Shown here: piece after piece, positions 1 through 64,000 of the stretch
Layout: every line of letters begins with the position of its first letter
Position numbering within the stretch: the stretch's first letter is position 1
Assembly (NCBI GenBank): GCA_903857795.1
Contig: CAIOGM010000038.1
Location: 1 to 64,000 of the forward strand
Direction of reading: 5' to 3'
Source: an uncultured Geobacter sp.
GTDB lineage: Bacteria > Desulfobacterota > Desulfuromonadia > Geobacterales > CAIOGM01
DNA length: 64,000 nucleotides
Position numbers and translations under genes: made by a program
Notes under the pieces: model-generated
Told to the model about the DNA's origin: nothing
Database searches by the model: none
Seen by the model: the letters and a program-made list of their open reading frames with translations, nothing else

Positions 1-190
1 GTCACCAACGGACCCGGTGAGCTCTTACCTCACCCTTTCACCCTTACCCGCCGAAGCGGGCGGACTTCTCTCTGTGGCACTATCCCTGGGGTCACCCCCG
101 CTGGACGTTATCCAGCACCATGCCCTGTGGAGCCCGGACTTTCCTCCCCCCGTAAACGGGCGGCGACCATCCGTGCTGCTCCAGCCAAAC
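1..190 (-). ncRNA. rnpB: RNase P RNA (bacterial type A), 3' end cut by window edge
   Basis: Reverse complement reads GGATGGTCGCCGCCCG...GGAGGAAAGTCCGGGCTCCACAGGGCA...GGATAACGTCCAGC...GGGATAGTGCCACAGAGAGAAG...GGGTGAAAGGGTGAGGTAAGAGCTCACCGG, the conserved RNase P core. 5' end is approximate. Confidence 0.93.
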
Positions 191-201
191 GGTTTAAGGC
201 C

Positions 202-939
202 TTAAGCGGCCGTCTCTTCCTGCCGTCGGATGTAGAGAATCCTCTGGCAGTGGGGACAGACGATCAGCTCCAGCCCCTTATACAGGTTGTTATACATCTG
301 GGGAGGGATATTCATGTTGCAGCCGAGGCAACTCCCGTCCCGCGCCTCCACCACGGCGATTCCCTGGCGCTTCTCCCGAAGCATACCGTAGCGGTTGAGG
401 AGGGGTGCACCCAGACCGGCAGTCGTCGCATCTCGCTGGGACTGGTCCGCAACGATCTCGGCCTCAAGGCACTTCAGCTGCTTCTCCACCTCTCCCTTGC
501 GAAGGGCTATATTTCCGTTAAGGGCCGCCAGATTCTGCTCCCCTTCGGCAATTTTCCCCTGAAGCACCTCACTCTCCCCGATACTAGCGAGGAGCAGCTC
601 TTCAAGATCTGTCTTGACCTTCTTCGCGGTAGAGACCTCCTTGAGAACCGCCTGGTACTCCTTCTGGGTTTTTATGTCATGGAGACGCAGTTCCGACCGT
701 GCAATGTTATCGGTCTCCACAATAAGAGTCTGCTCACTCTCCTCTTTCCGTTCCCGAAGTGCCGTCATCTCTTCCCTGAGGGAGTCCAGGGCCAACCGGG
801 CCTCTTCAATCTCCCGGTCGAAACCGGCCACCTTCTCGAGGAGGAGATCCTTCTCCGCCTGACGGCCGTCAATCTTTAAATCAATCCCCTGCAACTCCTC
901 CAACAGTTTCACCTTGACACGCACTTCACACCTCCCCAT
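202..939 (-). CDS. C4-type zinc ribbon / coiled-coil domain protein
   Basis: 245-aa ORF, coiled-coil N-terminus and C-terminal CLGCNMNIP...CPHCQRILY zinc ribbon; start codon may be a few codons internal. Confidence 0.85.
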   Translation of the reverse strand: MGRCEVRVKVKLLEELQGIDLKIDGRQAEKDLLLEKVAGFDREIEEARLALDSLREEMTALRERKEESEQTLIVETDNIARSELRLHDIKTQKEYQAVLKEVSTAKKVKTDLEELLLASIGESEVLQGKIAEGEQNLAALNGNIALRKGEVEKQLKCLEAEIVADQSQRDATTAGLGAPLLNRYGMLREKRQGIAVVEARDGSCLGCNMNIPPQMYNNLYKGLELIVCPHCQRILYIRRQEETAA

Positions 940-996
940 GCGGATTCCTCCACGATCCTCCGTGGCCGGCGCTGCCGCGCCTCTGGTATTTTAATC

Positions 997-2124
997 CTAC
1001 GTAACAATCTGAAAGGGGTCTCGCTCGTCACAACAGCAGAGCAATTCCACCTCATACTTCCGGAGGAGACAGTCGGCGGAAATTCTCGTCGCCATCCCCT
1101 GAGCCGCGATTATTTCGGTGCCGAAATGTCCGGCGTCCAGGAGCGCCACTCCCAGCTCCTCGGCGGTACGCGCATCGTGATACCGGACATCGCCGGTGAC
1201 CAGCAGATCGGCGCCGCGCCGCTTTGCCTCCCGCAGGAGTGAGGCGCCGCTGCCGCTGCAGAGAGCCACCCGCCGGATCGGCCGGCTCCCTTCGCCGACG
1301 TACCGGACAACTCCCGCTCCGAGACGTTCCCTGACAACTTCTGCGTACTGGGCCAGAGTGACCGGCTCCTGCAGCAGGCCAATCCGGCCGAGGCCGAACC
1401 CTTTCCCCTTGTTGAGGAGCGGATAGAGATCATAAGCCGGCTCTTCATAGGGATGGGCGGCCTTCAATGCTTCAATGGCCTTCGTGAGATCATCGGCACG
1501 CAGGAGCAGCTCAATCCGCAGCTCTTCGGCGCACTCGCGCCGCCCCTTTTCCCCCTGAAACGGCTTCGCCCCATCAAGAGGGAGATAAGTCCCTCTCCCC
1601 TCACCCCGGAACGAGCAGTCACGATAGTTACCCATGACCGCGCTGCACCGGAAGAGCGCCTCCAGCAGCGGCTCCTCATACCCCTTGGGGACGAAGACCA
1701 CCAGCTTGACCAGCTCTTCCCGTACCGACTCTCTGAGCGGCTCGCAGGAGACGACCCCGATCCGCTCCGCCAGGAGGTCATTAAGCCCCCCCTCGGCGCT
1801 GTCGTAATTGGTATGAATCGATAGTACGGCCAGGTTATTCTTGATGGCGCGGAAGATGAGAGCGGTCGCGGGATCCGCCGCAGAGAGCCGGGAGAGCGGT
1901 TTGAAGATGAAGGGGTGGTGGGTGACGAGGAGCTGGCAGTGGCCGGCTATGGCGGCTTCGATGGCCGGGGGGCCAGGATCGAGAGCCGTCATGATCCGCG
2001 AAACCGGGGCAGCAGGATCACCAAGCTGTAAACCAACGGCGTCCCACTCTTCGGCAAGGGAGGAAGGGGCTATTTTATTAATAATTCCAATGAGATCAGA
2101 CAGTCTCGGGGTTTGCATGCTCAC
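997..2124 (-). CDS. Nif3-like dinuclear metal center protein (YbgI/YqfO family)
   Basis: LSDLIGIINKIAPSSLAEEWDAVGLQLGD, LLVTHHPFIF, HTNYDSAEGGLNDLLAE and C-terminal GDVRYHDA...DAGHFGTE motifs. Confidence 0.93.
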   Translation of the reverse strand: MSMQTPRLSDLIGIINKIAPSSLAEEWDAVGLQLGDPAAPVSRIMTALDPGPPAIEAAIAGHCQLLVTHHPFIFKPLSRLSAADPATALIFRAIKNNLAVLSIHTNYDSAEGGLNDLLAERIGVVSCEPLRESVREELVKLVVFVPKGYEEPLLEALFRCSAVMGNYRDCSFRGEGRGTYLPLDGAKPFQGEKGRRECAEELRIELLLRADDLTKAIEALKAAHPYEEPAYDLYPLLNKGKGFGLGRIGLLQEPVTLAQYAEVVRERLGAGVVRYVGEGSRPIRRVALCSGSGASLLREAKRRGADLLVTGDVRYHDARTAEELGVALLDAGHFGTEIIAAQGMATRISADCLLRKYEVELLCCCDERDPFQIVT

Positions 2125-2131
2125 TCAAAAG

Positions 2132-2164
2132 AAAAGAGTGCATCCCTGTGGTATGCACTCTTTT
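2132..2164 (-). terminator. Hairpin terminator downstream of tRNA
   Basis: Perfect inverted repeat AAAAGAGTGCAT...ATGCACTCTTTT between tRNA and nif3-like gene. Confidence 0.65.
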
Positions 2165-2238
2165 CCCCCATTTTATGGGTACTTGGCTCTGCTTCGTGTT
2201 GGTGTTAAGGGCATTCCCACAACATCCCGAGGAGTAGA

Positions 2239-2315
2239 TGGTGGGCCCACCAGGATTCGAACCTGGGACCGACCGGTTATGAGCCGGTAGCTCTAGCCAG
2301 CTGAGCTATAGGCCC
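2239..2315 (-). tRNA. tRNA with CAU anticodon (probably tRNA-Ile2; elongator Met possible)
   Basis: Reverse complement GGGCCTATAGCTCAGCTGGCTAGAGCTACCGGCTCATAACCGGTCGGTCCCAGGTTCGAATCCTGGTGGGCCCACCA folds as a full cloverleaf with encoded CCA; anticodon loop CTCATAA. Confidence 0.95.
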
Positions 2316-2397
2316 TTAAAAATGCGAGATTCAAGGTACCCATTACCTGGGGGGTTGTCAAGTAAAAAGCCCCCCTTAAGGAAAAATATCGGACGAG

Positions 2398-3918
2398 CTA
2401 TTCAGAAATTGACCTGCTGCCTGATAACGACGTGGTCGCAGCGACTTCTCCCCCCCCACCAAGCACCTTGTAGAGGGTCACCAGGTTGTTGAGACGGGCC
2501 AGGCGGGCGCCGATGAGCAGCTGTTGGGCATCGTAGGAGGAGCGCTGGAAGATGATCACGGCAAGATAGTTGTCGACCCCCCTTTCGTAGCGGGCCATGG
2601 AGAGGTTAAAGCTCGCGATGGTGGCATCGGTGAGGGACTGCTGAGCCGCCACCTGCACATCGATGGTCCCCCTCAGAGCCAGGGAGTCTGCCACCTCCCG
2701 GAAGGCGATCTGGATCGCCTTCTCGTACTGGGCCACGGCGATCTCCCGGTCCGCCTCCGCCACGGCCAGGTTGGCTTTGTTAAAGCCGGCGTCGAAGATG
2801 GGAAAGGAGATCTGCGGCGCAACCTTCCAGACGTAGGAGCCCGACGTAAAGAGTCCCCCCAGTTCGTTACTCCCCACACCGATGCTTGAGATCAGGGTAA
2901 TCCGCGGGAAGAACGCCGCTCGGGCCGCGCCGATGTTGGCATTGGCCCCCCTGAGGAGGTTTTCCGCCTGGAGGATGTCGGGGCGACGGAGCAAAACCTC
3001 CGAAGGAAGCCCGGGTGGCAGCTCCTTCAGGAGCGTAAGCGTACCGGTGAGCTTTGACGGAAGGAGGTCGATGGCAACCGTTGAACCGACAGCCAGGTTG
3101 AGGGCGTTCTCGTCCTGAGCCGTCAGGGTGGTGAAGACGGCCACATCTCTTCGCGCCGCATCCACCTGGATCTGAGCATTATAGAGATCCAGCAAGGATG
3201 CGATTCCCGCCTCATGGCGAAGCCGGACGATCCGGTAGTACTCCTGCTGACTCACCAGGGTATTGGCGGAAACCTGCAGTCGCTCCCGGTCGGCGGCCAG
3301 CGTCAGCCAGGCGGAAGAGACCTGGGATACCAGGGAGATCTGGACTGTCCGCCGGGCCTGTTCGGTGGCCAGATACTGCTCCAGAGCCTGGTCCTTGAGG
3401 CTCTGTACCCGTCCGAACAGATCCACCTCGTAGGAGCTGACGCCGAGGCCGACGTTGTATTGATGAATCTGCTGCGGTATACCCGAGCCGGAGAAATCTT
3501 CAGCCAAACGCTGGAATGTGCCGGACGCAGCTGCGTCCACCTTGGGAAAGAGATCGGAGCGGCGGATCTGAAACTGGGCCTGTGAGCGCCGGATGTTGAG
3601 GATGGCTACCCGCAGATCCCGGTTGTTGTCCAGCGCCAGACCGATCACTTTCCGCAACTGCGGATCCACAAAGAACTCCTGCCAGGGGATGTCGGCCACC
3701 GGCTTCTGCTCCGTGGGGATGGCTGTCGCCTGATATGACGGGCCGGCGGGCCAGGCAGCCGGCACCGGAGCGCCGGGGCGGCTGTAGGTGGGCGCCATGG
3801 TCGAGCAGCCGACTACCAGTGAAGTCACAATTCCAACACAGAGGAAGAGAGTCGCAGAGTAACGGCTTATTCTCCGTGTCTCCGTGTCCCCGTGGTTAAC
3901 TGCTTGTTCAAGGTTCAT
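2398..3918 (-). CDS. RND efflux outer membrane lipoprotein, NodT/OprM family
   Basis: [14 protein letters not shown] lipobox; [57 protein letters not shown]. True start may be internal. Confidence 0.93.
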
Positions 3919-6900
3919 GATGTTACCTCCGAAACGTGCTCTGCAGCCGGCTTCATCCCTTTTTTGGCGAAGAGCCGCGACACCAGGACGAAGAAGAACG
4001 GGATGAAGAGCAGATCGATGAAGGTTGCCGAGAGGAGACCGCCGGTGACGGCGGTGCCGATGGCATTCTGGGCTGCGGCCCCGGCCCCCTTGGTCAGAGC
4101 CAGCGGCAGGGTCCCGAAGAAGAACGCCAGCGAGGTCATGATGACCGGACGCAACCTGATCCTCACCGCGGTAAGGGTGGCCTCCATCAGTTCATGCCCC
4201 TGGTGCATCTGCTCCTTGATGAACTGGATAATCAGAATGGCGTTTTTGGTGGAGAGCCCCACCGTGGTGAGGAGTCCGATCTGAAGATAGACATCGTTGG
4301 GGAACAGCCGAAACTTGACCGCCGTCACGGCCCCCACCAGCCCCAGCGGCAGCATCAGTAGGTTGACGAAGGGGATGGTCCAGCTCTCGTACAGGGCCGC
4401 CACCGAGAGGAACACCACCAGCAGCGAGATGGCGTAGAGCGCCGGCGCCTGGGCGCCGGCATTCTTCTCCTCGTAGGAGAGCCCGGTCCATTCATAGCCA
4501 ATCCCCGGCGGCAACTGAGCCGCCATTTTCTCCACCTCGTCCATGGCTTCGCCGGTACTGACCCCCGGTGCCGCCTGTCCCAGGACTTCCACGGAAGGAA
4601 TCCCATTGTACCGTTCCAGCCGGGGCGAGCCGAACTGCCAGCGGGCGGTGGCGAAGGCGGAAAACGGCACCATCTGACCAACATTATTGCTGACATACCA
4701 ACTGTTGATATCCTCCGGCAGCATCCGGAACCGGGCGTCGGATTGAAGATAGACCTTTTTGACCCGGCCGTTCTGGATGAAGTCGTTGACGTAGGTGCTC
4801 CCCCAGGCAGTGGAGAGGACGTTGTTGATATCCGTCTGGGATACCCCCTGGGCGCCGGCCCGCACATCGTCGATGTCGAGCTTGAACTGGGGTGAATCGT
4901 CCTGGCCGTTGGGGCGCACCGCGACCAGTTTCTTGTTCTTCATGGCCATCCCCAGCAGCTGGTTGCGCGCCTCCATCAGCCTCTCATGCCCCAACCCGCT
5001 CCTGTCCTGCAACTGGAAGTCGAAGCCGTTGGCCACCCCCAGTTCCAGCACCGCCGGCGGTGAAAAGGCGAAGGCGAGTCCGTCCCTGAACTGTGAGAAC
5101 GCCCCCATGGCCCGGCCGGCAATGGCCGACGCCTTCTGATCCTTTCCCGGACGAAGGTCCCAGTGCTTGAGTCTGACAAAGGCAAGCCCCATGTTCTGGC
5201 CGCGACCGGCAAAACTGAACCCGGCCACGGTTATGACCCCCTCCACCGTTTTGGCCTCTTTCTCGAGGAAGTGCTGCTCCAACTGGCGGATGACCTGAAT
5301 GGTCCGCTCCTGAGTGGCGCCGGCCGGCAGCTGGACCTGGCAGATGATGAATCCCTGGTCCTCATCCGGCAGGAAGGAGGTGGGAAGGTTCATGAAGACA
5401 TAGGCCATGGCGGCCACGATGGCGCCATAGACCACCAGGTAACGGATCGGCTTGCCGAAGGAGCGGCCGACGATCCCTTCGTAGTTGTGCCGGCAGAATT
5501 CAAATGCCCGGTTGAAGTAGCCGAAGAACCAGGCAAACCAGCCGCTCTCACCGGCATGGTGCCCCTTTGTAACCGGCTTGAGGATGGTGGCGCAGAGCGC
5601 CGGAGTCAGGATCATGGCCACCAGCACCGAGAGGATCATGGCGGAGATGATGGTAACGGAGAACTGGCGGTAGATGACACCGGTGGAACCGGGGAAGAAG
5701 GCCATGGGGAGGAAGACCGCCGTCAACACGGTGGCGATCCCCCAGAGGGCGCTGGTGATCTGCCCCATGGACTTGATGGTTGCCTCCTTGGGCGGAAGCC
5801 CCTCCTCGGTCATGATCCGCTCCACGTTCTCCACGACCACAATGGCGTCGTCAACCAGGAGGCCGATGACGATGACCAGGGCGAACATGGTCAAGGTGTT
5901 GATGGAGTAGCCGCACGCCGCCAGCACCCCCATGGTCCCCAGGAGAACCACCGGCACGGCGATGGTGGGGATCAGGGTGGCGCGGATGTTCTGCAGGAAG
6001 AGGAACATGATGATGAAGACAAGGAAGACCGCCTCGATCAGGGTGTGGACCACCTCTTCAATGGAGATCTTGACGAAGGGGGTGGTGTCGTAGGGGTAGA
6101 CCACCTTCATGCCGGGGGGAAAATACTTCTCCAACTCAGCCATTTTGGCCTTCACCCGGGTGCCGGTTTCCAGGGCGTTGGCGCCGGCCGCCAGGCGGAG
6201 CGCCATCCCTCCCAACGGTTTTCCGTTGTAATAGGATTGAACCTCGTAATTTTCGGTCCCTATTTTGCTTTCCGCCACATCCTTGAGCTTCACAGTGGAG
6301 CCGTCGCTGTTGGTGCGCAGGATGATGGCATCGAACTGCTCCGGGCTCTGGAGCAGGGTCCGGGCGTTAATGGTGGCATTGAGCTGCTGCCCCTGGATGG
6401 CGGGGGAGCCGCCGAACTGGCCGGCTGAGACCTGGACGTTCTGCGCCTGTAGGGCCGTAATCACATCGTTGGAGGTCAAGTGGTAGTTGTTCAGCTTGGC
6501 CGGGTTCAGCCAGATCCGCATGGCATTCTGGGTGCCGAACAGCACCATCTCACCGACCCCCTCCAGGCGGCTGACGATATCCTGGAGATTGGAGACCATG
6601 TAGTCGGTCAGGCCGTTGCGGTCCATGGAGCCATCTTCCGAGACCAGCCCGACTATCAGCAAAAAGTTTCTGGTGGACTTGACTACCTGAATCCCCGAAC
6701 GCTGGACGATCTGCGGGAGGAGCGGCACTGCCAGTTGCAGCTTGTTCTGCACCTGCACCTGAGCGATGTTGGGATCGGTACCGGCCTTGAAGGTCAGCGT
6801 AATGCTCACCGCCCCGGCCGAGTCGCTGGTGGAGGCCATGTAGATCAGGTTGTCGATGCCGTTCAGCTTCTGCTCGATGACCTGGGTAACCGTATCCTGT

Positions 6901-7070
6901 ACGGTCTGGGCTGATGCCCCCGGATAGGTGGCGTTAATGGCGATCTGCGGCGGCGCGATGGGAGGATACTGGGAGACCGGCAGCTTCTTGATGGAGAGCA
7001 GGCCGACCAGCATGACCATTATGGCGATCACCCAGGCAAAGATCGGGCGATTGATGAAAAAACGAGGCAT
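3915..7070 (-). CDS. RND efflux inner membrane transporter, HAE1/AcrB family
   Basis: 1051 aa, [72 protein letters not shown]. Confidence 0.97.
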
Positions 7071-7089
7071 GGAGAGGCTCCTTGGAAAA

Positions 7090-7125
7090 GATCGGACCGA
7101 TCGAACGGATCAGACGGATCGGTCC
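7090..7125. repeat. 9-bp tandem repeat, four degenerate copies
   Basis: GATCGGACC GATCGAACG GATCAGACG GATCGGTCC in the gap between the adaptor and transporter genes. Confidence 0.8.
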
Positions 7126-7127
7126 GA

Positions 7128-8300
7128 TTATTTTTTCTCTGCGGATGCAGGCTTGGCTCCGAACGGCACAGCCTTGACCGGCGTCCCGGGCCGGGCCTTC
7201 TGCACCCCTTCCAGAATGACCCGGTCTCCGGCTTTCACCCCTTCACTCACCAACCAGTTATCCCCCACGGTCCGGACGACCTTGATGACCCGCGGCTCCA
7301 CCTTCTCGCCGGCTCCCACCACCATGACCATTGCCTCCCCCTTGGGATTGCGGCTGACCCCCCGTTGGGGGATGAGGATGGCATGTTCGTTTATCCCTTC
7401 CTCCAGAATGGCGCGGACAAACATACCGGGAAGCAGGAGCTGGTTCGGATTGGGAAATACGGCGCGCAGGGTAACCGAGCCGGTGCTCTGCTCCACCGTG
7501 ACTTCGGAAAATTTGAGGAGTCCCGGCAGGGGATACGGAGTGCCGTCTTCCAGGAGAAGCTTGACAGGTGCCTGCGCCGCACCGCTCTTCTTCAGCACCC
7601 CGCTGGCGAGACTCTGCTTCATCTTGAGCAGGTCGGAGGTTGACTGGGTCACATCCACATACATCGAGTCAAGCTGCTGAATGGTGGCCAAGGCGGTCGG
7701 TTGACTGGCGGTTACCAGCGCCCCGTCGGTCACCGTGGAACGGCCGATCCGCCCGGAGATCGAGGCCGTCACCTTGGTATAGGCCAGATTGATCCGGGCG
7801 CTCTCCACCGCCGCCTGGGCTGACGCCACATCGGCCTCGGACTGCTTGAGCGCACCATGAGCGTCATCATACTCCTGCTGGCTCACCCCCTTGATCTTCA
7901 CCAGATCCCGGAACCGTTCTTCCTTGAGCCGTGCCGGGATAAGGTTGGCCTCTGCCCGGGACTGGGCCGCCCTGCTGCTGTCATAGGCAGCCTGATAGGT
8001 TGCCGGGTCGATCTGATAGAGCAGCTGGCCGGCCCTGACATCACTCCCCTCCGTGAAGACCCGCTTCTGGATGATCCCGCCGACCTGTGGCCGGACTTCG
8101 GCAATCATATGGGGAGAGGTCCGGCCGGAGAGTTCGGTAGTCAGGGCCACCCGTTCGCTCTTGATCACGATCACCCCCACCTCGGGGGGGCCGCTTGAGG
8201 GGGGAGGAGACGCGGGACCCTTGCCGCAACCGGCGACCAACACTCCGGCAGCCAGAAACAGTGCTACGGTACTCAGCTTGGTTCTGCAGATGGTTTGCAT
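7128..8300 (-). CDS. RND efflux periplasmic adaptor (AcrA/MexA family)
   Basis: Lipoprotein-like N-terminus (LAAGVLVAGCGKG), VRPQVGGIIQKRVFTEGSDVRAGQLLYQIDPATYQAAYDSA; start set at internal Met (MQTICRTK). Confidence 0.93.
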   Translation of the reverse strand: MQTICRTKLSTVALFLAAGVLVAGCGKGPASPPPSSGPPEVGVIVIKSERVALTTELSGRTSPHMIAEVRPQVGGIIQKRVFTEGSDVRAGQLLYQIDPATYQAAYDSSRAAQSRAEANLIPARLKEERFRDLVKIKGVSQQEYDDAHGALKQSEADVASAQAAVESARINLAYTKVTASISGRIGRSTVTDGALVTASQPTALATIQQLDSMYVDVTQSTSDLLKMKQSLASGVLKKSGAAQAPVKLLLEDGTPYPLPGLLKFSEVTVEQSTGSVTLRAVFPNPNQLLLPGMFVRAILEEGINEHAILIPQRGVSRNPKGEAMVMVVGAGEKVEPRVIKVVRTVGDNWLVSEGVKAGDRVILEGVQKARPGTPVKAVPFGAKPASAEKK

Positions 8301-8382
8301 AGAGACCTCATCAGATAAAGAAGTTGCCAGCTGAAAACAGCTGAAATAGCCTGGACAGAATCCGGAATGAACAGCCACGCGC

Positions 8383-8958
8383 CTACCGTTTCACCCCGTC
8401 CCAGCACGCCTCGATGAAGCGGGTCATCAGGAGGTCATCCAGGATAACGAAACCGAGAATATGGTCACGCGCCACGGCGAGAAGCGGGCCGAAAGCCAGG
8501 GCGAAGAGTACGGGCAGGGGAAGATCCTTTATCACCTGCCGTGCCACCCCCTCCTCGAACAGTTCCCGAAAGACATCGCATCCACCTTCTTTTCCAAGGA
8601 TCTTCTCTTTCCTGTACGCCGTCCCGTAGGGAGAGTTGTGGAACTGCTCCAGAAAGCGGAAATAGAGGGGATTAGCGATGAAATATCTGATGAACGACGT
8701 CCCCAGGTGGAGAAACCGCTCCCGGAGCGACTGCTCCAAGGAGTAACCGTCCAGCATGACAGGGACCATCCTCTCTTCCAGGTCCCGATAGAGCCCGGCG
8801 ATGAGCAGATCCTTGTTCTCGAAATAGCGATAGATGGTTCCGGCGCCCACACGGGCACGCTCCGCGATCATCGCCATGGGGGCGCCGTGAAATCCGTTTT
8901 CGGCGATGAGTTCCAGCGCAGCGCGAACTATCTCTTCCCGCTTATCGTTACTCGACAT
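8383..8958 (-). CDS. TetR/AcrR family transcriptional regulator
   Basis: KREEIVRAALELIAENGFHGAPMAMIAERARVGAGTIYRYFENKDLL, TetR_N HTH; start at MSSNDKREE. Confidence 0.93.
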   Translation of the reverse strand: MSSNDKREEIVRAALELIAENGFHGAPMAMIAERARVGAGTIYRYFENKDLLIAGLYRDLEERMVPVMLDGYSLEQSLRERFLHLGTSFIRYFIANPLYFRFLEQFHNSPYGTAYRKEKILGKEGGCDVFRELFEEGVARQVIKDLPLPVLFALAFGPLLAVARDHILGFVILDDLLMTRFIEACWDGVKR

Positions 8959-8974
8959 GACTCCCCTCCCGGCG

Positions 8975-8990
8975 GAATGAACGTTCATTC
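8975..8990. promoter_or_regulatory. Putative TetR-family operator, perfect 16-bp palindrome
   Basis: GAATGAACGTTCATTC, 17 bp upstream of the regulator start. Confidence 0.75.
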
Positions 8991-9018
8991 TTGTACGGTT
9001 TTTCGTAGAGTCTGTCAA
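8990..9018 (-). promoter_or_regulatory. Putative sigma-70 promoter for TetR-RND operon
   Basis: Minus strand TTGACA-N17-TACAAG, -10 abutting the palindrome. Confidence 0.55.
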
Positions 9019-9190
9019 CCCGTTTTTCGTCAACTGCGGTGGGGATCATATGAAAAGGAGGATGGGTGGATGACAGCGGAAACAGTGGAGTGGGGAATAA
9101 TCGGGAAGGGAATCGTGGACGTCCGGGAGCAAAGCAGGCGCGTATCTACTTTGCTCCCGGACCTGGGCGGTCAATAAGGAGCAGGAATAC

Positions 9191-9682
9191 CTACTTTTTC
9201 CCCTTTTTTATAACACTTTTGCGTGCGGCTCTGGCTTTCTCAAGATTTGCACCCAGGTCCATCCGGGAAGCGATCTCTTTTCTTGCCTCGGCATACTTCT
9301 TTGACATCAAGGACTGGCTCTTAGGAATATTGAACTGTTTACGATACTGGGCAGGCTTCAACTGATGAGCCTGATTGAGGTGTCGGGTAAGAGTTTTCAT
9401 TCCCCCTTTGCCACAGATCATGCAGAGCACTTCGTTTGTCTTGAATGCCTGCTTTATGGTAAGAGTTGTCGCATCCGCTGCCGGCATAGATTCTGATTCA
9501 ACAGACATTCCTGATTCCAGAGCCAGCAGTACCGCATGGACCATTTGAATTTCGGAGATCAGTTCAGTCGTGGTCATAGGGGTAGTCTGAGCATGTGCCG
9601 TGACAATCTCTTTAGCCATTTCCAACAGTGTTGCCATTTTGGTGTTCTCCTTTTGAGTAAGCATTTTATTTACAATAGTCAT
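9191..9682 (-). CDS. MucR/Ros family transcriptional regulator
   Basis: VLCMICGKGGMKTLTRHLNQAHQLKPAQYRKQFNIPKSQSLMSKKYAEARKEIASRMDLG; likely start at MATLLEMAKEIV. Confidence 0.9.
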   Translation of the reverse strand: MTIVNKMLTQKENTKMATLLEMAKEIVTAHAQTTPMTTTELISEIQMVHAVLLALESGMSVESESMPAADATTLTIKQAFKTNEVLCMICGKGGMKTLTRHLNQAHQLKPAQYRKQFNIPKSQSLMSKKYAEARKEIASRMDLGANLEKARAARKSVIKKGKK

Positions 9683-9956
9683 ATAACATGTTGTTACCGA
9701 TATGTGTATAAGAAAAATGAGACATACATTCGTGCGTACCGAAATGATCAGTGAGACGTAAAACTGCTGCTGACATTATCCTTGTAACTGTCGCGAAAGA
9801 TACCCTGCCGCCATCACCAAAAGAATCGTCTCCAGCGGCGATTCTTCGGCCGGTGAATTTACCCTTGACATTTTACTACTGCTTTGCGATAGTTTGTCAG
9901 AATAGGGCTCGCTATAAAATCTAGCGATCTTATCAATAAATAATCAGAGCCACAAT

Positions 9957-10065
9957 TTCTTATCAAGAGCGACCGAGGGACGGGCCCTACGACGTCGCGG
10001 CAACCTCCATAACGGAAGGTGCCAATTCCCGCGGAAATGGCAGACGCGTTTCCGGAAGATAAGGA
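9957..10065 (+). promoter_or_regulatory. SAM-I (S-box) riboswitch aptamer
   Basis: TTCTTATCAAGAGCGACCGAGGGACGGGCCC...GGCAACC...GGAAGGTGCCAATTCCCGCGGAAATGGCAGA...GATAAGGA with P1 pairing; upstream of transsulfuration genes. Confidence 0.93.
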
Positions 10066-10084
10066 AGAGTGATCCCTTAACAGG

Positions 10085-10118
10085 AATCCTCTTCCGCACC
10101 CCGGAAGGGGATTTTTCA
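10085..10118 (+). terminator. Riboswitch expression-platform terminator
   Basis: AATCCTCTTCCGCACCCCGGAAGGGGATTTTT; the CTCTTCC arm can alternatively pair with GGAAGAG just 3' of P1 (antiterminator). Confidence 0.75.
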
Positions 10119-10132
10119 TTGGGAGGAGCTAC

Positions 10133-11275
10133 ATGAACATCGCAACCCAGGCAGCACAGATCGGACTCGAATGGGATACTCGGACCGGGGCCGTTACGGT
10201 CCCCATCTACCAGACCGCCACCTTCCGTCATCCGGGGTTGGGGCAGAGCACCGGCTACGACTACAGCCGCTCGGCCAACCCCACCCGCCAGGCGCTGGAA
10301 GACGGCATGGCTCGGCTGGACGGCGGAGTTCGCGGGTTCGCCTACTCCACCGGCATGGCAGCCATCACCAGCCTGCTGTTCCTCTTCAAGAGCGGCGACC
10401 ACCTGGTCGTCACCGAGGACCTCTACGGCGGAACCTACCGGCTCTTCGAACAGTGCCTCAGCCGGTACGGCCTCACCTTCACCTATGTGGACAGCTCTGA
10501 CATCGAGGAGGTCCGAAAGGCCATCCGCCCCGAGACCAGGGCGCTCTTCGTGGAGTCCCTCACCAACCCGCTCCTCAAGGTAGCGGACATCGCGGCACTG
10601 TCGGCATTAAGCAAGGAGCGGGGACTTCTCCATATCGTGGATAACACCTTCCTCACCCCATATCTCCTCCGCCCCCTGGATCTGGGGGCGGACATCACCC
10701 TCTACAGCGGCACCAAGTACCTCTCCGGCCACAACGACACCCTCTCCGGTCTCGTGGTGGTGAAGGAACCGGCCCTTGCAGACAAGGTCTACTTTCACCA
10801 GAACTCCATCGGCGCAGTCCTCGGCCCCCAGGACTCATGGCTCACCATCCGGGGGATCAAGACCCTCTCCGTCCGGCTGGACCGGCAGCAGGAAAACGCT
10901 CAGAAGATCGCCCGGTGGCTGACAAACCACCCTTTGGTCAAAAAGGTCTACTACCCGGGGCTGGAGGATCATCCTGGGCACGAACTGCTGAAACGGCAGG
11001 CCCGGGGGTTCGGCGCCATGATCGCCTTCGAAGTGACCGACCCGGCCCTGGTGGAACCGCTTCTCCTCAAGAGCTCCCTCATCTCCTTCGCCGAAAGCCT
11101 GGGCGGAGTGGAGAGCCTCATCACCTTCCCGGCGGTCCAGACCCACGCCGACATCGAACCGGAAAAACGGCAACGGCTGGGGATCACCGACTCCCTGCTC
11201 CGACTCTCCGTGGGAATCGAGAACGTGGACGACCTCATCGCCGACCTTGCCCAGGCATTTTCCCAGGAGAACTGA
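10133..11275 (+). CDS. Transsulfuration family PLP-dependent enzyme (cystathionine gamma-synthase-like)
   Basis: YDYSRSANPTRQALEDGMARLDGG, FAYSTGMAAI, VDNTFLTPYLLRPLDLGADITLYSGTKYLSGHND. Confidence 0.93.
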   Translation: MNIATQAAQIGLEWDTRTGAVTVPIYQTATFRHPGLGQSTGYDYSRSANPTRQALEDGMARLDGGVRGFAYSTGMAAITSLLFLFKSGDHLVVTEDLYGGTYRLFEQCLSRYGLTFTYVDSSDIEEVRKAIRPETRALFVESLTNPLLKVADIAALSALSKERGLLHIVDNTFLTPYLLRPLDLGADITLYSGTKYLSGHNDTLSGLVVVKEPALADKVYFHQNSIGAVLGPQDSWLTIRGIKTLSVRLDRQQENAQKIARWLTNHPLVKKVYYPGLEDHPGHELLKRQARGFGAMIAFEVTDPALVEPLLLKSSLISFAESLGGVESLITFPAVQTHADIEPEKRQRLGITDSLLRLSVGIENVDDLIADLAQAFSQEN

Positions 11276-11278
11276 CCC

Positions 11279-12415
11279 ATGGATATCGCTACCCGTCTCA
11301 TCCATACCGGCGCTACGGTGGAGCCGGTCGCCGGGGCGCTCAGCGTCCCCCTCTACCACGCCTCCACCTATGCCCAGCCCTCCGTTGACTCCTTCGGACG
11401 ATGGGACTATGCCCGATCCGGCAATCCCACCCGCCACGCACTGGAGGAGGCCATCGCCGGGTTGGAGGGGGGGAACGTCGCCTGCGCCTTCGGCTCCGGC
11501 ATGGCCGCCACCTCCTCCACACTTCTCCTCTTCAAGCCCGGCGACCACCTCATCGTCTGCGATGATGTCTACGGTGGCACCTTCCGGGTACTGACCCGGC
11601 TCTTCAGTCAGTGGGGGCTCAGCGTCACCTTCGTGGACGCCACCTGTACGGCGAACATCGCGGCCGCCATCCTCCCCACGACGAAGGGGCTCTTCCTGGA
11701 GAGCCCCTCCAATCCGCTCCTCAAGATTATCGATCTCCGGGCCGCAGCGGAGCTGGCCAGAGAGCGGGGGCTGCTGACCATCGTGGACAACACCTTCATG
11801 ACCCCCTACTTCCAGCGCCCCCTTGAGTTGGGGTGCGACATCGTCATCGAGAGCGGCACCAAGTTCCTCAACGGCCACAGCGACGTGATCTGCGGCTTCG
11901 CCGTCACCGCAGATCCGGAGCTGGGGGAACGGCTCCGCTTCGTCCAGAACGCCTTCGGCGCGGTCCTCGGCCCCCACGACTCCTGGCTGACGCTGCGGGG
12001 GTTGCGAACTCTCAAGGTCCGGATGGAGGCGAGCCAGCAGGGGGCGGTGGCCATCGCCAACTGGCTCGCCGGCCACCCCCGCGTCAAACATGTCTGGTAT
12101 CCCGGCCTCCCGAGCCACCCCGGCCATGAGATCCACCGATCCCAAGCCTCCGGCCCAGGTGCGGTCCTCTCCTTCGAGCTGGACTCCTTCGAGCTGACGA
12201 AGAGGCTGCTGGAGGGGGTGAAGCTCATGGCCTTCGCGGTGAGTCTGGGGGGGGTGGAGAGCATCCTCTCCTATCCGGCCAGGATGTCCCACGCGGCCAT
12301 GCCCCCCGAGGAGCGGGCGCTCCGGGGGATCAGCGACTCCCTGGTCCGGCTCTCCGTGGGACTGGAGTCACCCGACGACCTCATTGAGGAGCTGGATCGC
12401 CTGCTCCTCGGATAA
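11279..12415 (+). CDS. Second transsulfuration family PLP-dependent enzyme (cystathionine gamma-lyase/synthase-like)
   Basis: YARSGNPTRHALEEAIAGLEGG, FGSGMAA, VDNTFMTPYFQRPLELGCDIVIESGTKFLNGHSD; 3 bp after the upstream paralog. Confidence 0.93.
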   Translation: MDIATRLIHTGATVEPVAGALSVPLYHASTYAQPSVDSFGRWDYARSGNPTRHALEEAIAGLEGGNVACAFGSGMAATSSTLLLFKPGDHLIVCDDVYGGTFRVLTRLFSQWGLSVTFVDATCTANIAAAILPTTKGLFLESPSNPLLKIIDLRAAAELARERGLLTIVDNTFMTPYFQRPLELGCDIVIESGTKFLNGHSDVICGFAVTADPELGERLRFVQNAFGAVLGPHDSWLTLRGLRTLKVRMEASQQGAVAIANWLAGHPRVKHVWYPGLPSHPGHEIHRSQASGPGAVLSFELDSFELTKRLLEGVKLMAFAVSLGGVESILSYPARMSHAAMPPEERALRGISDSLVRLSVGLESPDDLIEELDRLLLG

Positions 12416-12454
12416 TATGCTGCGCTACCATGGGTAAGAGTCAGGGGAGGTTTC

Positions 12455-12904
12455 ATGGAATATCAGGTGGGGAAGCCGGGCAGGGTCGTGGTGGTGCGGT
12501 TCGGGGACGGTGATGATGTCCTCGGTGGGCTGGAGGAGATCGTCGGGAAGGAGCAGATCCGGGCCGCAGCCTTTCAGCTGGTCGGCGGGATGAAGAAAGG
12601 ACGGTTCGTAGTGGGGCCGGCCACCGAGGAGATGCCCCCCCAGCCGGTCTGGCGGGAGCTGGAGGAGAGTCACGAGGCTGTCGGCTTCGGCACCATCTTC
12701 TGGCAGGGAGAACAGCCCAAGGTACACTTCCACGGCGCCTTTGGCAAACACGACCGGGTCCGGGCCGGCTGCCTGCGGGAGGGGAGCGAATGTTTTCTCG
12801 TGCTGGAGGCGGTGATCACGGAGCTCATCGGAGTGAATGCGGTGCGGGAGCTGGACCCGGCCTCGGGGATGTTGCTCATGAAATTCGGGCGGATGACCGG
12901 ATGA
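12455..12904 (+). CDS. PPC/DUF296 domain protein
   Basis: RVVVVRFGDGDDVLGGLEEIVGKEQIRAAAFQLVGGMKKGRFVVGP, FHGAFGKHD. Confidence 0.82.
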   Translation: MEYQVGKPGRVVVVRFGDGDDVLGGLEEIVGKEQIRAAAFQLVGGMKKGRFVVGPATEEMPPQPVWRELEESHEAVGFGTIFWQGEQPKVHFHGAFGKHDRVRAGCLREGSECFLVLEAVITELIGVNAVRELDPASGMLLMKFGRMTG

Positions 12905-13425
12905 GCAGGGCGCGCCCGACGCTTCTGCTCCTGACACTCCTGCTCGCTATCCCCCTGACCGTGTGCGCCGGCGTGCCGCCGCTTAGGACCGTCCCCGGGG
13001 TCGACCTGGTCCGCTATGCCGGGAGCTGGCATGAGATCGCCCGCTATCCCAACATCTTCCAGAAGGGGTGCCGCGACGCCACCGCCACCTATACCCTGCG
13101 CCCCGACGGCGAGATGACGGTGGTCAACCGCTGTCTGAAAGGGGCGGAAGGGAAGAGCGCCGAGGCCAAAGGGAGAGCCTGGGTCAATGAGCCTCCCGAC
13201 ACGGCACGGCTCAAGGTCACCTTCTTCTGGCCGTTCAGGAGTGATTACTGGATCATCGACCTTGGAGAGCAGTACGATTTCGCCGTGGTCGGAACCCCGG
13301 ACAGGGAGTACCTCTGGATCCTGAGCCGGACGCCAACCATGACCACGGAGCTCTACGCCGGCATCCTGGAACGGCTGAGACAACAGGGATTCGACCCAGG
13401 GAAGCTGCTCAAAAACGGGCAGTAA
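12901..13425 (+). CDS. Lipocalin family protein (Blc-like)
   Basis: VPGVDLVRYAGSWHEIARYPNIFQKGCRDATATYTL; DREYLWILSRTPTM; ATG overlaps upstream stop. Confidence 0.9.
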   Translation: MSRARPTLLLLTLLLAIPLTVCAGVPPLRTVPGVDLVRYAGSWHEIARYPNIFQKGCRDATATYTLRPDGEMTVVNRCLKGAEGKSAEAKGRAWVNEPPDTARLKVTFFWPFRSDYWIIDLGEQYDFAVVGTPDREYLWILSRTPTMTTELYAGILERLRQQGFDPGKLLKNGQ

Positions 13426-13555
13426 ACACGGTAGCCCACCCCCGTTGCAACGTTACCCCCTTGTTTTTTGCCCCGTGAATACGTATATTCCCACAGGTCA
13501 GAAGCGCCGGCTTCGGCAATGACCCATCAATCGTCTTTCAAGGAGCTATTAAAGT

Positions 13556-14101
13556 ATGTCCGACTCAACACTCGAGGAGATCCTGAATTCCGTGGAGGTC
13601 GCCGAGAGACCTGCGAAAGCCCCGCGCAAGAAACGGACTCTGGCAGCCAAGGTGAAACCTCTGGACCCGAGACGCGCCGCCGACAACGGCGACAGGGTGA
13701 CAGTGGAGTATACCGCAACCCTCCCCAACGGCAGGGTCTTCGACAAGGCCACCAGCGACAATCCCTTCAGCTTCACTCTCGGCGCCAACCAGGCCTTGCC
13801 CGCCTTTGAGTATGCCATCAAGGGGATGACGATCGGCGAAACGAAGACGATAACAATTCACCCTCTGGAGGCTTACGGCATCTGGAAGGAGGAGGCGGTC
13901 ATCACGGTGGAGAGAAATACCTTCCCGGCAGGAGCGGACATCCAGGTGGGAAAGCAGGTCAAGGTAGCCTTCAGCGGCGGAACCGAGCAGGTGATGAAGG
14001 TCGTCGGGGTCATCGATACCGAGGTCAAGCTGGACGGGAATCATCCTCTCGCGGGATATCCGTTGACCTATCACAACCTCACCCTCCAGGCCATCGAATA
14101 A
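13556..14101 (+). CDS. FKBP-type peptidyl-prolyl cis-trans isomerase (SlyD-like)
   Basis: NGDRVTVEYTATLPNGRVFDKA...FTLGANQALPAFEYAIKGMTIGETKTITIHPLEAYG with a basic N-terminal extension. Confidence 0.9.
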   Translation: MSDSTLEEILNSVEVAERPAKAPRKKRTLAAKVKPLDPRRAADNGDRVTVEYTATLPNGRVFDKATSDNPFSFTLGANQALPAFEYAIKGMTIGETKTITIHPLEAYGIWKEEAVITVERNTFPAGADIQVGKQVKVAFSGGTEQVMKVVGVIDTEVKLDGNHPLAGYPLTYHNLTLQAIE

Positions 14102-14266
14102 TCCAGCTGATCACCCTTTCGAAATAACACGGAGCAACGGAGCAGTGGAGCACAACTCCATCGGATGGAACAGTCAAGCACCTCTACCGGAGCGCCAAAG
14201 ACACTTTTCTCTTCCGCTCTTCCTCCGCGGCACAGTTGCTCCGTGTTTAAGCTGCGCTCTCCCGGC

Positions 14267-15892
14267 TCACCCCTCCCCGTTGACCTTTCCCAGATAGTAG
14301 TCGTAGGTCCCCTCATAGACCCTCATCTCTCCGTGATCAATCTCGAAGACCCGGTCCACCAGCAGGCGGAGGAAATGGCGATCATGGCTGACCAGCACCA
14401 CCGTCCCTGCGAAGTTTTTCAGCGCCCCCAGAAGGATCTCCCGCGACCGGATGTCCAGGTGGTTGGTCGGCTCGTCCAGGACGAGGAAGTTCACCTGCCG
14501 GGCCAGTAGGGTTGCCAGCACCACCCGGCTCTTCTCTCCGCCGGAGAGGTTCTCGATCCTCTTGTCGGCCGCATCGCCGGAGAAGAGGAAGGCGCCGAGG
14601 AGGTTCCGGATGACGCCAATCCCGGCCAGGGGGATCGCGTCCTGCAGCGTCTCGAAGACGCTCTTCTTCGGGTCGAGAAGCTCCATGGCGTGCTGGCTGA
14701 AGTACCCCAGCTCCACATTGGCGCCGAGCCCCACCGTGCCGGTAGTAGGCTCTGCCTGGCCGGCCAGTACCTTGAGAAAGGTCGACTTCCCGGCGCCGTT
14801 GACTCCCACCACGGCGATCTTGTTCCGGCGGCGGATGACCCCCGAGACCCCGCCGAAGACCGGATGCTCCCCGCCGTCGGGGAGAGCCCAGCTCTTGGCC
14901 AGCGACTCCATAACCACCACGTCGTCGCCGCTTCTCGGGGGATCGTTGAACTCGAAACGGACCACCCGCTCCTCGGCAGGGATCTCGATCCGGTCGATCT
15001 TCTCCAGCTTCTTCACCCGCGACTGCACTTGGGCCGCGTGGGACGCCCTGGCAGCGAAGCGGGCGATGAACTCCTCCTCCTTGGAGAGCATCTCCTGCTG
15101 CCGGCGATGGCTGGCCAGGAGCTGATCCCGCCGGAGCTCCCGCTCTCGCTCGTAGAAGTCATAGTTTCCGCCGTATGTAGTGATGCTCTTGTTGGCCACC
15201 TCCACGACCCGGGTCACCACCCGGTTCATGAAATCGCGGTCATGACTCGTCATCAGGAGCGCCCCGTCGAAGGTGTCGGCCAGCCACTGCTCCAGCCAGA
15301 TGATCGACTCTACGTCCAGGTGATTGGTCGGCTCGTCCAGGAGGAGCACATCGGGCTTAAGGGTCAGTATCTGGGCCAGGGCGATCCGCATCTTCCAGCC
15401 GCCGCTGAACGACTCCACCGGCTGATGGAACCGGTCGGGTCCGATACCGAGACCGGTGAGCACACTCTGCGCCCGGGAGTCCAGATCATACCCCCCCTTG
15501 TGCTCGAACTCTTCCATGACCGCACCGTACCGCTCCAGGAGGTCGGCCATGGCGTCCTCGGACATCAGCTCTCCCATGGCGGATTCCATCTCCTTCAGCT
15601 CCCGGCCGAGCCGCACCGTGTCACCGGCCCCGGCCATCACCTCTTCCAGAGCCGATCGGCCGGTCATGTCACCAACATCCTGGGAGAAGTAGCCGATGGT
15701 CGTCTTCCTTGCCCGGGTGATCTCGCCGGCATCCACCTCCTCTTCTCCCGTGATGATCCGGAAGATGGTGGTCTTGCCAGCCCCGTTGGGGCCGACGAGA
15801 CCGGTATGGGTGCCGGGGAGGATCTGAAATCCGGCGTCGCGAAAGAGAACCTGGGAGCCGTGCTGGCGGGTGATATTGGAGAGATGAATCAT
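14267..15892 (-). CDS. ABC-F family ATP-binding protein
   Basis: Two ABC domains: [40 protein letters not shown] and [40 protein letters not shown]. Confidence 0.96.
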
Positions 15893-16047
15893 CAGTTGCT
15901 CCGGAGATGAGAGTGGTAAACGGTTTTGTTACCACGCCGGGCGGTCCGATGACAACAGAAATTGTTGCGCAACCGTCCCCGAAGAGTTCACCTCTCCCCC
16001 CTCTTTTCCCGTCATCAAGCCTCCCATTCATGATAGAATCCCCCTCC

Positions 16048-18084
16048 ATGGACCGTTTTGTTCTCACCTCAGCGTATACCCCCCAGGGGGACCAACCACG
16101 GGCCATCGAAGAGCTGGTGGAAGGGCTCAACCGGGGGGACCGGGATCAGGTACTCCTGGGGGTCACCGGATCGGGCAAGACCTTCACCATGGCCAATGTC
16201 ATCGCCGCGGTGAATCGCCCCGCCTTGGTCCTGGCGCCAAACAAGACCCTGGCTGCCCAGCTCTACGGCGAGTTCAAGGAGCTCTTTCCCGACAACGCCG
16301 TGGAGTATTTCGTCTCCTACTACGACTACTACCAGCCCGAAGCATACCTCCCCACCACCGACACCTTCATCGAGAAGGACTCGGCCATAAACGACGAGAT
16401 CGACAAGCTCCGCCACGCCGCCACCCGGAGCCTCCTCACCCGGCGGGACGTGATCATCGTCGCCTCGGTCTCCTGCATCTACGGCATCGGCTCCCCCGAG
16501 GCGTACGAGGCCATGCACATCTTCTTTCACCAGGGGGAAGAGTACGGCCGGGACACCCTCCTCAAGAAACTGGTGGAGATCCAGTACGAGCGCAACGACC
16601 TGGATTTCCACCGTGGGGCCTTCCGGGTGCGGGGAGACGTGGTGGAGCTCTTCCCGGCCCACGACGACGAGCGGGCCTACCGGATCGAATTCTTCGGCGA
16701 CACCGTGGAGTCCATCTCCGAGATCGACCCCCTGCGGGGGCAGATACTCCATCGCCTCTCCAAGGTCGCCATCTATCCCGCCTCCCACTACGTGGCCACC
16801 AAAGAGACCCTGGAACGGGCCGTGCTGCAGATCCGGCTGGAGCTGGAGGAGCGGCTCCGTTGGTTCCAGGAGCAGAACCTGCTGTTGGAGGCCCAGCGGA
16901 TCGAGCAACGGACCAGCTTCGACCTGGAGATGCTGGAGGAGATCGGCTTCTGCCAGGGGATAGAAAACTACTCCCGCCACTTCGACGGCCGTCAAGCCGG
17001 CGAGCCGGCCTTCACCCTCATCGACTACTTCCCGAAAAATTTCGTGCTCTTCGTAGATGAGTCGCACATCACCGTCTCCCAGGTAGGGGGGATGTACCGG
17101 GGGGATCGCTCGCGCAAGGAGACCCTCGTCAATTACGGCTTCCGGCTCCCTTCGGCCCTGGACAACCGCCCCCTGACCTTCCCCGAGTTCGAGGGGAAGA
17201 TCAGCCAGGCGATCTATGTTTCCGCAACACCGGCCGACTACGAACTCCGCCACTCCGGCGGAGTGGTGGTAGAGCAGATGATCCGCCCCACAGGACTCAT
17301 GGATCCGGCTATAGAGGTCCGGCCCGCGTCCTCCACCCCTCCCAAATCAGGGGGGGAAGTAAAGGGAGGAGACGGCCAAGTGGACGACCTCCTCCATGAG
17401 GTACGGGAGACCATGGCCAAGGGGGAACGGGTCCTCATCACGACCCTCACCAAACGGATGGCCGAAGAGCTGACCACCTACTACCGGGAGCTGGGCATCC
17501 GGATCAAATACCTCCATTCGGACATAGACACCATCGAGCGGATGCAGATCATCCGGGGACTCCGCCTGGGCGAGTTCGACGTCCTGGTGGGGATCAACCT
17601 CCTCCGAGAGGGGCTCGACCTCCCCGAAGTCTCTCTGGTGGCGATCCTGGACGCCGACAAGGAGGGGTTCCTCCGCTCCGCCCGCTCCCTCATCCAGACC
17701 TGCGGCCGGGCAGCCCGTAACGTAGCCGGCCATGTCATCATGTACGCCGACCGGGTGACCGGCTCCATGCAGGCCTGCCTCGACGAGACCGAGCGCCGCC
17801 GCAAGCTCCAGGGGGAGTACAACCGCGAGCACGGCATCACCCCCCAGACCGTGGTCAAGGGGTTGAGGAGCATCCTGGAGTCCATCACCGAGAAGGACTA
17901 CTACACCGTCCCAATTGCGGCCGAGAGCAGTGAGGAGTACGGCTCACTGAAGGAGATCCCGAAGCTGGTGAAGAAGCTGCGCAAGGAGATGCTGGCGGCA
18001 GCCAAGGAGCTGGAGTTCGAGAAGGCCTCGGAGCTGCGGGATCGGATCAAACGGCTGGAGGAGCAGGAGCTGACGCTCCGTTAA
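16048..18084 (+). CDS. uvrB: Excinuclease ABC subunit B
   Basis: [56 protein letters not shown]-terminal UVR motif; start at ATG 16048 (open frame begins 15907). Confidence 0.97.
17329..17373. repeat. Short GC-rich palindromic insert within uvrB
   Basis: TCCTCCACCCCTCCCAAATCAGGGGGGGAAGTAAAGGGAGGAGA, encoding [14 protein letters not shown] between conserved IEVRPA and GQVDDLL. Confidence 0.55.
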
Positions 18085-18234
18085 CCGCCGGGAATATGCA
18101 GCTCGCTGCGACAAAGTTTCTTGCGCATCGCGGCGCATTTTGTTACTGTTCCGCGACATTCGGGCCGATGGTAATATGCCTCACACGACCCTACTCCCTC
18201 CTCCCCGTCCTCTACTTCGCGTGAGTAACTGTAT

Positions 18235-18880
18235 CATGAATAAATCCCTGCAATCCACCCCTGAAGGCTCCATCGGTATCCTGGGGCTCGGACTCCTTAG
18301 CCGCAACCTGATTCTAACCATTGCCCGCCAGGGTTTTCCCGTGATCTGCCACGACGCCGATCCCCTCCGTAGCTCGGAGCTCCGGGAGCGGGCGGGGGGA
18401 CTCCCCATTAGGCTCTGCGACGCCATTGACGAGTTTGCGAAGCAACTCTCTCCTCCCCGAGCCATTCTGATGCTCATGCCGGGGGGGCCCCATCTGGAGG
18501 GGCTGTTCCATGAACTCGGCACCCATCTGGCCCCAGGTGATTTCATCATCGACGGCGCCTCCACCCACCACATCTTCACCCCCCGCAGACGGAAATTCTT
18601 CGCCGACCATGGGATTCATTACCTTGCCACGGGGATTGCCGCTCCCTGTCACGGCAACGACCCGTGCTACTGCGCCCTCTTCCCGGAACTGGAGAAACTC
18701 TGCGGCCGAATCGCTCCCATCTTCGATGCGGTAGCCCGAACCGCCACGGGTGAACCGTGTGTCACCTTTGTGGGAGAGCAGGTGGGCAAGCATCTCAGAC
18801 GCCTGCGGCAGCGGGAGCAGGAGCAGGGAGTCCCGAAAAACGGGGAGTCGCTCGGCTCCGTAAGCAAAGGAGCGCCGTGA
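18235..18880 (+). CDS. 6-phosphogluconate dehydrogenase-like NAD(P)-binding domain protein, lacking C-terminal domain
   Basis: GSIGILGLGLLSRNLILTIARQGFPVICHD; LAPGDFIIDGAST; IFDAVARTATGEPCVTFVGEQVGKH; ORF opens at 18140, likely start MNKSLQS near 18235. Confidence 0.75.
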
Positions 18881-19470
18881 AGGTCATCGGCCTGACCGGA
18901 GGAATCGCCTCCGGCAAGAGCAGCGCGGCGCGACTCCTCGAAGAGTTCGGTGCGGCGGTCATCGATGCGGACCATCTGGCAAGGGAAGCGGTGCGGCCGG
19001 GAACCGAATCCCTGGCGGCCATCGTCGCCCTCTTCGGCCAGGAACTGCTGCAGGCCGATGGGACCCTGGACCGGAGTGCGGTGGGGCGACGGATCTTTGC
19101 CGATCCTGAGGCAAGGAGAGCCCTGGAGAAGATCGTCCACCCGGAGGTTCGCCGCCTGGCGAGTCAGAAGCTCCAGAGCCTGAAAGAGTCCGGAACCCGG
19201 ATTGCCTTCTATATGGCGCCTCTCCTCATGGAGAGCGGCGCCGGCGCCCTCTGTGACGAGATCTGGGTGGTCGATGTAGATGAGGCGACTCAACTGCAGC
19301 GGGTTATGGCTCGTGACGGCGTTACCCGCGAAGAGGCGCGCCAACGGATGGCGGCGCAGCTCCCCCTGGCGGAAAAGGCGGCCCGGGGGGATCTGGTCAT
19401 CGACAATCGGGGGAGCCTGGAGGAGCTGGCGGCGCGGCTCAAGGTTACCTGGGAAGAGGCGATAAAGTAG
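18877..19470 (+). CDS. coaE: Dephospho-CoA kinase
   Basis: GTG start; VKVIGLTGGIASGKSSAARLLEEFGAAVIDADHLAREAVRPG; overlaps upstream stop. Confidence 0.95.
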   Translation: MKVIGLTGGIASGKSSAARLLEEFGAAVIDADHLAREAVRPGTESLAAIVALFGQELLQADGTLDRSAVGRRIFADPEARRALEKIVHPEVRRLASQKLQSLKESGTRIAFYMAPLLMESGAGALCDEIWVVDVDEATQLQRVMARDGVTREEARQRMAAQLPLAEKAARGDLVIDNRGSLEELAARLKVTWEEAIK

Positions 19471-19511
19471 ATGGACCTCCTTGGTAATTACTACCCTGGA
19501 GCTCTTTTTTT

Positions 19512-20495
19512 TCAGGAGAAGTGATCGAAGCCCCGCGACGTGGGGGTATAGGGGGAGCCGTCTGGAGATAGGAAGAGCAGGCCGGAAGCGGCGGCGATCT
19601 CTCCGATGTCGGTCATGGGGAGCCCCACAGCGGCGGAGAGAGAGCGGATCTCCTCCTGTCGGTCGGCCGGAGCGGTGAAGAGGAGCTCGTAATCTTCCCC
19701 CCCCGAGAGGGCCAGGGCAAACAGGTCGTCAGCCAGTGCGGGGACCCGGTCGCGGTACTCCTGAGAGAGGGGCAACCGGTCGAGGAAAAGGGTGGCGCCC
19801 CGACCGGACTGCGTCAGGATATGCCCCAGATCGGCGGCGAGGCCGTCACTGATATCGATCATGGCCGTGGCCATCCCCCTCTCCGCCAGGAGTTGCCCCG
19901 CCTCATTCCGGGGGAGAGGAGCCAGGTGCCTGATTATCGCGCCGCCATTCCGCTCTCCCCGACGGAGGAGCGTCAGCCCCAGAGCGGAGTCCCCCACAGT
20001 TCCGGTAACATAGATCCGGTCACCCGGTATGGCGCCGGAGCGCCGAATGATCCGGTCGGAGCGCTGTTCCCCCATGAGGGTCACGCTGATGACGAAACCG
20101 GCGCGGGACGAGCAGGTGTCACCGCCGACGAGGGTAACGCCGTGGCGCTGCGCCATGGAGGTGAAGCCGTCCAGGAAGGGATCGAGAAGCTCCAGGGAGA
20201 AGGTCGGCGGGATCGCCAGGGAGAGGAGCGTGAAGCGGGGAACCGCTCCCATAGCGGCGATATCAGAGAGATTCACCGCCAGAGACTTGGCGCCCAGCTC
20301 AAGAGGAGTAGTGAGGGTGAGATCGAAATGGACCCCCTCCACGAGCATGTCGGCGGTGATCAGCGTCTCAAGCCCGGGGGTGGGGATGACGGCTGCGGCG
20401 TCATCCCCGATGCCGAGGGTGACGCCGCGACCGGAACCGGAGCGGGGGACGATCCGGTGAATGAGGCCGAATTCACCAAGCTCCTTCAAGGTCAC
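19512..20495 (-). CDS. thiL: Thiamine-monophosphate kinase
   Basis: [10 protein letters not shown]...[54 protein letters not shown]. Confidence 0.96.
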
Positions 20496-22957
20496 CGGAC
20501 CCCCTCCACCGTGAGGGCCGGCTGCCGGGAGGTGCTGCGGCGCGCGGGAACTTTCTGTTTCGGTAGGGCCCCCTCAGCGGGCGGGTCCAGTTGGGGCGCG
20601 AGGGGCGGAGGAGGGTAGCTCTCCAGGGCGATTTTCAACACCTCGGCGATCCCCTTCACCGGGATCACCGTGACCTTCCTCAGGATCTGTTTCGGAATCT
20701 CCTCCAGGTCCTTCCGGTTCTGTTCGGGGATGATGACCGTGGTGATCCCGGCTCTGATTGCCGCCAGCATCTTCTCCTTGAGCCCCCCGATGGGGAGGAC
20801 CTTGCCGCGGAGGGTGATCTCGCCGGTCATGGCAACCTCCCTTTTTACCGGAATCTTCGTCAAGGCGGAGACCAGGGCCGTGGCCATGGTGATTCCCGCC
20901 GAAGGGCCGTCCTTGGGGATCGCCCCGGCTGGAACGTGGACATGGATCTCGCTGGCGCCGAAGATCTCCTCGGAGAGATTGAGTTCCGCCGCCCGTGAGC
21001 GAATCCAGGAGAGCGCCGCCTGGACCGACTCCTTCATGACATCTCCCAGCGATCCGGTGATGGTCAACCCCCCCTTCCCCTTCATGATGGTCGCCTCAAC
21101 ATGGAGAACCTCACCACCCACCGGGGTCCAGGCGAGCCCGGTGACGATACCGATCTCGTTCTGCTCCATCTCGTCTTCCCGGAGAAAACGGGGGGGGCCA
21201 AGATATTTCTTCACGGTACCGGCGGTGACCGTCACCTTCTTCTTCTCCCCTTCGGCCACCTTCCGGGCGATCTTCCGGCAGAGGCTGCCGATCTCCCGCT
21301 CCAGATTTCTCAAGCCCGCCTCGCGGGTGTACTGGGAGATGACGATCTTGACCGCCTCGTCGGTGATGGCGATGTACCTGCCGCTGACTCCGTTTTCCTT
21401 CATCTGACGCGGCACCAGGTAGCGCTTGGCGATCTCCAGCTTCTCCTCTTCCGTGTAGCCGGAGAGATGAATCACCTCCATCCGGTCCCGCAGCGGTCCC
21501 GGCACCGGGTCGATGTGGTTGGCCGTGGCGATGAACATCACATTGGAAAGGTTGAAGGGGAGATTGATGTAGTGATCCGAGAACATATGGTTCTGCTCCG
21601 GATCCAACACCTCCAGGAGAGCCGAGGACGGATCTCCCCGGAAGTCGGAGCCGAGCTTGTCCAGTTCGTCCAGCATGAAGACCGGGTTGTTGGTGCCGGC
21701 CTGCTTCAGCCCCTGGATGACCCGGCCGGGGAGCGCCCCCACGTAGGTCCGTCGATGCCCCCGGATCTCCGCCTCGTCCCGCATCCCTCCCAGAGAGACC
21801 CGGACGAACTTCCGGCCCATGGCCCGGGCGATGGATTTGCCCAGGGAGGTCTTCCCCACACCGGGAGGGCCCACGAAACAGAGGATCGGCCCCTTCATCT
21901 GCTTCCGGAGTTTGCGGACCGCCAGAAACTCCAGGATTCGCTCCTTGATCTTGTCCAGATAGTAGTGATCCTCGTCGAGAATCTTCTTGGCCCGCTTCAT
22001 ATCCAGCGAATCACGGCTGGCGTTTCCCCAAGGAAGCTCCACGAGCCAATCCAGATAGGTCCGGAGCATCCCCGCCTCGGCGGCGTCGGGGTGCATCTGA
22101 TCCAGCCGGTGCAGCTGCTTGAGCGCCTCCTTCTCCACCGTCTCAGGCATCTTCGACTCTTCGATGCCCTTGCGGAGGTCGGCCAGCTCTTCGGAGCGGG
22201 AGTCGGTTTCCCCCAACTCCTGCTGGATGGCCCGGAGTTGCTCCCGGAGATAGTACTCCCTCTGACTCTTCCCCATCTCCTCCTTGGCGGCGCTCTGGAT
22301 CTGCTGCTGCATGGTGAGGAGCTCTGTCTCTTTGTTGAGGAACTCCGTCACCTTCTTGAGCCGATCGATGGGGGAGAAGATCTCCAGTAACTGCTGGGAC
22401 TCCTGAACCTTGAGACCGATGTTACTGGCCACCAGGTCGGCCAGGCTCCCCGGCTCCTGCATATTTTCCATGATCACCAGGACCTCGGGGGAGATGGATT
22501 TCCCCAGCGCGATGATCTTCGAGACCTGTTCCCGGGCGTTGCGCATGAGCGCCTCGGTCTCCAGGGAGTGCTCCTCATCATGATTTTCAAAGAGTCGCTC
22601 CACCTGTACCGAGTAGAACGGTTTGGTGGCGAGATACTCCGTGATGGTCCCCTTGGCCAACCCCTGAACGAGAATCTTCACCCGGCCGTCGGGGAGCTTC
22701 AACATCCTCATGATCATGGCGATGGTGCCGACCTCGTAGATCGCCTCGGGGGCCGGGTCTTCGTCGTTCATATCCTTCTGGGTGGCAAGGAAGATCAGAC
22801 GGTCGTTGGCCAAAGCGTGCTCCACCGAGTTGACCGACATCTCCCGACCCACAAACAGCGGCAGGATCATATAGGGAAAGACCACCACGTCCCGTACCGG
22901 AAGGAGCGGGAGTTGGTCGGGGATCTTCAGCTCTTCGGTTTCCTGGGTCTCTTCCAT
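20492..22957 (-). CDS. lon: ATP-dependent protease La
   Basis: [53 protein letters not shown]; catalytic [21 protein letters not shown]. Confidence 0.98.
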
Positions 22958-23291
22958 GCTCTTGGCTCCTCTGACTCGTCTCCTGCTCCCCTCTCTTCCC
23001 TGGTGCGAGAGGGGGTGGAACAGCCGTCACTGAAGAGCGGGCGGCTCAACGTGCGACGGCTTCAATAAAACAACTCAGCCCGCCAAAGTCAAGGCTTGGC
23101 GAGCTCATGCCACTCGTGAGGGCACTTTATGTCAGAACGGTGGTGAGGTCAACGAGAAAAACCACCCCGGAGGGAACGGCAACCTGCGCGAAAAATTTGA
23201 AATTCTTCCAGCGAGTGTGTATACTTCGCGCTTTCATGAGCTGTTCCGGCCACGCCGGCGCCGCACGCACTCCATAGCGGGAGGATACTCC

Positions 23292-25166
23292 ATGACGTCT
23301 GTTCGGACAATTCCGTTGATTCTGCTCATCGCACTGCTGACAACCGGATTCGACTGGGGATTCGGCGGCAAGGACAAATGCGGTGAAGCCCGCGCACTCC
23401 TCCGGGGCGCCGCCGCCAAAAGCCCGGCCGAACGGCAGAAGGACGAGGCGCGGATCAGGGGGCTCTGCCCGGATGGTTCTGCTGTTCACGTACTTGAGGG
23501 GCGCCGTCTGGAACAGGAGGGGAAACAGGAGGAGGCGATCTCCGAATACCGGGTGGCCCTGAAGATCGATCCCATCCTGCCTGAGGCGAGCAGAGCCCTC
23601 GGCCTGATCTACCTCCAGAAAGGGCAGAGCGATGAGGCTGCCGTCGAGCTGACCAAGGGGCTCGCCGATGGGGGTGACCCCCGGATCCAGCGCGCCCTGG
23701 CGACCATTTTTGCCGACAAAAAGTTCTATCCACTTGCCGCCTACCATTATACCGCAGCCCTCAACGCCTACCCCGACGATCTGTCGCTCCACCTGGGATT
23801 GGCCGACACCTTGCGGCACATGGGCTCACGTGACGACGCAGAAAAGCAGTACCTCAACTGCCTGACCCTGGATTCGAAGAACACCGATGCTCTGCTCGGC
23901 CTGGCGGCACTCTACGAGGAGATGGACCAGCCGGCCAAGGCCCTGGATCAGGCAAAAAAGGCGTCCGAAACCGAGCCGAAAAATCTTGAGATCCATGCCA
24001 AGCTGGCGGAATTGTACGAAAAAACCGGCGATCTGGCACAGGCGGCAGTGGAGTATCAGATCGCCGGGAGATCGCAAGGGGAGGTGGCCGTCGGTTATCT
24101 GAGCCGCGGGGACGCTTCCCTGGCGAAAAAGGAGTACGACAAGGCCATCGCCGACTATCTGAACGCCCTCAAGGAAAAGCCCGACTGGCCGGCGGCCCAG
24201 GGTAAAATCGCCGTCGCCTACCAGGAGGCGGGACGAGATGAAGATGCCATCAGGGCGTTCAGGGAGGCGCTTCGCCTGAAGGGAACCAGCGGGGACCTGC
24301 ACTACAGGCTCGGCACTCTCTATGAAAAGCGTGGGCTCACCGACGAAGCGGTGGTGGAGTACCGGCAGGCGCTCAAATATTTACCTGAACATTATGAGAC
24401 CCGCCTGCACCTCGCCGAGATTTACGCCTCTCGGGGGAGCCTCCCCCCAGCCATCGAACAGTATCAGTTGCTCATCAAGCAGAAGGGAAGTAACCCGGTC
24501 CTTTATCTCAAGATGGCGCGGCTTCAGCTCCTGAGCAAAAACGTCAGGGAAGCCGCGGTGTTCTATGAAGAGTGTCTCCGTCTCGACCCGGAGTGCATCG
24601 ATGCCCACCGGGAACTGGCAAACCTGCAGAAGAAGGGGGGAGAGATCGAGGAGGCGGAGAAACACTATCGTCAGGTTCTCCGGCTGAAAAGTGACGACGC
24701 CGAGGCGAGGAACGCCCTCATCACCATCTCCGTGGAGAACAAAAAATACGATGATGTCATTCTCCTCCTCAAGGAGGGGGTGGCCTTGAATCCCGGTGAC
24801 GCCAACTACTACTACAAGCTGGGCATCATCTACGAGTACCAGAAGGCGTATCCGGCCGCCACAGAGCAGTACAAGCGGGCGGTGGAACTCAACGCCGATC
24901 ATGCCAAGGCGTATAACGCCCTGGGGCGGGTCTATATGAAGAGTGGCCGGACCGCAGAGGCGCGGGAAGCCCTGGAGGCGGCGAAGAAGATAGACCCTAA
25001 CCTGGAAGAGACCAAGGTTCTGCTGGGGAATCTCCGGGATGAACTCTCCATCGATTCGGGCAAGTCCTACCGGAAACAGGGCAAAGCGGGCAAGAAGGGA
25101 AAGAAAGGGAAAGCCGGGAAGGGGTCGTCCACGAAAAAGAAAAAGAAAAAGAGCACAAAGAAGTAA
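23292..25166 (+). CDS. Tetratricopeptide repeat protein, Lys-rich C-terminus
   Basis: Many TPR units (e.g. AHRELANLQKKGGEIEEAEKHYRQVLRLKSDD), signal-like N-terminus, GKKGKKGKAGKGSSTKKKKKKSTKK tail. Confidence 0.9.
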   Translation: MTSVRTIPLILLIALLTTGFDWGFGGKDKCGEARALLRGAAAKSPAERQKDEARIRGLCPDGSAVHVLEGRRLEQEGKQEEAISEYRVALKIDPILPEASRALGLIYLQKGQSDEAAVELTKGLADGGDPRIQRALATIFADKKFYPLAAYHYTAALNAYPDDLSLHLGLADTLRHMGSRDDAEKQYLNCLTLDSKNTDALLGLAALYEEMDQPAKALDQAKKASETEPKNLEIHAKLAELYEKTGDLAQAAVEYQIAGRSQGEVAVGYLSRGDASLAKKEYDKAIADYLNALKEKPDWPAAQGKIAVAYQEAGRDEDAIRAFREALRLKGTSGDLHYRLGTLYEKRGLTDEAVVEYRQALKYLPEHYETRLHLAEIYASRGSLPPAIEQYQLLIKQKGSNPVLYLKMARLQLLSKNVREAAVFYEECLRLDPECIDAHRELANLQKKGGEIEEAEKHYRQVLRLKSDDAEARNALITISVENKKYDDVILLLKEGVALNPGDANYYYKLGIIYEYQKAYPAATEQYKRAVELNADHAKAYNALGRVYMKSGRTAEAREALEAAKKIDPNLEETKVLLGNLRDELSIDSGKSYRKQGKAGKKGKKGKAGKGSSTKKKKKKSTKK

Positions 25167-25209
25167 CCCAAATTACCAATTAATGCTGAACGTTGAGCGT
25201 GAAAAAGTG

Positions 25210-25236
25210 AAAAGCCGGGGAATATCCCCGGCTTTT
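25210..25236. terminator. Bidirectional intrinsic terminator
   Basis: AAAAGCCGGGG-aatat-CCCCGGCTTTT, perfect 11-bp stem between convergent genes. Confidence 0.92.
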
Positions 25237-25245
25237 CTGTTCGCC

Positions 25246-25704
25246 CTAATTTATTGGAATTTTTGTTGCGTCCAGGGCAGTAATCATTACCCTGGCTTTA
25301 CCTTGGCGAAGAAAACCGAGTTCTCTGGCCGCCGATTTTGAGAGATCGATGAGACGACTCTTCCGCTTTCTGCATCGATCGTTGACGGTCACCACGACCT
25401 CATGGTCGTTTTCCAGATTGGTGACCTTGACTTTTGTGCCGAGGGGCAGGTCATTATGCGCCGCCGTGAGCTTGGCGGGATTGTACCGTTCCCCCGATGA
25501 GGTTCGCCGCCCCTTGTACCGGGCAGCGTAGTAGGTTGCGACTCCTTTTTTGCCGGTGTTGCTCTCCGCCACCCTCTCGGGAGTGGCGACCCCTTGTGTG
25601 ACAACCTTGTCAATCTCTTCTGCTCTTAGGGGGGTGCTCGGCGCGAGCATCGTGCAGGCCATGACGGCCAGTACCGTCATTACCCGCAGATTCGGGTACC
25701 GCAT
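25246..25704 (-). CDS. Septal ring lytic transglycosylase RlpA family protein
   Basis: GVATYYAARYKGRRTSSGERYNPAKLTAAHNDLPLGTKVKVTNLEND...VTVNDRC; signal peptide. Confidence 0.93.
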   Translation of the reverse strand: MRYPNLRVMTVLAVMACTMLAPSTPLRAEEIDKVVTQGVATPERVAESNTGKKGVATYYAARYKGRRTSSGERYNPAKLTAAHNDLPLGTKVKVTNLENDHEVVVTVNDRCRKRKSRLIDLSKSAARELGFLRQGKARVMITALDATKIPIN

Positions 25705-25958
25705 TCATACCTCCTTCTGGGCGAGGTTCACTTATCTCACTATCTGCCTGTTTTGTCAAGTATAATTTTGGTTTACACAGTATAACACACCGTAAACATT
25801 GATATTCTTGGCCGTATTTTGTTTCTCCGGCGTTACCAAAGCTAAGCGCCGGCTCATCCGGCCACTCAGAAAATGGCTCCGAGAAATGAGTTTACAAACC
25901 CTCCATTTTTTCTTACAGTGACCCGCGAAGAATCACCCCCGTTGAAAAAAGGACCCCC

Positions 25959-27053
25959 ATGGACCAGGTTAAGAGAACTCCGCTTTTTCAGGAGCACGAG
26001 GCGCTACAGGCGCTCATCGCCCCCTTTGGCGGCTGGGAGATGCCGATCCAGTACCCCACCGGCATCATCGCCGAGCACCGCTGGTGCCGGGAACAGGCAG
26101 CCCTCTTCGACATCTGTCACATGGGAGAGTTTCTCTATGAGGGGGATCTTGATGCAGGCGGAATGGAAGGACTCTTCACCTTCTCCGTCAAGAGCATTCC
26201 AGTGGGGCGCTCCCGCTACGGCTTCCTCCTCAACAAAGAGGGGGGGGTGATCGATGATCTCATCGCCTTCCGCCTCGCCGAGGAGAGGGTCATGGTGGTC
26301 GTCAACGCCGCCACCATCGCCAACGATTTTGCTACCATCGGCTCCCGTCTCACCGGCGCGGCAGCCTTCACCGATATCTCCGCTGCAACCGCCAAGCTCG
26401 ATCTTCAGGGCCCCCTGGCCCGCGCCGTCCTTGTGCGGTTTTTCGGCGACGCTCTCGGCTCGATCCCCTACTTCACCTTTACAGAGTGCACCCTCCTGGG
26501 CGCCCCAGCCATCGTCAGCCGGACCGGGTATACGGGGGAACTAGGGTACGAACTGTTTCTCCCCACGGAAAAGGTTCGGGAACTCTGGGCACTCCTCCTC
26601 ACCGATGACCGGGTCAGACCGGCCGGTCTCGGCAGCCGGGATCTGCTCCGCCTGGAGGTCGGCTACAGCCTCTACGGCAGCGACATCGACGCGGTCACCA
26701 CCCCGCTGGAGGCAGGGCTCTCCTCTTTTGTCAACTTCTCCAAGGAGTTCATCGGCAAGGAGGCGCTCCTGCGTCAAAAGGAAGAGGGGCTTAAACAAGT
26801 CAAGGTCGCCTTCAAGGTCGCCTCCCGACGCGCCCCCCGGCACCACTACGACATCTGCTTCGAAGGAGAGCAGGTCGGCACGGTCACCAGCGGTGCCTTC
26901 TCCCCCATGCTCGGCTGCGGCATCGGCCTTGGCATCGTCACCCCGGAGATGGCCGCCATCGGTTCGCCCATTACCATCCGTCACGAGAGAGTGACCATGG
27001 AGGCGACGGTCTGCGACCTGCCGTTCTACCGGGAGGGGTCACTGCGGAAGTAA
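25959..27053 (+). CDS. gcvT: Glycine cleavage system T protein (aminomethyltransferase)
   Basis: HEALQALIAPFGGWEMPIQYPTGIIAEHRWCREQAALFDICHMGEF; SRTGYTGELGYELF. Confidence 0.96.
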   Translation: MDQVKRTPLFQEHEALQALIAPFGGWEMPIQYPTGIIAEHRWCREQAALFDICHMGEFLYEGDLDAGGMEGLFTFSVKSIPVGRSRYGFLLNKEGGVIDDLIAFRLAEERVMVVVNAATIANDFATIGSRLTGAAAFTDISAATAKLDLQGPLARAVLVRFFGDALGSIPYFTFTECTLLGAPAIVSRTGYTGELGYELFLPTEKVRELWALLLTDDRVRPAGLGSRDLLRLEVGYSLYGSDIDAVTTPLEAGLSSFVNFSKEFIGKEALLRQKEEGLKQVKVAFKVASRRAPRHHYDICFEGEQVGTVTSGAFSPMLGCGIGLGIVTPEMAAIGSPITIRHERVTMEATVCDLPFYREGSLRK

Positions 27054-27067
27054 TCAAGCAAGACCTG

Positions 27068-27122
27068 CAGGGGCGGGTTCAGCCGCGAACGCCACCATGT
27101 TCGCGGGCAAAGCCCGCCCCTA
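27068..27122. repeat. Nested inverted-repeat element between gcvT and gcvH
   Basis: GGGGCGGG(27070-27077)...CGCGAAC-gccaccat-GTTCGCG...CCCGCCCC(27113-27120). Confidence 0.8.
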
Positions 27123-27162
27123 CGGAAACTCTATAGCTCTTAATTATTTAGGGAGGTTCAAG

Positions 27163-27537
27163 ATGGAAACCTATTTCACCAAAGAACACGAGTGGGTCAG
27201 AATGAAGGATGGGGTTGCCGCGGTGGGGATCAGCGACTTTGCGGCCCATCAGCTCGGTGATGTCACCTTCGTCGAGCTCCCCCCCTTGGGGAAGAGTGTC
27301 AAACAGTTCGAACAGTTCGCCGCCATCGAGTCGGTGAAGGCTGCCAGCGACATCTATGCCCCCCTCTCGGGAAAGATAATCAAGATCAACGACCTCCTGG
27401 AGGAGTCACCGGAGATCGTTAACGAGTCACCAGAAGACGCCGCCTGGATCGCCTGGCTTGAGCCGTCCAATCTGGACGAGCTGAAGAACCTCATGACCCA
27501 GGCTCAATATGAGGAGTTCCGGGGAGGAATGGAATGA
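27163..27537 (+). CDS. gcvH: Glycine cleavage system H protein
   Basis: [40 protein letters not shown]...[18 protein letters not shown] (lipoyl Lys). Confidence 0.97.
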
Positions 27538-28889
27538 GCGGCGCCGACTACTGCCCCTCCACTCCCGAGGAGATCCGGGAGATGCTGGCGGCCATCGGCG
27601 CGGCCGATCTGGAGGAGCTGTTCAGCCCCATCCCGGAGGAGTTGCGCGCCCGCTCCTTCGACCTCCCCGCCGGAATCTCCGAATTCGAAATGCTCGACCG
27701 GCTGAAAGCGTTGGCGCAGCAGAACGGCGCCCCCCTCACCCTGTTCATCGGCGGTGGCTACTACGATCATCTCATCCCGGCGGTGGTGGATCACCTGGCC
27801 GGCCGGGCCGAGTTCTACACCGCCTATACCCCCTACCAGCCCGAATGTTCCCAGGGAACCCTCCAGGCACTCTTCGAATATCAGACCGCCATCTGCCGCC
27901 TCACCGGAATGGAGGCGGCCAACGCCTCCCTCTACGATGGGGCAACCGCCCTGGCCGAGGCGGCTCTCATGGCGCTGCGGGCGACGGGAAGGAGCCGCCT
28001 GGTCATCGACGGCGGGGTCAGCCCCTTCTCCCGTGAGGTGATCAGGACTTACCTGGCCAACCTGGACGTTGAGATCATGGAGGTCGTCCCCCGCAACGGC
28101 GGCATCGACCGGGAGGCGCTCCTGGAGGCCCTTGATGATGCCACCGCCGCCCTTCTGGTCCAGAATCCGACCTTCTTCGGCACGGTTGAGGAACTCAGCG
28201 ACATAGCGGCCGCGGCCCATGAGAAGGGAGCGCTCCTGGTGGTCTCCGCCTACCCGATCTCCCTGGGTCTGGTGAAATCCCCCGGTGAGATGGGGGCCGA
28301 CGTCGTGGTCGGAGACGGCCAGTCACTGGGGAACGCCATGAGCTTCGGCGGCCCCTCCTTCGGCTTTATCTCCGCCCGCAAGAAGCTGATCCGCAACATG
28401 CCGGGACGGATCGTCGGCGAGACCGTGGACGGTCAGGGGCGCCGCGGCTTCGTCCTGACCCTCCAGGCGAGAGAGCAGCATATCAAACGGCACAAGGCCA
28501 CCTCCAACATCTGCAGCAACCAGGGGCTCTGCGCCCTCAAGGGGCTGATCTTCCTCACCTCGCTGGGGAAAGAGGGTTTCAGGGAGCTGGCGCTGCTCAA
28601 CCGGGACAAGGCCGAGTACGCCAAGGAAAATCTGACCGCCATCGACGGCGTCTCCCTGGTCAATGACGGCGCGACCTTCAACGAGTTCACCCTCCGCCTC
28701 CCCAAGAGCGCAACAGAAGTGGTTGAACGGCTCATGGCACAAGGGATCGCCGCCGGCCTCCCGCTGGGGAACTATGAGCCGGAGATGGAAGAGTGCCTCG
28801 TGGTAACGGTTACGGAGAAGCGGAGCAAGGTAGAGATCGACCGGCTGGCGGATGCGCTGCGAAATGAGCTGGAATGTATCCGCTTCTGA
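27534..28889 (+). CDS. gcvPA: Glycine dehydrogenase (decarboxylating) subunit 1
   Basis: [75 protein letters not shown]. Confidence 0.97.
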
Positions 28890-28900
28890 AGGAGATCTAC

Positions 28901-29281
28901 ATGGGATATATCCATGCCGAGATCGAACTGTCCAATCCCCGAGAGCCGGGCCTCAACCCTCTCAAGGCCCGAGCCCTGGTCGATAGCGGCGCATTGACCC
29001 TCCGTATTCCTGCCCATGTGCAGTTGCAATTGCGGTTGGAGGAGGCGGAGAAACGGGAGATAACCACCGCCGACGGCAGGAAATCCGTGGTTTCATATGT
29101 CGGTCCGGTCAAAATCTGTTTTCAGAATCGAACCGCCTTTGTGGGGGCGCTTGTGTTGGGAGATGAAGTATTGCTGGGGGCGGTGCCGATGGAAGAGATG
29201 GATCTTGTCATAAGCCCGTCCCGCCGGGAATTGGTCGTCAACCCGGAAAGCCCCAATATCCCGCAGGCGCTGGTGAAGTGA
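28901..29281 (+). CDS. Clan AA retropepsin-like aspartic protease family protein
   Basis: 126-aa ORF with single ALVDSGALTLRIP active-site-like motif and later hydrophobic LLGAVPMEEMDLVISP segment. Confidence 0.78.
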   Translation: MGYIHAEIELSNPREPGLNPLKARALVDSGALTLRIPAHVQLQLRLEEAEKREITTADGRKSVVSYVGPVKICFQNRTAFVGALVLGDEVLLGAVPMEEMDLVISPSRRELVVNPESPNIPQALVK

Positions 29282-29345
29282 CGTTCGGTCTGAGCAAATG
29301 AGTGACGGCTGGTTTCAGCGCGGTCAATAGAGTGAGGGAAACACC

Positions 29346-30788
29346 ATGCAACTGATCTATGAACAATCCATTGACGGGCGCCGCGGCGTGCGTCTGCCGG
29401 CCTCCGATGTCCCTGCCGCTCTCCCGCTTCCGGCGGAACTCCTCAGGAAGGAAGCCGCCGGCCTGCCGGAGGTGAGTGAACTGGATACCGTCCGCCACTT
29501 CACCAACCTCTCCCGCCGCAACTTTTCGGTGGACACTCACTTCTACCCTCTGGGCTCCTGCACCATGAAGTACAACGTCAAGGCGACGGAGAACGGCGCA
29601 GCTCTCTTCAACGGCGAGCATCCGCTCCTGCCGCTCCTCCCCGGCGGAGAGCCCCACGCTCAAGGTTCTCTGGCGCTCCTCCATGGACTCGCCACGTCCC
29701 TGGCCGAGATCACCGGCATGGCCGAGGTGACCACCCAGCCCTTGGCCGGCGCCCACGGCGAGATGACCGGGATAATGCTCATCGCCGCCTACCACAAGGC
29801 AAAAGGAAACAAAAAGAGATACGTGATCGTCCCGGACTCCTCCCATGGTACGAATCCGGCCTCGGCCGCCATGGTGGGGTACGAAATCATCACCATCCCC
29901 ACGGCCCCCTACGGCGACATGGACCTGGACGCCTTCCGGGCCGCCATGAACAATGAGGTGGCGGCGGTGATGATGACCTGCCCCAACACCCTGGGCCTCT
30001 TCAACCCGCATATCAAGGAGATCTGCGACATCGCCCACTCCTTCGACGCCCTCTGCTACTACGACGGCGCCAACCTGAACGCCATCATGGGAAAGGTCCG
30101 TCCCGGCGACGTGGGATTCGATGTCATCCATCTCAACCTTCACAAGACCTTCGGCACCCCCCACGGTGGCGGCGGTCCCGGCTCCGGCCCGGTTGGAGTC
30201 AAGGAGGCACTGGTCCCGTTCCTCCCGCTTCCACGCATCGTCAAGAACGACAGCGGTTTCATCCTGGAGACGACCAACCCCGCCAGTATCGGCCGGACCG
30301 CCAACTTCTTCGGCAACTTCGGGGTCATGGTCAAAGCCTACGCCTACATCCTGCTCCTGGGACGCGAAGGGCTCATCCGGGTCAGCGAGCAGGCGGTGCT
30401 CAACGCCAACTACATCATGGCGAGGCTCAAGGGGCATTACGATCTCCCCTACGACTTCACCTGTATGCACGAGTGCGTCTTTTCCGCCAGTCGCCAGGTC
30501 AAGCAGGGGGTACATGCACTGGATATCGCCAAGTATCTCATAGATCAAGGCTACCATCCCCCCACGGTCTACTTCCCGCTCATCGTCAAGGACGCCATCA
30601 TGATCGAACCGACGGAGACCGAGAGCAAGGCGACCATGGACCTCTTCATCCAGGTGATGATCCAGGCAGCAGAGCTGGCCGAGAGCGACCCCGGTGCCTT
30701 TGCCGCGCTCCCCGCCACCATGCCGGTGAGCCGGTTGGACGAGACCCGGGCCGCCCGGTCCCAACAGGTCTGCTTTGCCGGCTGCTGA
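29346..30788 (+). CDS. gcvPB: Glycine dehydrogenase (decarboxylating) subunit 2
   Basis: HFYPLGSCTMKYN; PDSSHGTNPASAAMVGYE; DVIHLNLHKTFGTPHGGGGPGSGPVGV. Confidence 0.97.
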   Translation: MQLIYEQSIDGRRGVRLPASDVPAALPLPAELLRKEAAGLPEVSELDTVRHFTNLSRRNFSVDTHFYPLGSCTMKYNVKATENGAALFNGEHPLLPLLPGGEPHAQGSLALLHGLATSLAEITGMAEVTTQPLAGAHGEMTGIMLIAAYHKAKGNKKRYVIVPDSSHGTNPASAAMVGYEIITIPTAPYGDMDLDAFRAAMNNEVAAVMMTCPNTLGLFNPHIKEICDIAHSFDALCYYDGANLNAIMGKVRPGDVGFDVIHLNLHKTFGTPHGGGGPGSGPVGVKEALVPFLPLPRIVKNDSGFILETTNPASIGRTANFFGNFGVMVKAYAYILLLGREGLIRVSEQAVLNANYIMARLKGHYDLPYDFTCMHECVFSASRQVKQGVHALDIAKYLIDQGYHPPTVYFPLIVKDAIMIEPTETESKATMDLFIQVMIQAAELAESDPGAFAALPATMPVSRLDETRAARSQQVCFAGC

Positions 30789-31593
30789 GGGGGGACAGTT
30801 TTGGCGCCTCATTGACACCGGCCCCCTGGATGGGGCGACGAACATGGCCGTTGACGAGGCGCTCCTCCTCTCCTTCGACCCTGCCGGCTCCCTCCCGATC
30901 CTGCGGCTCTACGGCTGGCAGCCGGCGGCCCTCTCCCTGGGACGGTTTCAGGATGCTGCCGGTGTCCTGGATCTGGAGCGGTGCCGCGCCGCCGGAGTCC
31001 CTGTCGTCCGGCGGATCACCGGCGGCGGGGTCATCTATCATGCCGACGAACTGACCTACAGCATCGTCTGCGCCCCCCATCACCTGCCTGGCGCCTCCTC
31101 CATCAAGGAGTCGTTCCGGCAACTCACGGCGTTTCTCCTGCTCTTTTATACTAAACTCGGCTTTCATCCCTGCTACGCGGCTGATGCTTCGCCCGGCCAA
31201 CGATTCGGCGAACGGACCCCTTTCTGCTTTGCAGGGAAGGAGAGCTATGACATCCTGATCCAGGGGAAGAAGATCGGGGGCAATGCACAGCGGCGGCTGA
31301 AAGAGGTCATCTTTCAGCACGGCTCCATCCCGTTGTGCAACAGGTCCGAAGAGGGAGGGGAGTTCATGAGGGAGCGCCCCGACGGCATCGGGGCGCAGAC
31401 CTTTTCTCTGGCCCAAGCGGATGTCGGGGAGGACGCGGCGGGCTTTAACTTCCTGCTGGCGGAGTCATTCATGGAGGCGATGGGGGTCGTGCTTAAAGTG
31501 GGGAAACTCACGACGCAGGAAGAAGAGTCCTCTGTCCGGCTATTAAGTACATATCAAGACGACGCCTGGAACCTCCACAGTGAAACGGCGTAA
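30775..31593 (+). CDS. Lipoate-protein ligase A / octanoyltransferase LipM-like protein
   Basis: TGPLDGATNMAVDEALL; VVRRITGGGVIYH.DELTYSI; YDILIQGKKIGGNAQRRLKEVIFQHGSIP. Confidence 0.9.
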   Translation: MPAAEGGQFWRLIDTGPLDGATNMAVDEALLLSFDPAGSLPILRLYGWQPAALSLGRFQDAAGVLDLERCRAAGVPVVRRITGGGVIYHADELTYSIVCAPHHLPGASSIKESFRQLTAFLLLFYTKLGFHPCYAADASPGQRFGERTPFCFAGKESYDILIQGKKIGGNAQRRLKEVIFQHGSIPLCNRSEEGGEFMRERPDGIGAQTFSLAQADVGEDAAGFNFLLAESFMEAMGVVLKVGKLTTQEEESSVRLLSTYQDDAWNLHSETA

Positions 31594-31608
31594 AGATGAG
31601 TCATTGCC

Positions 31609-32100
31609 TCACTCCGCAGCAACGCAGTCGCTGCTGTCCCCCTTGATCTTGGCCACAGCATGGGGGACCGCCGGCCAGACCGCTGCCAGGTTTTCCACGG
31701 CGCCGCCGGGACTCCCCGGGAGATTGATAATGAGGGTCCGGTTCCTCACCCCGGCGATGGCCCGGGAGATCATGGCATGAGGGGTCTTCTCCATGCTGAC
31801 CCGCCGCATCACCTCGCCGAACCCCGGAATCTCCCGCTCCACGATCTTTCTGGTGGCGTCCGGTGTCACATCCCGGGGGGATAATCCGGTCCCACCCGTG
31901 GTCAGGATCAGGTCGAAGACGCCGCTGTCGGCCCATCCCTCCAGCTTGACGAAAATGACATCCAACTCGTCGGGGGCGATCTCCGTGTGAAGCACAGTCA
32001 CCCCCCGTTCTGTCAGCCAGCTCTCCAGGGCCGGACCGCTCCGGTCCTCCCGCTCTCCCCGTGCTCCCTTATCGCTCAACGTCAGGATTGCCGCCTTCAT
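31609..32100 (-). CDS. mogA: Molybdopterin adenylyltransferase (MogA/MoaB family)
   Basis: ILTLSDKGARGEREDRSGPAL; DLILTTGGTGLSPRDVTPDATRKIVEREIPGFGE; LPGSPGGAVENL. Confidence 0.92.
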   Translation of the reverse strand: MKAAILTLSDKGARGEREDRSGPALESWLTERGVTVLHTEIAPDELDVIFVKLEGWADSGVFDLILTTGGTGLSPRDVTPDATRKIVEREIPGFGEVMRRVSMEKTPHAMISRAIAGVRNRTLIINLPGSPGGAVENLAAVWPAVPHAVAKIKGDSSDCVAAE

Positions 32101-32348
32101 TATTTCCCCTCCCTTAGTCTCTTCACGCGGCCGCCACTCTCCTTGAGGAGAGGGGCTAATCAACGTACCTCATTGGAACGTGAGTATCTCTTTCTTGCGC
32201 TCCCCTGTCAAGTGAAGTGACCATATCCGATGGTTATACGCAGAGGGCCAATCTGAGATTGTGTTACAGACAAGAATCTGCTACTCCTTGCAAACGGTAA
32301 GGTCGGACATTCTTCGCAATTCGCCATCCAGGAAAGGGAGGAGTCACC

Positions 32349-33359
32349 ATGAAACGGTACGTGATCGATCGTGAATTCGGTATCGATGAACTCAAGCTGG
32401 AGGAGGCTGAGATTCCGCAACCGGGGCCGGGGGAAGTTCTGGTAAAGATAAAGGCCGCCTCGCTCAACTACCGGGATCTCCTCATGGTTACCGGCAATTA
32501 CACTCGCAACCTCCCCTTTCCACTGGTCCCCCTCTCCGACGGGGCCGGCGAGATCGTCTCCGTTGGCGGCGGCGTGACCCGGTGGAAGGAAGGGGATCGG
32601 GTCATCGGCTGCTTCTTCCAGGAGTGGCAGGCTGGAAGGATCAACTCCATGGTCCCGAAGAGCGCCCTGGGGGGGGCGGGGAACGGGGTACTGGCCGAAT
32701 ACGCGCTCTTCCGCGAAGGGGGAGTCGTCCCCCTTCCGGAGCAGCTCACCTTCGAAGAAGGGGCCACCCTCCCCTGTGCCGGGGTTACCGCCTGGAACTG
32801 CCTCTACAAGGGGGGACTCACCTGTGGGGATACGGTGCTGACCATGGGGACAGGCGGGGTCTCCCTCTTCGCCCTCCAGCTGGCCAAAGCCGCCGGCGCC
32901 CGGGTCATCTCCACCACGGGGAGCGTCGCCAAGGAGGAGCGCCTTCGCGAGCTAGGTGCATCCGAAGTCATCAACTACAAGAAACACCCCGACTGGGAGA
33001 AACAGGTGCTGCAGTTGACCGGCGGCAGCGGCGTAGACATCGTCATTGAGGTAGGTGGAGCCGGAACGCTGCTGCAGTCCATCAAGGCATGCCGCATGGG
33101 GGGACAGATCAGCCTCATCGGCGTCCTCACCGGCCAGCGGGGGGAGATGAACCCCTTCCCGGCGGTGATGAAGGGGGTCTCTATCCACGGGGTCTATGTG
33201 GGCTCGCGGGAGATGTTCGAGGAGATGAACCGGACGATTGCCTTGCACAGGATCAGACCGGTCATCGACCGGCTCTTCCCCTTTGCCGAGGCCCGGGAGG
33301 CGCTCCACTACCTGGAAAGCGGCGCCCATGTGGGGAAGGTGGTCATCGCCATGCCGTGA
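32349..33359 (+). CDS. Zinc-type alcohol dehydrogenase-like NAD(P)-dependent oxidoreductase (MDR superfamily)
   Basis: KIKAASLNYRDLLMVTG; VPLSDGAGEIVSVG; GTGGVSLFALQLAKAAGARVISTTGS. Confidence 0.92.
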   Translation: MKRYVIDREFGIDELKLEEAEIPQPGPGEVLVKIKAASLNYRDLLMVTGNYTRNLPFPLVPLSDGAGEIVSVGGGVTRWKEGDRVIGCFFQEWQAGRINSMVPKSALGGAGNGVLAEYALFREGGVVPLPEQLTFEEGATLPCAGVTAWNCLYKGGLTCGDTVLTMGTGGVSLFALQLAKAAGARVISTTGSVAKEERLRELGASEVINYKKHPDWEKQVLQLTGGSGVDIVIEVGGAGTLLQSIKACRMGGQISLIGVLTGQRGEMNPFPAVMKGVSIHGVYVGSREMFEEMNRTIALHRIRPVIDRLFPFAEAREALHYLESGAHVGKVVIAMP

Positions 33360-33388
33360 CCCCTTCCGGTTCCGGCCAAAGCATACGC

Positions 33389-33432
33389 AAACTAAAAAAG
33401 CCGGACCCTTTCGGGTGCGGCTTTTTTAGTTT
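33389..33432. terminator. Intrinsic terminator (bidirectional)
   Basis: AAACTAAAAAAGCCGGACCC-TTT-CGGGTGCGGCTTTTTTAGTTT. Confidence 0.92.
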
Positions 33433-33468
33433 GACCAGAGAGGCCGCGTCAATGAATCTCGCCTCTGA

Positions 33469-34905
33469 TCACTTTACCGCCGCTGAGGCGAGAAGCGCTT
33501 GCGCCTTCTCCACCCCGTCAAACTGGCGAGACAGCTTCAGCGCCGCCCCCAGCTCCTTGCGGGCAGCCTCGTTCTGTCCGTTCTTCAACAGGGCTGCGCC
33601 ATAGTGGTAGCGGTGCACAGGGTTATTCGACGCGCCGGTTGCGGCGAACTGCAGGAGCGGCAGGGCCGCCGCAACCTTCCCCTGCTGGCAGAGCACCCAT
33701 CCCAGGGTGTCGGCCACCGCCGGGTCCTGGGGATATTTTGCATACATCCGGGCGGCCAAAGTCGCCGCCCGTTCCAGATCGAAGCCATGTTCCACCGCCA
33801 GGCTGGCGATGTTGTTGATGACCACATAATTTTCCGGATCACGTTTCAACGTCTCTTCGTACGCCAAGAGCGCTCCGCCATACTCCCCTCGAGCAATCCG
33901 GACGTCTCCCAGGAAGAGGGCCGGAAGTGGCGAGAACGGATCGGCCTTGGTTGCAGCCTGGAGCGTCGCCTCGGCCTCAGCATGACGCCCCACTGCAAGC
34001 AGGCTCCGGGCCAGCAGGAGCGAGAGGCTGGTAGATGAGGAGGGAAAAGGGTGCACCCCCGATGTCCGCAGCTCTTGTGTGGCATTGACCGTTTCATTAC
34101 GCTGATCCGGGGGCAACTTCAACCCTTCCTGTGCCAGACGGATAGCTTCGGCATAGGCGTGCTGCTGCAGCAGCATATCGACGAGCAGAACACGAATCTC
34201 CCGGCTGCCCCGCTTTACCGCCAGGGCGCTCCGTAAGTAGGCCAGGGCTTCGGGCTGTTTTCCTGCCAGAAAGGCGATGCGGGACTGGAGCAGGTAGCGC
34301 TCGGGGCGGTTAGGCCACCGGCGGCTCAGTTCGGAAACCTGGGAGGCGGCCAGAGTCGCATCACCCGCGGCCGCGGCCATGCAGCCCAATTCAAACTGGG
34401 CGTCAAGAGAAAGGGGGTCCAGATAGATGACCTTATGATAGGAGGCCAGAGCCTTCTGCTCCAGTCCCTGCCTGCGCTGCGCCCGTGCCAACTGCAGGTG
34501 AATACCGGCGTTCTCCGGGTTTTTCTCTGCGGCCACGCTCAGCTCCACGTAACTCTTCCAGAGCTCCTTTTGCTGTTGCGGTTTGGCCGGTATCCCGCCG
34601 GTGTAGCGGTTCTTTTTCGCACCGGAGAGGAGCGGCGCCACCAGATAAGTGCCGGCCGCAGCCAGGAGATAGACGAAGCAGACCGCCGCAAGCGATGCTG
34701 CATACTGTCTCAACCACCAGAAGAGGAAGAACGGACGTGCCGCTTCTTCCTGCTCAGCGGGCGTCGCTCCCCGCTTTCTCTTGTGCCGCTTCGTCTTGAA
34801 CTCGATAAAGTAGCGGCGATGCGCCAGCAGAAAGCTGTTGCCAAGAAACGCGATCAGCCCCAGGGTCAGAAAGCCGAAGAACCACATGAGGAGTTTGTAG
34901 GACAT
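33469..34905 (-). CDS. Membrane-anchored tetratricopeptide repeat protein
   Basis: Two N-terminal TM helices, then TPR units (LQLARAQRRQGLEQKALASYHKVIYLDPLSLDAQFELG). Confidence 0.85.
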   Translation of the reverse strand: MSYKLLMWFFGFLTLGLIAFLGNSFLLAHRRYFIEFKTKRHKRKRGATPAEQEEAARPFFLFWWLRQYAASLAAVCFVYLLAAAGTYLVAPLLSGAKKNRYTGGIPAKPQQQKELWKSYVELSVAAEKNPENAGIHLQLARAQRRQGLEQKALASYHKVIYLDPLSLDAQFELGCMAAAAGDATLAASQVSELSRRWPNRPERYLLQSRIAFLAGKQPEALAYLRSALAVKRGSREIRVLLVDMLLQQHAYAEAIRLAQEGLKLPPDQRNETVNATQELRTSGVHPFPSSSTSLSLLLARSLLAVGRHAEAEATLQAATKADPFSPLPALFLGDVRIARGEYGGALLAYEETLKRDPENYVVINNIASLAVEHGFDLERAATLAARMYAKYPQDPAVADTLGWVLCQQGKVAAALPLLQFAATGASNNPVHRYHYGAALLKNGQNEAARKELGAALKLSRQFDGVEKAQALLASAAVK

Positions 34906-35042
34906 CGGTACTCCGCGAGTCTCTAAGAGGGTAATATGATGCCCTCCCCTTAACCCAAAGGGAGGGCATCCTGATAAATGTTACCAATTATCTCCCCTCT
35001 TTTGAGACAAGTGGGGGAGCAGGAAGAAGTAATTCCGATCCG

Positions 35043-35645
35043 CTACGCTCTGTTCTGCCTCCGCCTCAGCAGGGTCAAACCGCCCAACCCCAAGCCCAGA
35101 AGGACGTAGGTGGCGGGCTCGGGCACGGTGGTGACACCGGCAATTACATCTTTTGAATCCGAGCTGACTGGAGTCTGGTCAAGATTGGAAGGATTAGCGG
35201 CGTAAATGTCATAGGTAAAGCGGATAAACCCTTTAACCATGTCGTTATACGCGGTAGACGAGCTGATCAGGAAGCTCCCGGCGCCGGTGCTGGTTTTCGG
35301 ATCCGCCGGATCGTAGGGGACCGTCAGTGAGAGCGGCACGGTCAGCGTTGTGGGAGTAAGCCCGACGACCACTGCCGGTGCGATGGGAATGCTGTTGAAG
35401 CTGAGGTCCGTATACGTTCCCCAGGAAGAGTCCCTGTTGGTGTTGATGAACTCTGAGCTGGTTATCCAGAGCCACGAGGCGGAATCATTACTGACAGTGA
35501 ATCCCCAACCAACCGTGCCACCTGGTTTGCCATTAACAATTCCCCCCGAGGGACTAAGGGTGATCACCACCGAAGCGTGGGCGGTGATGGTCGCCGCAAG
35601 GACGAAGCTTGCGGCTACGAGGAGTGGTACAAAGCGTCGAAACAT
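35043..35645 (-). CDS. PEP-CTERM sorting domain-containing secreted protein
   Basis: Signal peptide; C-terminus VPEPATYVLLGLGLGGLTLLRRRQNRA (PEP motif, TM helix, Arg cluster). Confidence 0.93.
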   Translation of the reverse strand: MFRRFVPLLVAASFVLAATITAHASVVITLSPSGGIVNGKPGGTVGWGFTVSNDSASWLWITSSEFINTNRDSSWGTYTDLSFNSIPIAPAVVVGLTPTTLTVPLSLTVPYDPADPKTSTGAGSFLISSSTAYNDMVKGFIRFTYDIYAANPSNLDQTPVSSDSKDVIAGVTTVPEPATYVLLGLGLGGLTLLRRRQNRA

Positions 35646-35697
35646 GCTGTGCCTCCGTTAAATTGAAATAGTTTGATCTGGGGTGAATCATTTCTGC

Positions 35698-35744
35698 TCC
35701 TATTGACTCCGCTCGGGGTACAGCCTTTTGCGGAGTCAATAGGA
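35698..35744. terminator. Strong 15-bp perfect hairpin between the two secreted-protein genes (terminator or processing element)
   Basis: TCCTATTGACTCCGC-17 nt-GCGGAGTCAATAGGA; no U tract. Confidence 0.5.
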
Positions 35745-35767
35745 AGGTTCATCGGTTACGCCCGGGG

Positions 35768-38700
35768 TTATCGGACCTGGTTGTTGAACGTCTTGGTGAA
35801 CGTCGAGCTCCCCGTGAACGAGTAGCTGAATGTTGCAGACAGCTTGGTTGTCGACGCACAGCCTGAGAGGTTGATCTGCACTGTGCCGATGGCGGAGCTG
35901 CCCACGGCAATGGTTCCGGTTCCCACTGTTGCAGGGAGACCGGTTACGCTGATAGCCGGCACGCAGGCCGCTGAAGGGGTTATTGTCAGACCGGTGATCT
36001 TAACATCATTTGCAGCCACCGTGCTGTTGTTGGTCAAGGTAAAGCCCCAACTCCGGGTGTCATAAGCGCCACTTCTGGTGATGCCGGCGGGGGGGGTAAG
36101 AACTGCAACCGCGGCAGGAAGAGTGGTGGTGGCAACGACGTTGAGCGGTCCGGTCAGCGGTAATGTTACTACCGGATTGACGCTGCCGGCGGCCCCACCG
36201 CTCCAGACAGAGAAGATGCGCGGGGTAACGGGGAAAGCCTTAATCGACACCGCAGTTCCGGCATTGAACCAGTTAGTCGGCTGCGAGAGCCCTCCCACGG
36301 AGAGGGAGATCGAGGCCGAGCCCACCGGACTTGCCGCCGTGGTTATCTGGTACTGGGTGGCAAGCTCGGCGGTATACGTGGCTGCCGTGGCCGGAGCGGT
36401 AATCTCATGAGAGGCGGCGCCGGCATCCGACCAGTTGGTGAAGTTGTACCTGATTCCGGTTACACCGGGTTGGGTAGCGGCGACGGCGATGGTATGCTTC
36501 TCCCCTGTCGGCCAGCTGTAGTTCTGGGGCGAGATCAGCACATTACCGTCCACGAGGATGGTACGGCCAGCCGGGGTGGTGGTGATGACGATCTTCGGCT
36601 GGTAGTTGATGTTGCGCGTGGCGGCGGCATGGTTCCCTGCGGCATCGGTAGCGGTGACGACGATGGCGTAACTCTTGGCGATGGTGGAGGTGAGTGTCAG
36701 AGCCTGGCTGAAGGCGCCGGCCGTGACGGCAGGGGTATAGGTGACGCCGTCGCAGGTGATGGAGACGGTGACCGCGGTGAGATCGTCGGTGACCGTGCCG
36801 GTAAGGGTGAAGGCAAGGGCCGGATCATTCGTTGTAAAATCGGCGGGAGGATAGGTTATCGCCACGCCGGGCGCCGTGTGGTCATAGGTGACGGTACGAG
36901 AGATCGAGGAACTGTTCAGGGCCGGGTCTGTGGCGGTGACCTGGATCGTGTTGACCCCGTTGATCAGGGTAAGAGCCCGGCTGTAGTTCAACCCGTCCTT
37001 GGTCGCTGCTAATGGTGCCCCCCCATTGAGGGTCACGTCAACCAGGGCGGTGGCGTCGTCAATGGTCCCGGTGACGGTGAGCAGCGCGCTGCCAACGGCG
37101 CTGCCATCCGTGGGGGTGGTGACTGTCAGACCGGGGGCCGTCTGATCCAGGGTGATGGTCCGGATATCGGTGATGGTCTGATCGGCGTTATCCGTGGCCA
37201 CTGTGGTAAGGACGTTAGCCCCCGGAACCAGGGTATAGGCGGTGGAGAAGCTGTTACTAACCCCCACCAATGTCTGGCCCACACCGTTGATGGTGACTGA
37301 CTTGATGCCGTTGACGCTGGAGGCGCTGCCGCTGATGTTGAGGGTGGTCACCTTGGTGACGGAACCGTCGGCCAGGGTGGAGATGTCGAGGGTCGGTTTG
37401 GCGGGTGAGTAGTTCACCGTCACATTAACCGTGCCGCTCACCGTGTTGTAGTTGGCCGGTACATCCGGCGTGAAGGTAACATCCTGCGCTGCCGTGCCAT
37501 GGCCCGGCGTGGTGCTCGGGGTGGTGAAGGTAAATGTGCCGGCAACGGTGGCCGAACCGCCGGTGAGGATGGAATTAGCCAGAGTCTGGCCGCAGATGAT
37601 GGCCGAGGCCGTGGGCCAGCTGTTTACGGTTGGGGTCGCCTTGTTCACGGTCACGTTAACTGAACCGGGCACGGTGTTGTAGTTGGCAGAGGCAGTCGGC
37701 GTGAAGGTGACAGACTGCGAAGCCGTTCCTCCGCCCGGCACGGTTGTGGGGGTGGTGAAGGTGAATGTTCCGGCCACATCGGCCGAACCGCCGGTGAGGG
37801 TGGAAGCGGCCAGGGTCTGGCCGTAGGTGATTGTCGAAGCAGTAGGCCAGCTGGCCACGATCGGGGTGGCCTTGTTCACGGTCACGTTAACCGAACCGGT
37901 CACAGTATTGTAATTTGCAGTGACTGTCGGGGTGAAGGTGACACCCTGCAGAGCGGTACCGGCACCAGGCGCGGTGGACGGAGTGGTGAAGGCGAAGGTT
38001 CCCGCCACGGAGGCCGTACCGCCGGTGAGGGAGGATGAGGCCAGGGTCTGACCGTAGGTGATTGTCGAGGCAGTGGGCCAGACGGAGACCGTCGGAGTCG
38101 CCTTGCTCACGGTCACACTGGCCGACCCGACAACCGTGTTGTAGCCGCCTGATTGAGTCGGGGTGAAGGTGACACTCTGGGAGGCAGTTCCGACTCCGGG
38201 CGCGGTGGACGGAGTGGTGAAGGCGAAGCTTCCGGGCACGGTGGCCGTACCACCGTTAAGAACAGAATCCGCCAGCGTCTGGCCGTAGCTGATGCCCGAG
38301 GCCGTGGGCCAGGCGGTAACCGACGGGGTAATCTTGTTCACCGTGAACGACTGCGTCACCGTAACGGCAGGGTTGTAAGTGGAATTACCCGCTTGGTCGG
38401 CTTTGATGGTGCAGGTGCCGGCTTTGAGAAAGGTCAGGACGCCGGGTGAAGGTGTAGTAATAGTACAAACGTCGGTAGTCGTAGATGAGAATGTGGGGGT
38501 GAGGCCGGTTGCAGTTGTTGTAGCGGTAAGGGTTGGGGTCGTGCCGAAATTGTCGGGGCCGGCGTGAACGAAGGTGATCGTCTGATTTAACATCACCGTC
38601 CCGGTTACGGAGAAGAGCATGCTGTTTGCTGTAACCACCCCGTTTAGGAAGACACCGTTGAGTGTCGTCAAATTGAGAGTGGTTGATTGTGTTATAGAAT

Positions 38701-39229
38701 CCAGACCTGCAGAGGTGGTTATGTTCGAGTATCCCGCGGTATTGACCGGATCGTCAGCCCTATAGAATGCCCCTGTTCCGGTGGTCGTATTGGCGACAAG
38801 CACCCAGTAGCGGGTGCCGGAAGCAAGAGCAATCGCCGAAGCCGGCGTAAAGGTGACATTCGTCAGAGTCGCCGAAGAGGTGGAGGCAGTCCTCAGATCC
38901 GCGACAAAGGTGGTGGGAACCGTCGATGATGTGGTCGAACTGAACAGCCCCGCAACGTAAGTGAGAGAAGATCCCCCTGTGGTACCGCGCAGTGGCACGG
39001 TAACGGAAGTGATGGTGCCGGTCGCCCCGGCATCGATGTTAAAATAGGAGCCAAAAACTTTGCCTCCCGATCCCCCTAGAGCACTAATAGTGCTGGGAGT
39101 TGCTGATCCCAACGTATTAAAGATGACTGAGGGCGCAGCCGAGGCCGTGGTGGTGAGGGTAAGGGTGAGCATCGCCATCATGAGGAATAACAAGACGCCT
39201 TGCTTCATGAAGTCCTCCTTTGTTGTCAA
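35768..39229 (-). CDS. Large secreted repeat protein with tandem MBG/Ig-like repeats
   Basis: 1153 aa, signal peptide, four tandem 77-aa repeats (TPxVxxWPTASxIxYGQTL...NYNTVxGSVxVTVNK), then Ig-like segments (TAPGLTVTTPTDGSAV, TAPGVAITYPPADFTTND). Confidence 0.9.
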   Translation of the reverse strand: MTTKEDFMKQGVLLFLMMAMLTLTLTTTASAAPSVIFNTLGSATPSTISALGGSGGKVFGSYFNIDAGATGTITSVTVPLRGTTGGSSLTYVAGLFSSTTSSTVPTTFVADLRTASTSSATLTNVTFTPASAIALASGTRYWVLVANTTTGTGAFYRADDPVNTAGYSNITTSAGLDSITQSTTLNLTTLNGVFLNGVVTANSMLFSVTGTVMLNQTITFVHAGPDNFGTTPTLTATTTATGLTPTFSSTTTDVCTITTPSPGVLTFLKAGTCTIKADQAGNSTYNPAVTVTQSFTVNKITPSVTAWPTASGISYGQTLADSVLNGGTATVPGSFAFTTPSTAPGVGTASQSVTFTPTQSGGYNTVVGSASVTVSKATPTVSVWPTASTITYGQTLASSSLTGGTASVAGTFAFTTPSTAPGAGTALQGVTFTPTVTANYNTVTGSVNVTVNKATPIVASWPTASTITYGQTLAASTLTGGSADVAGTFTFTTPTTVPGGGTASQSVTFTPTASANYNTVPGSVNVTVNKATPTVNSWPTASAIICGQTLANSILTGGSATVAGTFTFTTPSTTPGHGTAAQDVTFTPDVPANYNTVSGTVNVTVNYSPAKPTLDISTLADGSVTKVTTLNISGSASSVNGIKSVTINGVGQTLVGVSNSFSTAYTLVPGANVLTTVATDNADQTITDIRTITLDQTAPGLTVTTPTDGSAVGSALLTVTGTIDDATALVDVTLNGGAPLAATKDGLNYSRALTLINGVNTIQVTATDPALNSSSISRTVTYDHTAPGVAITYPPADFTTNDPALAFTLTGTVTDDLTAVTVSITCDGVTYTPAVTAGAFSQALTLTSTIAKSYAIVVTATDAAGNHAAATRNINYQPKIVITTTPAGRTILVDGNVLISPQNYSWPTGEKHTIAVAATQPGVTGIRYNFTNWSDAGAASHEITAPATAATYTAELATQYQITTAASPVGSASISLSVGGLSQPTNWFNAGTAVSIKAFPVTPRIFSVWSGGAAGSVNPVVTLPLTGPLNVVATTTLPAAVAVLTPPAGITRSGAYDTRSWGFTLTNNSTVAANDVKITGLTITPSAACVPAISVTGLPATVGTGTIAVGSSAIGTVQINLSGCASTTKLSATFSYSFTGSSTFTKTFNNQVR
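37409..38332 (-). repeat. Four tandem 231-bp coding repeats
   Basis: 4 x 77 codons = 924 bp exactly; boundaries 38332, 38101, 37870, 37639, ending 37409. Confidence 0.92.
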
Positions 39230-39584
39230 GCTGTGACCTGTTGATACTGGTGAGATCTGTACATCGCTTCCGGGCCGGACATCTCTGATATTTTTGCCGA
39301 TAGGCAGCTCTCCTCTAGTTCTAAATTGTGAGTCAATGTGTAATAATTATCTTCTCATGAATAAAGCTGAACTGCAGGAAATACAGCGGCTACACTATCG
39401 CATATTTGCATTATTAAAAATAGATGGAAAATGAGCCGATGACGACGTTTTGCCCTGCTGTGAAGCCTAAATACCGTATACGTTTCTGCTTTACATTTAG
39501 ATTCACGTTTGCAACCGGAAAGACGCCGCACCGGCCGATGCTGCTGCTCCCGCCGCCAAGTAATATAGGCTGCAGCTCAACGCG

Positions 39585-39621
39585 TAAAAAAAGCCGTACC
39601 CGAAAGGGTGCGGCTTTTTTA
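39585..39621. terminator. Intrinsic terminator
   Basis: TAAAAAAAGCCGTACCC-GAAA-GGGTGCGGCTTTTTTA. Confidence 0.92.
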
Positions 39622-39676
39622 TTTGTGACAAATTCCGGCGGCCTCTGCTCACCGCCAGCGAGTAACGCGGGAAACC

Positions 39677-40264
39677 CTATCGTCCCTTCTTCAGGTCGAC
39701 AAGAACCAGCTTGGCCACGGCCTTGAGGGTCTCGAAGACCCCTTCACCGGTCACGGCGCACGCCTCGAAGTCAGGAACAGCCGTCGGGTTCAGCTCCCTT
39801 TGGAGCTCATCAACGGCGACGATTTCGGCGAGATCCCGCTTGTTATACTGGACCACGTAGGGGAGCTTATCCAGATCGTACCCCTGCTCCTCCAGGTTGT
39901 ACCGGAGGTTGTCCAGGGATTCGACATTAGCGTCCATCCGCTCCTCCTGGGAGTCGGCCACGAAGACGACCCCATCGACCCCCCTGAGAATCAGCTTGCG
40001 CGAGGCGTCATAGAAGACCTGGCCGGGCACGGTGTAGAGATGGAACCGGGTCTTGAAACCGCGAATCTCACCCAACTCCAGGGGGAGGAAGTCGAAGAAG
40101 AGGGTCCGCTCGGTCTCGGTGGCGAGACTGATCATCTTCCCCTTTGCCCCGTCCGCGGTCTTGTTGTAGATGTACTGGAGGTTAGTAGTCTTGCCGCAGA
40201 GACCGGGACCGTAATAAACGATCTTACAGTTGATCTCGCGGGAGGCGTAATTAATGAAGGACAT
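39677..40264 (-). CDS. mglA: Ras-like GTPase MglA
   Basis: [62 protein letters not shown]. Confidence 0.95.
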
Positions 40265-40302
40265 GGCCCCTCCTGGATGCTCGGAAAACCGCAGGGGACT
40301 CC

Positions 40303-40794
40303 CTAGCGGAACAGGTTATCGATATCCTCATCGGTGATTTCGGCGAAGGGAAATTCCGGGTTACCGCTCTTCTCCTTCTCTTCCGCCTTCTTCATAAGGC
40401 CATTAAAGAGCGCGGCCAGCTCCTCGGACGCCTTTTTCACCCTGAGCCGGACCAGCCCCAACGAGGAACGGTTGTCGAAGAGCACCACCAGGATCACCCG
40501 CCCTGCGACAATGGAGATATGGAGATTGTCCTTCTCCCCCTCGTGGAAGAGGATGGAAAACTCCTTCTCACCGATGAGCTTGGCCAACCCGCCGGTAGCG
40601 GCGATGTTCCCGGCGGTCAGCGAGGCCAGAGAGGTGGTGTCGAACCGCTCGGTCTCCCCTACCCCGGCTATGAGTTGGCCGTTTTTGTCCACCAGGAAGA
40701 TGACTCGGGCGTTGGCCTCACGCAGCAGCTTTTCGCAGAGCGCGGTAACCAGACGGTACTCCTCGTCGTACATCACAAGTTGTGGATTCGGCAT
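40303..40794 (-). CDS. mglB: Roadblock/LC7 domain protein (MglB-like)
   Basis: Located upstream of mgl[67 protein letters not shown]. Confidence 0.9.
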
Positions 40795-40987
40795 GGAGCC
40801 TCCTTGGCCTCAAAGCAACGGCCTGCGCCGCAAAGATCGCACGGAATCATTAAGGGTACACAGTAGACTAACTTTTCGACCACGTCAATACGCTCTCGGC
40901 AGGCGTGATGACGGTTGACGCCGACCGGGAAATGGGCGAAGATGCGCGGCAGATAGCGGGAGGAAGTATCACGGGAAAGGGTGCCCA

Positions 40988-42220
40988 GTGGCTAAGACAG
41001 ACGAGATGATAAGATCGACGGGGGAGCGGACCGTGGGGCCGGAAACGGTACGGATGCTCGATCTGGGGCACCCCTGGATCATCGCCGACAGCTACACGAA
41101 CCGTTGGCCGGCAGGCTCGGCAGGAGAGATCATAGAGCTCATGGACGCCTCCGGACAGTTTCTCGCCACGGCCCTTCTCGATCAGGGAGAGCGGATCATC
41201 GCCCGAGTCCTGTCCCGGGAGCGGATGCGCCTCGATCTCACCTGGATAAAAGGACGGCTGGAAGTCGCACTCCGCCTCCGCCGGGATCATCTGGACCTGG
41301 GGGATACGGACGCCTTCCGCCTGGTAAACGGCGAGGGGGACGGCCTCCCCGGCCTGACCGTGGAGCGGTACGGCGATTTCCTCATGCTGCAGCTCTACTC
41401 CGCCGCCTGGCGCCCCCACCTGAAAAGTCTCACCCGGGCACTGCAGGAACTCCTCTCACCTCGCGGCATTTACGAGAAGAGCCGCCCCCGGAACACCCGC
41501 GACCTGGAGTCTGCCGGCGCCACGAAGAGTTACGGCCGGCTCCTCTGGGGTGTCGCCGCGCCTGAACGACTGGAGGTCCGGGAGAACGGTCTGAAGTTCC
41601 TGGTGGAGCTGGAGCGGGGCCTCAACACCGGGCTTTTCCTCGATCAACGGGAGAGCCGCCGCGACTTGATGCGCCGCGCCCCGGGGAAGAAGCTACTGAA
41701 CCTTTTTGCCTATACGGGGGCCTTCTCCGTGGCGGCCGCAGGGGCGGAGGCCGAACTCGTTACCACCGTCGACGTCTCCCCCGCCTACACCGACTGGGCC
41801 AGGGCCAACTTCGGCGTCAACCGGCTCAACCCGAAACGGCACGAGTTCATCGTCGGGGAGTGCCTGGGGGCCTTGGCCGACCTGAGCCGCAGAGGTAAGA
41901 GCTACGACATAATCCTCATGGACCCGCCTTCGTTCTCCACCACCACCAAGGGGCGCTTCACCACCCGGGGCGGCACCTCCGACCTGGTGGCGGCGGCTCT
42001 CCCGCTGCTGACCCAGGGCGGCCTCTTCATCGCTTCCTCCAACCATCAGAAAGTGGACGTGGCCGACTACCTGAAGGAGCTGCGGCGGGGCGCACTCCAG
42101 GCGGCGTGCGACCTGCGGGTCATCTCCCTGGGCGGTCAGCCGGCGGACTTCCCCTATCCCGTCACCTTCCCCGAAGGGCGGTACCTGAAGTGCGCGCTCT
42201 GCGTCAAGACGCCGATCTAA
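40988..42220 (+). CDS. Class I SAM-dependent rRNA methyltransferase (RlmI-like)
   Basis: PUA-like N-terminus, FLDQRESRR, LLNLFAYTGAFSVAAAGAEAELVTTVDVS, YDIILMDPPSFS. Confidence 0.92.
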   Translation: MAKTDEMIRSTGERTVGPETVRMLDLGHPWIIADSYTNRWPAGSAGEIIELMDASGQFLATALLDQGERIIARVLSRERMRLDLTWIKGRLEVALRLRRDHLDLGDTDAFRLVNGEGDGLPGLTVERYGDFLMLQLYSAAWRPHLKSLTRALQELLSPRGIYEKSRPRNTRDLESAGATKSYGRLLWGVAAPERLEVRENGLKFLVELERGLNTGLFLDQRESRRDLMRRAPGKKLLNLFAYTGAFSVAAAGAEAELVTTVDVSPAYTDWARANFGVNRLNPKRHEFIVGECLGALADLSRRGKSYDIILMDPPSFSTTTKGRFTTRGGTSDLVAAALPLLTQGGLFIASSNHQKVDVADYLKELRRGALQAACDLRVISLGGQPADFPYPVTFPEGRYLKCALCVKTPI

Positions 42221-42365
42221 GTAGGCTTCCCCTGCACTTCTCACCTGCTGAGCGTCCGCTGTCATTGCCGTTTTTTGTTTGGCCATGGCGATGATTCTGC
42301 TATAGTACCCAACTCGCGCGGGCCGGTTGCTGCCGCGCCATGACCGACAACAACCGGGGATACAC

Positions 42366-43823
42366 ATGGAACTGTTCGATCTTACCCTGCATGAACTGAG
42401 CGAAAAACTGCGGCGCCGGGAGCTCTCCTCGGTGGAGGCGACCGGGGCGATGCTGGCCCGCATCGAGGCCACGGACAAGAATGTGAACGCCTTCATCACC
42501 GTCACCCCGGAGCAGGCGCTGCGGGATGCCGACGCAGCCGACCGGCGGATTGCCACCGGTGAAGGTGAGCCGCTCACCGGCATCCCGATAGCGCTCAAGG
42601 ACATCTTTCTCACCCAGGGGGTCCGGACCACCTGCGCCTCCAGGATCCTGGAGAACTTTATCCCCCCCTACAGCGCCACCGCCTGGGAGAAGCTGAAGGA
42701 GCGGGGGATGGTCCTGCTGGGGAAACTGAACCAGGACGAATTCGCCATGGGCTCCTCTTCCGAGTCCAGCGCCTTCGGTGTCACAAGGAACCCCTGGGAC
42801 CTGGAGTGCATACCCGGCGGCTCTTCCGGCGGGTCAGCCGCGGCAATCGCTGCCCGTCAGGCCACGGCCACCTTGGGGACCGACACCGGCGGCTCCATCC
42901 GTCAGCCGGCGTCCCACTGCGGCTGCGTCGGCCTTAAGCCGACCTACGGGCGGGTCTCCCGCTACGGGGTCATCGCCTACGCCTCTTCCCTGGACCAGGT
43001 GGGGCCGGTGACCCGCGATGTCAGAGACTGCGCCCTCATGCTCGGCGCGGTGGCAGGTCATGATCCCAAGGACTCCACCAGCGTCGATCTTCCGGTCCCC
43101 GACTATGCGGCAGCTCTTGAAGGGGGAGTCAAGGGGCTCAAGATCGGGCTCCCCAAGGAATACTTCATCGAGGGGCTCGATCCTGACGTCCGCAGATGCA
43201 TGGACGAAGCGGTGGCCACGTATCTGAGCCTCGGCGCGGAGATCGTGGAGCTCTCTCTTCCCCACACCGACTATGCCGTTGCCTGCTACTACCTCATCGC
43301 CACCGCCGAAGCCAGCTCCAACCTGGCCCGCTACGACGGGGTCCGTTTCGGCCATCGGAACCGGGACGCCAAGGGGCTCATGGAGATGTACTGCAAGAGC
43401 CGCGAGGAGGGATTCGGGGCAGAGGTGAAGCGGCGGATCATGCTGGGGACCTATGCCCTCTCGTCCGGCTATTATGATGCCTACTACCTGAAGGCCCAGA
43501 AGGTCAGGACCCTCATCCGTCGGGATTTCCTCAAGGCGTTCGAAAAGGTTGACCTGATCCTTGCCCCGGTGGCGCCGACTCCGGCGTTCAGGATCGGTGA
43601 GAAGGTGAACGATCCTCTTCAGATGTACCTCTCCGACATCTTCACCATCCCCGTGAACCTGGCCGGTACCTGCGGCATCTCCGTTCCGGCCGGCTTCAGT
43701 AGCGGCGGACTCCCCATCGGGCTTCAGCTCGTCGGCCGCCCCTTCGGCGAAGAGTCGATCCTCCGTGCCGCCTACGCCTTCGAGCAGGCGACGGAGTGGC
43801 ACAAACGGAAGGCACAAATTTGA
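42366..43823 (+). CDS. gatA: Asp-tRNA(Asn)/Glu-tRNA(Gln) amidotransferase subunit A
   Basis: [79 protein letters not shown]. Confidence 0.97.
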
Positions 43824-43868
43824 TTTAATCCTATCCATCCTCTGTAACTTGCTCTCGGAGTAACCTGA

Positions 43869-45314
43869 ATGAACTACCAACCTGTCATCGGACTCGAAGT
43901 CCACGTCCAGCTGCTGACCAACACCAAGATCTTCTGCGGCTGCCCCACCACCTTCGGCTCCGAGCCCAACTCCCAGAGCTGCCCGGTCTGCCTCGGCCTC
44001 CCCGGGGCGCTCCCCGTACTCAACAAGAAGGTGGTGGAGTACGCCATCCGGGCAGGTCTGGCTACCGGCTGCGCCATCTCCCCCCGCTCCCTCTTCGCCA
44101 GGAAGAACTACTTTTATCCGGATCTCCCCAAAGGGTACCAGATCAGCCAGCTGGAGCTCCCCATCTGCATCGGCGGTCACCTGGATATCGAGGTGGACGA
44201 CCAGGTGAAGCGGATCGGCATCACCCGGATCCATATGGAGGAGGATGCCGGCAAGCTGGTCCATGCCGATATCTCCGGTCTGGGAGAGGGCTCCGGGGTC
44301 GACCTGAACCGCGCCTGCACCCCGCTGCTGGAGATCGTCTCCGAACCGGACCTTCGCTCCGCCGACGAGGCGGTGGCTTACCTGAAGAAGCTCCACCAGA
44401 TCGTGGTCTACCTGGGGATCACCGACGGCAACATGGAGGAGGGGAGCTTTCGCTGCGACGCCAACGTCTCGGTGATGCTCAAGGGGGCGGCGGCCTTCGG
44501 AACCAGGGCCGAGATCAAGAACGTCAACTCCTTCAAGTTCGTCAAGCAGGCCATCGAATACGAGATCGAGCGGCAGATCGATCTCATCGAGGAGGGGGGG
44601 AAGGTGGTGCAGGAGACCCGCCTTTTCAACCCGGACTCAGGGGTGACCCGCTCCATGCGGAGCAAGGAAGAGGCCCACGACTACCGCTACTTCCCCGACC
44701 CGGACCTGGTGCCGCTGGTCATCTCCAACGACTGGGTGGAGGATATCCGGCTCACTCTCCCTGAACTCCCCGAAGCCCGGCGGGCCCGCTACACAGTGGA
44801 GTTGGGGCTTTCGCTCCAGGATGCCGAGGTGCTTACCTCCAACCGGGAGCTGGCCGACTACTTCGAGGGGTGCCTCGGCCACGGCAGCCAGCCCAAGGGT
44901 GCAGCCAACTGGATCATGGGGGAGGTGACGCGCGGTCTCAACGACCGGGGCCTGGAGATCACCGCCTGCCCGGTGACACCGAAGCTGTTGGCCGACCTCC
45001 TGGCCCTCATCGAAAAGGGGACTATCTCGGTAAAGATCGCCAAGACGGTCTTCGACGAGATCTGGCAGAGCGGCAAGGGGGCTGCGGAGATCGTGGAGGA
45101 GAAGGGGCTGGTACAGGTTTCCGACAGCGGGGCCATCGAGAAGATCGTGGACGAGATCATCGCCGCCAACCAGGGGCAGGTAGAGGAGTTCCGGGGGGGA
45201 AAGGAAAAGGTCCTCGGCTTCTTCGTCGGCCAGATCATGAAGGCGAGTAAGGGGAAGGCCAACCCGGCCCTGGTGAACGAGATCCTGCTGAAGAAGCTGA
45301 AGGGGGAAGGATGA
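43869..45314 (+). CDS. gatB: Asp-tRNA(Asn)/Glu-tRNA(Gln) amidotransferase subunit B
   Basis: [67 protein letters not shown]. Confidence 0.97.
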
Positions 45315-45706
45315 TGACTGAGAAGAAGACGGCGATACTCATCATGGCTCACGGGAGCCGCCTCGCCGAGGCCAACGACGCGGCCCGAGAGATTGCGGCC
45401 ATGGTCAGGGAGATGACCGGCTACGAGATCGTGGAGGTCTCCTTCCGGGAACTCCATCTCCCCAACATCCAGGAGGGGATAGACGTCTGCGTGGCGCAAG
45501 GGGCGCAGCGAATCCTCCTCATCCCCTACTTCCTCTTCGTCGGAGCCCATGTGCGGCACGACCTTCCCGAGGAGATTGAGGAAGGGATGAAGCGACACCC
45601 GGGGGTAGAGATGGTCATGGGGCCCCACCTTGGAGTCCATCGGAAGCTGGCCGAGGTGGTGATGGAGCGGATCGCCCAGGGGCTCGACGCAACGGGGTGG
45701 CGCTGA
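45311..45706 (+). CDS. cbiX: Sirohydrochlorin cobaltochelatase, CbiX family
   Basis: [70 protein letters not shown]; 4-bp overlap with gatB. Confidence 0.92.
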
Positions 45707-46344
45707 TGTCCCTGCACCTGCGTCCCGAAGAGATAGAGGCCGAATCGTTCCGGATCATCGAGGAGGAGGTCGGCCCGCATTCATGGTCCCCGGCCCAGTG
45801 GCCCATCGTGCGGCGGGTCATCCATACCAGCGCCGACTTCGACTTCGCCAGGAGCATGTTCTTCTCCCCCGATGCCGTGGCCCGGGGCGTGGCTGCCCTG
45901 CGGGAGGGGAGAGGGATCGTCACCGACACCACCATGGCCCTCTCCGGTATCTCCAAGCCGCGGCTGAAGCAGCTCGGAATCATCACCTCATGCCATGTGG
46001 CCGACCCGGATGTGGCGACGCAGGCAAAGGCGGAAGGGATCACCCGCTCCGTGGCTGCCATGCGCAAGGCGCTGTCTCATCCCCACAACGGTATCTTCGT
46101 CATCGGCAACGCCCCAACGGCCCTCTTTGAACTCCTCCGCCTGGCTGAGAAGGAGGGGTTTCGCCCCGAACTGGTCATCGGCCTCCCCGTGGGGTTCGTC
46201 GGCGCGGCCGAGAGCAAGGAGCTGCTCCTCACCAAGGCCCATGATCTGGATATCCCCTTCATCACCAACCGGGGGAGAAAGGGGGGCTCCACCATCGCGG
46301 CGTCGGTAATAAACGCCCTTTTGATCATGGCGGAAGGAGCCTAA
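45706..46344 (+). CDS. cbiC: Precorrin-8X methylmutase
   Basis: EEIEAESFRIIEEE; VRRVIHTSADFDFARSMFFSPDAV; GNAPTALFELL; GLPVGFVGAAESKELL. Confidence 0.95.
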   Translation: MSLHLRPEEIEAESFRIIEEEVGPHSWSPAQWPIVRRVIHTSADFDFARSMFFSPDAVARGVAALREGRGIVTDTTMALSGISKPRLKQLGIITSCHVADPDVATQAKAEGITRSVAAMRKALSHPHNGIFVIGNAPTALFELLRLAEKEGFRPELVIGLPVGFVGAAESKELLLTKAHDLDIPFITNRGRKGGSTIAASVINALLIMAEGA

Positions 46345-46355
46345 GCGGTGGTGCA

Positions 46356-47513
46356 GTGGCAATGAAACGGCTCCGTTCCGGCTACACCACCGGAGCCTGC
46401 GCCACGGCGGCGGCCAAGGGGGCGGCTCTCATGCTCCGGGAGCAGCGGCTTATCGGCGCCGTGGAGTTGACCCTTCCCCGGGGGGAGACGGCGCATTTTC
46501 CCCTCCAGGGGCAGGTTTTCTCCGCCACAGAAGCGGCCTGTTTCGTGGTGAAGGATGCGGGGGACGACCCGGACATCACCAACGGGGCAAAGATCCATGC
46601 ATCAGTATTTTTCGGACCAGCTGAAGGAGCAGTTCCGGTCACAATCTTCGGGGGGGTCGGCATCGGCAGGGTCACCAAACCGGGGCTGGCCGTCGCGCCG
46701 GGTGAGTGGGCCATCAATCCGGTCCCCCGCCGGATGATCACGGATGAACTCCTCACGATATTTCCGCCTCACGCTTCACGCCTCACATCTCACGCCTTGC
46801 CTATCATCCCTCACGTCACCATCTCCATCCCCAACGGCGAGCTCCTTGCCAAAAAGACCCTGAACGCCCGCCTCGGTATCATCGGCGGACTCTCCATCCT
46901 CGGCACCACCGGCATCGTCCGCCCCATCTCGGCCCAGGCCTGGACCGACACCATAGACGCGGCCATCGACGTGGCCCTGGCCTGCGGGTGCGAGGCGGTG
47001 GTCTTGTCCACCGGCAGAACAAGTGAACTCGTTGTGCAGCGCTTTCTCTCCTCCCCACTCATTCAGAATGCCCCCTTCCCCCTGTTGGGGGAGGGACAGG
47101 GCGGGTTGGAGCTGAGTGAGAATACCGCTTTCCCCGAAGAGGCCTTCGTCATGATGGGGGATCACGTGGGGCACGCCCTGCGAAGTTGTGCCCGCAAGGG
47201 GGTGACGCGGCTCATCCTGGCCGGGCAGTTCGCCAAGCTCCTCAAGATCGCCTGCGGTCACGAGCAGACCCACGTCTCCTCCTCGGAACTGGACCTGACC
47301 ACCCTCGCCGGCTGGCAGGAACTGGAAACTAGCGTCTTGCCACTCAAAACAGCGGTCACCGCCCGCGGCGTCCTGGAGGCGTCAGGCAACGATCAAGAGC
47401 TCATCTCCATCGTCTGTAAACGGGCTCAACGGTTCGCGTCGGCTCTCGCCCCCGGTGTTGAGCTGAAGGTTTTACTGGCAGGGTACGGCGGAGAAGTGCT
47501 ATATTTCGCCTGA
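46356..47513 (+). CDS. cbiD: Cobalt-precorrin-5B (C1)-methyltransferase
   Basis: LRSGYTTGACATAAAKGAALML; VKDAGDDPDITNGA; INPVPRRMI; LGIIGGLSILGTTGIVRPIS. Confidence 0.95.
   Translation: MAMKRLRSGYTTGACATAAAKGAALMLREQRLIGAVELTLPRGETAHFPLQGQVFSATEAACFVVKDAGDDPDITNGAKIHASVFFGPAEGAVPVTIFGGVGIGRVTKPGLAVAPGEWAINPVPRRMITDELLTIFPPHASRLTSHALPIIPHVTISIPNGELLAKKTLNARLGIIGGLSILGTTGIVRPISAQAWTDTIDAAIDVALACGCEAVVLSTGRTSELVVQRFLSSPLIQNAPFPLLGEGQGGLELSENTAFPEEAFVMMGDHVGHALRSCARKGVTRLILAGQFAKLLKIACGHEQTHVSSSELDLTTLAGWQELETSVLPLKTAVTARGVLEASGNDQELISIVCKRAQRFASALAPGVELKVLLAGYGGEVLYFA
46767..46794. repeat. Heptameric tandem repeat inside cbiD
   Basis: CCTCACG CTTCACG CCTCACA TCTCACG; out-of-tract CCTCACG copies at 46751 and 46809. 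Confidence 0.8.
47073..47095. repeat. GC-rich palindromic insert inside cbiD
   Basis: CCCTTCCCCCTGTTGGGGGAGGG, encoding part of NAPFPLLGEGQGGLEL. Confidence 0.6.
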
Positions 47514-47587
47514 ATTATTCCTCGCCCCCCCACCTGTTAACGACTCATCGAAACAGAGCAGGAATAGACCGGCTCCAGGAGTTCATC

Positions 47588-48805
47588 ATGACCCAACAGA
47601 AGATCTATCTCGTCGGCGCCGGCATCAAGGGGTGGGAGGGGTTCGGCTCCAAGGCCCTGGAGGTCATCTCCAGTGGGGAGGTCCTCATGGGGGCGCAGCG
47701 CCACCTGGACATCTTCCCCGACTATCCCGGTGAAAAGCTGGTGCTCGGCGACCTCCCCGCCATGCTAGAGTTTCTCAAGAAGACCGAGAAGCGGGTGACG
47801 CTCCTCGCCTCAGGTGACCCGAATTTCTTCGGTCTCTCCCGGTTTCTCCTGCGCAATCTCCCCAAGGAGCGGATCGAGATCTTTCCCAATGTGACGAGCA
47901 TGCAGTACGCCTTCGCCCGGATCAAGGAGACGTGGGACGACGCCCTCTTCGTCTCCGTGCATGGCCGGGGGATCAAGAGCGCCATCGACAAGATCATCGC
48001 CTCGGAGAAGGTGGCAGTGCTCACCGACGGAAAGCACTCTCCGGCGGTTATCGCGCAAGAGCTGATCAAGCGGGGGGCCGAAGGGTACATCGCCTGGCTC
48101 TGCGAAGACCTGGGAATGCCGTCGGAGAAGTTTACTCGCACCGATGTCAGGGGGCTGGTGGAGTTCCCCTGTTCCCCCCTCAACATCCTGATCCTCATCA
48201 AGGCGTGGGAGCCGACCCTGGAGACCTGGCCGGTCATGGGGATCGACGACGATCAGTTTGCCACTGCCAAGAAGCTCATCACCAAGCAGGAGGTCCGGGC
48301 GGTGACCCTGGCCAAGCTCCAGCTGCAGAACGATCAGGTCCTCTGGGACATCGGCGCCGGAAGCGGCTCGGTCTCCATCGAGGCGGGAAACCTCATGACC
48401 AACGGCAAGGTCTTTGCCCTGGAGAAGAATCCCAACTATCTCGGCTTCATCCGGGAGAACCTCCGAAAGTTCAGCGCAGGCAACGTCATGCTCATCGAAG
48501 CGTGCGCTCCCGAAGGGATCGACGACCTCCCCGATCCCGACCGGGTCTTCATCGGCGGCTCAGGCGGGATGCTGGAGGAGATCATTGAAGCGGTGGACAA
48601 GCGGCTCAAGCCCGAGGGGATGATCGTCCTCAACGCCGTGACCCTGGACACCCTCACCAAGGCGGTGGAGTTCCTGGAGGATCACGGCTATTCGGTGGAG
48701 GTCTGCTGCGTCAACGTGGCTAGGACCCGCCCCCTCACCGAGTACAAGATGTTTGAGGCGCACAACCCTGTCTACATCATCACCGCCCGGAAAGGGGGGG
48801 AGTGA
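47588..48805 (+). CDS. cbiET: Fused cobalt-precorrin-7 (C5)-methyltransferase / precorrin-6Y C15-methyltransferase (decarboxylating)
   Basis: CbiE-like N-terminal half (VGAGIKGWEG, LASGDPNFFGLSRFL) fused to CbiT-like SAM fold (LWDIGAGSGSVSIEAG). Confidence 0.93.
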   Translation: MTQQKIYLVGAGIKGWEGFGSKALEVISSGEVLMGAQRHLDIFPDYPGEKLVLGDLPAMLEFLKKTEKRVTLLASGDPNFFGLSRFLLRNLPKERIEIFPNVTSMQYAFARIKETWDDALFVSVHGRGIKSAIDKIIASEKVAVLTDGKHSPAVIAQELIKRGAEGYIAWLCEDLGMPSEKFTRTDVRGLVEFPCSPLNILILIKAWEPTLETWPVMGIDDDQFATAKKLITKQEVRAVTLAKLQLQNDQVLWDIGAGSGSVSIEAGNLMTNGKVFALEKNPNYLGFIRENLRKFSAGNVMLIEACAPEGIDDLPDPDRVFIGGSGGMLEEIIEAVDKRLKPEGMIVLNAVTLDTLTKAVEFLEDHGYSVEVCCVNVARTRPLTEYKMFEAHNPVYIITARKGGE

Positions 48806-49506
48806 TGGCGCGGATCTTTGCCGTCGGCGTCGGGCCCGGCGACCCCGAACTCCTCACCCGCAAGGCCGAACGGGTCATCCGGGAAGCCGCCGTCATCTAC
48901 GCCCCGGCCGCCTCGGCCGATGACGCCAGCTACGCCCTCTCCATCGTGGAGCAGTTCATCCACCGTGACCGGCAGGAAATTCTCACCAGGGTCTTCCCCA
49001 TGACCCGTGACGAGACCGTGCTCAACCCCCTACGCGCAGCCACGGCCCGCGAGCTTGCCGGCCATGCACAAGCCGGCCGGGAGGTGGCCTTCATCACCAT
49101 CGGCGATCCGCTCCTTTACTCCACCTTTCAGCCCATCTTCCGCATTCTCAGTCAGGAGTACCCGCTCATCCCGGTGGAGTTCGTGCCGGGGATCACCAGC
49201 ATGAACGCCGCCGCCGCCGCCGCCGGAGTCCCCCTGGCCCTGGCGGACGAGACCGTCGCCATCCTCCCCGCCACGGCGGACGAGGAGAAGATTTTAGCGA
49301 CCCTCATCGCCTTCGACACCGTCGTGCTCTTAAAGATCAGCCGGGCCTTCGACCGGGTGTACGGGATGCTCCGGCAGCTCAAGCTGGAGAAAAAGGGGGT
49401 CTTCGTCCGCCGGGTCGGCTCCCCCGAGGAGGAGGTCATCTTCGACCTGGCCTCTCTCCTGGGGAAAAAACTCGATTACCTGTCGCTCCTGATCGTGAAG
49501 AAGTGA
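48802..49506 (+). CDS. cbiL: Precorrin-2 C20-methyltransferase
   Basis: IFAVGVGPGDPELLTRKAERVIREAAVIYAP; VAFITIGDPLLYSTF; VEFVPGITSMNAAAAAAGVPLA. Confidence 0.93.
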   Translation: MMARIFAVGVGPGDPELLTRKAERVIREAAVIYAPAASADDASYALSIVEQFIHRDRQEILTRVFPMTRDETVLNPLRAATARELAGHAQAGREVAFITIGDPLLYSTFQPIFRILSQEYPLIPVEFVPGITSMNAAAAAAGVPLALADETVAILPATADEEKILATLIAFDTVVLLKISRAFDRVYGMLRQLKLEKKGVFVRRVGSPEEEVIFDLASLLGKKLDYLSLLIVKK

Positions 49507-49545
49507 AGTCACTTCTTCACAGAGGTCCCACCGTGAGGTTGCCCC

Positions 49546-50331
49546 GTGTCATCTGAAATTAACGTCCATTTCATCGGCGCCGGTCCCGGCGACCCGGAGC
49601 TGATCACCGTCAAGGGGGCCCGGCTCCTGGGGGAGGCTGAGGTGGTCGTCTTCGCCGGAAGTCTCGTCAACCGCGCTATCCTCACCACCTACTGCCCCAC
49701 TGCTGCACTGCATGATTCGGCTGCCATGACCATGGAAGAGGTCATCGGAGTCATAGCCGGGGGGGTGACCGAGGGGAAAAGGGTCGTGCGGCTCCATACC
49801 GGGGATCCGGCACTTTACGGCGCCATCCAGGAGCAGATGGTGGAGCTGGACCGGCTGGGAATCTCGTACCGGGTAATTCCAGGGGTGACCAGCGCCTCCG
49901 CGGCTGCGGCGGCCCTCCGGCAGGAGTTGACCCTGCCGGAACTCTCCCAGACCCTCATCCTCACCCGTCTGGCCGGCAAGACCCCGGTACCCGAAGGGGA
50001 GCGGCTCTCCAAGATCGCCCGGATCGGCGCCACCATGGCCATCTATCTCTCCGTGGGGATGATCGACTCGGTGGTGGAGGAGCTGCTGACTGGCGCCTAT
50101 ACGCCGGAAACCCCGGCGGCTGTGGTCTATCGGGCCTCCTGGCCGGACGAGCGGATCATCGAGGGGACTCTGGCCAACATCGCCGGAAAGGTCGCCGCGG
50201 CCGGAATCGACCGGCAGGCGCTCATCATGGTGGGCGAGGTCTTCGGGGTGCGGCGTAATGGCCTCAAGGCGCGATCGCTCCTCTACGACGGGACATTTAC
50301 CCACGGATTCCGGACGGGGATTGTCGGCTAG
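49546..50331 (+). CDS. cbiF: Precorrin-4 C11-methyltransferase
   Basis: VHFIGAGPGDPELITVKGARLLGEAEVVVFAGSLVN; RLHTGDPALYGAIQEQM; RVIPGVTSASAAAAALRQELTLPE. Confidence 0.95.
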   Translation: MSSEINVHFIGAGPGDPELITVKGARLLGEAEVVVFAGSLVNRAILTTYCPTAALHDSAAMTMEEVIGVIAGGVTEGKRVVRLHTGDPALYGAIQEQMVELDRLGISYRVIPGVTSASAAAAALRQELTLPELSQTLILTRLAGKTPVPEGERLSKIARIGATMAIYLSVGMIDSVVEELLTGAYTPETPAAVVYRASWPDERIIEGTLANIAGKVAAAGIDRQALIMVGEVFGVRRNGLKARSLLYDGTFTHGFRTGIVG

Positions 50332-50571
50332 CCCACTCGTCCCGGGGAGCCTCAGGAGTCCGGAACTTCTCTTCCCCACCATAATCCACGATCTCTCCTT
50401 CACCTCGCCTCTCCGAGCTTATTCACATCAACGGTGACTCCTCACGCTCGCCCCACCCTTTAGCTCCGAAGCGCCCCGACACCTCTTTAAACGGGGAGCC
50501 GTGCTACAGCCCCAAGCCCATAACCAGCTGATTCTGCGAATAAAATTTTTTTGCACCTCTAATGTTTTGCC

Positions 50572-50600
50572 TTGACATTAATCTTGCCCCTGAGTATAGT
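50572..50600 (+). promoter_or_regulatory. Sigma-70 promoter of dcw cluster
   Basis: TTGACA(50572-50577)-N17-TATAGT(50595-50600). Confidence 0.8.
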
Positions 50601-50610
50601 TTCCGCCACT

Positions 50611-50636
50611 GTGGTATATTGTGGGAAAAAGTGGAA
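50611..50636 (+). promoter_or_regulatory. Putative MraZ-binding repeats (three GTGG repeats at 10-bp period)
   Basis: GTGGTATATT GTGGGAAAAA GTGGAAATAT immediately downstream of promoter and upstream of mraZ. Confidence 0.8.
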
Positions 50637-50654
50637 ATATTTGCCGGAGGAAGC

Positions 50655-51137
50655 GTGTTTCGGGGTATCTATGACGCCATCATCGACACAAAGGGAAGAA
50701 CGAGCCTGCCGGCCCGCCTCCGGGAGACGCTCGTCGAATCCTTTGGTGATGAACGTTTTTTTGTGACAAATTCCAAGCCGGTGCGGCTTCCCGACGGCGC
50801 CCATGCATCGGGCCTGGCTCTCTATCCGTTCAACCACTGGCTGGAGTTGGAAAAGCAGGTCATCTCCTGTGCCCCCGAGGAGATGACCCCGGCGGAACTT
50901 GATGCGGTTCAGCGCTATATCCTGGCTCCGGCGGTGGAGTGCACCGCCGACAAACTCGGCCGCTTTCTTATCCCCCCCCACCTCCGCAAGACCGCAGAAC
51001 TGGAGCGGGATCTCGTATTTATCGGCCTCGCCACCAAGACGGAGATCTGGAGCGAGGCCCAGTGGGGCAGAGTCCGTCTGCAAGACGTACAGAATTTCCC
51101 GGTAAACTCATCTACCCTGACTAAATTGAGGCTCTGA
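50655..51137 (+). CDS. mraZ: Division/cell wall cluster transcriptional repressor MraZ
   Basis: GTG start after GGAGGAAGC; VFRGIYDAIIDTKGRTSLPARLRE; ORF track extends to 50562. Confidence 0.93.
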   Translation: MFRGIYDAIIDTKGRTSLPARLRETLVESFGDERFFVTNSKPVRLPDGAHASGLALYPFNHWLELEKQVISCAPEEMTPAELDAVQRYILAPAVECTADKLGRFLIPPHLRKTAELERDLVFIGLATKTEIWSEAQWGRVRLQDVQNFPVNSSTLTKLRL

Positions 51138-51140
51138 CCG

Positions 51141-52076
51141 ATGGAGTTCCGACACCTCCCGGTCATGCCGGAAGAGGCGCTCAGCCTCCTCGCCCCCCGC
51201 TCCGGTGGAGTGTATCTGGACGGGACTCTCGGCGGCGGTGGCCATAGCCGTCTGATTCTCGAAGCCAGCGCTCCGGACGGCGTACTCTACGCCTTTGACC
51301 GGGACCGGAGCGCCCTGGCGGCAGCGGTCGCAGAGTTAAAAGAGTTCGGCGACCGGTTCCATCCGCTCCACGGGAACTTCGCAACCATGGCCGAAACCCT
51401 CTCCCGATGCGGAGTCAGCACGATAGACGGCTTTCTGCTGGATCTGGGGGTTTCCTCCCACCAGCTGGATACGGCGGAGCGGGGTTTCAGCTTTCAGACC
51501 GATGCCTTCCTGGATATGCGGATGGACACCGGGAGCGGCCCCACGGCCGCACAGCTGCTCAATGAGCTGTCCGAAAACGAGCTGGCGCGGATCTTCCGGG
51601 ATTTTGGCGAGGAGCGGTGGGCGCAGCGGATCGCCCGCTTCATCTCGACAGCCCGGGCAGAGGCCCCAGTGGAGACAACTGTCCGTCTGGTGGATCTCAT
51701 CAAGGGGGCAATCCCCAGGGGAGCATGGGAAGAGCGGCTCCATCCCGCGACCAGAACCTTCCAGGCGCTCCGGATTGCGGTCAATGATGAACTGGGGAGT
51801 CTGGAACGGGGAGTGGCAGCAGGAATCGGGCTCCTCTCTCGGGGCGGACGAGGGGTGATCATCTCCTTTCACTCCCTGGAAGACCGGATCGTCAAGCACT
51901 CCTTCCGGGAGCGGGCCAAGGGGTGCATCTGCCCTCGCGACCTGCCACTCTGCGGCTGCGGTCATCTCCCTGAGGTGAACATCCTGACCTCACGGGCACT
52001 CCGGCCGGGCGAGACGGAGACGATGGCAAACCCCCGCGCCCGGAGCGCCCGGATGAGAGCCGTTGAAAAAAGGTAA
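51141..52076 (+). CDS. rsmH: 16S rRNA (cytosine(1402)-N4)-methyltransferase
   Basis: [73 protein letters not shown]. Confidence 0.97.
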
Positions 52077-52098
52077 ACACCGAACAGGAAGAGATCGC

Positions 52099-52431
52099 AT
52101 GGCAAACGTAAAAGCTGCATTCACCAAGGTAGCGGCGCCTCACCCCCTTGAGGCCGTTGACCAACAGTGGAATATGTTCCCCTACCTGGTGGTGGTGATG
52201 CTCCTCCTGACGCTGGTGGCGCTGTTCCATGTCTGGTCACGGGTCACAGTCATTGACCTGAATCTCCAAATTTCCGAAGCCGACGGCGCCATTCGTGAGG
52301 CAAAGCAGGAGGCGAGCCGTCTCCGCCTGGAGATCGCCTCGCTGAAGACCCCGGAACGGATCGAAAAGATCGCCCGTGAAGAGCTGGGGATGGCCCTCCC
52401 CTCCGACGTCCAGATTCGCAACGTCCCATGA
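52099..52431 (+). CDS. ftsL: Cell division protein FtsL
   Basis: Small single-TM coiled coil protein between rsmH and ftsI; RLRLEIASLKTPERIEKIAREELGM. Confidence 0.88.
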   Translation: MANVKAAFTKVAAPHPLEAVDQQWNMFPYLVVVMLLLTLVALFHVWSRVTVIDLNLQISEADGAIREAKQEASRLRLEIASLKTPERIEKIAREELGMALPSDVQIRNVP

Positions 52432-54401
52432 AGAAGAGCGACCCCAAGCAAGGGAACAGGGGCAGGATCAAACTGATCGGTGTCCTCTTTGCGGTGGTCT
52501 TCGTAGTCGTCCTGTCCCGTGCCTACTATCTGCAGATCATCACCATGGACGAGTGGGTCAAGAGGGCCGATCGGCAGCACCAGAAGACCGTACCGCTGAC
52601 TCCAGGCCGAGGAAACATCTCGGATCGGAACGGTCTGCCGCTAGCGGTCTCCATAGAAATGGACTCCTGCTTTGCCGAACCCAAGGTCATCGAGAGCATC
52701 CCGGAAACCGCCGCTAGGCTGGCGCCGCTTTTGGGAATGAACCGCCAGGAGTTGGAGAAGAAGCTCCAGGATAACCGGCTGAAACATTTTGTCTGGCTGA
52801 AACGCCGGATCCCGCCTGACCTGAGAAAACGGGTCGATGCCCTCCAGCTGGACGGGATCGAATTTGTCAAGGAGACCAAACGGTTTTACCCGAACTCCGA
52901 GGTGGCGGCCCATGTGATCGGTTTTACCGGCATGGATCCCGAAGGGCTGGAGGGGATAGAAAAGAGATATGACAAGGATATCCTCGGGAATATGGGGTAC
53001 CTGATCACCGAGCGGGACGCTCTGGGCCGGGACATCACCGTAAAGGGAACCTTGATCGGCAACTCATCCAAGGGAAGCAACGTGACCCTCACCCTGGATC
53101 GGAACATCCAGTACATCACCGAAAAGGAGCTGGCCAAGGCGGTGGTCGACAACGGAGCACACTCCGGAATGGCCCTGGTCATGGAGTCCCAGAGCGGCAG
53201 GATTCTGGCCATGGCCAATTACCCGACCTTCAACCCCAACGCTTATTTCCGTTATCCCCAGTTCGCGCTCCGAAACCACGTGCTGACCGACAGTTTCGAG
53301 CCCGGCTCAACCTTCAAGGTGCTGCTCATCGCTGCGGCTCTGGAAGAGCGGGTCATCACCCTCCAGGACAGCTTTGACTGCGAGCTGGGGAGCTACCGGA
53401 TCGGCGGGGTCACCATTCACGATACCCATCGTTACGGCCGTCTCTCCGTAGCCGACATCCTCAAGTTTTCCAGCAACATCGGCGCCACCAAGATCGGCCG
53501 CCGCATGGGGCAGCAGCGGCTTTCCGCCTACCTCAAGAATTTCGGCATCGGCGACCGGACCGGCATCGATCTTCCGGGGGAGGCCACCGGGAGCATCCGG
53601 GGGGGGCAGTGGTATGACGCCGACCTGGCCACGGTCTCCTTCGGCCAGGGGGTCTCTACCACGGCGATCCAGCTGACGGCGGCCATCTCGGCGGTGGCCA
53701 ACAACGGTGTCCTCATGAAACCGTTCATGGTGGAGAAGATCACCGACGAAAGCGGTAACGTGCAGCAGCAGTTCGCTCCCCAAGTACGGCGGCGGGTCGT
53801 CTCCGAGGTGACTGCGCGCAAGGTCACCAGGATGATGGAGGCGGTGACCCAGCCCGGCGGCACCGGAACCAGCGCCGCAGTGGAGGGGTACAGCGTCGCC
53901 GGGAAAACCGGTACGGCCCAGAAGGTCGACCCAGCCACCAAGCGCTACTCCAGCAAGAGAATCGGCTCCTTCATCGGGTTCGTCCCGGCGGAAAATCCCC
54001 GGCTGACCATCCTGGTGGTGGTGGATGAACCGACGAAGAGCCCCTACGGTGGGATCGTGGCAGCTCCCGCCTTCGGCGCCATCGCTCGGCAGACCCTCTC
54101 CTACCTTCAGGTCCCCCCCGGGAAGATCGACCGAAAATCACCGGTCCCGACGCCGGAGCAGGCGGCCCCGGCCAAGGCTGAAGACGAAGCCGCAGAGGGG
54201 GAGATCGTCAACAGCGACAACGGAGAGCTGATGCCCAACATCCGCGGGATGAGCATCCGCCAGGTCATGCAGCTCATGGAAAAGCGGCGGCTCAACATCA
54301 GACTCATCGGCAGCGGCCGGGCGGTGGAACAGCAGCCGGCAGCCGGAGCGCAGATCACCCCGACGGACCAGGTCTGGGTCCGCTTCGCCCCCTCAGCCTG
54401 A
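52428..54401 (+). CDS. ftsI: Penicillin-binding protein (FtsI/SpoVD type) with C-terminal PASTA domain
   Basis: FEPGSTFKVLLIAAALEE; LKFSSNIGATKIG; VAGKTGTAQKVDP; PASTA-like MPNIRGMSIRQVMQLMEKRRLNIRL. Confidence 0.95.
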   Translation: MKKSDPKQGNRGRIKLIGVLFAVVFVVVLSRAYYLQIITMDEWVKRADRQHQKTVPLTPGRGNISDRNGLPLAVSIEMDSCFAEPKVIESIPETAARLAPLLGMNRQELEKKLQDNRLKHFVWLKRRIPPDLRKRVDALQLDGIEFVKETKRFYPNSEVAAHVIGFTGMDPEGLEGIEKRYDKDILGNMGYLITERDALGRDITVKGTLIGNSSKGSNVTLTLDRNIQYITEKELAKAVVDNGAHSGMALVMESQSGRILAMANYPTFNPNAYFRYPQFALRNHVLTDSFEPGSTFKVLLIAAALEERVITLQDSFDCELGSYRIGGVTIHDTHRYGRLSVADILKFSSNIGATKIGRRMGQQRLSAYLKNFGIGDRTGIDLPGEATGSIRGGQWYDADLATVSFGQGVSTTAIQLTAAISAVANNGVLMKPFMVEKITDESGNVQQQFAPQVRRRVVSEVTARKVTRMMEAVTQPGGTGTSAAVEGYSVAGKTGTAQKVDPATKRYSSKRIGSFIGFVPAENPRLTILVVVDEPTKSPYGGIVAAPAFGAIARQTLSYLQVPPGKIDRKSPVPTPEQAAPAKAEDEAAEGEIVNSDNGELMPNIRGMSIRQVMQLMEKRRLNIRLIGSGRAVEQQPAAGAQITPTDQVWVRFAPSA

Positions 54402-54416
54402 CAGCGGAAATCAGTC

Positions 54417-55931
54417 ATGAACTTCTCCTCTCTCATCGCAGCAATCGATCCCTCCATCATGATCCCGGCTGATCCCGAGATCACGGGAATAGCCTACGAC
54501 TCACGCCGGGTCTCCCCCGGAACCCTCTTCTTCGCCCTGAAGGGAACTGCCGTGGACGGGCACCGGTTCATCCAGGAGGCGGTCCGGTCGGGAGCGGTGG
54601 CGGTCGTACTGGAAGAGTCCGCCTTCGCACCGGCAGGGATCCCCTGGGTGGCGGTGGCTAACGCCCGTCTGGCCCTGGCCAGGATGGCGTCTCACTATTA
54701 CGGCGATCCGACAGCCGGGATCCCGGTGGTGGGGATCACCGGCACCAACGGCAAGACCACCACGACCTATATTCTGGAGGGGATGCTGGCGGCGGCAGGG
54801 CGCCCGGCGGCGGTGCTCGGAACCATCAGTTACCGGTTCGGCGACTTCCAAGTGGAGGCGCCACACACCACACCGGAGTCGGCGGACCTCCAGCGGCTTC
54901 TCCGGGAGTTGGTCGACCGGGGAGCAATGAGCGTGGTCATGGAGGTCTCGTCCCACGCCCTGGAGCAGCGGCGGGCCGACGGCTGCAGCTTCGACGTGGG
55001 GCTCTTTACCAACCTGACCCCCGAGCACCTGGATTATCATCGGACCATGGAGTCGTACCTGGCAAGCAAGCGCCGCCTCTTCAGCGACCTGCTCATCCCC
55101 GACAGTGGAAAACCCCGGAGGCGGGCCGTCATCAACCTGGATGACCCCGCCGGAGCAGAACTGGCAGCAGCGGCCGCTTGCCCCGTCATAACCTATGGGC
55201 TCGATTCGGCCGCCCATGTGACGGTCCGCACCCCCTGCTGCTCCGTGGCGGGGATCACCGGAACCCTGGTCACCCCGGAGGGTGAGTTCCCCTTCCGCTC
55301 ATCAATGCTCGGCCGATTCAACCTCTACAACATCCTGGCGGCGGCCGCCGTGGGATTTTCCCTGGGGCTCTCCCTGGAAGCCCTCCGGAGCGGGATCGAA
55401 CAGCACCGGAAGGTCCCGGGGAGGATGGAGCAAGTCCCCAACGACCGGGGAGTGACCCTTCTGGTGGATTACGCCCACACCGGAGATGCCCTGGAAAATG
55501 TCTTGAAAACCCTCTCCGCCCTGGACGGCCGACGGATCATCACCCTCTTCGGCTGCGGCGGTGATCGGGACCGGGGAAAGCGGCCGGTCATGGCTCAGGC
55601 GGCAGGGCGCTACAGCGACCTGACCATCATCACCTCCGATAATCCCCGCACCGAGGAGCCGGCGGCCATCATTGCCCAGGTCCGCGAGGGGATACTGGGG
55701 TTGGGACTGCGGGAGTACCGCGCCGAGGAGCTGGTGGAGTTTATGAGGGGATTCACAACCGTTGAGAACCGGCGCGTCGCCATCAGACTGGCAGTCAGGC
55801 TCTCCCGCCCCGGTGACATCATCCTCCTGGCCGGCAAGGGGCACGAGGAGTATCAGATCATCGGGACCACTAAAGAGCGCTTCGATGACCGGGAAGAGGC
55901 TGCCGCCGCCTTCCGGGAGGAGACGGCATGA
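54417..55931 (+). CDS. murE: UDP-MurNAc-L-Ala-D-Glu:meso-DAP ligase
   Basis: [50 protein letters not shown]. Confidence 0.96.
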   Translation: MNFSSLIAAIDPSIMIPADPEITGIAYDSRRVSPGTLFFALKGTAVDGHRFIQEAVRSGAVAVVLEESAFAPAGIPWVAVANARLALARMASHYYGDPTAGIPVVGITGTNGKTTTTYILEGMLAAAGRPAAVLGTISYRFGDFQVEAPHTTPESADLQRLLRELVDRGAMSVVMEVSSHALEQRRADGCSFDVGLFTNLTPEHLDYHRTMESYLASKRRLFSDLLIPDSGKPRRRAVINLDDPAGAELAAAAACPVITYGLDSAAHVTVRTPCCSVAGITGTLVTPEGEFPFRSSMLGRFNLYNILAAAAVGFSLGLSLEALRSGIEQHRKVPGRMEQVPNDRGVTLLVDYAHTGDALENVLKTLSALDGRRIITLFGCGGDRDRGKRPVMAQAAGRYSDLTIITSDNPRTEEPAAIIAQVREGILGLGLREYRAEELVEFMRGFTTVENRRVAIRLAVRLSRPGDIILLAGKGHEEYQIIGTTKERFDDREEAAAAFREETA

Positions 55932-57325
55932 TGTTTTCCATCGCCCAGATCGCCGCAATGACCGGCGGGAGTATCGTCGGTCCCGGTGACTCAGGGGTGA
56001 CGGGAGTCGCCACCGATTCGCGGAGCATCACACCGGGCCAACTCTTCGTGCCGCTGGTGGGGCCGCGCTTCGATGGTCACGCCTACCTCTCCAAAATGGC
56101 GGCCAAGGGGGTTACAGTCGTCCTCGCCGCCGGCAGCTGGGCTGAGGGCAATCCCCTCCCCGCCGGAGTGACCACCGTGGTGGTCCCAGATACGCTGCGC
56201 GCCCTGGGAGATCTCGCGGCAGGCTACCGGGCCAGCTTCACCCTCCCGGTGATCGGTATCACCGGCAGCAACGGCAAGACCACCACCAAAGAGCTCCTGG
56301 CGACCATCCTGGAACTGACCGGCCCCGGCCTCAAGAGCAGCGGCAACCTGAACAACCTCATCGGCCTGCCACAGATGCTCTTCCGGCTCCTTCCAAGCCA
56401 CCGCTGGGCGGTTCTGGAGATGGGGATGAGCGAACCGGGCGAGATCGACCGGCTGGCCGAGATCGCCCGCCCCTCTCTGGGGATCGTCACCAACGCCTTT
56501 CAAGCCCACCTGGAGAGCATGGGGAGCATCGAAAATGTGGCTCGGGCCAAGGGGGAACTCTTCCTCCGGCTCCCCCCGGGCGGGACGGCGCTCTACAACG
56601 CCGATGACCCGCTGGTCGCCCGTCTCCCCGGGGCGAGCGGCGTGCTGCGACGCTCTTTCGGCCTCGTCTCGGGCGAGGTGACAGCTTCCGACGTGACCTC
56701 CCATGGTCTCGACGGGATGAGCTTCACCCTCCACCTGGCGCAGGAGCAGCTGCGGGTACGGTTTCATGCCTGCGGTCGCCACCTGCTGGCCAACGCCCTG
56801 GCCGCTGCAGCAGCGGCCGAGTCTCTGGGGGTCGGGGGGGTGACAATCCGGGAGGGGCTGGAACGGTTCCAACCGGCCGACCGCCGCTTCGCGATGGAAC
56901 GGATCGGCAAAATGACCCTCATCGATGACAGCTACAACGCCAATCCCGCCTCCATGGAGGCGGCGCTCACCACCCTACCCGAAATTCATGGCTCAGGAAG
57001 GATCATCGCCGCCCTGGGAGATATGCTGGAGCTTGGTCCTGAGACGGAAGCGCTCCACCGGCGGCTCGGAGAGCAGGCGGGGAGGATCGTCCAGCGGCTC
57101 TATCTGCGCGGCGCCATGGCGCCCGCCGTCGCCGAGGGGGCCCGCAGGGCGGGGCTTCCGGCGTCGGCCATCGTCATCGCGTCAGAGCACGATGCGATCG
57201 CCTCCGCCATCCTCCATGACGCCAAAACCGACGACCTGCTGCTGGTCAAGGGGTCCCGCGGCGCGGGGATGGACCGGGTTGCGGCCCTGATCAGGGATCA
57301 CTCCCTACTCTCAAAGGAGGCATAG
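55928..57325 (+). CDS. murF: UDP-MurNAc-tripeptide:D-Ala-D-Ala ligase
   Basis: [56 protein letters not shown]. Confidence 0.96.
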
Positions 57326-57332
57326 AGCCCTC

Positions 57333-58409
57333 ATGCTCTACCATCTGCTCTATCCGCTGGCCTCCAGCGTCAAGTTCTTCAATATCTTCAAATACCTCAC
57401 TTTCCGGACCATCTACGCGATGATCACGGCCCTCATCGTCACCTTCGTCGTCGGCCCCTGGGTCATCAGGAAGCTGGAGTCGCTCCAGGCGCGCCAGATC
57501 ATCCGGACCGACGGCCCCGAATCACACTTGAAGAAACAAGGGACCCCCACCATGGGGGGGGTGATAATTCTCGCAGGGATCATCGTCCCGACGCTCCTCT
57601 GGGCCGATCTGGCCAACGGCTACGTCTGGCTGACCCTCTTCATCATCATCGGCTACGGGGCCATCGGCTTCGTGGACGACTATAAGAAGGTGGTAGAGAA
57701 GAACCCCAAGGGGCTCTCCCCCCGGCAGAAGATGTTCTGGCAGCTCCTCCTGGGAGCGGTTTTCGGGATCACCCTCTTCAACATGCCCGGCTTTTCCCGG
57801 GAGCTCTACTTTCCGTTTTTCAAGAACCTCCACCCGGACCTCTGGTTCTGCTTCATCCCCTTTGTGATGCTGGTCATCGTGGGGGCCAGCAACGCCGTGA
57901 ATCTGACCGACGGTCTCGACGGCCTCGCCATCGGACCGGTGGCCATCAACGCGGCCACGTATCTCCTCTTTGCCTACATCGCCGGGAACGTCAAGCTGGC
58001 CACCTACCTGCAGATCCCCTATGTGGCCGGCGCCGGTGAACTGGCGGTGGTCTGCGGCGCCCTGGTCGGTTCCGGCATCGGCTTCCTCTGGTATAATTCG
58101 TACCCCGCCGAGGTCTTCATGGGGGACGTAGGTTCCCTCTCTCTGGGAGGCGGCCTCGGCGCCCTGGCGGTGATCACCAAGCAGGAGATTCTCCTGGTCA
58201 TCGTGGGGGGGGTCTTCGTAGTGGAGGCGCTCTCCGTGATCTTTCAGGTGGGCTCCTATAAGTACCGGGGAAAACGGATCTTCCGGATGGCCCCCATTCA
58301 CCACCACTTTGAACTGAAAGGGGTAGCCGAGCCCAAGATCATCGTCAGGTTCTGGATCATCACCCTGATCCTGGCACTGGTGGCGATCTCAACGTTGAAG
58401 ATGCGGTAG
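57333..58409 (+). CDS. mraY: Phospho-MurNAc-pentapeptide transferase
   Basis: [49 protein letters not shown]. Confidence 0.97.
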
Positions 58410-58442
58410 CTGATCGTGGACGCGCAACGAAATGGAAGCTCT

Positions 58443-59801
58443 ATGAACCTGAACGATAAAAAAGTCCTCGTCGTCGGCCTGGCCCGCACCGGGATCGCCT
58501 GCGCCCGGTTCCTGGTTAACCGGGGGGCGCGGGTCACGGTCACCGATATGAAGCCCGCCGACCGGGTGGCCGGGGAGATGGCGGAACTGGCCCGGTTTCC
58601 CATAACCTGGGAACTGGGAGGACACGATGAGTCCAGCTTCCTTACCAGCGACCTCATCGTGGTGAGCCCTGGCGTCCCCATGGAGCATCCGCTCCTCCTG
58701 AAGGCGAAGAGCGCCGGCCAAGAGATCATCAGCGAGGTGGAGCTGGCGTCCCGGTTCCTCTCCGTCCCCCTGGTGGCGATCACCGGGACCAACGGCAAGA
58801 CCACCACCACCACACTCATCGGAGAGCTCTTTAAGGCGTGCGGCCGCCACCCCTTCGTGGGGGGGAACATCGGCACCCCGCTCATTCAGGCAACCGAGGC
58901 CGAAGTGCCGGCGGACGTGGTCGTGGCGGAAATCAGCTCCTTCCAGCTGGAGTGGATCAGCTCCTTTCGCCCCCGTATCGCGATCCTCCTCAACCTCACC
59001 GAGGATCACCTGGATCGGTATCTGGAGATGGAGACATACTGCAGCGCCAAGGCACGCATCTTCGAGAACCAGACCGGTGACGACTACGCTCTCCTCAACC
59101 TGGATGCCCCCCTGGTGGCCCGTCTCGCCCCATTACTCAAGGCCCGGCTCTTCCCCATGAGCCAGAAGCAGGAGCTTGTCGAGGGGATCTTCCACCGTGA
59201 CGGAGTCATTACTTTCCGCCATGACGGCAAGGAGGCGCGCTTCCCCACCGCCGACTACCTCTTGAAAGGGAGCCACAATACCGAGAATATCATGGCGGCC
59301 CTGGCGTCGGCCCTCCTCTCCGGCTGTGACGAGAGCCGCTGCGGCAAGGCGGTCGCCTCCTTCGCCGGACTCCGCCACCGGATGGAGCTGGTCCGGCGGA
59401 TCAACGGGGTCGCCTGGTATGAAGACAGCAAGGGGACCAACGTGGGGAGTGTGGTCAAGTCGCTGGAGAGCTTCCCGGGCGGCATCACCCTCATCGCCGG
59501 CGGCAAGGACAAGGGGGGCTCCTATGAGCCGCTTGCAGAGCTGGTCAGAGAGCGGGTGGCCCACCTCATCCTCATCGGCGAGGCCCGGCAGCGGCTCTCC
59601 CGGGCACTGGGAGAGCTCACCGACACCCGGTTTGCCGAGACACTGGAGGAGGCGGTTGCTGTGGCCCACCGGCTGACCCGGCCCGGCGGGGTGGTTCTCT
59701 TCTCCCCTGCCTGTTCCAGCTTCGATATGTTCCGGGATTACGAAGAACGGGCCAACCGGTTTATCAGCGCGGTGCAACGTCTTGACGGTGACCGGTCGTG
59801 A
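58443..59801 (+). CDS. murD: UDP-MurNAc-L-Ala:D-Glu ligase
   Basis: [52 protein letters not shown]. Confidence 0.96.
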
Positions 59802-60910
59802 TGAAGGATCTGGAAAAATACGACCTGATCATCCTCCTCATGGCAGTGGCGCTCACCTGCTTCGGCATCGTCATGGTCTACTCCACCTCGTCGGTCATGG
59901 CTGCGAAAAAGTATCATGACGGCTTCTATTTTCTCAAACGGCAGGGGATCTACGCCTGCATCGGCTTCGGCATCATGCTCTGCGCCATGAGGTTCGATTA
60001 CCAGATCCTGCGGAAATGGGCGGTCGTCCTCCTCCTGGGGTGCATCTTCCTTCTCCTGCTGGTCTTCATCCCCGGTGTGGGGGTCAAGGCCAAGGGGGCG
60101 GCCCGCTGGATCAAACTCCCCGGTTTCAACCTCCAGCCGTCGGAGCTGGCCAAGATCGCGCTCATCATCTACATGGCCTACTCCTTGGACAAGAAGAACG
60201 ATCAGGGGAAGATGAAGATCTTTCTGGCCGGGTTCTTCCCCTACATGGTGATCCTGGCCCTCATGCTCGGCATCCTGCTCAAACAGCACGATCTCGGCTC
60301 GGCGCTCACCCTCTTCTTCGTCGCCTTCATGATGCTCTTCATTGCGGGATCAAAATTGAAGTATATCGGCGGCTGCGGCGTCCTGGCCGCGCCGTTCGGC
60401 TGGTATTTCATCGTCTCCGAGCCGTACCGCTGGGAAAGGATCAAGGCGTATCTGGACCCGTGGCAGGATCCCACCGGCACCGGCTTTCAGATCATCCAGT
60501 CGTGGATCGCCGTCGGCACCGGCGGTCTCTTCGGCCAGGGGCTGGGGGAAAGCAAGCAGAAGCTCTTCTACCTCCCTGAAGCTCACACCGACTTCATCCT
60601 GGCGGTGACCGGTGAAGAGCTGGGGTTCGTGGGGATCACCATCATCGCCTCCATGTTCTTCCTGCTGGTGCTCCGGAGCATCCGGGTCGCCCTCTACGCC
60701 GAAGACAACTTCGGCCGGTTCCTCGCCTACGGCATCGCCGTTCTCCTGGGCACCGAGGCATTCTTCAACATGGCGGTGGTCACCGGCATGGTCCCCACCA
60801 AGGGGCTGGCGCTGCCGTTCATCAGTTATGGCGGCAGCTCACTCATCGTGACGCTGTTGGCCACCGGAATCCTCCTCAACGTCTCGTCACGGATGCGGGG
60901 GACCCCATGA
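59798..60910 (+). CDS. ftsW: Cell division protein / lipid II polymerase FtsW
   Basis: [55 protein letters not shown]. Confidence 0.97.
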
Positions 60911-62016
60911 GACTCCTCATCGCCGGCGGCGGCACCGGCGGCCACCTGTTTCCCGGCATCGCGGTGGCGGAAGAGTTCCTCTCCCGCGACCCCCGCAACG
61001 AGCTGCTCTTTATCGGCACCGAAGCCGGCATCGAGGCCCGGGCGCTCCCCGCGGCCGGCTACCGGCTGAAGAGCATCGCCACGGCGGGGATCAGGGGGAA
61101 GCGTGGGCTCGCCAAGGCCAAGAGCATTGCCCTTCTCCTCTACGCCTACGCCCAATCCCGCCGGATCCTGAAAGAGTTCCGGCCGGAGCTGGTTCTCGGA
61201 GTCGGCGGCTACGCTTCAGGTCCGGCGGTGCTGGCGGCCCGGGGGCTGCTCATCCCCTGTTTCATCCACGAGCAGAACGCCATCCCCGGGATGACCAACA
61301 AGATCCTCGCGCGAGTGGCGGCAAAAGTCTTCATCTCACTGGAAGAGTCGCGCCCCTTCTTCCCCCGGGAGCGGACGCTCCTCACCGGCAATCCCCTGCG
61401 GCGGCAGATCCTGGAGTCCATTATCCCCGATGAAACGTCTGAGCACACCTCACACCTCACGCCTCACGATTTTCACCTCCTCATCTTCGGCGGCAGCCGC
61501 GGCGCCCATGCCGTCAATCAGGCCATGGTGGCGGCGCTCCCGTACCTTGAACCCCTCGGTACCCGACTCACCGTGACCCACCAGACCGGCACCGACGACC
61601 TGGAGCTGGTCAGAGAAGGATATCGTGCGGCAGGGGTTGCCGCTGAGGTGATCCCCTTCATCGACAACATGGCGGCCGAATACGGAAAGGCTGACCTCAT
61701 CGTCTGCCGCGCCGGGGCCACCACCATCGCGGAGGTGACCGCCACCGGCAAGGGGTGCATCTTCATCCCCTTCCCCCATGCCGTGGATGACCATCAGCGC
61801 CGCAACGCAGAAGCGCTCCTGAAAGAACGGGCCGGATTCATGCTCCTGGAGCGGGAACTTTCGGGGGAGAGCCTCGGCCGCCTCATCCTCGACCTGATGA
61901 ACGAGCCTCGGCGGATCGCCGAAGCGGCCCGCAACGCCCGAAGCCTCTGCCGGCTGGACGCGGCGCGGCTCATAGTGGATGAGATGCTCAGGAAAGCAGG
62001 TCAGGAACAAGGTTGA
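60907..62016 (+). CDS. murG: UDP-GlcNAc--MurNAc-pentapeptide-lipid GlcNAc transferase
   Basis: [72 protein letters not shown]. Confidence 0.97.
   Translation: MRLLIAGGGTGGHLFPGIAVAEEFLSRDPRNELLFIGTEAGIEARALPAAGYRLKSIATAGIRGKRGLAKAKSIALLLYAYAQSRRILKEFRPELVLGVGGYASGPAVLAARGLLIPCFIHEQNAIPGMTNKILARVAAKVFISLEESRPFFPRERTLLTGNPLRRQILESIIPDETSEHTSHLTPHDFHLLIFGGSRGAHAVNQAMVAALPYLEPLGTRLTVTHQTGTDDLELVREGYRAAGVAAEVIPFIDNMAAEYGKADLIVCRAGATTIAEVTATGKGCIFIPFPHAVDDHQRRNAEALLKERAGFMLLERELSGESLGRLILDLMNEPRRIAEAARNARSLCRLDAARLIVDEMLRKAGQEQG
61448..61468. repeat. Heptameric tandem repeat inside murG
   Basis: CCTCACA CCTCACG CCTCACG, same heptamer as in cbiD, coding SEHTSHLTPHDF. Confidence 0.8.
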
Positions 62017-62054
62017 GGTTGAGGAGAACGCAATTCGGGACAAAGGATCAAGCC

Positions 62055-62366
62055 ATGGCTACCGTCAGGACACAAGAAGAGGTGCTGCAGCTGCTGCGCA
62101 ACGATATGCCGTTACTTCGTGAACGGTACGGCATCACCCGGATGGCTCTCTTCGGCTCCTTTGCCCAGGGGAGCCCCCGGGATGACAGTGATGTGGATAT
62201 CGTGGTGGAGATAGAGGCCTCACGGCCGCTGGGGCTCAAGTTCTTCGAGCTCTCCGACTATCTTGCCGACCGCCTGGGGAGAATGATCGACCTGGTGACC
62301 TTCGGTATGCTGAAGATCTGCAAGGAAGAGCCGGAAACGGTGCTGCGGCATCTTGTCTATATCTGA
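62055..62366 (+). CDS. Minimal nucleotidyltransferase (MNT/MntA-like) domain protein
   Basis: [65 protein letters not shown]-like and DxD active-site motifs. Confidence 0.92.
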
Positions 62367-62386
62367 TTAACATTAACGGAGCACCC

Positions 62387-63763
62387 ATGTACGGAAAGAT
62401 AGAGAAGATTCACTTCGTCGGCATCGGTGGCATCGGCATGAGCGGCATCGCCGAGGTCCTCCTCAACCTGGGGTACAAGGTCTCCGGTTCCGATCTCCGC
62501 GGGTCGGAGACTACCGAGCGGCTCGCTGCTCTGGGGGCGGAGATCGGCATCGGGCATCAGGCCGAAAATCTGCAGAACGTCGATGTGGTGGTCATCTCTT
62601 CCGCCGTCAACGACGACAACCCCGAGGTGGTTGAGGCCAGACGGCTCCATGTGCCGGTGATCCCCAGGGCCGAGATGCTGGCCGAGCTTATGCGGATGAA
62701 GTACGGCATCGCCATCGCCGGCACCCACGGCAAGACCACCACAACCTCCATGGCCGCCTCCATCCTGGGGCATGCGGGGATTGACCCGACCATCGTCATC
62801 GGCGGCAAGCTGAACGCCATCGGCACCAATGCCCGCCTGGGACAGGGGAAGTTCCTGCTGGCCGAGGCGGATGAGTCCGACGGCTCCTTCCTGGTCCTCT
62901 CCCCCACCATCGCGGTGGTGACCAACATCGACGCCGACCACCTGGACCACTACTCCGGCATCGACGAGATCAAGGAAACCTTTGTGGAGTTCATCAACAG
63001 GGTCCCCTTCTATGGTCTGGCGGTGCTCTGTCTGGACGACCCCAACATCCGTGACGTGCTCCCCTTGGTCAAAAAACGGTATCTGACCTACGGGCTCTCG
63101 GCCCAGGCCGACATCCGCGCCACCCACGTCCGCCACAACGGGTTCATGACCTCCTTCGTGGCCCACTACAAGGGGTACCGGCTGGGAGAAATCTCCTTCC
63201 CCATGCCCGGTCCCCATAATGTGCTCAACGCCATGGCCTGCATAGGTGTAGCCCTGGAGTTGGACATCCCCTTCATCGCCATTCAGGAAGGGTTCGCCCG
63301 GTTCGGCGGCGTGGGGCGGCGGTTCCAGGTCAAGGGGGAGCTCGGAGGGATCATGGTGGTGGACGATTACGGGCATCATCCGGCGGAGATCAAGGCGACC
63401 CTGGCCGCAGCCCGACAGGGGTGGCCCGAACGACGGATCGTGGCCGCCTTTCAGCCCCACCGCTACAGCCGCACCCATGAACTGTTCACGGACTTTGTCG
63501 CCGCTTTCTCCGATGCCGACGTCCTGATCCTTACCGACGTGTACGCTGCCGGGGAACAGCCCATTGAAGGGGCCACCAGCGAGCGCCTGGCCCGGGAGTT
63601 GCGCCGCCACGGTCAGAAGGATGTGACCTGGCTCGCCGACCGGGAGAAGATTCCCGGACAGCTGGCCGGAATCGTCAGAGAGGGTGACATCGTTATCACC
63701 CTGGGCGCAGGGAACATCTGGCAGCAGGGAGAAGCGCTGGTGAAACTTCTTCAAGGATCATGA
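62387..63763 (+). CDS. murC: UDP-MurNAc:L-Ala ligase
   Basis: [61 protein letters not shown]. Confidence 0.97.
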
Positions 63764-63811
63764 GATGAGATCTCCTCCCCGTGCACTCTCTGCGGCGGAG
63801 TTGTTCCAGCC

Positions 63812-64000
63812 ATGAGCAACCTGAACCTCGATACCATAGGGTTTCGCGGCCGGCTTCTGGAAGAGGAACTGCTGGCGCGACATACCTCACTGAAGGTCGG
63901 CGGTCCTGCGGAGCTCTTCGCCATCCCCGAGGACGAGCAGGACCTGCTGACGCTGGTTCACTGGTTGGATCGCCAAAAGATTCCCCGGTTCGTCATTGGC
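63812..64000 (+). CDS. murB: UDP-N-acetylenolpyruvoylglucosamine reductase, truncated by window edge
   Basis: Translation MSNLNLDTIGFRGRLLEEELLARHTSLKVGGPAELFAIPEDEQDLLTLVHWLDRQKIPRFVIG matches the MurB N-terminus; follows murC. Confidence 0.9.
   Translation, partial: MSNLNLDTIGFRGRLLEEELLARHTSLKVGGPAELFAIPEDEQDLLTLVHWLDRQKIPRFVIG

Follow-up and report, generated by a model that had tools for sequence, protein, structure and literature searches.

The heptamer tract within cbiD of an uncultured Geobacter species is best read, with a probability of about 0.7, as belonging to a family of degenerate heptanucleotide arrays, spread through the genome, that would arise and turn over through replication-linked expansion or template switching. 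Arrays of the same period, written in words that differ from species to species, occur in the same loops of this conserved enzyme in related genomes. The features at issue in the window (the whole stretch of DNA analysed, 64,000 nt) are these:

46356..47513, plus strand: cbiD, cobalt-precorrin-5B C1-methyltransferase, 385 aa, the host gene of the tract (open reading frame; Pfam CbiD PF01888, E 1.3e-83)
46765..46797, plus strand: period-7 array occupying CbiD loop A (sequence, Tandem Repeats Finder, lag-7 score 17 of 21)
46767-46794, plus strand: core of that array, in frame in cbiD and reading PPHASRLTSHA, with the units CCTCACG (46767-46773), CTTCACG (46774-46780), CCTCACA (46781-46787) and TCTCACG (46788-46794)
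46751..46757, plus strand: isolated CCTCACG, 16 nt upstream of the core
46809..46815, plus strand: isolated CCTCACG, 42 nt from the start of the core
47060..47135, plus strand: second repeat-derived segment of CbiD, in loop B, comprising palindrome-like CCCCCTTCCCCCTGTTGGGGGAGGGACAGGGCGGG and its surroundings and reading NAPFPLLGEGQGGLELSENTA
60907..62016, plus strand: murG, 369 aa, the second conserved enzyme of the window with a heptamer linker
61439..61474, plus strand: period-7 array CACACCT CACACCT CACGCCT CACG in the MurG interdomain linker (61444-61467 by Tandem Repeats Finder)

Every heptamer that an earlier note had claimed for cbiD is present in the sequence where it was said to be, and the copy at 46809 is indeed in phase with the array; the other outlying copy, at 46751, is out of phase. 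Tandem Repeats Finder independently delimits the array at 46765-46797, with period 7 and a score of 45. The description of the tract as a repeat element stands as regards its tandem arrangement, which exceeds chance, the lag-7 score of 17 of 21 being matched by none of 3000 codon-order shuffles and by 36 of 3000 synonymous shuffles (1.2%). It does not extend to the heptamer as a single word, since CCTCACG occurs in the window about as often as expected (14 matches against 12.95) and the degenerate form YTCACRY is found less often than expected (27 against 47.8). What is non-random in the tract is the in-phase tandem arrangement, and not an over-representation of a single heptamer. That some synonymous shuffles attain the score while specifying the same protein is what might be anticipated if coding arrays were a by-product of protein-level selection for proline-, serine- and histidine-rich linkers combined with codon bias, and the encoded segments are linker-like. 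However, a repeat period of 7 nt does not correspond to codons, identical words are found outside genes, and a given loop holds different words encoding different amino acids, which together make this account highly improbable.

In an alignment of homologs, the tract lies in a loop flanked by INPVPRRMI and SIPNGE. This linker comprises 30 residues in the host genome (G000, a Geobacterales relative of 4.05 Mb in 179 contigs), 42 in G022 and 19-26 in the other relatives measured, so that the expectation of a shorter linker in homologs is borne out with the exception of G022. The difference between G000 and its same-genus ortholog in G003 is exactly 7 residues, or 21 nt, the length of the three heptamers that had been proposed to preserve the reading frame. 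As 7 is not divisible by 3, frame is kept only if the net length change of an array is a multiple of 3; the in-frame changes that can be cleanly measured are of 21 nt (G000) and 63 nt (G022). A further property of YTCACNY arrays is that their sense strand is free of stops in all frames, and the antisense strand contains at least one stop in every frame. The nearest solved structure to the window CbiD is 1sr8 (E 2.4e-11). In the AlphaFold model (mean pLDDT 82.7) the tract falls between a helix and a strand, where confidence is lower, and the loop B segment has pLDDT below 50 over much of its length; both loops are low-confidence regions of the predicted structure. The G000 tract adds seven residues to this helix-strand loop, most likely has no function of its own and is presumably neutral. 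The longer linker, along with the genome-wide occurrence of period-7 arrays, supports the proposal that a short tandem repeat has been tolerated within a conserved enzyme.

Loop B of the same protein presents a separate observation, in that translation continues in frame across the palindrome-like CCCCCTTCCCCCTGTTGGGGGAGGGACAGGGCGGG (window 47060-47135); relaxed copies of it number 7 more in the genome, with 0 among controls. Rickettsia palindromic elements are likewise repeat DNA in frame in conserved proteins, each a defined palindrome over 100 bp; they are comparable to the loop B palindrome and are not heptamer arrays. Elsewhere in the window, the minus strand at 35768-39229 encodes a 1153-aa secreted-type repeat protein with a 231-bp tandem repeat of 3.9 copies (37412-38312), and three tandem 8-nt units TCTCCGTG at 3871-3894 resemble the class 2 octamer elements of G. 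metallireducens (PMC2700814).

The genome-wide search for heptamer arrays revealed strong enrichment. In 325 kb sampled from G000, 23 period-7 arrays were found against approximately 0 expected under a third-order Markov null, and none at periods 4, 5, 8, 11 or 13-15; some of the sampled contigs were picked for having matches, which makes 23 per 325 kb an upper estimate, but this choice does not explain the contrast between periods, although it biases the density upward. Across the whole genome, a three-unit pattern gave 11 matches against 1 control match and a four-unit YTCACNY pattern gave 14 against 0 controls. The latter pattern is present in 26 of 58 related genomes. Matches to the reversed-pattern control, zero in G000, are many in some relatives, where they likely represent long near-perfect arrays that fit the degenerate pattern both ways. 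Array words in G000 include YTCACNY, GGTTCNN/GAACCYT and CCAGTCA, and the majority of arrays are intergenic or placed at the ends of genes, with frequent inverted pairs. The cbiD tract shares the properties of bacterial heptanucleotide simple sequence repeats, namely tandem 7-nt units beyond chance, many dispersed and mostly intergenic sites, and unit numbers that differ among close relatives (C1:306.5k; G022 cbiD). By contrast with REP and other palindromic mobile elements, which have a fixed palindrome and defined ends, the tract folds to nothing and array lengths vary. The fragmentation of G000 into 179 contigs might suggest that arrays are an assembly or sequencing artefact of a draft genome; this is hardly credible, as arrays of the same kind are found in G007, G012 and G032, each of them a single contig, and in dozens of other genomes assembled independently, and the reading frame of cbiD is intact.

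Comparison across genomes identifies CbiD as a hotspot. In a uniform scan of 35 Geobacterales genomes, the 39 kb of cbiD sequence held 20 arrays and the 96 kb of flanking DNA held 3, and 13 of the 35 carry at least one period-7 array in cbiD. With the G000 array left out, the ratio of rates is 16 (p 2e-8), and in a second set of named genomes with duplicates removed it is 8 (p 4e-4), both p values assuming an independence of arrays that is only partly true. The arrays fall in three loops: A, which is the linker containing the tract, B (approximately residues 224-260) and C (approximately residues 304-320). Their words include CCTCACG, GGTCCCC, CCCTTCA, TTCAACC, TTCAACA, CCCTTGC, CCCCGTT, GGGATCC, GGGATCG, GGGACCG and CTCACTC, among others. 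On the preferred reading, the three loops have been colonized repeatedly and independently. The phenomenon is accordingly wider in word and lineage than first conceived in the earlier note: the repeat is real, but relatives have other heptamers in the same loop. G013 and G024 (L016, L021) each have heptamer-like arrays in loop C, in differing words and with net length unchanged, which indicates that replacement happens as well as insertion. Outside the Geobacterales, three loci from Nitrospirota metagenome-assembled genomes (L134, L145, L160) display abundant period-7 arrays of many words in cbiD and its flanks, with up to six within one cbiD gene. GGTCCCC arrays were also noted in the apparent linker of a putative cobyric acid synthase (CbiP, a gene judged by eye) at L194:12802-12846 and at syntenic sites in G015 and G004.

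A comparable pattern is seen in murG, where recurrence of the heptamer had also been claimed. Tandem Repeats Finder confirms a period-7 array there, situated between the two MurG domains, PF03033 (aa 4-143) and PF04101 (aa 191-344). Among 30 genomes, murG contains 3 period-7 arrays, all at this interdomain linker and in three different words; a search of gatB in 30 genomes found 0. As a separate matter, the MurG interdomain linker in several relatives (L211, L218, L226, L233) is coded by a palindromic repeat, CCCCCCTTT..AAAGGGGGG, which in the G013 linker occurs together with a heptamer array.

Each genome would appear to amplify a few seven-base words of its own. Among 58 genomes, GGGATCC arrays are confined to G007, at three places of which one is in cbiD; G003 and G015 are rich in GGGACCG arrays, with 20 matches in G003, its cbiD included; and TTCAACN arrays, present in 14 genomes, are common in G046, whose cbiD carries them. 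A further case concerns congeners in which the word ATTCACN yields 26 (G022), 1 (G050) and 0 (G054) matches. G022 and G050 are close, their cbiD genes being 91% identical and several syntenic stretches 93-97%. Loop A of the G022 cbiD contains a clean 63-nt insertion of nine ATTCACG-type heptamers that G050 and G054 lack, and the comparison shows this to be a recent in-frame gain. Five other G022 sites were compared with G050. One exhibits a gain of approximately two heptamers (C1:306.5k). At another, C26:124.8k (L288 ~1370-1430 versus L298), arrays occur in both species and the spacer between inverted arrays appears inverted, as template switching would give. At the remaining three, arrays stand where G050 has unrelated sequence, whole intergenic stretches having been replaced and not extended.

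These comparisons bear on whether the arrays could instead be functional cis elements under selection, such as sites for nucleoid or RNA-binding proteins or transcription-end hairpins, with intragenic copies belonging to the same network. The majority of arrays do adjoin stop codons or fall between genes, and regulatory roles have been proposed for the heptamer and octamer elements of G. metallireducens (PMC2700814). In the trio G007, G015 and G004, moreover, one gene boundary retains an inverted heptamer pair that forms a long hairpin in all three species despite a different word in each. Yet the very difference of words at the same site in related species speaks against such a role, hairpins are an automatic consequence of inverted arrays, only one of two sister species carries arrays at many of the sites, and the cbiD tract itself does not fold; we consider a cis-acting role for the family unlikely, though a regulatory one is conceivable for arrays at gene ends. 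More improbable still is a dedicated mobile system copying arrays between sites, in the manner of RAYT transposases moving REP sequences. The way in which a single word has multiplied at numerous unlinked sites within one species, and the frequency of inverted pairs, would suit such a system, but neither fixed element boundaries nor target duplications were seen, and the number and order of units vary among arrays.

The reading we prefer, a family of arrays generated and turned over during replication, would operate as follows. Slippage, or a related replication-linked expansion or template-switch process, would generate the arrays, which would build up in unconstrained sequence, chiefly at gene ends and in intergenic DNA. 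Within genes their survival would be restricted to interdomain linkers and flexible loops, where the repeat strand is free of stops and the net length keeps the frame (three or nine heptamers, for example). The process would be ongoing, with protein loops a minor and filtered destination. Slippage by itself is evidently insufficient. It should yield identical units, but those of the cbiD tract differ from each other by transitions, an imperfection that also makes frequent slippage, of the kind relevant to phase variation, unlikely; the sister-species sites that have been replaced and not extended likewise need something beyond slippage, and slippage alone does not account for the strict preference for seven. 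One can conceive of an enzyme-driven process in Geobacterales and some Nitrospirota that writes species-specific seven-base words into unconstrained DNA, loops of conserved enzymes included. We regard this as a doubtful, if possible, extension; were it true, protein linkers would be continually rewritten from the private repeat lexicon of each genome. Why the unit is seven, and by what route heptamer repeats spread, are questions made testable by the congeners with 26, 1 and 0 matches and by their empty sites. From a protein-centric perspective, CbiD offers a natural catalogue of in-frame insertions tolerated by a conserved enzyme, and a case of non-triplet repeats recurring in coding DNA.

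Heptamer repeats are already known from Geobacter, Xanthomonas and cyanobacteria. According to Mrazek et al. 2007, as represented in PMC4679880, heptamers are the commonest long repeat unit in most genomes, polymerase contact has been proposed as the cause of their prevalence, and units in multiples of three are likeliest in genes, whereas here non-triplet units recur in genes. Literature searches, which covered few subscription papers, yielded no account of species-private words repeatedly colonizing the same enzyme loops, and gave nothing specific on heptamer repeats of Geobacter or Nitrospira beyond PMC2700814, PMC4692102 and PMC4679880. The G-rich heptamers of Xanthomonas and Nostoc (GGGANTN; PMC4692102) resemble the present arrays in their degenerate units, approximately four copies, chiefly intergenic location and inverted pairs, and in differing in length and sequence among close species; they are unlike them in forming G-quadruplexes, and are not known to have a protein-loop hotspot. 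The TAACTGA repeats of Beggiatoaceae (PMC4679880) are similarly sporadic heptamer arrays with rare intragenic copies, one of them at the end of MurG, but they consist of one fixed word with stops in all forward-strand frames and are located chiefly just upstream of start codons. A close parallel lies within the same bacterial group, in the heptanucleotide element of G. metallireducens (GGGACCG x4; PMC2700814). Its 49 copies are intragenic as well as intergenic, like the G000 arrays, with which it also shares a period of 7 and approximately four units. Its word is that of the G003 cbiD; G000 itself has no GGGACCG array, its word in the tract being YTCACRY. Whereas that element was one word in one genome and was read as regulatory (PMC2700814), the arrays described here comprise many species-private words that occupy the same protein loops.
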